Shown: in pieces, positions 1-37,145 of the stretch
Numbering within the stretch: position 1 is the stretch's first letter
Layout: each line of letters begins with the position of its first letter
Assembly: GCA_029775925.1 (NCBI GenBank)
Contig: JARVKB010000017.1
Span: 1 to 37,145 of the forward strand
Direction of reading: 5' to 3'
From: Nitrososphaeria archaeon
Lineage (GTDB): Archaea; Thermoproteota; Nitrososphaeria; Nitrososphaerales; JACAEJ01
Length of the DNA stretch: 37,145 bases
Position numbers and translations under genes: made by a program
Notes under the pieces: model-generated
Told to the model about the DNA's origin: nothing
Databases searched by the model: none
Seen by the model: only the letters and a program-made list of their open reading frames with translations

Positions 1-85
1 TACTTGCGCGAGAAAAACCTCTTTTTTGCTCAAAGTTAACATGCTAAATTTAAAAGCTTACATTTTATCAGAGTCAAGAAAAAAT

Positions 86-95
86 CTTATATAAT
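86..95 (+). promoter_or_regulatory. TATA-like promoter for the first membrane protein gene
   Basis: The sequence cttatataat lies about 24 bases before the ATG at 114. This is the spacing expected if transcription starts at the start codon, giving a leaderless mRNA. No Shine-Dalgarno sequence precedes this ATG. The assignment rests on position and sequence only. Confidence 0.5.
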
Positions 96-113
96 GTTTC
101 TATATTTTAATTC

Positions 114-524
114 ATGCCTTTAATAACACTTCCAGGTTTGGGCTTGAGTTTAATTCTCTTGATCATCGCTATTTTTGTTATAATATGGATCATCGCATCT
201 ATACCAGTTTATATAGCAGCTAAAATAATCAAAGGAGGAAAAGCAACTTTTGGTCAAGCGATGCTGGCTACCTTACTAGGACCGATAATCTTTGCATTTG
301 TCCGAATTGCATCAATATTTTTCCTAGAATTTCTAGGCATTAGCCAATCAGCATTATTGGCTTTGATCATCGCTTTTATATTCTGGCTCTGGGTCTATAA
401 AGCAAGCTTTAACACAGGCTGGTTGCAAGCCTTTGGAATAGCCTTGCTTGCTATTGCAGTTCTAATAATCCTATCCTTGATAATAAGCATAATCGTGCCT
501 ATTGCTATTTTGTTCTTTTTCTAG
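114..524 (+). CDS. Small integral membrane protein of unknown function
   Basis: A 136-residue protein made almost wholly of hydrophobic segments. About four membrane helices can be placed, near residues 8-38, 48-75, 80-95 and 103-134, joined by short loops containing a few Lys and Arg. No catalytic motif or named family is recognised. The ATG at 114 follows a TATA-like element at leaderless spacing. The gene converges on cooC, and the two stop codons share the four bases CTAG at 521-524. It is probably a separate unit from the CODH/ACS operon. The cytoplasmic membrane location is inferred from hydrophobicity. Confidence 0.75.
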   Translation: MPLITLPGLGLSLILLIIAIFVIIWIIASIPVYIAAKIIKGGKATFGQAMLATLLGPIIFAFVRIASIFFLEFLGISQSALLALIIAFIFWLWVYKASFNTGWLQAFGIALLAIAVLIILSLIISIIVPIAILFFF

Positions 525-1312
525 AAGTAGCATCTCATCAAAAAATCTTTTATAGATTTTATGGCTTCTATAGCTTGAGAATTAGGATCAAAATCTATTG
601 GTGAAACTCTTAGCATATCAGACTTAGCTATGGCTTCATCATAAGGAATGATACCAATTATTGGAAGGTTCATCTTTTTAAGAGCATCGTTAAGAAAATT
701 CTTCTCTTCTTCACTTCTCACTTTATTACCAACAGCAAGTACAGAATCGATCCCTATGTCTTGAGCAAGCCTTGAGATCCTATTGGCAGTGTCTATCGAT
801 TGCATTCTTGGTTCAACTACGATTAAAATTGCATCGACTCCTTTGATCGTTCCTCTACCAAGATGCTCCAAACCTGCTTCCATATCCATTATGACTGCAT
901 CTTTTCTGTTTACCAATATGTGCCTTAACAGAGCTCTTAATAATGAGTTTGCAGGGCACATACAACCAGAGCCACCGAACTTGACAGTACCCATCACAAT
1001 AAGTTTGATGTTGTCAGGACCAAGAACTCCATACTTATCAGCTATATCATGAACAGTAGGCGTTAAGCTAAAAACTGAGCCTGATGAGCCAGGCCTTGCT
1101 CCTGTCCTCTCCTCTATTAAATCATAGTTTTCACTTATAGGGATTATTTTTGAAGAAGTATTTTGATCGATCCCTAAAACAGATGAAAGATTCATGGCAG
1201 GGTCTGCATCTATTGCAATAACCTTGTAACCATCTTTAGCCAATAGTCTCGCAAGTATCCCTGCTAAAGTAGTCTTACCAACTCCACCTTTTCCAGCTAT
1301 AGCTAACTTCAT
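521..1312 (-). CDS. cooC: CooC-type nickel-insertion ATPase (second copy, last gene of the CODH/ACS operon)
   Basis: A MinD/ParA-type P-loop ATPase of 263 residues. The deviant Walker A is GKGGVGKTT at residues 7-15, with the signature lysine early in the loop. IDADPAMN follows near 35. A CxC pair (C117, C119 in GSGCMCP) corresponds to the CooC cysteines that bind metal between the two subunits of the dimer. In the known family, ATP binding and hydrolysis drive Ni insertion into the C-cluster of carbon monoxide dehydrogenase. Its ATG overlaps the stop of the preceding cooC-like gene (ATGA), so the two are probably translationally coupled. Two different copies next to each other may serve the two nickel sites, CODH cluster C and ACS cluster A. 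That division of labour is inference. Confidence 0.9.
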   Translation of the reverse strand: MKLAIAGKGGVGKTTLAGILARLLAKDGYKVIAIDADPAMNLSSVLGIDQNTSSKIIPISENYDLIEERTGARPGSSGSVFSLTPTVHDIADKYGVLGPDNIKLIVMGTVKFGGSGCMCPANSLLRALLRHILVNRKDAVIMDMEAGLEHLGRGTIKGVDAILIVVEPRMQSIDTANRISRLAQDIGIDSVLAVGNKVRSEEEKNFLNDALKKMNLPIIGIIPYDEAIAKSDMLRVSPIDFDPNSQAIEAIKSIKDFLMRCYF

Positions 1313-2091
1313 AGTAGCACCTGTCTTTTGATTAATTGAAGAATAATTTCATCCACGATGTTGCTAACAGCATTTAAGGCTATGGATGATGAAGGTAGAT
1401 CGAATAATGGTTTTCCTTCTGAGTTGAATTGCTGTATCAAAGGATCTTCAGGAATGATGCCTGCATAATCTACCCCAGATATCTTTACCAATTCGTCTAT
1501 TCTTTCTTTCACATAAGATGATACTCTATTCACAATTAGAAGAGTCTTTCCTATGCTTATATGAAGTTCTTTACACAATTCTTTTATCCTCTTCGCTGTC
1601 CTAGCCCCACTAATAGTAGGATCTGTGATGATCAAGAGCAATTCCAAGTCTCTCGTCGTTCTTCTGCTAAAATGCTCAAGCCCAGCCTCAGTATCTATCA
1701 ACACTAAAGGATAATGCTTAGATATTGTATCCAATATTTTTCTTAATATATTGTTGATAAAGCAGTAGCAACCAGGACCTTCAGGCCTACCCATTGCTAT
1801 GAAATCAAAATCATCAGTTTCTACCATTGAACTTTGAATAAGATAGCTCAAATGATCTTCCTTTGATAGCTCTGGGGGAAGGTTGTCTTTACTCTTGAGA
1901 AACTTTTCTCTCAAGTCCCCTACAGTATTTTTAATCTCTACCCCTAAAGCTTCGTTCAAGTTAGAGTTTGGATCCGCATCTATAACAAGTATGGGCCCTT
2001 TTACTTTTTTAATAAAATTCTTCAATAAAAGGGCGGTAATCGTTGTCTTACCTGCCCCTCCTTTTCCTGATACTGCTATACTAAAGGTCAT
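1309..2091 (-). CDS. cooC: CooC-type nickel-insertion ATPase (first copy)
   Basis: A 260-residue MinD-like ATPase with deviant Walker A GKGGAGKTT (residues 9-17), the switch motif IDADPNSN near 38, and the CooC hallmark CxC (C108, C110 in GPGCYCF). The downstream motif LIDTEAGLEHFSRRT is typical of CooC. It overlaps the end of cooT by 11 bases and is followed by a 4-base overlap with the second cooC gene. It is clearly diverged from that copy, so this is not a recent duplication. Role by family: ATP-dependent maturation of nickel centres in CODH/ACS in the cytoplasm. Which of the two copies serves which metal centre cannot be read from sequence. Confidence 0.9.
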   Translation of the reverse strand: MTFSIAVSGKGGAGKTTITALLLKNFIKKVKGPILVIDADPNSNLNEALGVEIKNTVGDLREKFLKSKDNLPPELSKEDHLSYLIQSSMVETDDFDFIAMGRPEGPGCYCFINNILRKILDTISKHYPLVLIDTEAGLEHFSRRTTRDLELLLIITDPTISGARTAKRIKELCKELHISIGKTLLIVNRVSSYVKERIDELVKISGVDYAGIIPEDPLIQQFNSEGKPLFDLPSSSIALNAVSNIVDEIILQLIKRQVLL

Positions 2092-2437
2092 TTTTACTCA
2101 CTCGATACTTTTTCCAAAGTTTGCGAATAATTTCATCCCCAGATGCTTTTACATCCTCCCAAAGCGCTTCTATTTTTTCATCATAAACTTTACCAGAATC
2201 ACATTTATTACAAGCATCTAAGAATCTTTTTATCTTTATGAGAATAGGCGAACTGATTAATTTTAGAATTTCTGCGTTAACATCGACTTCCTCTATTATT
2301 GCTCCATGAATTTTAATAGCTTTTCCAAGTATATCTTTTAATAAAACATGATCATCAATAATTTTTGCATAAACAATGTCTTCTCCAACCTTTCTCTCTT
2401 TATCGCCTTCTTTGCTGATAACTTTAAATTCACACAA
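2081..2437 (-). CDS. cooT: CooT-like nickel-binding accessory protein with a C-terminal extension
   Basis: The first 65 or so residues match the CooT family: M-C-E-F-K-V at the start, then EDIVYAKI, LKDILGKA and a final IIEEVDV strand. The longest frame begins with GTG at 2446, but TTG at 2437 is preferred. It is preceded at good distance by AGGTGAT, which pairs with the 16S tail, and it places Cys at position 2. Cys2 is the nickel ligand known for CooT. The family is usually about 60-70 residues. This protein has 118, the extra part being helical and containing a CNKC pair. It sits between AOR and the two cooC genes, which supports a role in nickel delivery to CODH/ACS. Confidence 0.8.
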   Translation of the reverse strand: MCEFKVISKEGDKERKVGEDIVYAKIIDDHVLLKDILGKAIKIHGAIIEEVDVNAEILKLISSPILIKIKRFLDACNKCDSGKVYDEKIEALWEDVKASGDEIIRKLWKKYRVSKNDL

Positions 2438-2455
2438 GATTATCACCTATCCAGC

Positions 2456-4258
2456 TTATTTAAGAAGCTCTTTTATCGCCTTCTCTTCAGGCCTCAAACT
2501 GATCCCTTCCTTTTCTCTTCTCTTTATATAATATTCTATCATGCTTTTAATCAATTTAAAATCGAGCTTACCATGAGGAGTTTGAACCTCAAATATTCTT
2601 TTTGGAATGTTTTGTGCTTCTAATTCGAAACCTTCTCTAACCTTGAATTTGTAAAGGTTATGAAAAACTTCTTTACCCATGTTTAATAATTCTTCTTGAG
2701 TCTTATTAATTCCTAAAGTTTTAAGAGCTTCGACGATGAGTTCTTTACTGTAAATTCTTCTTGCAAAGTAGCATGCTCCTAAAGAGTAAAAGACGTAAAG
2801 CCAGTCCTCTTGCTCTATCAAGAAATCGACGATACTCTCAATTTTTATAGGCTCATTAATAATCTTTTGATCTATGCTGTAGCCTGAGTTGCTAAGGTGT
2901 GAGTGCCTCGCTCCAACTAAAGGTCCTACTATACATCCATAACCCGTTATGTATCCTGCCATGCCATTATTACCTAATGCCATTGCATACTCTTTCCCAC
3001 CATACTTTTCAGAAGCAGCAACAACACCTTGAGCCAATTTAACATAAAATTTATTCTTCATCTCAACTATGTTATCGATCATTTTTATGTATGATTCAGC
3101 ATCTCCCCATTCAGGTTTTATTCCTTCAGTATCATCAAGGTTTATTCTACCTTCTTCAAAGGCTTCTGTAGCCCATGCAAGTACTGTTCCTGTCATCATA
3201 GCATCCAACCCAAGTTTTTCACAATGGTAAATGAGAAGTATCAAGTCTCTTCTGTCTTTTATCAAAAGATTACTCCCTAAAGCGTACATAGGTTCATAGT
3301 TGTAAGGTACTGATACTTCTTCATGAAATATCTCCTTCTTACCTTTCTCATGTTCAGGAGCAAAGCCAGTCCTCAATTCTGCTAAGTGTATACATGCTAT
3401 AGGACAGCCAGGACATGATATCTTCCTTCTTAGCATAGATTCAGCCATCGCTTCCCCTGATATGCTCTTAGCATCTTCAAACCTTGATTCTTTAAAATTA
3501 CGAGTAGGCAAAGCTCCTAGTTCATTAAGCTCTAGCATATTTGCTGAAGTTCCTAGATAATGATACTTCGCCATCTCATCACTTTTAACGACTTTTTGAT
3601 TTATCTTATCATACATATCTTTAACATCTATAGGATTATCGATCTGGATCCCTTTTCTTCCTAAAACTGAAATAGCCTTCAGCTTCTTGCTCCCAAATAT
3701 TGCACCAAGGCCCAATCTTCCAAAATGATGGTATCTATCGACTATTACATTGCTATAATAGACTAAATTCTCCCCTGCTCTTCCACAGCTTATCACACTT
3801 TGCATTCCTTTATCATTCTTTCTAAGCACTTTTTCAACATCTAATGGCGATAAACCCCAAAGCGAATCAGCCATCCTTATCTTTACTTCATCGTCCATTA
3901 TCTCTAAAGCTACAGGATGATCAGACGCTCCACGAATGATCAATGCAGCATAACCAGCGAACCTTAATGCACTTGCAAAATGCCCTCCAGCATGAGATTC
4001 CCCAAGATTTTTTGTTAAAGGAGATTTGAACATGGATACAGCCTTGACGATGCATGGGAATATCCCTGTCATGCAACTTGTTGTAAATATTATCGGTGCT
4101 TCTGGGGAGAAGGGATCCATCTTCGGTTTTGTTTCTTCGAGGAGAAGTTTTGATGCTACTCCTGAGCCACCAAGATATTTTGAGAATAAATCAGGCCTAT
4201 CAACCACATTAATAGATTTATTAGAGAGATTAACGTAAAGGACCTTGCTTAACATCAT
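2456..4258 (-). CDS. aor: Aldehyde ferredoxin oxidoreductase (tungsten/molybdenum pterin enzyme)
   Basis: A 600-residue full-length member of the AOR family. The N-terminal cofactor domain carries YLGGSGVASKLL, and near residues 75-95 there are conserved pterin contacts. The [4Fe-4S] cysteines are C282, C285, C289 (SCPGCPIAC) and C496 (SLGACYFAR). This spacing agrees closely with the structurally known Pyrococcus enzyme. By family it catalyses aldehyde + water to carboxylic acid + two reduced ferredoxins, or the reverse. Its ATG overlaps the ferredoxin gene stop (ATGA), so the two products are probably partners. Placement inside the CODH/ACS operon suggests a link to acetaldehyde/acetate or another aldehyde. 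The substrate cannot be read from sequence, and benzoyl-CoA-reductase BamB-like members share this fold. Confidence 0.93.
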   Translation of the reverse strand: MMLSKVLYVNLSNKSINVVDRPDLFSKYLGGSGVASKLLLEETKPKMDPFSPEAPIIFTTSCMTGIFPCIVKAVSMFKSPLTKNLGESHAGGHFASALRFAGYAALIIRGASDHPVALEIMDDEVKIRMADSLWGLSPLDVEKVLRKNDKGMQSVISCGRAGENLVYYSNVIVDRYHHFGRLGLGAIFGSKKLKAISVLGRKGIQIDNPIDVKDMYDKINQKVVKSDEMAKYHYLGTSANMLELNELGALPTRNFKESRFEDAKSISGEAMAESMLRRKISCPGCPIACIHLAELRTGFAPEHEKGKKEIFHEEVSVPYNYEPMYALGSNLLIKDRRDLILLIYHCEKLGLDAMMTGTVLAWATEAFEEGRINLDDTEGIKPEWGDAESYIKMIDNIVEMKNKFYVKLAQGVVAASEKYGGKEYAMALGNNGMAGYITGYGCIVGPLVGARHSHLSNSGYSIDQKIINEPIKIESIVDFLIEQEDWLYVFYSLGACYFARRIYSKELIVEALKTLGINKTQEELLNMGKEVFHNLYKFKVREGFELEAQNIPKRIFEVQTPHGKLDFKLIKSMIEYYIKRREKEGISLRPEEKAIKELLK

Positions 4259-4668
4259 TTCATCTCCTCATATTTGAATACGTTATGAGGACAATACTTT
4301 GCACAATCTCCACATCTATCACATATTATTGGTAGATTCGTATTTTCATCTAAAGCCAATGCTTTTATCATACATGCATCTATACAATCAAAGGTTTTAC
4401 AGCCTTTGCATTTCGATGCTATTAATGTTATTCCACCCTCTGGTAAAGGTTGTAAAGCACCTTTAGGGCATGCTAAAGCACACTCTGGATTCTTGCAAAA
4501 TCTACAAGCTATCACTGTAAAAGGATTTTCCAGACTTCCGTTCACTCTTACGAATACTGCTACTCTAGAAGGGTCTACAGTATTAAATAAATGCCTTGAG
4601 CAAGCATAAACACAACTATAGCAACCAATACATCTTTCAGGATGGACAACTTCGATATGAAACCTCAT
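4255..4668 (-). CDS. Ferredoxin with four predicted [4Fe-4S] clusters, AOR electron-transfer subunit
   Basis: A 137-residue protein containing sixteen clustered cysteines in four groups: CIGCYSCVYAC, CRFCKNPECALAC, CKGCKTFDCIDAC and CDRCGDCAKYC. This pattern resembles HycB/CooF-type polyferredoxins, which pass electrons between a redox enzyme and soluble ferredoxin. It has no signal peptide, so it should be cytoplasmic. The gene lies 7 bases after cdhE and overlaps the AOR start by four bases. The immediate partner is therefore likely AOR, with a possible second role as electron acceptor for CODH. Both roles are inferred from order and family; the cluster count is inferred from the cysteine spacing. 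Confidence 0.88.
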   Translation of the reverse strand: MRFHIEVVHPERCIGCYSCVYACSRHLFNTVDPSRVAVFVRVNGSLENPFTVIACRFCKNPECALACPKGALQPLPEGGITLIASKCKGCKTFDCIDACMIKALALDENTNLPIICDRCGDCAKYCPHNVFKYEEMK

Positions 4669-4675
4669 GATTGAT

Positions 4676-6082
4676 CTAAGCCCAATATTTTGTGAGAAAG
4701 CTTTTTATCTGGGAAGAGTCTCTAGGACCTACGATTACCTCCCAACCCGTTAAATCTTCTATCTCTCCTTTTAGCCTTGCTGCCAATCCAGGGATGATGA
4801 GCTTTTTATGCTTCACCATCTTTTCTATTCCTGATGAAGTAAAAAGATCTTTTACTTTGGATGGATTGAACTGTCCTCCTGCTACAGATACTTCAACAGC
4901 CAATCCTTCAGCATCCAAAACTAGCAAGTAGCAATTTATCCCTGCAGATTCAAGGTCGTTAGCTACTGTGAAATATGTTAGAGCGAAATTCGTTGTAAGG
5001 AATACAGGAGATTTCTCATCTGGCTTTCCTATAACACGAAGGCCAGATTCCACCGAGACTGGCTTCCTTGGGTCTGTGTAGATATTTTGTCTTAAGGTTA
5101 GCACTGGGAGAAGGGCCCAAATTTCTGAGGTGTGCATTATTAAAAGATCAGCGAATCTATTCATGAATAAAGATGCCATACAAGCTTCTCTATAAGATGC
5201 AATTACAGGTTCTTGATTCTCAACCATCCAGACTACTGCTGGCACCGCCATTATAGGATAGCCAAGATCTTTATCTCCTCTTTTTATCGCTGCCCTTCTT
5301 ATCATGATAAAGTTGTTAACACTATCCCTAAGAAGATTGCCTTCTGTGTATGAACCTGCATCTATGACTATATCATGAATTCCTATAGCTTGTAAAGTCT
5401 TGATCAAAGATTTGATTAAAGATAAATTGTTAGGTGCAAAGACGGCTACTGGACAATCGTATTGTTTAGCCAGTTCTGAAAATTCTCTCCAATTTTCCTC
5501 TGTTACAGCGTATAATAACGGTCTTTTATTGGCTACTTGCCCTTTCTCCAGTGCAGCTCTTAAAATTTTAGGATCAAAAGAGCAAAGAATCAAGGGGAGA
5601 TTACAGCTTCTTGCCACAAGGGATACCACATAAGAGAATCGATCAGGATCTTTTGATGCGCATCTAACAGCTATCATATTAACCTTAAGAGTATCGCCTA
5701 TTCTAACGATAGAAATAGATTCTATTTTTTTACATCTCTCAACAATCTTATCGTCATCCATCGTATCGCTCACATCTATAGCTATTGCTGTAGGATTATG
5801 ATAAGTTAGTTCATGTCTATACATCACTTCTTTTCCTCCTATTTTTACCAAATTTTCTCCTACGCCTAACTTTACCTCTTTTATAGGAGGAGCAATAAGT
5901 TCGATAAGCTTGGCTAATTGTTCTTTGTACTTTGGCTTCTTCAAAGGAGGGCAGTTATCTGGAGTAGCCCTTCTATCTAAGAGCTTAGAAGCGAATGCCA
6001 TACAATTAGGCTCGCCACACTCTCCACAGTTCGTCTGAGGGAGATAACGATAAACTGAGAGTAATGTTACTTTCTCAGGCAT
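4676..6082 (-). CDS. cdhE: CODH/ACS gamma subunit (large corrinoid iron-sulfur protein)
   Basis: A 468-residue homologue of CdhE/AcsC. The N-terminus has the [4Fe-4S] motif with C19, C22, C27 and C44 (NCGECGEPNC...NCPPL), the site that reductively activates the corrinoid cobalt. A TIM-barrel domain follows (about 100-330), and a C-terminal corrinoid-binding region has LTTNFALTYFTVANDLE and VEVSVAGGQF. Known role: with CdhD it carries the methyl group between tetrahydropterin and the A-cluster of acetyl-CoA synthase. It follows cdhD with a 3-base gap. Length and motifs are normal and nothing is missing. Confidence 0.95.
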   Translation of the reverse strand: MPEKVTLLSVYRYLPQTNCGECGEPNCMAFASKLLDRRATPDNCPPLKKPKYKEQLAKLIELIAPPIKEVKLGVGENLVKIGGKEVMYRHELTYHNPTAIAIDVSDTMDDDKIVERCKKIESISIVRIGDTLKVNMIAVRCASKDPDRFSYVVSLVARSCNLPLILCSFDPKILRAALEKGQVANKRPLLYAVTEENWREFSELAKQYDCPVAVFAPNNLSLIKSLIKTLQAIGIHDIVIDAGSYTEGNLLRDSVNNFIMIRRAAIKRGDKDLGYPIMAVPAVVWMVENQEPVIASYREACMASLFMNRFADLLIMHTSEIWALLPVLTLRQNIYTDPRKPVSVESGLRVIGKPDEKSPVFLTTNFALTYFTVANDLESAGINCYLLVLDAEGLAVEVSVAGGQFNPSKVKDLFTSSGIEKMVKHKKLIIPGLAARLKGEIEDLTGWEVIVGPRDSSQIKSFLTKYWA

Positions 6083-6085
6083 TTT

Positions 6086-7309
6086 TCACAACCCTATATC
6101 AGTTATCCAGTCTTGAATTCTTTGATCAGCGTTAACTTCTCCGTAAAGACTCTCTATCAATCTCTTTATAATTCTAACCGTGGCAGGATGGCTCAACATA
6201 AAAAGGTCTCCTCCAGCCATCATGGCTGTGATCGTTGTTACAGTCTCCCAAAGAGGACCTCTGTACTCTTTTGGCCCCCACTCTTCAGACTTCATCCAAG
6301 CTTCTCTAGCCCCCCAACTATTGCTCGTTGAGGCGAGGATGGGCATCTGTAGATCAGGATCCCCAAGAAGACCTGCAAGCTTAATTCTTTCCATCAAGCT
6401 GAGAGTATAATCAAGACCGTAGCCAAGGGCTGCAGTGGTAGGGTCTATGATGATCTGCTCCTTCGATAATCCTTCATCAAGGAGAAGCCTATTGAGCTTC
6501 TTCTGATTGTTTATATCCATAGGCGTGAAGGCTACAACTATATGATTATGCTGCTTAGCTGCTCTCGCTATTCTTTTGTAATCATTATCAATATTAGCAG
6601 AATTTAAAATACATCTTTCACCACTCGCCACTTCAGCAGCAGCCTCTAAAACCAAAGGGTCCTTGGCCTTATTGCCAGACCCTCCTATTATTAATGGTAC
6701 ATCTACAGCTTGCAGTACATTTTCTACAGTCTTAGCAGCCTCCTTCGGGGATGTATCTTTAATCAAAGGATCCGTGCTTATCAGATTAAGAGAGACTATC
6801 TCAGCACCGAAGTCTTCAACTTGTCTCTTCGCCCATTCCGCAGGATCGTGCATGACATCTTCAAAGTGCTGTCTTACAGATTTTGCTAATTCTATAGGCA
6901 TATCGAATATATCCATAGCAATAGCAGGCTTATTTGGGTTCAAAGCTTCAAAGCTATAGAAAGGCATCGTCTTCTCGCCCCCTATCTTTATTACCTTTCT
7001 CCTAGACCCGCCTTCAGATCTTGTAGCACCTATCTTAACTTCAGTGATCGTTCCCGGATAGGTTTCTATAGGTGGTGAGAATTCTGCTTTAAGTAAAGTT
7101 TCTATCTTCTTTTCAACTTTTTGTGTGATTTGAGGAATTTGTGCTGTAAACCCTACCATTGGTTGGATTATAAAGGTAAGTTCTTCAGCTCTAATTTCTA
7201 CATTCTCTAATTCTAAATCTCCAAGTTTTTCTATAAATTTAGCCAGGCTCTTCATCAATGCTTTTATCTCTTCTTTTTCTTCAATTTCATCTCCTAAGAA
7301 GATGGCCAA
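6086..7309 (-). CDS. cdhD: CODH/ACS delta subunit (small corrinoid iron-sulfur protein)
   Basis: A 407-residue homologue of CdhD/AcsD with a TIM-barrel fold: conserved MPFYSFEALNPNKPAIAMD (about residue 115), LISTDPLIKDTSP and QIIIDPTTAALGYGLDYTLS. It pairs with CdhE to form the corrinoid protein that hands the methyl group to acetyl-CoA synthase. The start is TTG, supported by GGTGAT four bases upstream. No ATG in this frame lies near the expected N-terminus. It sits 17 bases after cdhC and 3 bases before cdhE. In methanogens a cooC gene often separates cdhC and cdhD; here it does not. Confidence 0.95.
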   Translation of the reverse strand: MAIFLGDEIEEKEEIKALMKSLAKFIEKLGDLELENVEIRAEELTFIIQPMVGFTAQIPQITQKVEKKIETLLKAEFSPPIETYPGTITEVKIGATRSEGGSRRKVIKIGGEKTMPFYSFEALNPNKPAIAMDIFDMPIELAKSVRQHFEDVMHDPAEWAKRQVEDFGAEIVSLNLISTDPLIKDTSPKEAAKTVENVLQAVDVPLIIGGSGNKAKDPLVLEAAAEVASGERCILNSANIDNDYKRIARAAKQHNHIVVAFTPMDINNQKKLNRLLLDEGLSKEQIIIDPTTAALGYGLDYTLSLMERIKLAGLLGDPDLQMPILASTSNSWGAREAWMKSEEWGPKEYRGPLWETVTTITAMMAGGDLFMLSHPATVRIIKRLIESLYGEVNADQRIQDWITDIGL

Positions 7310-7326
7310 TTTATCACCAATCGAGA

Positions 7327-8772
7327 TTACTTCTTCTCACGCTTTATGATTACCTTCTCAGCCGTTATCTTTACATTCTTTAGTATTATTCTTATCCCGC
7401 CTTGACCTGGTATCTCAATGGTAGGGGCTTGAGCAGGCAATACAGCTTCTTGTACTTTCTCTTCAACCTCCTCTTCAACTTCTTCTTCAGCTTTAACGAC
7501 TTCTTCAACCTTCCACTGACTTACGACAGGATGCTGTTTGCTCTTCAGAAACTCTTTAAGCTCGCCTATACTCTTACATTCAACTTCCGTAGCTATTTTA
7601 TCACGAAGATGCTCGGGTATAGAATCCTTCACTCTTTCTTTTATCTGGGAAGGCATCCAGACTACTCTCTCCCAACCACCATCTGCTTGAAGGAATTTTG
7701 GAGATCTAAGGTATTCTATCGCTATTCCATTGAAACCAGGATTTTGTGTTCCTCCACTTGTATGCCCAGCCATGGATGAGAAAGTTAATCCATTAACCGT
7801 AGATCCTTTATAATCACGATGTACAATCCCTATACCATCGACTTCAGGTATGTAGAAAGCTATACCCTCAAAACAACCACATGAAGTATGGGGATTATCG
7901 AACATACTGTAAAGAGAAATCGATTTTATAGCTCCTAAAGACTTCTCATGTGCTACTTTATTTATCCCTTCATAAACACCTTTTATAGGGTCTATACATT
8001 CACCTTTAGGAATTGGGAAGTTAGGACCTTTAGGATCTACATTGTAAGCAGCTCTAGCATCAAACCAGCTTATAGAGCCACATGATCCTATCCTATTTGG
8101 AGTTATAACACAAATATGGCTTGGTGCAAAAGATTGGCACATAACACACGCATAGAATTCATTAACTTCTTCATCCTTCAAAGTCCTTGCTCTAACATCT
8201 CTCTTACTCCATACCTCCATAGCTATAGGAAATAATTCCTCAACCTTTTCCTTGTCTGTGTAGATTGTTATTTGTATCTTTTCTATAACAGGGAAGCTAG
8301 ATTTGTATAGCCATGCAAGTATCTTACCAATCCAGACTAATGAATTCAAACCCTTTTGATAAGACCTTTTACTTATCCTTATCCAGACATCATACCTTTG
8401 ATTGAGGTGCATCACTCCTTCAATATAGTTCGTAAAGTAATGAATTCTTCTCTCCAAAACACCTTCTAAGTCCTTCTCTACCTTCTCACCAGCAACCTCT
8501 ACCAATATGCCAATAGGATAGCTTCCTCCAGGATTCATTTCTTGAATGTCAGGCCCTATCACCGTGATTTTTCCATCTTCTATTTCTTCAATAGGCCTTG
8601 TTAGGACCAATTCCCACTTTCTCTCAACGTTCATGCCTCCAAACTCTACATACATGTCTGGCTTGCGGATTCTTTCTCCTTCATACATCTCTCCAACATC
8701 TACAGGGAATTCAGGCTTCTCAAGGCCTATTATGTTCGTTTTTTCTTTAAAGACATCACATGAATCAGACAT
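7327..8772 (-). CDS. cdhC: CODH/ACS beta subunit (acetyl-CoA synthase, A-cluster)
   Basis: A 481-residue archaeal-type acetyl-CoA synthase, lacking the bacterial N-terminal CODH-binding domain. The A-cluster cysteines are plain: C209, C212, C221 and C231 for the [4Fe-4S] cube (CVMCQSFAPSHICVITP...GSCG), and the CGC motif C298-C300 that holds the distal nickel. The spacing equals that known for the Methanosarcina CdhC. The C-terminus has a Glu/Val-rich linker (about 420-445), then a short domain also seen in archaeal homologues. Reaction: condenses CO, a methyl group and CoA to acetyl-CoA, or the reverse. AAGGTGG provides a good ribosome site for the ATG. Confidence 0.96.
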   Translation of the reverse strand: MSDSCDVFKEKTNIIGLEKPEFPVDVGEMYEGERIRKPDMYVEFGGMNVERKWELVLTRPIEEIEDGKITVIGPDIQEMNPGGSYPIGILVEVAGEKVEKDLEGVLERRIHYFTNYIEGVMHLNQRYDVWIRISKRSYQKGLNSLVWIGKILAWLYKSSFPVIEKIQITIYTDKEKVEELFPIAMEVWSKRDVRARTLKDEEVNEFYACVMCQSFAPSHICVITPNRIGSCGSISWFDARAAYNVDPKGPNFPIPKGECIDPIKGVYEGINKVAHEKSLGAIKSISLYSMFDNPHTSCGCFEGIAFYIPEVDGIGIVHRDYKGSTVNGLTFSSMAGHTSGGTQNPGFNGIAIEYLRSPKFLQADGGWERVVWMPSQIKERVKDSIPEHLRDKIATEVECKSIGELKEFLKSKQHPVVSQWKVEEVVKAEEEVEEEVEEKVQEAVLPAQAPTIEIPGQGGIRIILKNVKITAEKVIIKREKK

Positions 8773-8782
8773 TTAAACCACC

Positions 8783-9319
8783 TTAATGAAGGGATGATTT
8801 CATCATTCCAACCAAGCTCTTGATTTCTTGTATCCATCTCTTTTCACTCATATTTTCAAAAGAAAACTCTGCGTTTGGATGATAGAATCTATCTATTGAG
8901 AATGTTTTCAAATGTGGAGCAAAATGTTTTAGAGTTGAGAGCATGAGAGACTGAAAGTAGTATATTCCTGCAATGAAAATAACAGCATCATAATTGCCCT
9001 CATCGTCGAAACCTTTCCAATCTTTATCCTTTAATCGATTTATCAAATCTTCAATGCCCATACAGATCACTTTAATATCTTTAAAATTGATGAAATTCTT
9101 GCAAAGACCTGGAGAAACTACCAATGGTGAATTCATCAATTTAGCCAATTCTACTATGTATTTTTCTAAATCGTTTCCCTCAAAAGCTTCCTTTCTACTC
9201 CCTACAACCATCAAAGGTCTTTTCAAAGTCTTTGCTATCTTAGGGAACATCTCCACCCTTAGCACATGGGCTTGTTTTGGACCTGGTATATCAGCTATCT
9301 GCCATGGTGTTGCTGACAT
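8783..9319 (-). CDS. cdhB: CODH/ACS epsilon subunit
   Basis: A 178-residue CdhB homologue with the typical start ATPWQIADIPGPKQA, a Rossmann-like core, and RPLMVVGSRK near residue 35. It forms the alpha2-epsilon2 CODH part together with CdhA; a FAD- or electron-transfer role has been suggested for the family. The open frame runs back to TTG at 9337. The ATG at 9319 is preferred, because it follows the cdhA stop by one base (TGATATG) and begins right before the conserved PWQ block. It is followed 10 bases later by cdhC. Confidence 0.93.
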   Translation of the reverse strand: MSATPWQIADIPGPKQAHVLRVEMFPKIAKTLKRPLMVVGSRKEAFEGNDLEKYIVELAKLMNSPLVVSPGLCKNFINFKDIKVICMGIEDLINRLKDKDWKGFDDEGNYDAVIFIAGIYYFQSLMLSTLKHFAPHLKTFSIDRFYHPNAEFSFENMSEKRWIQEIKSLVGMMKSSLH

Positions 9320-9320
9320 A

Positions 9321-11651
9321 TCATTCCATCCTAACAATCTGCCTTTCTAATAATGTAGGATCTGGAATTTCCACAGGCTCCCACTTCCTCTCTTTAAGTA
9401 TTTTTAATAGCTGATCTTTCATTGTTATTGGAAGATCGGATTCATTTCTTACGAATAGATGAAAATCATCAGGAATCATCCCGTAGAGTTTCTGATGAAG
9501 ATCGATATAATGTGAAAGTTTGATCATTCTACCTTTACTTGTATCATTCGGCCTCATTACAAGCCTTGCTGCAGTTACCATTGCCTCTTCTTTTGTTTCT
9601 GCAACGTACAATAGATGCTCAGGAGCAGGTCCAGCATAGACTTTTTCACCAGTCCTTGCGTTATACACCATCCATTTTTCCTTCTTATCTTGCCTTCCAA
9701 GAAAAGCTCTTCGAAACTTCGCTCCTTGAGGGCCTAAAATCACAGGTATGCCTAATCTATTCGCACCAGTAGCTATTGCAGCTGCTTTTTGATGCTGAGC
9801 ACCCCATGCTATTGCAACCGCTCCTATTCTGTTCAGAATATAGTCTGCTATTTCTTCAAAATTGCCCCTCAATTTTCTTTTCGCAAATATGTTAGCAATC
9901 TTTACTGCAGCACCCATTATATGGGCATTGGATACACATGAACCTGTATTGACTATGCAACCTGCATCGAAATCTCCTGCATATTTTTCATACAAAGTCT
10001 GGCCGTCCTCGTCTTTATAGCGAGCAATATCCATTGCTGAACAGCCTGAAGCTAAGACGATGTATCTTCTCTTTGCAAATTCATCAGCCATCTCTACCAA
10101 TTCTTTATTACCATTCGGATAATTCGCACAGCCTACAAAGGCTATTACACCAGGTATCTCTCCCATGACTATTGATCTTCCAACGTTTCTGATCTCAGTA
10201 TCTTTTATCGGCCCTCTTCCAGATCTTACTTTGTACTTCTCATTTCTTATCTTCTCCATAGCTGCCACCCTTATTGCAGATACTATGGGTATATGCTCAG
10301 GGCAATCACTCTCGCATCTAGCACAATTCAAGCATCTATCATAAATCTGAGCTAAAAGATCAAGATTCTTATCACGAGCAGCACTAACTGCATCATCTAT
10401 AGGCAAATCTGCAGGGCAATTTCTTCTACAACGCCCACAAGCCCTACATCTTAGAACTGCATTAAGAATTTCTTTTTCTTCTGATATGGTGCTCGCTCTT
10501 CTACTAGGAGCTATTTCTAAGGCTACTTTGACAGCTACTTCACCAACCTTTGCCGGGTTATTTATAAAGACTGCAGGAGTATTTCCTGAGGCAATTTCTT
10601 TCACTATTAAATCTACAGGGCTCTTTGTCATGTCTGGAAGATTAGCACAAAGCTGATCTGTAGTAACGATGACTCTTGTTCCAACCTTCTTAGCCTCCTC
10701 AATTATATCTGTTCTGATGCATTCTTCATCAAGGACCATTACATCAGCAACCCCTGATCTAACGAATATTAGCTGCCTTGATAAAGGACCTACGATCTTT
10801 GCACCAGTAGAGTACCTTGTCAGATCATGGGCTGTACAACATATGCCAGCAACCTCTACGGATCCATAGATGCCTTCTTTTTCAAGATAGTTTATTATTT
10901 CTGAGCCTGGAGCAACGTTATGCCCTATGCACAGTATTACAGGCTTAGACTTATCAACAACCCCCATCCCTAAATCTACAAGAGGTGCTTCTGGGTCTCC
11001 TTTTGGGAATCTTAAAGCTGATATCTGGGCAATGTCTGCTACCTCGAGAGCTAGGTTATCGATCATCCCTGCATGCAGTGCCTTTGATTCAAAATCTATG
11101 TAGTTTGCTTCTTGCCCTGTAGCTGTTGCTGAAAGAAGATGAGTTATTTGCTTTTCAATATAATCGAGGACTTCTTCAAGATCTCCTAGCTTCTTAGGTT
11201 TGATCCCTGCAACTAAACGGGTTAAAGGTGCTTCAAGGTCTATCTCTTCTCCAAGATGGATAGGATAGTCTCGACCTTTCCTTTTTATCAGATAATCGAG
11301 AAGATGACGGGCATGAGTAGCATGGCATGCTGCACCCATAAGGCAAGCAATCAAAACGATCTTTCCTTGCTGGCTTTTAATATCTATCCCACAAGAACCC
11401 TTTTTTCCTTTTGTTAAATCACACTTACCAAAAGTGCAAAGACAGCACATATCACAAAGAGGAGAGTAAAAGGGCTCGTATCTATTGAGGAGGCGATGAT
11501 CCCAAGCTCTTAAATCGATTATCGATGGATAGGGAGTAGGACCTACAATTTCATCCCATTCTTCCTCAATTATCTTCCCTATAAGAAGCTCCAATCCTTT
11601 AATGTTGGCAAAGCTCGACTTTAACTCATTTATAGATAGCTTTGTAGCCAT
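9321..11651 (-). CDS. cdhA: CODH/ACS alpha subunit (nickel carbon monoxide dehydrogenase)
   Basis: A 776-residue archaeal CODH catalytic subunit. The N-terminal cysteine block CDMCCLCTFGKC serves the B/D-type clusters. A central insert of two ferredoxin-like motifs (CRACGRCRRNCP and CLNCARCESDCP, about residues 405-460) is specific to the archaeal form. The C-terminal half supplies C-cluster ligands, including the GCSAMD and NTGSCVSNAH regions. Reaction: CO + H2O to CO2 + 2 electrons, and CO2 reduction in the synthesis direction. A very strong ribosome site (GGAGG) precedes the ATG and lies inside the last codons of the upstream regulator gene, which links translation of the two. Confidence 0.96.
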   Translation of the reverse strand: MATKLSINELKSSFANIKGLELLIGKIIEEEWDEIVGPTPYPSIIDLRAWDHRLLNRYEPFYSPLCDMCCLCTFGKCDLTKGKKGSCGIDIKSQQGKIVLIACLMGAACHATHARHLLDYLIKRKGRDYPIHLGEEIDLEAPLTRLVAGIKPKKLGDLEEVLDYIEKQITHLLSATATGQEANYIDFESKALHAGMIDNLALEVADIAQISALRFPKGDPEAPLVDLGMGVVDKSKPVILCIGHNVAPGSEIINYLEKEGIYGSVEVAGICCTAHDLTRYSTGAKIVGPLSRQLIFVRSGVADVMVLDEECIRTDIIEEAKKVGTRVIVTTDQLCANLPDMTKSPVDLIVKEIASGNTPAVFINNPAKVGEVAVKVALEIAPSRRASTISEEKEILNAVLRCRACGRCRRNCPADLPIDDAVSAARDKNLDLLAQIYDRCLNCARCESDCPEHIPIVSAIRVAAMEKIRNEKYKVRSGRGPIKDTEIRNVGRSIVMGEIPGVIAFVGCANYPNGNKELVEMADEFAKRRYIVLASGCSAMDIARYKDEDGQTLYEKYAGDFDAGCIVNTGSCVSNAHIMGAAVKIANIFAKRKLRGNFEEIADYILNRIGAVAIAWGAQHQKAAAIATGANRLGIPVILGPQGAKFRRAFLGRQDKKEKWMVYNARTGEKVYAGPAPEHLLYVAETKEEAMVTAARLVMRPNDTSKGRMIKLSHYIDLHQKLYGMIPDDFHLFVRNESDLPITMKDQLLKILKERKWEPVEIPDPTLLERQIVRME

Positions 11652-11653
11652 CT

Positions 11654-11980
11654 TTATTCCTCCTTAATCACATACTTTACCCTTGTGATATAGCTATTGA
11701 GAGCTTCCATTCCTTGTTTTATTACATGGCCTATGGGGGTTAGTGTGTAAACTCCGTAGGGATAAGATTTTACAACGATCTTATTGGCTATCAAAACGTT
11801 AAGATGATCGTTAAGGACCTTTGGGTTTATTGCTAATTCTTTCATAAGCTCCCCAAAAGAGCATGATTCCTTTTCTAAGCGCGTTATTATTCTGATTCTA
11901 TTTACGTTCCCTAGAATCTTGCATATATTGGCGACTAGATCGTAATCTTCAGATTTTTTTAAAATTTGATTCTGAACCAT
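11654..11980 (-). CDS. ArsR-like winged-helix regulator heading the CODH/ACS operon
   Basis: A 108-residue winged-helix protein: ICKILGNVNRIRIITRLEKE (helix 1-2), then SFGELMKELAINPKVLNDHLNVLIANKIV (recognition helix), a wing with YTLTPIGHVIK, and a C-terminal dimer helix. It has one Cys (in ESCSF) in the helix-3 region, so a metal or redox response is possible but not shown. The gene is separated from cdhA by two bases, and its terminal KEE codons carry the cdhA ribosome site. A perfect palindrome lies 5 bases before its ATG. Probable role: autoregulated control of the whole operon. The effector is unknown. Confidence 0.8.
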   Translation of the reverse strand: MVQNQILKKSEDYDLVANICKILGNVNRIRIITRLEKESCSFGELMKELAINPKVLNDHLNVLIANKIVVKSYPYGVYTLTPIGHVIKQGMEALNSYITRVKYVIKEE

Positions 11981-11985
11981 TTAAA

Positions 11986-11995
11986 TGTAATTACA
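11986..11995. promoter_or_regulatory. Palindromic operator candidate in the divergent cdh/DUF166 promoter
   Basis: TGTAATTACA is a perfect 10-base palindrome placed 5 bases upstream of the regulator ATG at 11980, between divergent genes. A T-rich TATA-like stretch for the minus strand lies at about 12001-12012, so the palindrome would cover the transcription start. It is a natural binding site for the encoded winged-helix protein. In AT-rich DNA a short palindrome can occur by chance. Confidence 0.45.
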
Positions 11996-12052
11996 AATAA
12001 GTAATAAAAAAACTTTTTGAAGATCTTATACGATAATATAATCTGTAAGAAA

Positions 12053-12829
12053 ATGAAGTTATATTTCATAATAGGGGATGATTATGGAGAGAAAGTTATT
12101 GGGAATCTGGTCAATTTGCCGAGCTTTTGCAAAGCTTGTGATTTAGCATGCAATTATTGTAGGATAAAATATGGTTCATTTGCATCAGACATTTATGGAA
12201 TAGATATAATAAAAGATAAATTAAGTAGCTTTATTGAGGAGCCTGAAAGGTATCTTCCAAAAAACCCGCCTAAATGTGACATCATTTTATCGATAGGGAT
12301 CCATCCAGACCTTCTTACTGCATTGCCTTTACTCATAGAAAAGACAGAAGCTAAAGCGATCATCGTGCCAATAGAGAATAGAAATTGGTGTCCACCAAAC
12401 ATTCAAAAAAGGCTTGAAGAAGATCTAAAAGATTTTAAAATTGAGTGTGCATTTCCAAAGCCTTTTTGCTCTCTTGAGAAGAGTGGAAAGAAGATAATAG
12501 ATGGATTTATCGATAGATACAAAATCGGTAAGCCTATAATCGAAGTTTATTTAAAAGATGACGTTATAGAGGGCACATCAATCATAAGAAGTACGCCTTG
12601 TGGCTCTACTTGGTATGTAGCTCAACAGATCAGATGGAGTAAAATTTACAATATAGCGCAGACAGTTTCAAAGGCCCATCATGGCTATCCTTGCACAGCG
12701 AGCATGGAATTTGATCCAGAGCTAAAGGATACTATATTGCATAAAGCAGGATATATTATAAGAGATACAGTTCTTAATGCTATCGATAAAGCTTGCATTA
12801 GGCAAGGAATAATACTAAAGGAAAAATAA
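12053..12829 (+). CDS. DUF166 family protein
   Basis: A 258-residue archaeal DUF166 protein (Pfam PF02593; older database entries wrongly call it thymidylate synthase). Visible features are an N-terminal CKACDLACNYC cysteine group (about 27-37), IGIHPDLLTALP, the motif IIVPIENRNWCPP, and RSTPCGSTWYVAQQ followed by HHGYPCTASM in the C-terminal half. The conserved cysteines suggest a metal or Fe-S site, though the function is unknown. The frame can be extended to TTG at 12017, but the ATG at 12053 is chosen because the conserved Rossmann-like first strand (KLYFIIGDD) begins there. It is divergent from the CODH/ACS operon and 34 bases upstream of trxB. Confidence 0.85.
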   Translation: MKLYFIIGDDYGEKVIGNLVNLPSFCKACDLACNYCRIKYGSFASDIYGIDIIKDKLSSFIEEPERYLPKNPPKCDIILSIGIHPDLLTALPLLIEKTEAKAIIVPIENRNWCPPNIQKRLEEDLKDFKIECAFPKPFCSLEKSGKKIIDGFIDRYKIGKPIIEVYLKDDVIEGTSIIRSTPCGSTWYVAQQIRWSKIYNIAQTVSKAHHGYPCTASMEFDPELKDTILHKAGYIIRDTVLNAIDKACIRQGIILKEK

Positions 12830-12863
12830 AAAATTATTAAATATTACATAAAGAATTATTGCT

Positions 12864-13778
12864 ATGAAAAATATAATAATACTGGGTTCTGGACCTGCAG
12901 GCTTGACGGCAGCAATTTATTCTGCTAGAGCAAATCTCAATCCTCTTGTGATTACAGGTTTACCGCCTGGAGGACAATTGATCCTAGCTAGTGAAGTTGA
13001 AAATTATCCTGGATTTCCGGATGGAATTTCAGGGTATGAACTAATAGAAAGGATGAGAAAACAGGCTGAAAGATTTGGTGCAGAATTTTTAGAAAATGAT
13101 GCCAACTCTGTTAATCTATTGTCTTATCCTTTTGAGGTTAAAGTTGAAGACGAATCTTACAAAGCTAAAGCGATAATAATAGCGACAGGATCTTCTGCAA
13201 AATGGTTAGGATTAGAGTCTGAGAAAAGACTTATCGGTAAAGGAGTGTCTTCATGTGCTACATGTGATGCTCCTTTGTTTATCAATAAAGATGTTGTAGT
13301 TGTTGGAGGGGGTAATACTGCCATACACGATGCTTTACTACTCACAAAATATGCAAAAAAGATCATAGTAGTTCATAGAAGAGATAAGCTTAGAGCCACT
13401 AAGATATTACAAGATAGAGCTTTTAAGAATGAGAAGATAATTTTCAAGTGGAATAGCATAATAGAGGATATTATTGGTGATAAGAAAGTTGAGGGAATTA
13501 TATTAAAGGATGTGAATACAGGAGAGAGGAGTAAGATCGAATGCCAAGGAGTATTCGTAGCGATAGGCTATAAGCCTAACACAGAACTCTTTAAGGGTCA
13601 GATAGAATTAGATGAGAAAGGCTACATTATAAGAAGAAACAATACTGAAACTAGCATAAAAGGAGTATTTGTAGCTGGGGATGTTTGTGATCCTCATTAT
13701 AAGCAAGCTGTAGTAGCAGCAGGTATGGGTTGCCAAGCAGCTCTGGATGCTGAGAAGTACTTGGAGTCAATAAGGTAG
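12864..13778 (+). CDS. trxB: Thioredoxin reductase
   Basis: A 304-residue low-molecular-weight thioredoxin reductase: FAD-binding GSGPAGLTAA (residues 8-17), the redox motif CATC (C131, C134), NADPH-binding VVGGGNTAIHDA near 150, and the C-terminal FAD motif FVAGDVCDPHYKQAVVAAGMG. It transfers electrons from NAD(P)H through FAD to a thioredoxin-like partner in the cytoplasm. No thioredoxin gene is in the window. The peroxiredoxin at 25.3 kb is a possible indirect client. It converges on the coiled-coil gene of the tubulin operon with a gap of 7 bases. The stop is TAG. Confidence 0.95.
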   Translation: MKNIIILGSGPAGLTAAIYSARANLNPLVITGLPPGGQLILASEVENYPGFPDGISGYELIERMRKQAERFGAEFLENDANSVNLLSYPFEVKVEDESYKAKAIIIATGSSAKWLGLESEKRLIGKGVSSCATCDAPLFINKDVVVVGGGNTAIHDALLLTKYAKKIIVVHRRDKLRATKILQDRAFKNEKIIFKWNSIIEDIIGDKKVEGIILKDVNTGERSKIECQGVFVAIGYKPNTELFKGQIELDEKGYIIRRNNTETSIKGVFVAGDVCDPHYKQAVVAAGMGCQAALDAEKYLESIR

Positions 13779-13785
13779 ATTTTTG

Positions 13786-14343
13786 TTATCTTCTCCTAAA
13801 TGGTTGCTTCAGCTTCAATGCTAAAGTCTTCTGTAAACCTTCAAAGGTCTCTACGATCTTCTCTTTTGCAATATACTGATCTTCCTCGACGACCCTGACA
13901 CCACGCTCTGAGATTGTAACAGGCTCGAGGACTATTGGTGATGATAGGCCGAGAAGCTTACTTATTACTCTAATGGTCCTAGGATAGGTTACACCGTTCC
14001 TATAGCTAAAGAATAGCGCTCCTGATTCAATACTAGGCTTTGGTTCCAGAGGAACAATAAGGTCCTTCGAGGAGAAACCTTCCACGAAACTTTGAATATT
14101 TGCTTCTATGTCATTAATCAACGCTTCTCTCTTTTCCTCCAAAGCTTTTGCTCTTCTGATAAGGTCTGATTCATCCTTCCATTGATACCCTGCCAGCTTT
14201 GCAAATCTGGTCTCTCTTTGATCTCTCTTGGGTTTTTGCTTTAACTCCTCTTTAACCCATGCTAAGTCAGCTTCTACCTGCTTAAGTTTTTCATCATCAT
14301 CTTCAAGCCTGAGCGCGATACTCTCTAAATCAGAGAAATCCAT
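13786..14343 (-). CDS. Coiled-coil protein paired with the tubulin-like GTPase
   Basis: A 185-residue protein that I do not recognise. Residues 1-50 and 60-95 are charged heptad-like helices (LRLEDDDEKLKQVEADLAWVK and a second stretch RRAKALEEKREALINDIEAN), so an antiparallel coiled coil is likely. The second half (about 95-180) looks globular, with LIVPLEP, GALFFSYRNG and PIVLEPVTIS strands, and ends in a basic tail KLKQPFRRR. It begins 18 bases after the tubulin-like gene, with GAGGT as ribosome site in that gap. The arrangement suggests a partner such as a nucleator, regulator or membrane/DNA adaptor of the filament. This is inference from order only. Confidence 0.75.
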   Translation of the reverse strand: MDFSDLESIALRLEDDDEKLKQVEADLAWVKEELKQKPKRDQRETRFAKLAGYQWKDESDLIRRAKALEEKREALINDIEANIQSFVEGFSSKDLIVPLEPKPSIESGALFFSYRNGVTYPRTIRVISKLLGLSSPIVLEPVTISERGVRVVEEDQYIAKEKIVETFEGLQKTLALKLKQPFRRR

Positions 14344-14361
14344 GTTAAAGATTACCTCGAA

Positions 14362-15714
14362 TCAGCTGAAGTGATTAACGACATTGATGAGGCTCTGCTT
14401 GAACTCCTCCTGTTTTAGTCCCCACCTTTCGTATTCAGCCTTGTAACCATCCCAGGCATCCTCAGCCTCCTTGGCTATTGATAGAATCTTACTGCCCATG
14501 GCTTTATTGTTCATTAGGACTAAGATCCCTCCAGGCTCTCCTCCCAAGCAGGGAATTCTTATGAAGATTATCCTTTTGTCCTCTGTCGGGAACCTTTCTT
14601 TGATAATCTTCCTCAAACGCTCTCTATGCTCATGTTCAAACTTACCTCGGGCCTTCACCAATACACAACAAGAACTCTTTTCTCCAACCATACGGCTTGG
14701 CTCTTCGCCTTCAAAATCGAATAGCACACCATCCCTGGCTTCTGATAATGAGTTAAGTATGCCTTCAATATCAGACTCCTTTGGCACAACAGGGATGAGC
14801 CAAGGGTATACAAACCTAGGCTTAGAGCTGGCCAACCAAGTTCTGTAGTTGGACATATCCCACTCTGTTTCTCTTGTAAAAGAGGCTACGAAAAGTGATA
14901 TCATGTGGGCTGCTATTAGGTTCATGTTCCTATAATCTCTCCATCCTATCTCAAGCTCTTCGGGGAGCTCATCCACTATAGATGATCTCTTTGAAAGATC
15001 GTTGCCAAACCTTGCTGCTAGGTTCCTTAGAGCTTTGTTGTCTATTAGTATAGGCATATCTGCATATTTGATCTGATAGTCAAGGTTCATAACAATACTT
15101 ATAGACGCTGGTCCTAAAATTACAGGATCCCATCCAAACTCTGGGATCACTCCGATGGTCGCTATTACCTGAGTCCCACCACCTGTGTTTTTGACATGCT
15201 CCATGAAAGCACTGGCAAAAGCACCGCCTGTCCCCCCACCCATAGCGAAGGGTATGCTGAAGCCTCGAACAGGCTCAGGCGATAATTCTTCAAACCTTCT
15301 TTGCACATCGTACTTAGTCTCGATTTCATTCCTAAATCTTGACCTACCTTCTGCCCAATTTCTAGCAGCTCCTCCCATTCCATAGAGAGCATGCTTATCT
15401 TTCATGGCAAAAAGCTCTGGATAGGATTGTAATATTAGATTCGCAGCTCTAGGGTCAAGGTCTATAAGAAGGGCTCTAGGGACAAGAGGCAGCTCATCCT
15501 TCTTATATGGAACTCCGAATCTAAGGACTGTTCCACCATACCTCCTCAGAACATGAATCTGCTCTTTTTCACCCTTAAGAACGGGGCGGCGGGGATCAGC
15601 ACCAACATCAGTAAGGATCCAACGGTAAGCTTCCGCCCCTATTCCAATTCCACAGTGCCCAAAGGCTGCGCAGATCACAGGGTTTGGTGCTAATGGCGCT
15701 CGCTCTAATGTCAT
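14362..15714 (-). CDS. Tubulin-superfamily GTPase, closer to tubulin than to FtsZ in its motifs
   Basis: A 450-residue protein, the size of eukaryotic tubulins. Nucleotide loops can be followed in order: T1 GHCGIGIG at 19-26 (tubulin GQCGNQIG), T2 LIDLDP at 83-88 (tubulin LVDLEP), T3 with NWAEG at 119-123 (beta-tubulin NNWAKG), T4 GGGTGG at 159-164 (GGGTGSG), and IDNKALRNLA at 224-233 (tubulin IDNEALYDIC). H7 (MNLIAAHMISLFVASFT) leads into a T7 region near 281-293, then KPRFVYPWLIPV as in tubulin strand S7. The C-terminal helices (AEDAWDGYKAEYERWGL...) resemble H11-H12. The T7 acidic catalytic position appears to be Asn289. It has a strong ribosome site (GGAGGT). Artubulin, OdinTubulin, CetZ and TubZ are relatives to compare. 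Confidence 0.88.
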   Translation of the reverse strand: MTLERAPLAPNPVICAAFGHCGIGIGAEAYRWILTDVGADPRRPVLKGEKEQIHVLRRYGGTVLRFGVPYKKDELPLVPRALLIDLDPRAANLILQSYPELFAMKDKHALYGMGGAARNWAEGRSRFRNEIETKYDVQRRFEELSPEPVRGFSIPFAMGGGTGGAFASAFMEHVKNTGGGTQVIATIGVIPEFGWDPVILGPASISIVMNLDYQIKYADMPILIDNKALRNLAARFGNDLSKRSSIVDELPEELEIGWRDYRNMNLIAAHMISLFVASFTRETEWDMSNYRTWLASSKPRFVYPWLIPVVPKESDIEGILNSLSEARDGVLFDFEGEEPSRMVGEKSSCCVLVKARGKFEHEHRERLRKIIKERFPTEDKRIIFIRIPCLGGEPGGILVLMNNKAMGSKILSIAKEAEDAWDGYKAEYERWGLKQEEFKQSLINVVNHFS

Positions 15715-15802
15715 AGCTTAATTACCTCCTTTAAATGAGATATCACATTAAAAATCTCTTCCTTATACATTTTACCACTTTATCTACTGTTAAGCTCATT
15801 TG

Positions 15803-15810
15803 TTTATAAG
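15803..15810 (-). promoter_or_regulatory. TATA-like element for the tubulin operon
   Basis: CTTATAAA on the minus strand, 89 bases before the tubulin ATG. It implies a 5' leader of about 60-70 bases, which contains the ribosome site. The intergenic stretch 15715-15887 holds no other recognisable gene. Confidence 0.45.
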
Positions 15811-15887
15811 GGTTTGGTTAATTAATATTGATTTTTGAAAGCTTGCCCTGTCAAGGCTACTTAACTATCTTTCTTTTGAAACATAGA

Positions 15888-16352
15888 TTAATAGAGTTTG
15901 ATTTTGTCCTCTTTGCTATCATACCTAATCAGTAAGCCATGCCTTCCCCATTCGATAATCCATTTAAAAGCTAATTCGCTATCAATATCATGAATCTCTT
16001 CTGCTAGGAAAATTAATAATTCTTCTTTCGTAACGACTTTATCCTCCTTTTTATTTATAAAATCTATCAGCTTCTTGAAAATATCTAGATTAAGGAGCTT
16101 TTCTCTAAGAAGATTCTTTCTGCTTCTAATCCCATCGCTTAAAAAATTTAAGCCATCACTTGTTAGTAAAACATCACCAGATTCTACTTTTAAAAATCCT
16201 AAAATTTCTGCAACTTCAATAACAGGTAAAAGATCGTCAAGCTCTAAGTTTAGCTCATCAGCTATCTTAGCTGCATCAACCCTACCACTAAAATCATCTA
16301 ATACTTCTAAGAGGCCTACAAGATGGCTGTAATGAGCCTTTGGTATAAACAT
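15888..16352 (-). CDS. AAA-associated C-terminal domain protein (PF09821-like), stand-alone
   Basis: A 154-residue protein similar to the domain often attached to the C-terminus of nitrate/sulfonate/bicarbonate-type ABC ATPases. Conserved features are the SHLVGLLEVLDD start, KIADELNLELDDLLPVIEVAEILGFL (HTH-like) and LTSDGLNFL. Here it is a separate gene 35 bases downstream of the ATPase gene and in the same orientation. The role is probably regulatory or structural for the transporter; the family has no defined biochemistry that I can name. The helix-turn-helix look also allows a DNA-binding role. Confidence 0.78.
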   Translation of the reverse strand: MFIPKAHYSHLVGLLEVLDDFSGRVDAAKIADELNLELDDLLPVIEVAEILGFLKVESGDVLLTSDGLNFLSDGIRSRKNLLREKLLNLDIFKKLIDFINKKEDKVVTKEELLIFLAEEIHDIDSELAFKWIIEWGRHGLLIRYDSKEDKIKLY

Positions 16353-16387
16353 CTAGATCATCATATTTTTAACCCTAAATTTTAAGG

Positions 16388-17143
16388 TTACGCTATTAAG
16401 GATGTTATCTTATCAACAAGCTCATACAATTTTTGACTCCTCTTATCCCTCGGTCTTAATAAGTCTATATACAATTCTGCAACTATAGTTCCAGGTCTAT
16501 GGCTTAAAACGATTACTCTATCAGATAAATAAACAGCTTCCTCTACATTGTGAGTAACCATGATTACTATTTCTGGAGAAGCGAATTTATCACTCCATAG
16601 CTTTAATATTTCTTCTCTAAGACCTTCAGCAATGAGAGGATCGAGAGAGGAAAAAGGTTCATCCATCAATAAAATTTCAGGATCCGTTGCCAACGCTCTT
16701 GCTAATCCTACTCTTTGCTTCATTCCACCAGAGAGCTCCCTAGGATAAGCATCCTCAAAGCCTTCTAAACCGACCTCTTGTATTATCTTCAAAGCTTTAT
16801 TACGCCTCTTTTCTTTGGGTATGCCTTGAGCTTCTAAGCCCAACTCAACATTCTCTAAAACGCTTAACCAAGGTAAGAGGGCGAAGGATTGAAAGACCAT
16901 GGACATATGAGGGTTTACGCCTTTAACCCTCTCACCTTTATAAATAATTTCTCCTTTGTCAGGAGGTACTAAGCCCATTATTATTCTTAATAATGTGGAT
17001 TTGCCACAACCCGATGGTCCGACTATTGTTAAGAACTCATTTTCATGAACAGAGAAGCTAACATCCCTAAGAATAGGGACTTTTCTATTATGTAGATGGA
17101 ATTCTTTGCTTACATTCTTAACTTCAAGAATAGGCGTTAACAT
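16388..17143 (-). CDS. ABC transporter ATP-binding protein, nitrate/sulfonate/taurine class
   Basis: A 251-residue ABC ATPase with Walker A GPSGCGKST, Q-loop MVFQSFALLPW, signature LSGGMKQR, Walker B ILLMDEPFSSLD and switch His in VTHNVEEA. The EEAVYLSDRVIVLSHRPG tail places it with SsuB/TauB/NrtD-type importers. The open frame reaches 17206, but that would overlap the permease gene by 56 bases. The ATG at 17143 lies 7 bases after the permease stop and directly before the conserved strand (LEVKNVSKEF). It powers import together with the permease gene upstream. The substrate is unknown, and no periplasmic binding-protein gene is in the window. Confidence 0.92.
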   Translation of the reverse strand: MLTPILEVKNVSKEFHLHNRKVPILRDVSFSVHENEFLTIVGPSGCGKSTLLRIIMGLVPPDKGEIIYKGERVKGVNPHMSMVFQSFALLPWLSVLENVELGLEAQGIPKEKRRNKALKIIQEVGLEGFEDAYPRELSGGMKQRVGLARALATDPEILLMDEPFSSLDPLIAEGLREEILKLWSDKFASPEIVIMVTHNVEEAVYLSDRVIVLSHRPGTIVAELYIDLLRPRDKRSQKLYELVDKITSLIA

Positions 17144-17150
17144 TTTTTCT

Positions 17151-18869
17151 TCAGTACTCAATTCTATACCTCTCCACGACCATTTTGTATAGCCTTCTCC
17201 AGACAAGCCTATTGATGGTAAGAATTACAATTACCATTGAAAAAACACATAATAGAAGCAAGGCTACGTTTCCCAATTCATAAGCAGCTATATCTATCAG
17301 TGAGCCTATCCCTAGAACTGAATAAACGTTACCCCCAAAGGTAATATATTCTGAGACGATAAGAGCGTTCCAACCTCCTCCCCATCCAGTTATACTCCCT
17401 GTAATCAAAGAAGGATATATTGAAGGTAAAAGAAACTTTTTCCAATAAACACTCCCTTTTACATTGAATGTTTTGGCCACTTCTTCTATATCACTTGGTA
17501 TTGATTTTACCCCTCCTATCAAGTTGAAGAGAAGGTACCATTGCATTCCTGTAATTATAAGTAAAATAGATGAGAATTCCTGTCCGTAAGGCAAACTTAT
17601 TAACAAAATGAATACGAGGGGAAAGTAGGCTACAGCAGGAATGGCTGCAAAAGTCTGAAAAACCGGCATAAGAGAACTGAACAATCTCGGGTTCTTAGAA
17701 ATTTTTATGGCGAAAGGGAGGGTCCATGATAATGCTATCAAGTAAGCTACAAAGAGGCGTAGCATAGATAAGACGATGGCTGAAGGTATAGATGAGACTA
17801 AATGAGCAGTCTCATTCTCTATAAAAAGTAGCCTAAAAGACTCTATAAAAAGAGGGAAATGCTCTAACATCAATAGAACCAATCCATATAAAAAAGCGGA
17901 AAACAAGATAAATACAAAAGAGAAAAAAAGTATCTTTGCAATTAAAATATTCTTAATCAATTTATTATAAATTTTTGCGAATAAATTACCTATTATAAAG
18001 AAAGTATTTGAGAAGATCTTAACAATCTTATTTGATAATTTATGTATAAGAGGTCTTGGATATTTTATCAAGAAACTTGTCAACTTATGGAGAGGAAAAG
18101 AAACCTCCTTTGAAGGTTCAATGGCAGAAACATAATCGTATTTGAAGCGGTTTGCATAATTTTCTAAAGGCCTCCAAACAAAAACATCTATTAGTAAAAT
18201 CGTTATAATAAGGCTTCCTAGTCCTAAAAAAGCATTTTCAAAATCTCCATTATAAGCAGCGTTTGCAAGAAAACTTCCTATCCCTTGAAGGGTATACTCC
18301 TTTGAGCCAAGAGATATGATTTCAGCTGCAACTATAAAGTACCATCCGCCTGCCCAAGACATTATCCCATTGTAAACCAATTTTGGGACGCTGGCTGGTA
18401 AATACAGCCTTCTAATCTTTACCCAGCCTCTAACTCGAAAAGAACCTAATGCTTCTTCTATATCCTTTGGTATAGATGATACTTGTTCATAAACTGCGAA
18501 GGTAAGGTTCCAAACCATGCTTGTGAAGATAAGAAATATTGCAGCAAATTCTACTCCAAGCCAGCTACCGTTAAAAAGGGCTATAAAGAAGAAGACGGCA
18601 GCAGGGAAGAAGCCAAGGATAGGCACTGATTGAAGGATATCAAGGACAGGGATTATTATCTTCTCTGCTTTCAAATTCCTTGCAGCAATTATTCCAAAAG
18701 CTAAGGCAAATGCTATAGATATTAGAAAGGCGATGATCATTCTATTCAAAGATTTTAGAGTATAAAATGGGATGGATAGGAGATTTAATACTATACTATC
18801 TTGAGCGTAAACATTTGGTATGAGCAATATAAATAGACAGACAAGTGCTACTATGATTGCCTTCCTCAT
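17151..18869 (-). CDS. Fused double ABC transporter permease
   Basis: A 572-residue membrane protein containing two BPD_transp_1 permease domains. Each has an EAA-type loop: IEEALGSFRVRGWVKIRRLYLPASVP (about 140-165) and IEEVAKTFNVKGSVYWKKFLLPSIYP (about 460-485); I give these as separate halves of the protein. Both EAA loops would dock onto the ATPase encoded downstream. The first 25 residues look like a signal or first membrane helix. Because both permease halves are in one chain, the transporter would use one permease chain and two ATPase copies. Such fusions are known in archaea for the nitrate/taurine class. No solute-binding domain is fused. Confidence 0.92.
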   Translation of the reverse strand: MRKAIIVALVCLFILLIPNVYAQDSIVLNLLSIPFYTLKSLNRMIIAFLISIAFALAFGIIAARNLKAEKIIIPVLDILQSVPILGFFPAAVFFFIALFNGSWLGVEFAAIFLIFTSMVWNLTFAVYEQVSSIPKDIEEALGSFRVRGWVKIRRLYLPASVPKLVYNGIMSWAGGWYFIVAAEIISLGSKEYTLQGIGSFLANAAYNGDFENAFLGLGSLIITILLIDVFVWRPLENYANRFKYDYVSAIEPSKEVSFPLHKLTSFLIKYPRPLIHKLSNKIVKIFSNTFFIIGNLFAKIYNKLIKNILIAKILFFSFVFILFSAFLYGLVLLMLEHFPLFIESFRLLFIENETAHLVSSIPSAIVLSMLRLFVAYLIALSWTLPFAIKISKNPRLFSSLMPVFQTFAAIPAVAYFPLVFILLISLPYGQEFSSILLIITGMQWYLLFNLIGGVKSIPSDIEEVAKTFNVKGSVYWKKFLLPSIYPSLITGSITGWGGGWNALIVSEYITFGGNVYSVLGIGSLIDIAAYELGNVALLLLCVFSMVIVILTINRLVWRRLYKMVVERYRIEY

Positions 18870-19019
18870 CTAACTCAGACTGAAAAAGATTGTTTAACAA
18901 TATATATATAGGCTTAGTGGGAAAAGATGAAAGTACTTGAAAAACTTTCATATCGATCATGGATTAATAACCTTTAGCTGAAATATTTTTATTAATAAAG
19001 TTCATTATTAAATTGATTA

Positions 19020-19811
19020 ATGGCTTTTATGAAGTCTAAGGTAATAGTCGTTAAAGGAAAGGATCCTTATCAGATGATAGAAAAAGGATTGAAATTTTTT
19101 AATGAACCTCATGAAAAGAATGTTGTTCTTAAACCTAATTTGATCGTTGATGAAGCTCCTCCTACAACAACTCCTTATGAGACAATAGAAGCTTTAGTAA
19201 AATATTATCTTGAGATTGGCTATAAAGTCACTATAGCTGAAGGTTCTGGCTGGTGTGACACTTATCATGCGTATGAGAAATTGGGCTACTTTAAGATTAC
19301 TAACAATTATGGAGTAAAACTTATCGATCTTAATAAAGATAAATATGAGATAAGAGAAAATCATAATGCTCTTTTTTTAAAAAAATTCGAGTTTCCATTG
19401 ACTCTTAAAGATGCTTATATAATCTCAGCTCCTATATTAAAGGAGCATTCGATAACTAAAGTAACTTTATCGTTAAAAAATATGCTTGGAGCGACTTTAG
19501 GAGAAAAGGCTAGAGTAGCGAAGAAAGGAAGGTTTCATAAAAGTCTTGATGAAAGTATCGTTGATATAAATTCTTACATCAAGCCTAGCTTAGCTGTAAT
19601 AGATGGTAGAATAGCTGGGATTGAAAGTGAGCTTAAAGCAAAAAGAAAAGAGATAGGTGTAATGATCTTTTCTAACGATCTTGTGGCAGCCGATGCTGTC
19701 GGTGCAAGTTACTTAGGTTACGATCCTATTTCAATATCACATTTAAAATTGGCTCAAGATATAGGTCTGGGTATATGTGATTTAGATAAGATAGAGATCG
19801 TGAATTTATGA
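19020..19811 (+). CDS. DUF362 family protein
   Basis: A 263-residue DUF362 protein: VVLKPNLIVDEAPPTTTPYETIEAL (residues about 35-60), VTIAEGSGWCDT, ISAPILKEHSITKVTLSLKNMLG and VVDGRIAGIE-like IDGRIAGIESE. The family occurs both with and without ferredoxin domains; this one has no cysteine cluster. The biochemical role is not established. Its stop overlaps the start of a radical SAM gene (ATGA), so both products are likely made together. ATG at 19029 (fourth codon) is an alternative start. An AT-rich TATA-like stretch lies near 18985-18995. Confidence 0.85.
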   Translation: MAFMKSKVIVVKGKDPYQMIEKGLKFFNEPHEKNVVLKPNLIVDEAPPTTTPYETIEALVKYYLEIGYKVTIAEGSGWCDTYHAYEKLGYFKITNNYGVKLIDLNKDKYEIRENHNALFLKKFEFPLTLKDAYIISAPILKEHSITKVTLSLKNMLGATLGEKARVAKKGRFHKSLDESIVDINSYIKPSLAVIDGRIAGIESELKAKRKEIGVMIFSNDLVAADAVGASYLGYDPISISHLKLAQDIGLGICDLDKIEIVNL

Positions 19812-20665
19812 TAAGGGATTATCAAAGGTTTTTAACTCAAGGTTTTAAGCCCTTCGATCCTTTAGAGCTGGCTAAAGAAACTGAAAAATTAGTCACTAGA
19901 GAAGGATATGAAGGCTTAGAGAGGAAGTATGTTGGATTTTACTCTGTACCAGTTTATAGAGGAATAGCTACTGGTTATGCTGTAGGCTGTTGTTTAAGAT
20001 GCATATATTGCTGGAGTGATTGGTCAAGAGACTTCCCAGAAAGGTTTGGCGAATTTTATTCTCCTAAAAAAGTTGCTCAGAGATTATTTAAAGCTGCTAA
20101 TAATGGAATAAATGCTCCAAGATGGGAGCGCTTTAAGCATTTTAAAGTTAACAAGCTTAGACTATCAGGATGTGAACCAACGATAGGAAAAGATCATTTA
20201 CTATCAGTACTAGAATATGTAAAGAGTTCAAAATATCCACTATTTATACTAGAGACCAATGGTATAATTTTAGGTTACGATAGAAATTATGTAAAGCAAC
20301 TTAGTGAATTTGCATCAAAGCTTTACGTTCGAGTTTCATTTAAAGCAGCGAATCCTGAAGGTTTTACTCAAAGGACTGGAGCAAAAGGCGAATTTTATGA
20401 ACTCCCATTTAAAGCACTCAAGTATCTTTTAGATGAAGGAATTTATGCTAGAGCTGCTGCTATGACGGATCCAAGAGTTATGCCAAAGGATGAAAGAGAA
20501 GTTCTGATAGAAAGATTGAGCAGTATAGATCCTAATGCAAACTATTCATCAAATTTAGAGGAAGAGCAGATAAATTCATACGATACAACAATAAAAAGGC
20601 TTAAAGCCTTTAGCGATACAAAATTTGCAAGAAAATTGGAGGAAGAAATTCTAGGAGGGTTTTGA
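19808..20665 (+). CDS. Radical SAM protein coupled to DUF362
   Basis: A 285-residue radical SAM enzyme. The cluster motif is CCLRCIYC (CX3CX2C) near residue 62, followed by W at the next position. SGCEPTIG near 120 takes the place of the GGEP motif, and ETNG strand 4 follows near 148. There is no extra C-terminal cysteine cluster, so it is not a SPASM or twitch type. The family subtype resembles archaeal radical SAM proteins of unknown substrate. The 4-base overlap with the DUF362 gene suggests a shared pathway. The reaction would start from 5'-deoxyadenosyl radical; the product is unknown. Confidence 0.87.
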   Translation: MIRDYQRFLTQGFKPFDPLELAKETEKLVTREGYEGLERKYVGFYSVPVYRGIATGYAVGCCLRCIYCWSDWSRDFPERFGEFYSPKKVAQRLFKAANNGINAPRWERFKHFKVNKLRLSGCEPTIGKDHLLSVLEYVKSSKYPLFILETNGIILGYDRNYVKQLSEFASKLYVRVSFKAANPEGFTQRTGAKGEFYELPFKALKYLLDEGIYARAAAMTDPRVMPKDEREVLIERLSSIDPNANYSSNLEEEQINSYDTTIKRLKAFSDTKFARKLEEEILGGF

Positions 20666-20774
20666 ACATTATCACCTTAAGATTCCATGAGTTATTTTCT
20701 ATGTTAACGATTACTCTATTGTACAGAATGTAAATTTATAAAATAAAGAAAATTATTAAATTAAAGTGGAATAA

Positions 20775-21146
20775 ATGAGCTTACAAGAAAGACCTGAAGT
20801 TGCCTTTGCTCTATCTCTATCAGGAGGGATACTTATGATCATAGCTGGGATTATAAATTCTATATGGTTCATATTCAGAAGCTTTAATGGAATGATGGGA
20901 AGATTTATGGTGCCCTTTGGCTTTATGGCTAATCTTTTCTTCATAGGATTGATATCAGGGATAGTTGTAATATTTGCAGCAATAATGCTCAATGCTCGTC
21001 CAGAAGAGCATGTAACTTTTGGCATGATAATAACCGTCTTCTCTGCGATCAGCCTTCTAGGTATTGGAGGGTTCTTCATAGGAGCAGTACTAGGAGTTGT
21101 TGGAGGGGCTTTAGCTATTACATGGCAACCTAGATTAAAGGAATAA
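20775..21146 (+). CDS. Small four-helix membrane protein
   Basis: A 123-residue protein with four predicted membrane helices (about residues 10-32, 45-68, 80-100 and 102-118), and a cytoplasmic-looking charged start (SLQERPEVAF) and end (QPRLKE). The glycine-rich last helix and overall plan recall small DUF4064/DUF6114-like proteins in archaea, but I cannot name a family with certainty. The antisense open frame over the same bases is poorer in protein-like character and is rejected. A TATA-like sequence atttataa lies about 35-40 bases upstream. The gene is monocistronic. Confidence 0.75.
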   Translation: MSLQERPEVAFALSLSGGILMIIAGIINSIWFIFRSFNGMMGRFMVPFGFMANLFFIGLISGIVVIFAAIMLNARPEEHVTFGMIITVFSAISLLGIGGFFIGAVLGVVGGALAITWQPRLKE

Positions 21147-21237
21147 TCCCCAATTTTTATATGGTGAGAGATATTTATTAAAGAATATTTCAAGATGTGT
21201 TAGAATAGCGAGGATAGATAAATCAGAAAAATAACAA

Positions 21238-21245
21238 TTTATATA
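21238..21245 (+). promoter_or_regulatory. TATA-like promoter of the CDGSH gene
   Basis: The sequence tttatata is centred about 24 bases before the ATG at 21266. This spacing fits a leaderless transcript. No ribosome site is visible before that ATG. Confidence 0.5.
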
Positions 21246-21265
21246 AGAAAAACTATCGATAAAGT

Positions 21266-21442
21266 ATGGCAAAGAGTATAATAATAGAAGCGAGTGAGAA
21301 TGGACCCTATCTGATTAAAGTAGATGGAAAGGTAATGACAGCACTATGTAGGTGTGGAGGCTCGAAAAACAAACCCTATTGTGATGGCACTCATGCAAAG
21401 ATAGGCTTTAAAGCTGGGAGAGCTGAAGTCAGAATAGATTAA
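21266..21442 (+). CDS. CDGSH-type iron-sulfur protein
   Basis: A 58-residue protein read directly from the sequence. It contains the complete CDGSH signature CRCGGSKNKPYCDGTH: three cysteines (C28, C30, C39) and one histidine (H43), the ligands of a mitoNEET-type [2Fe-2S] cluster. Pro37 and the Asp-Gly before the histidine are also conserved. It has no membrane anchor or signal, unlike mitoNEET, so it should be soluble. Short stand-alone members of this kind are common in bacteria and archaea, often with unknown redox partners. It converges on the cobalamin-type radical SAM gene with 7 bases between their stops. Confidence 0.93.
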   Translation: MAKSIIIEASENGPYLIKVDGKVMTALCRCGGSKNKPYCDGTHAKIGFKAGRAEVRID

Positions 21443-21449
21443 ACCAATT

Positions 21450-23045
21450 TCATTTTAAAAAAGGCAATTTTTGAGCGATACGAAGTGGTAAAGGAGCTGC
21501 GCTCATCTTTCTTTTTCTAAAATCATCGATCATAGCTAGTAAATTGTATTCATAATCTTTCTTGCATATATGAATCAATCTTTTGCTCTGCTTTATTCCA
21601 TAAGAGAATATGGCCCTTAACAGGTATCCTTTCCCTCTCCTCCTTGTGGTCGGGTACTCGTTGATAAGAATTTCTCCCCATTCTAAGTTGTGCTCCCAGC
21701 ATTTCAAGAATAGTTCGAAGTGCTTACTCATCATTTTTTCTATATTGAAGGATTCTGATTTATTTTTTAACCTTCCTTCTGAGACAAAGAAAAGAGGAAC
21801 TATCAAGCTCTTGAAAACCTTTAATTCCTCAACAAGATCGATGGTTAAATCGATATCTTTCTCATTTTCTCCAGGAAGCCCCAATATCAATGTTGCACAT
21901 GGAACCCAAGAGTTTTTTGATAAAATCTCAAAGGCATCTACAACAACTTGTGGCCAATCTTCTGGTTTAAAAGGCTTACATTTCCCTATCATATGATCCT
22001 TAATCAATCTCGGGCTTCCAGTCTCTATACCTGTTTGGCCACTTAACCAATATCTATTCTTGCCCGATTCAACGATGTTTGATATTTCTTCAATGAGATC
22101 AGGTGCACTAGCGACTGAAGAAAGAGCGAAATGGCTTATTCCTACTGAGTTAACTCCAGGATAATTTTTTACTTCTTTAAAAAGGTTGATGACAGCTTCT
22201 TTATTCAATTCTAAGCCTTTTGCTTTGTATCTTAGCACATCTTCTGCATGTAGTAATGGATTTCTTCCAGCCCTCAAATTTACTTCAACTTCTTTTAAAA
22301 TCTTCTCGATAGGAAAGCAGCGATACTGTTGAAGATTTGGAACACAAAAATCACAGCCACGCCCACATCCTCGAGCGATCTCTACTATTCCATCTATAGT
22401 AGGCTCCTTAATTAAAGGTATATCGTTTTCTGGAACCGCTTCTCCGTAAACAACTTCAGGCAAAGGTTCATTGTTCAAAGCTTTCTCAAAAATCGAGCTT
22501 ACAACCTTCTCTCCTTCTCCTATAACAACACAATCTATCCCTAATCTCTCTCTAATTTCTTTATCCTCGAGCTGCCAAGCTCCAGCCCCTCCAACTATTA
22601 TCTTTGGCTTATACTTTTTTATGGCAGGATTATTCAACAACTCTTTGAACTTAATGGCCATATAAGCTTCCTTATTGAACAATTGAGTAAATGTGGATGT
22701 TGCCGGCCCTATTCCTAAGGGGTCGTTCTCTGTTATACCAACAACTTTAGTATTCGGACCGATGATTTTCTCAAGATGCTCAGGATGGGCAACGATCACT
22801 TCTTCTCTTTTAAATCCATTCTCCAATAGCGCAGCTTCTATCTTTCTTGTTCCGTATGGAGCGTGCTTAACTGAGCCATCATCATTAACATCAACAGAAG
22901 GGCAAAAGATAGAGAAATAAAGCCAGTCAGGAATTAAACCTTTAGGCACACATGCACCAAAGCCTAGGAATATACCTCCATTATACTCACTCATTAAAGT
23001 TCTATCAGCAGTTAAAACGATCCTATAACCTTCAATTTTTTTCAA
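21450..23045 (-). CDS. Radical SAM enzyme with N-terminal B12-binding-like domain
   Basis: A 531-residue protein. Residues about 85-210 form a cobalamin-binding-like Rossmann region (VVGITENDPLGIG, PKIIVGGAGAWQL, CVVIGEGEKVV), without the DxHxxG histidine, as in many B12-type radical SAM proteins. The cluster motif CGRGCDFC is at about 240-247, followed by an elongated radical SAM barrel (ISHFALSSVASAP, SGQTGIETGSPRLI). It resembles the MiaB/BchE-type archaeal proteins of unknown substrate. The start is TTG at 23045, supported by GAGGG seven bases upstream. A 17-base sequence shared with the neighbouring PadR promoter lies 57 bases upstream. Confidence 0.85.
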   Translation of the reverse strand: MKKIEGYRIVLTADRTLMSEYNGGIFLGFGACVPKGLIPDWLYFSIFCPSVDVNDDGSVKHAPYGTRKIEAALLENGFKREEVIVAHPEHLEKIIGPNTKVVGITENDPLGIGPATSTFTQLFNKEAYMAIKFKELLNNPAIKKYKPKIIVGGAGAWQLEDKEIRERLGIDCVVIGEGEKVVSSIFEKALNNEPLPEVVYGEAVPENDIPLIKEPTIDGIVEIARGCGRGCDFCVPNLQQYRCFPIEKILKEVEVNLRAGRNPLLHAEDVLRYKAKGLELNKEAVINLFKEVKNYPGVNSVGISHFALSSVASAPDLIEEISNIVESGKNRYWLSGQTGIETGSPRLIKDHMIGKCKPFKPEDWPQVVVDAFEILSKNSWVPCATLILGLPGENEKDIDLTIDLVEELKVFKSLIVPLFFVSEGRLKNKSESFNIEKMMSKHFELFLKCWEHNLEWGEILINEYPTTRRRGKGYLLRAIFSYGIKQSKRLIHICKKDYEYNLLAMIDDFRKRKMSAAPLPLRIAQKLPFLK

Positions 23046-23101
23046 TTCTATTCCCTCTTTATCCTAATCTAAAAATCCAAAATATTTTATTTTTTAAAAC
23101 A

Positions 23102-23118
23102 TTTAAATTTTGATATAT
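23102..23118. promoter_or_regulatory. Copy 1 of a PadR operator candidate, upstream of the radical SAM gene
   Basis: The 17-base sequence tttaaattttgatatat occurs here and again, unchanged, between the two PadR genes at 23507-23523. This copy lies 57-73 bases upstream of the radical SAM start on the minus strand and overlaps TATA-like bases. The second half of the palindrome seen at copy 2 is changed (tttaa in place of caa). Confidence 0.45.
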
Positions 23119-23152
23119 TTAATTTATTTGATTGGAAAATTCTATCCGATTC

Positions 23153-23485
23153 TCAATTTTTAGGCTCATTTATTAAATCGATGATCAAATCTTTGATCAT
23201 ATCTCTGAAAATACTTCTCATCCTTAAGGAAAAACAAATTCCTTTTTTAGTCAGATAGTAATACTTGATACGCCTTCTTCCTCTTTTCATCCACTCACTA
23301 ATTAAAAACCCATCTTTCTCTAGACGATGAAGGAGAGGATATAATTTACTTGGCTTTAGCTTCTCTCCAGTCAATCTCCTAAATTCCTTGATGAGTCCAT
23401 ATCCATGTTTAGGTCCTTGAGATATAAGCCAAATTATGATTGGTTTTTCTAAACCACGTATAAATGCATTTATAATATCGACCAT
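23153..23485 (-). CDS. PadR-family transcriptional regulator (minus-strand copy)
   Basis: A 110-residue PadR winged-helix protein: GLEKPIIIWLISQGPKHGYGLIKEFRRLTG (HGYG motif of helix 2), KLKPSKLYPLLHRLEKDGFLISEW (recognition helix and wing start), YYLTKKG, and a short C-terminal helix for dimerisation. PadR proteins of this short class respond to small ligands that bind the dimer interface. It is divergent to a second PadR gene 71 bases away; the two are paralogous but different in the C-terminal helix. A palindrome between them suggests mutual or auto-regulation. The radical SAM gene lies downstream on the same strand, 107 bases away. Confidence 0.9.
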   Translation of the reverse strand: MVDIINAFIRGLEKPIIIWLISQGPKHGYGLIKEFRRLTGEKLKPSKLYPLLHRLEKDGFLISEWMKRGRRRIKYYYLTKKGICFSLRMRSIFRDMIKDLIIDLINEPKN

Positions 23486-23506
23486 AACATTGCTCCAACA
23501 GAATAG

Positions 23507-23526
23507 TTTAAATTTTGATATATCAA
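23507..23526. promoter_or_regulatory. Copy 2 of the PadR operator candidate, between divergent PadR genes
   Basis: ttgatatatcaa at 23515-23526 is a perfect 12-base palindrome in the 71-base region between two divergent PadR genes. The first 17 bases (23507-23523) repeat the sequence found before the radical SAM gene. It lies 22-41 bases upstream of one start and 31-50 bases upstream of the other, so a bound regulator would block both promoters. Confidence 0.55.
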
Positions 23527-23556
23527 TATTTTGAGAAGAATTTGAGGTAATAGATA

Positions 23557-23889
23557 ATGTCTGAAGAAGAATTGATCAGAAATGCAGTAAAGAGCTTCAG
23601 CAGAGCTATAATACTATGGCTTTTAAGAGGGAAATCTTTGTCTGGATACAGCATCATAAAAGAGATTAAAAGATTGAGTGGGCAAAAATTTCATTCTGGA
23701 GTGATCTACCCTCTCCTTTACGAGTTAGAAAAAGATGGTTTCATAACTGGCGAATGGACACAAAAGAATGGCAGATACATTAAAAACTACTCTATAACTG
23801 ATGATGGAGAAAAGATGCTTGATAAATTACGTAAAATTTTTGATATGCCTTTAAAAGAAGTTTTAAAAGAGCTCATAAAAGAGAGTTAA
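23557..23889 (+). CDS. PadR-family transcriptional regulator (plus-strand copy)
   Basis: A 110-residue PadR protein with the same plan as its divergent neighbour: SRAIILWLLRGKSLSGYSIIKEIKRLSGQ, FHSGVIYPLLYELEKDGFITGEW, NYSITDDGEKML, and a C-terminal amphipathic helix. The SGYSI replaces HGYGL. It lacks a large C-terminal domain, so it belongs to the short PadR class. It shares the palindromic site in the divergent promoter. A pair like this can respond to two signals at one operator; whether it forms homo- or heterodimers is not visible. Confidence 0.9.
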   Translation: MSEEELIRNAVKSFSRAIILWLLRGKSLSGYSIIKEIKRLSGQKFHSGVIYPLLYELEKDGFITGEWTQKNGRYIKNYSITDDGEKMLDKLRKIFDMPLKEVLKELIKES

Positions 23890-23980
23890 GCCTAAAAATC
23901 CTCCTATTTCTCAAGCTCTCCTCAGCAATTAAGCTTATAAACACTGATCAAGACTAAAACTTCAGCCATCCATATCTCAA

Positions 23981-24334
23981 TCAATATTCTTTTAAACTTA
24001 TCTCTTTATTGCTCTTAAACGACCTCTTCTGTATCGATAAACATAGTTCACAGATTCTTAATGTTATTTCTTTCGACTCGATCCTTCCAGAAACTATCTC
24101 GCTAGCTATCTCGCTTGCAGTCGACCTGATTGATGGTAAAATCTCCTTAAATTCTTCTAAACCTTTGATTCCACGCTTTAAGCGTAAATATTGACTTATG
24201 GCTGCTTGTGTTATCCCGAGTTTATTAGCAGCATCGATCTGTGTCAAGCCGTGTTTTTTAATTAGCTCTTTAGCTAAAAAACATCTAAAGATGGGAAGGA
24301 GACGTTGACCAATAGACTCGCATTTTAAATGCAT
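23981..24334 (-). CDS. Archaeal HTH transcriptional regulator (COG2522-like)
   Basis: A 117-residue protein. Residues about 18-52 form a clear helix-turn-helix, KELIKKHGLTQIDAANKLG followed by ITQAAISQYL, as in XRE-type archaeal regulators of the COG2522 kind. The rest is a long helical part (EILPSIRSTASEIASEIVSG) and a RICELCLSIQKRS segment whose two cysteines (CELC) could bind metal. A perfect palindrome lies 8 bases upstream of the ATG, so autoregulation is likely. Targets are unknown; the next gene downstream on this strand is the cobalamin-type gene cluster far away, and the upstream neighbour is a broken permease. Confidence 0.82.
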   Translation of the reverse strand: MHLKCESIGQRLLPIFRCFLAKELIKKHGLTQIDAANKLGITQAAISQYLRLKRGIKGLEEFKEILPSIRSTASEIASEIVSGRIESKEITLRICELCLSIQKRSFKSNKEISLKEY

Positions 24335-24342
24335 AATCGCCC

Positions 24343-24354
24343 AATATCGATATT
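24343..24354. promoter_or_regulatory. Palindrome at the promoter of the COG2522-like regulator
   Basis: aatatcgatatt is a perfect 12-base palindrome 8-20 bases upstream of the ATG at 24334. It overlaps a minus-strand TATA-like sequence (GAATATAAATA, about 24353-24363), consistent with autorepression. Confidence 0.45.
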
Positions 24355-24423
24355 TATATTCATAAATTTTAATTTTTTGAAAAATATCTTTTCAAATTAA
24401 TTTCAACATAGTAGAGAAAGAAG

Positions 24424-25096
24424 TTAGTGTAGTGTCTCCCATACAAAAAATACACCGAGCATAAAAATCGCTACTATTACCGTGGTACTTCCTAACATAT
24501 GAAGAGGAATATAAAAGTAATCTGGAATTTTCAAGCCTATTAATGGGAAAAATATACCTAGCAAAATTGATAATATAAGTGTATTCCTTGAAAGCTTCTT
24601 AAAGGTAGTTTTCAATCCTTTGCGAAGCGAATCTCTTTGACTATAAAGCTCCAAAACTATTATCGATATGGAAACACTTACGATAGATATTGATGATGCT
24701 GCCAATGTTGCCAAGGACTCCTCTTTATCCGGAAAAGCAAATATAACAAAGGGTATGCCGAAAAATGCTAGGCTTCCAAAAATCGTGCTTAATATAAGTA
24801 AAGAGTATCCTTAGAAAACTGAAGTATAAAATAAAGGATTAAAGTATGTGATGACTCCTATAAAGATTGGCATCATACCAGCAAGGACAAAACGGACATT
24901 TTCTTCATTGAAAATTACTAGTCAAATCAACAAATAAAAGAGCAGGTAATGCAAAATAATACACATAAGCGCTTAGTATGCACTCATCTCCAGCCATCAA
25001 AATACCAATTTTTCTTGAGAAGAACCCTAAACCTATTAAAAGATAGATCAGTATTATTGTACGTAAGACTAAATTAAAATTCGTTTTATTCCTCAA
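24424..25096 (-). pseudogene. Broken AEC (auxin efflux carrier) family permease
   Basis: Pieces of one AEC transporter are spread over about 224 codons. The N-terminal piece (25096-24905) has LIYLLIGLGFFSRKIGILM and YYFALPALLF. A single extra T in a TTTT run near 24910 shifts the frame; the next frame continues NEENVRFVLAGMMPIFIG, then meets TAA at 24811-24813. The same frame goes on through LAFFGIPFVIFAF, with the conserved GIP motif, and ISIVSVSISIIVLEL to a stop at 24424. The last part of a normal AEC protein (usually about 300 residues) is absent. So there is one frameshift, one nonsense codon and a lost C-terminus, and function is unlikely. Confidence 0.82.
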
Positions 25097-25269
25097 ATAG
25101 TGTCTTAGAAAATTTTTAACCCTTCCGATGGATGGCCTCTAATTAACGCATATCTCGATAAGCTTTTATCAAACTTATCAAACCTTTACTCTATATAAGC
25201 AGAATGTTGACTTTTGTAAAGAAGTTTTGATAAAAATAAAAGGTAGAGGTATTTAGGCAGACTAGTGTT

Positions 25270-25917
25270 TTACTCTACCTTCTTGTAGCATAGCCACCAA
25301 TCTAGGCACTTTATCTCTCCAGCCTTTTCTTGGTCTCTTCTTTTCTGGATCATGTCTGTGGTGTTTGCTGGCGGAACGATCACATTATCGCTTATTATCT
25401 CATTATTGGGCCAGTTGGCAGGTATTGCATAGCCTTTGTCGGCTATTTGAAGTGCCTTCACCATTCGAAGTATCTCATCCATGTTCCTACCAAGCTCCAT
25501 TGGATAATAGAGTATTGCCCTGATAATACCTTTAGAGTCGACTATGAATACAGCTCTCACTGTCTGTGTTCCGGCAGCCTGCTTATGGCGCATACCCAAC
25601 CTTGCCGAGATTTCACCAGTGTTGTCTGCTATTATCGGGAACTTTATCTCTACGCCTAGCTTTTCTTTGATCCATTCTTCCCATTTTAAATGGGCAAAAA
25701 CTTGGTCTATGCTCAATCCTATTAGTTCACATTGTAGCTTCTGGAACTCCTCATATCTTTTCTGGAATGCGATAAATTCTGTTGTGCACACTGGCGTGAA
25801 ATCGGCCGGATGGCTGAAGAGAATAAACCACTTACCGCTATAATTGTCTGGAAGCTTAATCATGCCCTTAGTGGTTCTAACCTCCATCTGAGGGAAACTA
25901 TCGCCTATCAATGGCAT
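25270..25917 (-). CDS. Peroxiredoxin, archaeal Prx6-type (thioredoxin peroxidase)
   Basis: A 215-residue peroxiredoxin. The peroxidatic cysteine is C44 in [13 protein letters not shown]. Two further cysteines close to the C-terminus, C204 and C210 (CLDWWLC), have the same spacing as C207 and C213 of the Aeropyrum enzyme, so a disulfide-resolving role is expected. It reduces H2O2 and alkyl hydroperoxides and forms a decameric ring in characterised archaeal homologues. The open frame reaches TTG at 25944; ATG at 25917 is chosen because it gives the family length, follows GGAAGAG, and a TATA box lies at 25961-25974. The gene is monocistronic and visibly richer in GC than its surroundings. Confidence 0.94.
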
Positions 25918-25960
25918 CTTATACTCTTCCAAAAAATTCACCAAACCTTTCAGTAATAAA

Positions 25961-25974
25961 ATTATATATAAAAA
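25961..25974 (-). promoter_or_regulatory. TATA box of the peroxiredoxin gene
   Basis: TTTTTATATATAAT on the minus strand, about 45 bases before the ATG at 25917. A start of transcription near 25940 gives a leader of about 20-25 bases that includes the ribosome site. Confidence 0.55.
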
Positions 25975-26254
25975 TTATCTATGAAATCCGTCTCCAAAAG
26001 TGATCTTAAATTTATTTTCAGTACTTTTATTGCGTTTTATTAACGAAATTCGTAATAAATGGGACAGACTTAAATCCAATCTTGATAGGTTGTGGAATAG
26101 TATCCTTCAAAATCTTAAGGGTCCTATTAATTTATACTTCCATTGATTAAAGATAAAGCAAAGATATGGCCTAACCTCGTGTTAACTTAAGATCTGGTCA
26201 ATGCTGATATTAACCTAAGCCTAGAGATCAGACCATAACAAGTCTTTTATTATG
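25975..26254. other. Gene-free stretch upstream of the first GC-rich repeat
   Basis: No frame here gives a protein-like sequence, and no tRNA or hairpin of note was seen. It separates the well-kept peroxiredoxin gene from the decayed region that begins with the repeat at 26255. Confidence 0.5.
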
Positions 26255-26287
26255 AATTAAACGCCGGGCCCGGCGGTATGCAATTAA
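26255..26287 (+). repeat. GC-rich direct repeat, copy A
   Basis: A short element with a GC core gccgggcccggc (part of a perfect 14-base palindrome at 26262-26275) and the tail ggtatgcaattaa, flanked by aattaa on the left. Copy B, 3.3 kb away in the same orientation, shares aattaa, gggcccgg and ggtatgcaattaa. The GC block is very unlike the AT-rich surroundings. The reverse complement, CCGCCGGGCCCG, recalls an archaeal tRNA 3' end, which would be usual for an integrase att site; a full tRNA is not present. Confidence 0.7.
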
Positions 26288-26310
26288 GTGAATCATTTTA
26301 ATAGTCTTCT

Positions 26311-26814
26311 GATTTTTCCTGGCTCTGGCTGGTATATTTGACCTTGTTGCGTTAAGCGCCTAGAGGTGAGTTGTTTTATTATGTGAAAAGTAATGGAACA
26401 GTGCTGTAGAATTCTTTGCATATCTCTTCACAAAAACTCTTTCATTGCCGCTGTTTCTATCAATACTTGCACCAAGCATGATAGTAACGATTGGCGCAAG
26501 CGCCATGAACAACTGGCCAATGATCATTCTCGGTCTTTTATCGATAAGGTAGGCAGCAAACAGTGTTAGCCTAAACTCACAGACCTAATATTTTCAAACA
26601 TTATCGGAAACAACTTGTGTCCACACTTTTCCCTCTTGGATCTTTAGCAATTTTAATGTGGCTTGAAACAATGCGCCGAAAAGGCGTTACAATAAAGCTT
26701 AGGGAATATTTGAAAGTCGGATCAGTCGTATCAGTTATCGAGGTTACTGTAGCATCCCTAGTCTTATGGATGGAACTTACTTTTATAAATTTAAACTTGA
26801 ACATTCAACTTTAG
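26311..26814 (+). pseudogene. Remnant of an ArsB-like anion/Na+:H+ transporter, C-terminal part
   Basis: Fragments in different frames can be joined into the C-terminal portion of an ArsB/NhaD-type transporter: LALAGIFDLVALSA, then YVKSNGTVL, EFFAYLFTKTLSLPLFLS, the conserved loop SAMNNWPMIILGLLSIR, NIIGNN, and FPLGSLAILMWLETMRRKG with the following helix. Stops and frame changes occur after LSA, after GTVL, after LSIR, and before FPLGS. The last piece alone gives an open frame of 65 residues (26617-26814), which is not a real gene. The N-terminal half is missing. The remnant starts just after repeat A. Confidence 0.75.
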
Positions 26815-26816
26815 CA

Positions 26817-28391
26817 TTACACATGCCTTGCTTGCAATTTATTTACAAGTTGACTTTTATATAGTGATCTGCTTCCCGTAAGAAAATAACTGACAACAGC
26901 TGAAATAACGGTGGGGACTATAAAGCTTGGATTCATAGTTTCAGCAACCAGGGTTATACTTGTCAAAAGGCTTTTGCTCGTCGCAGCCAGCACTGCAGCC
27001 ATTGATAATATGGCATATAAAACAGGCGTCTCAAGGTTCAAAGTTTGTGCGTAAATGAGCCCGAGTGTGCCGCCAACATAAAGCGATGGAATGAATAGCC
27101 CCCCGCTTCCACCGAAATTCAGTGTTACGCTTGTGGCCACAATTTTTAAAATTAAAAGTGCGGTCAAATTTGTCAAAGTTAATTCTCCTAATTCAGTCAT
27201 AGCTATTTTGTGAACGAAATCATAACCTAGCCCAAGCACTTCAGGGTAAAGCAAGCCTATGACGCCGAGAATTAATCCAGCAAATATGGTCATAAGCCAC
27301 ATTGGAAATCTGTTAGCAAGCCATTTGCTTATGCTGTTTGTTCTTTGAAGGGTTTCCATGAATGCTAAAGCCACTAATGCCACTAGAATTCCTAGAAAAG
27401 TTGCATGTATAAGAATGGAAAATGTTGGCATAAGAAAGATTTGGGTTGGGAAAATGGTTTCTGTTCCAAGGGTTATGGCAGACGTAAAATAGGCGGTAAC
27501 AGAAGCAATAGACGCTGGAATAAAAACCTCGGTTTCAACGTCTCTCTTGTAAGGCATTTCAAGCGCAAATAATATCCCCGTCAATGGAGCCTTAAAGATC
27601 GCTGAAAATCCCGCTGCTGCTCCACATAAAAACAATGTCTTAACATCTTTTTGGCCTAACTTTAGCCTTCTTGTGATAAATGAAGAGATTCCTCCGCCTA
27701 ATAGAAGACTTGGCCCTTCTAATCCAGCACTTCCACCGAAACCTATAGTTATTGCAGAAGCCAAAGTTTTACCTATAGTATCTCTCAAGCTAACAAAGCC
27801 GTTTTTAAAATGGTATCTTTCAATTACAAGCTCCGTTCCGCAACCGAATTCTTTGTTTTCCGCGAAGAGCCTTGTTGTTATATATCCTCCGAGGAGCGCG
27901 ACGCTTGTTGACGCTAAAAGAAACAGAGAATTCCAGTTTATAATAAAAAATGATGCAGAAATTAGCAGTTTGTAAATGTTGACGAGAAGGAATATGGCCA
28001 AGCCTATTACAACGCCTAAAAATAAGGGCAACAGCCAATACTTCGCAAATTCAAAGAAACTTTCACTGCTCACTCTCAGATTTGTCTGCTCCCCATCTGC
28101 GCTTCGCTCTATTTCTGCTAGTTTTCTAATGTCGCATATCCCATATTTTTTAACAGCTATAACCAGCAAAGCCAAGACTATGGCGGCTACACAAGTGTCC
28201 ATGGAAAAAGCAAGTATCAGAAATGCTTCGCCTAAAGCCCTATTCAAAGAAGAAGCTAACAGCACAAAATCCATTGACGCCGCCACAGCGATAATTCCAA
28301 TGGAAATTAACACTTTAACAAGCTGACGCTTGGTCAATAAGCCGTAAATACCAACAGCAAGCAAAAAAGCCGCCAAAATCATGTAATCCAT
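26817..28391 (-). CDS. NuoK-like domain fused to a ClC chloride channel/antiporter
   Basis: A 524-residue protein in two parts. Residues 1-92 look like NuoK/MrpC-type subunits: three membrane helices, ILAAFLLAVGIYGLLTKR, LISIGIIAVAASMDFVLLA, and ALGEAFLILAF...LLVIAVKKYG, ending with a short CDIRKL as in NuoK. The proton-relevant Glu of helix 2 is replaced by Gly. Residues about 112-515 form a full ClC protein: AGLEGPSLLLGG with gating-type E225, ALEMP with E278 at the proton-glutamate position, and GGSGGLFIPS at 427-436. Both glutamates are kept, so Cl-/H+ exchange is more likely than a channel. The start overlaps the NuoJ-like stop (TGATG). Confidence 0.88.
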   Translation of the reverse strand: MDYMILAAFLLAVGIYGLLTKRQLVKVLISIGIIAVAASMDFVLLASSLNRALGEAFLILAFSMDTCVAAIVLALLVIAVKKYGICDIRKLAEIERSADGEQTNLRVSSESFFEFAKYWLLPLFLGVVIGLAIFLLVNIYKLLISASFFIINWNSLFLLASTSVALLGGYITTRLFAENKEFGCGTELVIERYHFKNGFVSLRDTIGKTLASAITIGFGGSAGLEGPSLLLGGGISSFITRRLKLGQKDVKTLFLCGAAAGFSAIFKAPLTGILFALEMPYKRDVETEVFIPASIASVTAYFTSAITLGTETIFPTQIFLMPTFSILIHATFLGILVALVALAFMETLQRTNSISKWLANRFPMWLMTIFAGLILGVIGLLYPEVLGLGYDFVHKIAMTELGELTLTNLTALLILKIVATSVTLNFGGSGGLFIPSLYVGGTLGLIYAQTLNLETPVLYAILSMAAVLAATSKSLLTSITLVAETMNPSFIVPTVISAVVSYFLTGSRSLYKSQLVNKLQARHV

Positions 28392-28849
28392 CAGCTTTCA
28401 CTCTCCCTTCGCTCATGTATGGCTATCACAATGCCCAAAGCAACCGTCATTATAGCTAAACCCTGCAAAATCACGTCTATAACTCTTAAATTCCAAAGTG
28501 TATCAGCAAAAGAAAAACTTGGAGAAACATTACCTAATGTAACAGATAAGAAAATTGACGGAAGAGATAAAACAATTGCAAGTAAGGCAGCTGGGAAAAT
28601 TTTCTTTGATGGCTTCTCCTTTTCTGGTTTCGCGCTTAACATTTCGCCAGCCAAGAAGAGAACAGCCAAAGTTCCAGCACCAACAGACAACTGGAAAACA
28701 GCTACAAACACAGCATCATTTAAAGCATACAAAAAAGCCATTAAAACAAACATGCAAGCCAAAGAAGCAACAGAATACACTGCTTCATCAAGATAAATGG
28801 CCAAACAAGCTGAAATAATCAATCCAACATCAAGCAGCTCAATAATCAT
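28391..28849 (-). CDS. NuoJ-like membrane protein
   Basis: A 152-residue membrane protein whose first 70 residues follow the complex I subunit J pattern: EAVYSVASLACMFVLMAFLYAL, then NDAVFVAVFQLSVGAGTLAVLFLAGEML, matching the NuoJ part in which a membrane helix is followed by the V(Y/x)GA motif. A charged loop (KPEKEKPSKK) and two more helices follow. The open frame reaches ATG at 28873, but GGAGG stands before the ATG at 28849, which is preferred. Translationally it is linked to the NuoK-ClC gene by a 1-base overlap. No other complex I or Mrp subunit genes are in the window, so it is an orphan pair. Confidence 0.75.
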   Translation of the reverse strand: MIIELLDVGLIISACLAIYLDEAVYSVASLACMFVLMAFLYALNDAVFVAVFQLSVGAGTLAVLFLAGEMLSAKPEKEKPSKKIFPAALLAIVLSLPSIFLSVTLGNVSPSFSFADTLWNLRVIDVILQGLAIMTVALGIVIAIHERRESES

Positions 28850-29243
28850 TCCACAAAGAGCCTCCACTCGCATTGTTTGCTTTAGGCTTTACAACCAAAT
28901 CGGATTTATTTGTTGAGGCCAACTCAAAAATTTCCGAACTTTTAATAGCGTTTCTAAGACAACTTCCAGCACACTGATAACAGAATATGCCGCGGCCCAG
29001 ATGAAAAAGCGGCTTTAACTTTCCATTAACCTCAACCATTTCAATAGCCTTCGCAGGATAATCCCTAGCACAATTGTCAAGCCATTCATATGCCAATTTG
29101 TAATGCCTCCCATATGGGTCCGTTTCACACTCTAATAAAGCGAAACTATAAGCAACCAAGGCCAGATTATGGGATATGTTCCGCAGTAATAGCTGAATAT
29201 CCTCAACACCATATCGCTCGTCAAGTTGTTTGCTGAGCTTCAT
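28839..29243 (-). CDS. Unrecognised 134-residue protein in the NuoJ/NuoK-ClC cluster
   Basis: I do not recognise this protein. The first 75 residues are helical and charged (KQLDERYGVEDIQLLLRNISHNLA, then YKLAYEWLDNCARDYPAKAIEMVEV). A cysteine group CYQCAGSC lies near residue 91-98 and could bind a metal or a cluster. There is no signal peptide or membrane helix. It ends 35 bases inside the NuoJ-like frame (10 bases into it if the later start is used) and begins 9 bases after the integrase fragment. It may belong with the membrane pair as a soluble partner, or be cargo of the element. Confidence 0.55.
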   Translation of the reverse strand: MKLSKQLDERYGVEDIQLLLRNISHNLALVAYSFALLECETDPYGRHYKLAYEWLDNCARDYPAKAIEMVEVNGKLKPLFHLGRGIFCYQCAGSCLRNAIKSSEIFELASTNKSDLVVKPKANNASGGSLWNDY

Positions 29244-29252
29244 GATCTCTGG

Positions 29253-29537
29253 TCACATGCTCAAAGGGATTTTGTATGTTATTTCTTGGCTCAGATTCCA
29301 GCGTAAAACTGTTCTAGTCGCCTCCAAAATCTCTTCTTCATTCTTGCTTAGTTCTCTTCCAATTTGCCTTTCCTTGGCAACCTTAAGAATCGCCTTAGGA
29401 TCAGTCTTATTGAGATCACAGTAAAAACCCAAAGTCCTAAGATATACTGTGGCCGTAACAATGGATTTAGCCAACAAATTTTCAAACCAACGCTTAACGT
29501 CCGAATCCTCAAGCAGATACGCGTATTTAGCCTTCAT
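29253..29537 (-). pseudogene. N-terminal fragment of an archaeal tyrosine integrase
   Basis: A 94-residue frame matching the SAM-like, DNA-binding first domain of archaeal tyrosine recombinases: KYAYLLEDSDVKRWFENLLAKS followed by TATVYLRTLGFYCDLNKTDPKAILKVAK. A normal enzyme has about 300-400 residues including a catalytic Arg-His-Arg-Tyr domain, none of which is present. The gene is therefore truncated, or partitioned as in archaeal integrative elements in which integration splits the gene. Repeat B lies 54-83 bases upstream of its ATG, which is a typical place for an attachment site. Confidence 0.75.
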
Positions 29538-29590
29538 GTTCCCATCAATTAGGAGAAATTAATTTCTTCTTTTTTGGATCCACTTTAAAA

Positions 29591-29620
29591 AATTAAGCGG
29601 GCCCGGTGGTATGCAATTAA
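29591..29620 (+). repeat. GC-rich direct repeat, copy B
   Basis: Shares with copy A an aattaa, then gggcccgg, and ggtatgcaattaa, in the same orientation and order. It differs by a shorter GC stem (a three-base gap) and one base (t for c) before ggtatg. It is followed by 8 extra bases and then gtga, while copy A is followed by gtga directly. It lies between the integrase fragment and the 3' end of the replication protein gene, whose stop is at 29625. Confidence 0.7.
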
Positions 29621-29624
29621 ATAA

Positions 29625-31757
29625 TTAAGTGAGTCCGTCTGAGGATATATGAAGTTTTTCAATGTGCATTTTCAAATCATGTTCTGTAGCGAAAAACAAC
29701 GATTTGCCAATATTTTTACAATGCGGGCATTCAAGTAATGTTTTATCGGTTTTAAAGGGGGATATGGTGTTTTCCCGTTTAGAGATCCGTCCATCTCCTA
29801 TGGTCCTTTCGGAATCGGCAAGCAGTTCTTGGGCGTTCTGCATAGATAAGCTTAAAATCGAGTTAGTTGTTGCGTCGACATCTTGCCACTCTATTTTAGA
29901 AGAGGAAGGACTACTTTCTAGTAGGCAAACAGGGACTGGCGGAGGTAATTCCTTTACATGTAGAGTTTGGCAAGTTGGCAAGATGTTATTTAAGAAGTTT
30001 TCGAGCTCCTCCTTGTAAAGTTGCCTATATTCATTTGCCTTTTCTAAAAGGGCGAGTTGTTTAGGCTCTTCTTCATTGTTGGCAAGGCTGTAAGAATAGG
30101 GCTTAGTTGTTTGAATCTCCCTTAAGTAGCCTAGATTAGCTAGTGTTTTCAAAATTCTGGCTGCGGTTCTGGTGGAAACGCCTAGTTTTTCAGCCAACTT
30201 GTTTTTGTCCCAGAGCTCTTCTTCGTTGTTTCTCATGAGCTCTAAGGCGTCATTTTGTCTCTTTTCTAGTCTGCTAACCGTTTCAGTTATGCTTGGAGCT
30301 AATATACTCATGGCTCTTTCAAAATCTTCCGGATCCGCGATGACAAACTTGGAGCCATCCTCATTGTCTTTAATGTTTATTCTTTGTCTTTGGTGGATAA
30401 TGGCTAAAACACGTATAAAATTTAGAATTCTTTCTATTTGGCTTCTTAAGGCTACTTTCTGCTCTTTTTTCATGGCAAACTTTTCAAGCTGCAACAGGCT
30501 GGATGGTGGGAAAAGTACAACTTCAACATTCCAGTCAAGCAGCCTTAAGGCGTTCTGGAAATCCTTCTCTGAGTATGGAATTTTATTAGTAATGTCCAAG
30601 CCTAACTTTTTCCGCAAACTTACAGGAAGCATTGCATCTCGTAGTTTCTTAGCTAAGACGCGTCTAGTTAAAACATCACTGTGGTTGAGACTCAGCTTCA
30701 AAACTCTACGGTAAAGATCTGGATGTATGTCGATGTCAGACTCTGTTGTGAGGAAATTCCGCGCGTTGGTTTTATGTCTTCCCAACATCATTTTGCCAGT
30801 TTCTTCGTCCCTCATTGGAAAAATTGTTTCAATGCTTTCTCCCTCTCCAACGCTGCGTAAGCCCAAAGAACCTGTCATTGATTTTATGCCGACAAGTTCG
30901 TAGATAACCAATGTGCCGGAAAACTCTTCTGGAATATACTTGACTGCTTCTGAAGTGCTAGTGGTAAACTCAAACAACCACTCATTTGGGATTAGAGGCT
31001 TTATGGCTCTAATTGATTCATTTTTACCACTCCCACTAAAACCAGTTAAAATGCCACTAATTGGATACTTGGTTTGTCCACTACAAATAATGACAAAGTT
31101 TGTCAATAAAGTATTATCTTCCCCGATAAGCCTGCTTCTCCCGAACTGAACAACATAGTCCAGCAATTTAGGATCAGCCAGCAGTTTTTCAGCCTTATTC
31201 ACCTCTTCTTGAGTTAGCAGTTTGGCAATTTGCTTGGGAGATATCGGACACTTATCTCTATCACATTGGCTTTTCAATACTTGATCTGTGCAACCATAAA
31301 CATACTTGCCTTGAATGGCGCTTTTCATAATGCCGTCTAGTTCTTTCCATGACAGCTCAGGAGTGTTAAGTTTATTCCAGCTTTTCAGAATATTTTCTCT
31401 TACAGTTTTTGGGTTGTACTGCTTGAAGTTTAAGAAGTAGCTGGCCAATCTAATGCCATACTCATTGCGTAGGCCTTCGTGGGTGCCTTTCATTAAAGCT
31501 TGGATGCAAGGCGGATCTCTGCCCCGATAAGGCTTTCCAGCTAATTCTTGCCTGTCAAACCAAATATTAGCTTGTTTTTCGATTTTTATTCCAGCCTTTT
31601 CCAATGCTGAATAAAACAATGCTTCGAGGTCTCCAACCTCTGTTGGAGTATTGTCATTTAATTTTATGTATCCTTGGCTGGGGGCCACGATGCAAAGTTT
31701 TCCTTCTCCCAAAACTTCTAAAGCACACTCATTATGGTAGGCTGAAATAGTAGACAA
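29625..31757 (-). CDS. Replication protein remnant: prim-pol C-terminus, Fe-S primase-like domain, P-loop ATPase, wHTH and C2H2 finger
   Basis: A 710-residue protein resembling mobile-element primase-helicases. Residues 10-60 (LEVLGEGKLCIVAPS, then DLEALFYSALEKAG) look like the end of an archaeal primase-polymerase domain whose catalytic half is missing. Residues 80-170 have PPCIQALMKGTHEGLRNE and Cys84, 156, 165 and 170, possibly a [4Fe-4S] site as in primase large subunits. A P-loop at 239-246 reads GFSGSGKN, with Asn in place of Ser/Thr. A winged helix (LAEKLGVSTRTAARILKTL) and a C2H2 finger (CPHC, then HIEKLH) complete it. The start is TTG with no clear ribosome site, which fits a decayed gene. 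It may be a 5'-truncated gene. Confidence 0.7.
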   Translation of the reverse strand: MSTISAYHNECALEVLGEGKLCIVAPSQGYIKLNDNTPTEVGDLEALFYSALEKAGIKIEKQANIWFDRQELAGKPYRGRDPPCIQALMKGTHEGLRNEYGIRLASYFLNFKQYNPKTVRENILKSWNKLNTPELSWKELDGIMKSAIQGKYVYGCTDQVLKSQCDRDKCPISPKQIAKLLTQEEVNKAEKLLADPKLLDYVVQFGRSRLIGEDNTLLTNFVIICSGQTKYPISGILTGFSGSGKNESIRAIKPLIPNEWLFEFTTSTSEAVKYIPEEFSGTLVIYELVGIKSMTGSLGLRSVGEGESIETIFPMRDEETGKMMLGRHKTNARNFLTTESDIDIHPDLYRRVLKLSLNHSDVLTRRVLAKKLRDAMLPVSLRKKLGLDITNKIPYSEKDFQNALRLLDWNVEVVLFPPSSLLQLEKFAMKKEQKVALRSQIERILNFIRVLAIIHQRQRINIKDNEDGSKFVIADPEDFERAMSILAPSITETVSRLEKRQNDALELMRNNEEELWDKNKLAEKLGVSTRTAARILKTLANLGYLREIQTTKPYSYSLANNEEEPKQLALLEKANEYRQLYKEELENFLNNILPTCQTLHVKELPPPVPVCLLESSPSSSKIEWQDVDATTNSILSLSMQNAQELLADSERTIGDGRISKRENTISPFKTDKTLLECPHCKNIGKSLFFATEHDLKMHIEKLHISSDGLT

Positions 31758-31801
31758 TGAACCTATCCAAAATTATCACGACTATTGCTTTCAGTTTTAA
31801 C

Positions 31802-32596
31802 TTAGCTCTTATCTCGAACCATTCTTTTTGCCCCAAATACCGCTAAAATGATTATGGCAACAGCGATTATTAAGAAGAAGTAGTAGGCTGGACCGTTTTC
31901 TGTTTCAAAGACTGGGAAGATAACATAGGTTGAAAGGTTAAGCATTGTGTGGAATATTAAAGCGATTAAGACGCTGCCGCCAGTATTGTTGTATATCCAA
32001 GTGAAAAGTATTGATACGAAAATGAACAGAATAACTGTGCTAGACAGCCATGCAAGTCCAATTTGGTATTGGGGACCCGCAAAATACATTAGGTTCAAAG
32101 GTAGATGCCAAATAGCCCATATTATTCCTAAAACCATGCTGGAGATGAGGGCCGAGTAACGCGCCTGGAGACGTGGAAGCGCGTAACCTCTCTATCCGAA
32201 CTCCTCTTGAAAAGGGCCTCCGAGAAAGAATATGTAGATAAAATTCCAAAGAATCAGCCATGGCTGAGACAGCATAACCAGCTCAGGAATAGACCCCCCA
32301 GTCAACGACACTCCTAAAATGGAAAAGCCTGCAATAATGGGCCACAACAAAAAAGCAGGAACATACCAGACTTTTCCTATCCTTGGATCGAACCCTTTTA
32401 CCAGCAACTTCTTAACTCCCCCATAACCCTCTTGAAGATAGGTAAGCAGAAAAGCAGCCACACATGGACCAAATGGAGCTACATAAAAGTTAAAACCCAA
32501 TATCTGCAGTGTCCAGAAAAACCACGACCATGCAAAAGCAACCAAGAAGAATAACACTAAATTCCTATTCTCAGACTTATCAATCATTGTCAACAC
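31802..32596 (-). pseudogene. CPBP (CAAX/Abi-type) intramembrane metalloprotease with an in-frame TAG
   Basis: One continuous frame of 264 codons interrupted by a single TAG at 32192-32194. The first 134 residues and the last 129 form one CPBP protein: motif 1 EEFG-(TAG)-RGYALPR, where a Trp (TGG) is usual; motif 2 AIWHLPLN; and motif 3 HTMLN, plus about seven membrane helices. A single G-to-A change would explain it. TAG ends other genes here (for example trxB), so it is read as a stop. A sequencing error or true inactivation remains possible. CPBP proteins cleave membrane substrates, and some give immunity to bacteriocins. Confidence 0.85.
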
Positions 32597-32708
32597 AATC
32601 CTTCACCCTTCCATCAATCATACATGAATTAATATTTTATGGGCTGAATCGAGAGATATTGCACTTTGGTTTATCACAACGAAAAATAATACCCGTGCCC
32701 TCGACAAA

Positions 32709-32726
32709 GTCATTTGGGTAAATGAC
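32709..32726. promoter_or_regulatory. Inverted repeat upstream of the toxin-antitoxin pair
   Basis: gtcattt, four bases (gggt), then aaatgac: a perfect 7-base inverted repeat. It lies about 110 bases before the antitoxin start. It could be the operator of the pair or a small hairpin. Confidence 0.3.
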
Positions 32727-32835
32727 CTAAACATAATTTAAGCTACTTTCTATTAGTCGCTGATAACAGAACTATTCTGATAGGAGAAGTAAGTGTTATT
32801 AGGATGTGTTTGTATTCGTTTATTTGGGTGGTTTT

Positions 32836-33009
32836 TTGGGTGAAACGGTTTTAGAGAAGGTTGAGGAGATCGGTAGGAAGCTTGATGAGTTAAGGGATTT
32901 TCTTGAGGATGTTTTTCTAACTGCTGAGGAGTGCGTGTTGCTTAAAGAGGTTGATGAGATAATCAAGAAGAAGCGTTTTAACGAGTTGAAATCTCTCGAT
33001 GAAGTTTAA
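32836..33009 (+). CDS. RelB-like antitoxin (putative)
   Basis: A 57-residue acidic helical protein: ETVLEKVEEIGRKLDELRDFLEDVFLT, then AEECVLLKEVDEIIKKKRFNELKSLDEV. Its end resembles archaeal RelB-type antitoxins that pair with RelE. It overlaps the toxin by 11 bases (ATG of the toxin inside GATGAAGTTTAA), the classical coupling of such pairs. The open frame reaches GTG at 32806. TTG at 32836 is preferred because GGGTGG precedes it and the earlier residues are hydrophobic and unlike the family. TTG at 32824 is another choice. No DNA-binding domain is visible, so a different regulator may act. Confidence 0.7.
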   Translation: MGETVLEKVEEIGRKLDELRDFLEDVFLTAEECVLLKEVDEIIKKKRFNELKSLDEV

Positions 33010-33259
33010 AGTTCTCCTCCATAAAAAGGCAGATGAATTTTTAAAGAGAATCAGCCTCGAAGACAAGCAACGCATAGTCGACAAGCTCAGACAACTGGAG
33101 GATTTTCCAGCTGTCAAACTTGAAATAGTTAAAATTGCAGGCGAGGCAAACACCTTTAGGCTACGCGTAGGAAAATACCGAGCACTATTCAAGGTCTACG
33201 AGCAAGAAAAAATAATAGTCATCGCCAAAATAGACACCAGAAAAAAGATTTATCAATAG
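32999..33259 (+). CDS. RelE/ParE-family toxin
   Basis: An 86-residue protein with the RelE fold: KFKVLLHKKADEFLKRI (strand 1 and helix), EDKQRIVDKLRQLEDFPA (second helix), EIVKIAGEANTFRLRVGKYRALFKVYEQEKIIVIAKIDTRKKIY (beta core and end). The RLRVGKYRALF motif carries the conserved RxGxYR core seen in RelE and ParE toxins. RelE toxins cut mRNA on the ribosome; ParE members poison gyrase. A choice between these cannot be made here, though archaeal members are usually RelE-type. It overlaps the antitoxin gene and should be kept inactive by it. Confidence 0.88.
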   Translation: MKFKVLLHKKADEFLKRISLEDKQRIVDKLRQLEDFPAVKLEIVKIAGEANTFRLRVGKYRALFKVYEQEKIIVIAKIDTRKKIYQ

Positions 33260-33367
33260 CAACCTAATTCAAAGATTCATCATGAACGTTGGGACATAAT
33301 ACATCAAATTGTAAACTAACATTTTCGATTAGTTGCAGTGAACAGAAAGTTTTAAGTTAAAACAGCG

Positions 33368-33571
33368 CTATTTGAGCTTTTTTAAGAGGGCTTTCTTTTC
33401 CAGCAGTTTATCCTGCTCTAAGGCAGCTCTCTTAAATTTGGCCAGATGATCAGATCTAATGTTTCTTTCTAAATATTCTATTATTGTTTGGCGCATGTTT
33501 CTTTCCAATTTTCCCACTTCTTTCCATTTTTGAGCTGAACGAATAGTATCAATTAGCCTTTCAATTTTCAC
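33368..33571 (-). CDS. Small helical protein next to the phosphoesterase-exonuclease gene
   Basis: A 67-residue frame from GTG: KIERLIDTIRSAQKWKEVGKLERNMRQTI, and a basic end LLEKKALLKKLK. The protein-like sequence continues upstream of the GTG, with DLKKTRFYLGLVKREWNFLSD and ELPDDL, for another 43 codons up to the TAA at 33701-33703, without an ATG, GTG or TTG. So the true N-terminus is uncertain. The frame overlaps the last 12 codons of the phosphoesterase gene and is +1 to it, so it may be a tail lost by frameshift. Function unknown; helical and basic, suggesting nucleic acid or protein binding. Confidence 0.5.
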   Translation of the reverse strand: MKIERLIDTIRSAQKWKEVGKLERNMRQTIIEYLERNIRSDHLAKFKRAALEQDKLLEKKALLKKLK

Positions 33572-33665
33572 TCGCAGATCATCTGGTAACTCGTCGCTAA
33601 GAAAATTCCATTCCCTTTTAACTAAACCTAAGTAAAATCGAGTCTTTTTTAAGTCGCCTTGGTTG

Positions 33666-36125
33666 CTAAATTGATGCTTTGCGTAAAACTTTGAATAAAG
33701 TTAAAAATCCTCGTTCTCTTCCGGGCAACCCGTCAGTTATAACTTTTCTAATTTTATACTTTTGTTTGCTTTTAATATGTTTAACCATACTCTCATACAA
33801 GCGGTGAACAATACTGTTGAACATTTTTTGGTTTATTATTGGATGAATCATTTCTTTAATGGGTTCATGTTTGTCCATTTTACAGGGATGAAGGTGAATT
33901 CCGCTTTTGAGTTGCCTAATTTTTTCGATTATATGTTGCAACGCTAGAATGTCTGCTTTATTTGCAGCTGCAAGTTCTTCTCGAGCTTCCGCATCACTTG
34001 GTTCTCTTAGGATTCTATTGCACAATACTAGTTTATCCAGCCCGTTTTTCTCATAAAATGAGCTTTTCCAGAACTCATCTTCTAACGCGCCATATAAAAC
34101 ATCGTGAACCTCGCGAAGATTTGTCGAGGATATAGGCGCGACAAGGCTTGTTTGAACAAAATATAACAAGTTAAGAGTTGACGCTTGACAATTGAGTTCT
34201 TGCTGAAGAAGCGATCTATCTAAACCACCCCAATGCACAAAAACTTTGTTAAGCCGGGTGCGGAGGTATTCTTGTGCTTTAGGTTTTTCGTCAAACCAGA
34301 ACTGCTTTAATTCGCCAGATTCTATATCAAGGAATCCATAAAGAACACCAGTCGTTTCGCTGTATTCTGTATCAAAGATAACTATCTGGTTGTTATCGGG
34401 AATAGAAATCGGGTTGATTAAGTATATGTTCTCTTTTTCTTGTTCTCTCAATACCTTGGCGTAAGCCCTTTTTAGGTGAACTTTATCAATGCCGAAGCTT
34501 TGTTTGAGTGCATTTTCATAAACGGCTTTAGTTATTAATTCTGGAGCTTTAACACCATAGTCATATAGTTTAAATATGTTGCTCCACGAAAATCCATAAC
34601 GATGCTTGATGTTAGCCAGCTCTGGAAGTTCCTCAAGTAATTTGTTGCCATATTTATTATAAGCTTCCATAAACAATATTGTTTCGTTTTTGGAAAGCCC
34701 AACCTCTTTTTGAAGGCGAAGAAGCCTTTCCTCGCCATTATACTCCCTTAATATTGCTTCTAAAAGTGAAGGCAACTTTAACCATTTTATCTCCTTAACT
34801 TCTCCATTTTGATCTAAAATAATCCATGCCATATTTGCTCTACTAAATGGGTCATCATGTGAACTTACGTTCACGATGGTTGTGTTGTTGATTTTTTCAT
34901 ATCTCCCGCCGCATCTGTGGACATGTCCGCAGACGACAAGCGTAACGTTGTTGTTCTCTTCCAAAAAATCCCTCAGCGCCAGACTTCCTATGGCCTCCTC
35001 ACCAAAGCGCATAGCCCTATCCAGCACTCCTTTCGGAGGCGAGTGAGATACTATTAGCAACTTCTTGCCTTTAGAAACCTCGCGTGCCAGTTCAAGTCTT
35101 AACCTCACACTTCCCTCGCTGTAGTCGCCGGAAGGGCCTAATCCACACGTAGATCCTTCAAGTCCAACGATAAAGAGCTGCCCTATATCGACCCAAGTGT
35201 TATGGATTTCGTAAACATTTCTGCCATAAATCCGAAATCTGTCAGCACCTACATTATCATTACCTATTATTGCAACTAGTCCGTACTTTGCATAGCTTGC
35301 TAATTCCTCAAATATGTTGCGTTTTGGCTCACTTATTGAAATATGGAAGTAAGCATAATCACGATCCTCACGTATCTTTTTAGCAGTAATGGATGAAGGC
35401 TCACGGTTCTTGACCAGCCTGTAAAGAATAAAATAGCCCGAAAGGAAATCAGGGATGTAGCCCAATGGGGCGACTTGACATAGGCTTATTATGGTGGTTC
35501 CCATATTGCTATCTATAACATCTACCTTAGTTCTCCCAAATTCAGATCTTCCTCGCCTTGATTGAAATGTTGGATATTCTGTAAGTAGCTCTTCAAGGTC
35601 TTTTTCACGTAACGTCTTATTTTCGCACCATTTGTCATAAAATGCATCTATGAAGCTCATTACTTCGAAAATTCTGCTTCTAGCCGTGTCTTCATTCGTG
35701 CCAATTTTAGGTAGCCGAAGGATTAAACCGTAAAGAGGACTGGACCAGCTTCGGCCGTCATCTGAAACCCAGACCCTCTCTACTTCCTGATTGTCATTAT
35801 AGCTAAAACGGAATAATTCTTCTCGTAGAGGAGCAAACCTATCTACGTCGTCACCAGCATAAATTATCAGGTCAGGCTTTTCTTTAAAGTACCGCAATAG
35901 ATGAAGTAACTCCTCAATTTTCTGCGTCCTATAATCGGAAAAAGCTAAGATCTTCAATTGTCCATCATGTGCTATCTGCTTAATTTTGGGTGAATGTTTA
36001 TTACAAGTTCGCAGTCTTAACCTTAAGGGTGTTTTTTGTTTACCGTAGTAGAATTCATTTAGAATAGCTTCAGTTCCTATGAGAGTCTGCGTATCTTTTA
36101 ATAGTTGAGAAAGTTTTACTTCCAT
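33666..36125 (-). CDS. Metallophosphoesterase fused to a DEDD/RNase H-like exonuclease
   Basis: An 819-residue protein. The N-terminal calcineurin-like domain has SDYR (D64), AGDDVD (91-93), IIGNDN (288-290), SHSPP (H361) and CGHVH (400-403), with a 190-residue insertion between the second and third. R and D stand in for the usual His in motifs 1 and 3. A helical linker (450-560) leads to a YprB-like RNase H domain: IFDTEYS (D585, E587), HWGGLD (D636) and KADILAL (D725). The earlier start at 36176 is possible; ATG at 36125 is chosen because GAGG lies five bases before it. Nucleic acid cleavage is expected, but the substrate is not known. Confidence 0.82.
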   Translation of the reverse strand: MEVKLSQLLKDTQTLIGTEAILNEFYYGKQKTPLRLRLRTCNKHSPKIKQIAHDGQLKILAFSDYRTQKIEELLHLLRYFKEKPDLIIYAGDDVDRFAPLREELFRFSYNDNQEVERVWVSDDGRSWSSPLYGLILRLPKIGTNEDTARSRIFEVMSFIDAFYDKWCENKTLREKDLEELLTEYPTFQSRRGRSEFGRTKVDVIDSNMGTTIISLCQVAPLGYIPDFLSGYFILYRLVKNREPSSITAKKIREDRDYAYFHISISEPKRNIFEELASYAKYGLVAIIGNDNVGADRFRIYGRNVYEIHNTWVDIGQLFIVGLEGSTCGLGPSGDYSEGSVRLRLELAREVSKGKKLLIVSHSPPKGVLDRAMRFGEEAIGSLALRDFLEENNNVTLVVCGHVHRCGGRYEKINNTTIVNVSSHDDPFSRANMAWIILDQNGEVKEIKWLKLPSLLEAILREYNGEERLLRLQKEVGLSKNETILFMEAYNKYGNKLLEELPELANIKHRYGFSWSNIFKLYDYGVKAPELITKAVYENALKQSFGIDKVHLKRAYAKVLREQEKENIYLINPISIPDNNQIVIFDTEYSETTGVLYGFLDIESGELKQFWFDEKPKAQEYLRTRLNKVFVHWGGLDRSLLQQELNCQASTLNLLYFVQTSLVAPISSTNLREVHDVLYGALEDEFWKSSFYEKNGLDKLVLCNRILREPSDAEAREELAAANKADILALQHIIEKIRQLKSGIHLHPCKMDKHEPIKEMIHPIINQKMFNSIVHRLYESMVKHIKSKQKYKIRKVITDGLPGRERGFLTLFKVLRKASI

Positions 36126-36176
36126 ATTTTCCTCTTTAGTATGTAACCAGAATAAATTTAATTTATTTTTATTCAT

Positions 36177-36443
36177 AATCTGCTCTATTGATCACTGATA
36201 AACAAGATAAGAGCAATAATTTGTTAAAATAGAAAGACAGGGATTTAGGGATATCAGTCCTTGAGTTTCAAATTCCACCTTTCGATCAGCATTAGTTTTC
36301 TTAATATACGTTTCTTTTCAGCGATGGCAAAATATTGTATCATGATATCTTAGACCTATTGCTAAATGTTAAAAAGGAATCATTTATTTGGATTTTAGTC
36401 CAACAGCCACACTTTGATAATATTGCGAGAGCATAACGAACAA
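36177..36443. other. Gene-free stretch between two minus-strand genes
   Basis: No protein-like frame, tRNA or clear repeat was seen. The part next to 36177 is AT-rich and is the natural place for the phosphoesterase promoter. Confidence 0.45.
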
Positions 36444-36791
36444 TTAATGGGCCTTTAAATAGGATTGAACTATGAATGCGATATGCTTAATAAAGCCCCT
36501 AGTGTCTGGAATTCCCTGTAGCCATTGAGAAACAGCTCTGTGTTCTCCTTTAGACTCGTCGCCGATGATATCTTGCAGAAACTTCATTGGATCTCTCCAA
36601 GGCTTACCTCTCAAATATGGCTCTATATCGGACCCCCAAAACCTGTTTAGAATAGAGGCCACTTTGTTAATTATACGCCCCTTCTCTAAGGGGTGAGCCC
36701 TCGCCCACCGCCACCCATACTCTCTTCTAAGCATCTCAAGCTCTTCAATCATTTCATCGGACACGCATAGCAATGGTGCCGATGCAGACAT
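36444..36791 (-). CDS. Unrecognised 115-residue protein
   Basis: I do not recognise this protein. It is helical, with no membrane helix or signal peptide: SDEMIEELEMLRREYGWRW, then KGRIINKVASILNRFWGSD, DPMKFLQDIIGDE and IKHIAFIVQSYLKAH. Trp and Arg are frequent. The open frame begins with TTG at 36797; ATG at 36791 is chosen. The gene stands alone, with gene-free stretches on either side, next to a probable integrase tail. It may be cargo of the mobile region. Confidence 0.55.
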   Translation of the reverse strand: MSASAPLLCVSDEMIEELEMLRREYGWRWARAHPLEKGRIINKVASILNRFWGSDIEPYLRGKPWRDPMKFLQDIIGDESKGEHRAVSQWLQGIPDTRGFIKHIAFIVQSYLKAH

Positions 36792-37000
36792 TATCAAACA
36801 CCTAAAACGGTCATCAGAAAAAGTAAAGCCAATATTTTGTCATGGGCGCTTTCGTCAGCTTTCCTATGCATCCAATCTTCCATCAACAATTTACATTACC
36901 CACGCTATGCCAGGAAAAATTCCTAAAAACTTGACATAAGGCTTATTCATTTTGAATAAATATTTAAAATTCTCCTTTCAAAACAGCTTCCATTTTCTCA

Positions 37001-37145
37001 TCAATGCTTTTTAATTAGGATTTTTCGTGAAGGTAGTACGCTTACAAACTGCCATCCTTGTGTCAGATACTTTTCTAGCTCTTTTTCATGTATTATCCTC
37101 TGCGGATTGTGCTTTCCTTCTCTAAGCTTTCTCGCTCTTTTTCCT
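37001..37145 (-). CDS. C-terminal end of a gene running off the window (integrase-like tail)
   Basis: A partial frame of about 47 residues ending with TGA at 37001. The sequence RIIHEKELEKYLTQGW followed by QFVSVLPSRKILIKK is like the C-terminal tail often found on archaeal integrases and other mobile-element proteins. The 5' part lies outside the window. It could be the tail of an integrase or of an unrelated protein carrying the same short domain. Confidence 0.5.
   Translation of the reverse strand, partial: GKRARKLREGKHNPQRIIHEKELEKYLTQGWQFVSVLPSRKILIKKH

Follow-up and report, generated by a model that had tools for sequence, protein, structure and literature searches.

A linked artubulin and partner gene pair in Nitrososphaeria, including lineages without amoA

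The window studied here, a 37,145-nucleotide stretch of DNA from a Nitrososphaeria archaeon, encodes a tubulin-like protein of 450 residues which, judging from its sequence, is an artubulin, that is, a member of a published family of archaeal tubulin relatives (Yutin & Koonin 2012, PMC3349469), and is neither an FtsZ nor a new class of tubulin. Directly downstream lies the gene of a partner protein, and the two genes stay together so strictly across the order that they read as a true conserved module. We think it rather probable that artubulin and its cognate partner operate as one unit, in which artubulin would form a GTP-binding, head-to-tail filament and the partner would bind it for bundling or anchoring, giving an extra cytoskeletal element.

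The two ORFs (Table 1) are separated by 18 nt, and the motif preceding the partner start codon gives this gene a ribosome site of its own. The two-gene arrangement, the gap and the downstream ribosome site had all been claimed in the first-pass annotation, and both ORFs and both Shine-Dalgarno sites could be located exactly. Most likely, the genes form one transcription unit. A convergent thioredoxin-reductase-like gene lies downstream of the pair, and a gene for an AAA-associated-domain protein, together with an ABC transporter, lies ~170 nt upstream. CODH/ACS subunit genes occupy positions 4676-11651, past two plus-strand genes from the pair; the 'central carbon operon' described earlier as adjoining is therefore real, but it is a separate unit and not a conserved neighbour. 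We reject a functional tie of the pair to CODH/ACS or central carbon metabolism and regard the neighbourhood as fortuitous, since the genes surrounding the pair differ in other lineages. The artubulin gene has a GC content of 0.458 and a GC3 of 0.43, against 0.378 GC for the window and a GC3 of 0.27-0.32 for neighbouring genes; such raised values could stem from transfer or from expression level. Elsewhere in the window, a 524-aa ORF (26817-28391, minus strand) unites a NuoK-like domain (Oxidored_q2, residues 3-93, E 1.9e-13) with a voltage-gated chloride channel domain (residues 166-505, E 3.5e-74), which is an unusual fusion, and a NuoJ-like ORF lies just upstream of it.

Table 1. Coordinates of the artubulin and partner genes and associated features in the window
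Feature	Position	Strand	Remarks
Artubulin gene	14362..15714	-	450 aa, ATG start; tubulin-superfamily GTPase; ORF call
Partner gene	13786..14343	-	185 aa, ATG start; helical hairpin, alpha/beta domain and basic tail (predicted)
Shine-Dalgarno GGAGGT, artubulin gene	15724..15729	-	9 nt before ATG; read from sequence
Shine-Dalgarno GAGGT, partner gene	14354..14358	-	10 nt before ATG; read from sequence
T7-like segment EWDMSN, artubulin residues 284-289	14848..14865	-	From alignments; aligns with NVDLTE of alpha-tubulin

The 450-aa ORF is not a chance reading, because it matches Pfam Tubulin (PF00091, E 1.2e-13) above the curated cut-off and has full-length homologues, at 55-97% identity, in dozens of related Nitrososphaeria genomes. 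NCBIfam covered neither this protein nor any of the 32 aligned artubulin sequences with a model. Over its 450 residues it is 55-60% identical to the proteins of Nitrosarchaeum, Nitrosotenuis and Nitrosotalea (55-63% across these and the homologues from non-ammonia-oxidising Nitrososphaeria), and two other genomes of the window's family encode artubulins 97% and 88% identical to it, with intact frames. Of 101 related genomes, 20 had full-length homologues once four weak matches (G010, G012, G026 and G058) were set aside, which were proteins of ~890-960 aa aligned over 60-70 residues only and were not counted; 80 homologue loci were kept in named genomes, including Nitrosotalea devanaterra, Nitrosotenuis chungbukensis and Nitrosarchaeum. 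In G012 (family f7) there are four tubulin-superfamily matches, with a 903-aa FtsZl1-like protein ~3 kb from a 431-aa one. The family assignment follows from the Nitrosarchaeum orthologues, at whose loci a Snf7 gene (PF03357, E 9e-10) and a dCMP deaminase gene stand beside the tubulin gene, as Yutin and Koonin reported for artubulins (PMC3349469). No Snf7/CdvB gene was found among the genes of the window locus; this neighbour is no defining mark of the family, as it is also missing beside the artubulin described from Nitrosotenuis (PMC3835317). It follows that the system is not wholly 'undescribed', as first proposed, given that its tubulin belongs to a published family, nor are artubulins rare, being widespread in Nitrososphaeria.

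The tubulin affinity of the protein, already suggested in the first-pass annotation, is borne out by both tree and fold. Our tree comprised 22 sequences, namely artubulins, alpha-, beta- and gamma-tubulin (checked against PDB entries), partial Asgard tubulins, and FtsZ from the same genome, haloarchaea and Bacillus. Artubulins composed a single clade (support 100/100) on the tubulin side of the split between tubulin and FtsZ (100/99); haloarchaeal plasmid genes added to the tree grouped with FtsZ. The stem of the clade is long (2.6 changes per column), and the position of artubulins within the tubulins does not appear settled by this tree, as in the literature (PMC13394414). A single-chain AF2 model, of moderate confidence (pLDDT 74.6, pTM 0.80), is predicted to adopt a tubulin fold, a check proposed in the earlier annotation: in a Foldseek search of the PDB with this model, tubulins rank first (E 6.5e-16), and OdinTubulin matches it with TM 0.73/0.77.

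At the level of residues, the motifs listed earlier (T1 GHCGIGIG, NWAEG, GGGTGG and IDNKALRNLA) were all found in tubulin order. VPRALLIDLDP, GGAARNWAEG, GGGTGG and the H11-H12 region with GL..EEF align with alpha-, beta- and gamma-tubulin, and VPRALLIDLDP, GGAARNWAEG and other tubulin-type residues set the protein apart from FtsZ. The T1, T3, T4 and T6 blocks are retained in artubulins, so far as the alignment with tubulins shows, and the nucleotide-loop motifs are intact in sequence. Peculiar to artubulins, compared with tubulins, are an additional segment ahead of the PRALLIDLDP block and a ~17-residue insertion before H7, with invariant S245, I246, D248, L250 and P251; they have no acidic C-terminal tail, the window protein ending in VVNHFS. 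The T7 segment reads EWDMSN in all 32 aligned artubulins. Here, D286 corresponds to tubulin D251, and the position of alpha-tubulin E254 is taken by N289 in all 32; if this alignment of T7 is correct (local model confidence is low at residues 283-288), GTP hydrolysis is possibly weak or slow. Slow hydrolysis would be one possible way to stable artubulin filaments.

The partner gives a confident single-chain AF2 model (pLDDT 88.3), in which a helical hairpin (residues 3-36 and 59-90) is predicted to be followed by a small alpha/beta domain (104-151), a C-terminal helix (156-179) and a basic end; the last 14 residues carry a net charge of +2 to +6 in 32/32 partners. The label 'coiled-coil' initially given to the gene undersells the protein, which also has the conserved C-terminal alpha/beta domain. 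No credible counterpart was found in Pfam, NCBIfam, PDB sequences or PDB folds, and, within the reach of these libraries, the partner would appear to represent a family not described before. A weak match of the C-terminal domain to SDO1 (E 0.25) was not used, and ZapB, CdvA and SepF were rejected, as there was no Pfam match over the cut-off (ZapB reached E 0.028 for one f2 homologue only). The partner varies faster than artubulin, with 30-39% identity between the window protein and other families against 55-62% for the window artubulin.

For the linkage of the two genes, the order was surveyed through 400 genomes; artubulin occurs in 95 of them, at 98 loci, and all 95 also contain the partner. 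At 94 of the 98 loci, the partner lies adjacent, downstream and on the same strand, at a distance of 6-22 nt, and the other four loci are at contig ends; no artubulin locus with a readable flank lacks it. The pair thus remains together in related genomes, a point that the first-pass annotation had put forward as a check, while the remaining neighbours differ between lineages. Nre adjoins the pair in Nitrosotenuis and Snf7 in Nitrosarchaeum, while f11 has ribosomal genes and a divergent VWA gene there; TPR and SHOCT-like genes precede artubulin in Nitrosotalea-type loci. None of these qualifies as a constant neighbour or third component: Snf7/CdvB is confined to Nitrosarchaeum-type loci, the TPR gene to Nitrosotalea-type loci and the VWA gene to f11. 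The small f11 VWA gene (PF00092, E 4e-7; L006-L014, e.g., L006:2918-3493, plus strand) lies upstream of artubulin and recalls the VWA genes of FtsZl1 systems, and L032 and other Nitrosotalea loci have a conserved TPR gene and a small SHOCT-like gene two genes upstream. Two artubulin loci, L071 and L093, are filed as Gammaproteobacteria and 'bacterium'; their synteny or sequence is thaumarchaeal, so these records look mislabelled or contaminated.

The artubulin and partner trees have their main split in common. Moreover, in three artubulin-less genomes (G001, from the window's genus, G182 and G219), the partner persists at the old locus as a remnant with stops or a truncation, and no artubulin sequence is left there, which suggests that in these lineages the partner depends on artubulin. 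G003, where the partner alone was found, is no counterexample, because its contig stops where artubulin would be. Full-length partner homologues do occur without artubulin in six genomes of the ammonia-oxidising family f2, two of which were searched and had one tubulin-superfamily gene each, and many genomes of f8, also ammonia-oxidising, lack artubulin and have a shortened homologue that includes the C-terminal domain. The partner family is therefore wider than artubulin and has, or has gained, another role. In the partner tree, f2 falls between the two artubulin-linked groups (94/95; the tree carries a long-branch warning), the position that f2 would take had it lost artubulin and retained the partner. 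The f2 homologues have a radical SAM gene on one side and a small unknown gene on the other (L120-L123, in G007, G023, G034 and G042), with archaellum-like genes nearby; the short f8 homologue adjoins a dual-specificity phosphatase gene (L135:459-1481, L137:4680-5652) or, in other genomes, EMG1/Nep1.

The host genome, a 1.40 Mb assembly, encodes one FtsZ (360 aa) besides artubulin and three CdvB homologues. No amoA was found in it or in the other six family members searched. Among the families with artubulin whose genomes were tested, f1 (that of the window) and f11 lack amoA, and f3 and f10 have it; the artubulins of f1 and f11 are sister to those of f3 and f10 with a support of 100 (midpoint root), forming a deep branch. 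Artubulin was not found outside the order in 398 sampled genomes of the phylum, and a plasmid or viral origin of the pair was set aside after the viral contig and plasmid collections gave no match. In the open-access literature, we found no paper reporting artubulin in non-ammonia-oxidising lineages or analysing the partner, and both the presence of artubulin in two amoA-less families and the constancy of the partner go beyond the published record we found. Santana-Molina et al. (PMC9871819) remark in general terms on unknown coiled-coil genes near archaeal tubulin-like genes, and a figure legend of the 2012 paper (PMC3349469) lists a 'conserved hypothetical protein' as a neighbour, so the partner was probably seen before; its constancy is not described in the papers we found.

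How might such a pair work? The first-pass annotation had proposed the partner as a possible nucleator, anchor or depolymeriser. We favour a scheme in which artubulin would bind GTP and then polymerise head to tail into tubulin-like protofilaments, to which the partner, as a coiled-coil oligomer, would bind. The latter would bundle the filaments or use its conserved, basic C-terminal tail to anchor them to the membrane or nucleoid, and the resulting extra cytoskeletal element might help to shape or organise the cell or act in one step of its division, alongside FtsZ and ESCRT-III (CdvB). A role as the main division ring is unlikely, since FtsZ and CdvB are both in the genome and artubulin is often lost. 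A possible kinship of artubulins with the ancestor of eukaryotic tubulins has been discussed; to our knowledge none has been assayed so far, and we found no published assay of GTP-dependent filament formation by an artubulin. A partner that is constant beside artubulin and decays upon its loss offers a handle on artubulin function through co-expression of both. Artubulin, in turn, also occurs outside ammonia oxidisers, which separates it from this way of life and suggests that it arose earlier in the order. It is tempting to go further and, tentatively, with the odds somewhat against us, to see the two proteins as an old filament-plus-adaptor cytoskeleton of the order that predates ammonia oxidation and exists beside FtsZ and ESCRT-III, the partner having stayed on in a second role where families lost artubulin.

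Other readings have to be weighed against this scheme. That the partner is co-transcribed with artubulin and functionally separate from it, for example as a DNA-, RNA- or ribosome-linked adaptor, with shared regulation or co-transfer behind the linkage, would fit its faster variation and its persistence without artubulin in f2 and f8, in the latter beside EMG1/Nep1 or the phosphatase gene. We nevertheless regard it as rather unlikely, given that every artubulin locus with a readable flank has the partner while other neighbours change, and that only a remnant survives in three genomes without artubulin. A module for DNA segregation in the manner of TubZ-TubR-TubY, with filaments moving or holding DNA and the partner as a DNA or membrane adaptor, is suggested by the predicted coiled coil with a basic tail beyond it, which recalls the layout reported for TubY (PMC7762940), and by the compact two-gene cassette in changing neighbourhoods. 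The window partner, however, has no helix-turn-helix, no TubR-like gene is adjacent, and the pair is chromosomal and missing from the plasmid and viral collections, which makes this option very doubtful.

Two further alternatives concern the origin of the pair and the identity of its tubulin-like protein. It might have been imported recently into the host genome without an established role there, as the elevated GC and GC3 of the artubulin gene and its patchy occurrence within the window's family (found in G000, G002 and G006, absent or decayed in others) could indicate. Yet two family genomes have the intact, closely related copies mentioned above, artubulin sequences cluster by family, and loss would also explain patchiness, as the G001 remnant illustrates; we therefore consider a recent import unlikely. 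As for a divergent archaeal FtsZ or CetZ paralogue, which would share the GTPase core of the superfamily and be its second member in this genome, we practically discount it. A placement inside FtsZ, contemplated in the first-pass annotation, was not what the tree (built without CetZ) gave, and the split from own-genome, haloarchaeal and Bacillus FtsZ excludes an FtsZ identity; the protein has tubulin-type blocks that FtsZ lacks; the best 60 of 172 PDB sequence matches are all tubulins, including Asgard and Odin tubulins, with no CetZ among these 60; and published trees set artubulins apart from CetZ (PMC9871819).

Finally, we would like to compare the pair with known systems. Unlike eukaryotic alpha- and beta-tubulin, artubulin lacks the acidic tail and, in T7, the alpha-E254. 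OdinTubulin and Asgard AtubA/B are among its best structural and sequence matches; however, identity in the structural match is only ~17-18%, the artubulin branch is very long, and artubulins have the insertion before H7 and no pair of the AtubA/B type. A possible likeness to Prosthecobacter BtubA/BtubB with its TPR gene (bacterial kinesin light chain) lies in the presence of a TPR gene before Nitrosotalea artubulins, whereas the window locus has neither a TPR gene nor a heterodimeric tubulin pair. FtsZl1/Tubulin_2 systems (Makarova & Koonin 2010, PMC2875224) likewise combine a tubulin-superfamily domain with a coiled coil, and the f11 VWA gene is a further resemblance, but in FtsZl1 the coiled coil lies inside one long protein, whereas here it has a gene of its own; the length of 450 aa, the architecture and the lack of a Pfam Tubulin_2 match at E<=1 rule out this identity. 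In type III plasmid partition, TubZ-TubY also joins a tubulin-like GTPase with a coiled-coil partner ending in a lysine cluster, the lysine-rich tail of TubY binding membrane and DNA (PMC7762940). This hints at a possible mode of action of our pair, as a parallel of layout only: TubY has an N-terminal MerR-like HTH and sits with TubR, while the window partner gave no HTH match, belongs to a chromosomal pair and, unlike TubY, is predicted to have an alpha/beta domain between hairpin and basic tail. The closest relatives remain the artubulins of Nitrosarchaeum and Nitrosotenuis (PMC3349469; PMC3835317). The window host differs in having CODH/ACS and no amoA, its locus has no Snf7/CdvB neighbour, and its artubulin, on a deep sister branch, is ~13 residues shorter in the M-loop region; yet the proteins share full-length orthology and motif order, and the Nitrosarchaeum loci (L091, L095-L099) carry the same partner gene downstream.
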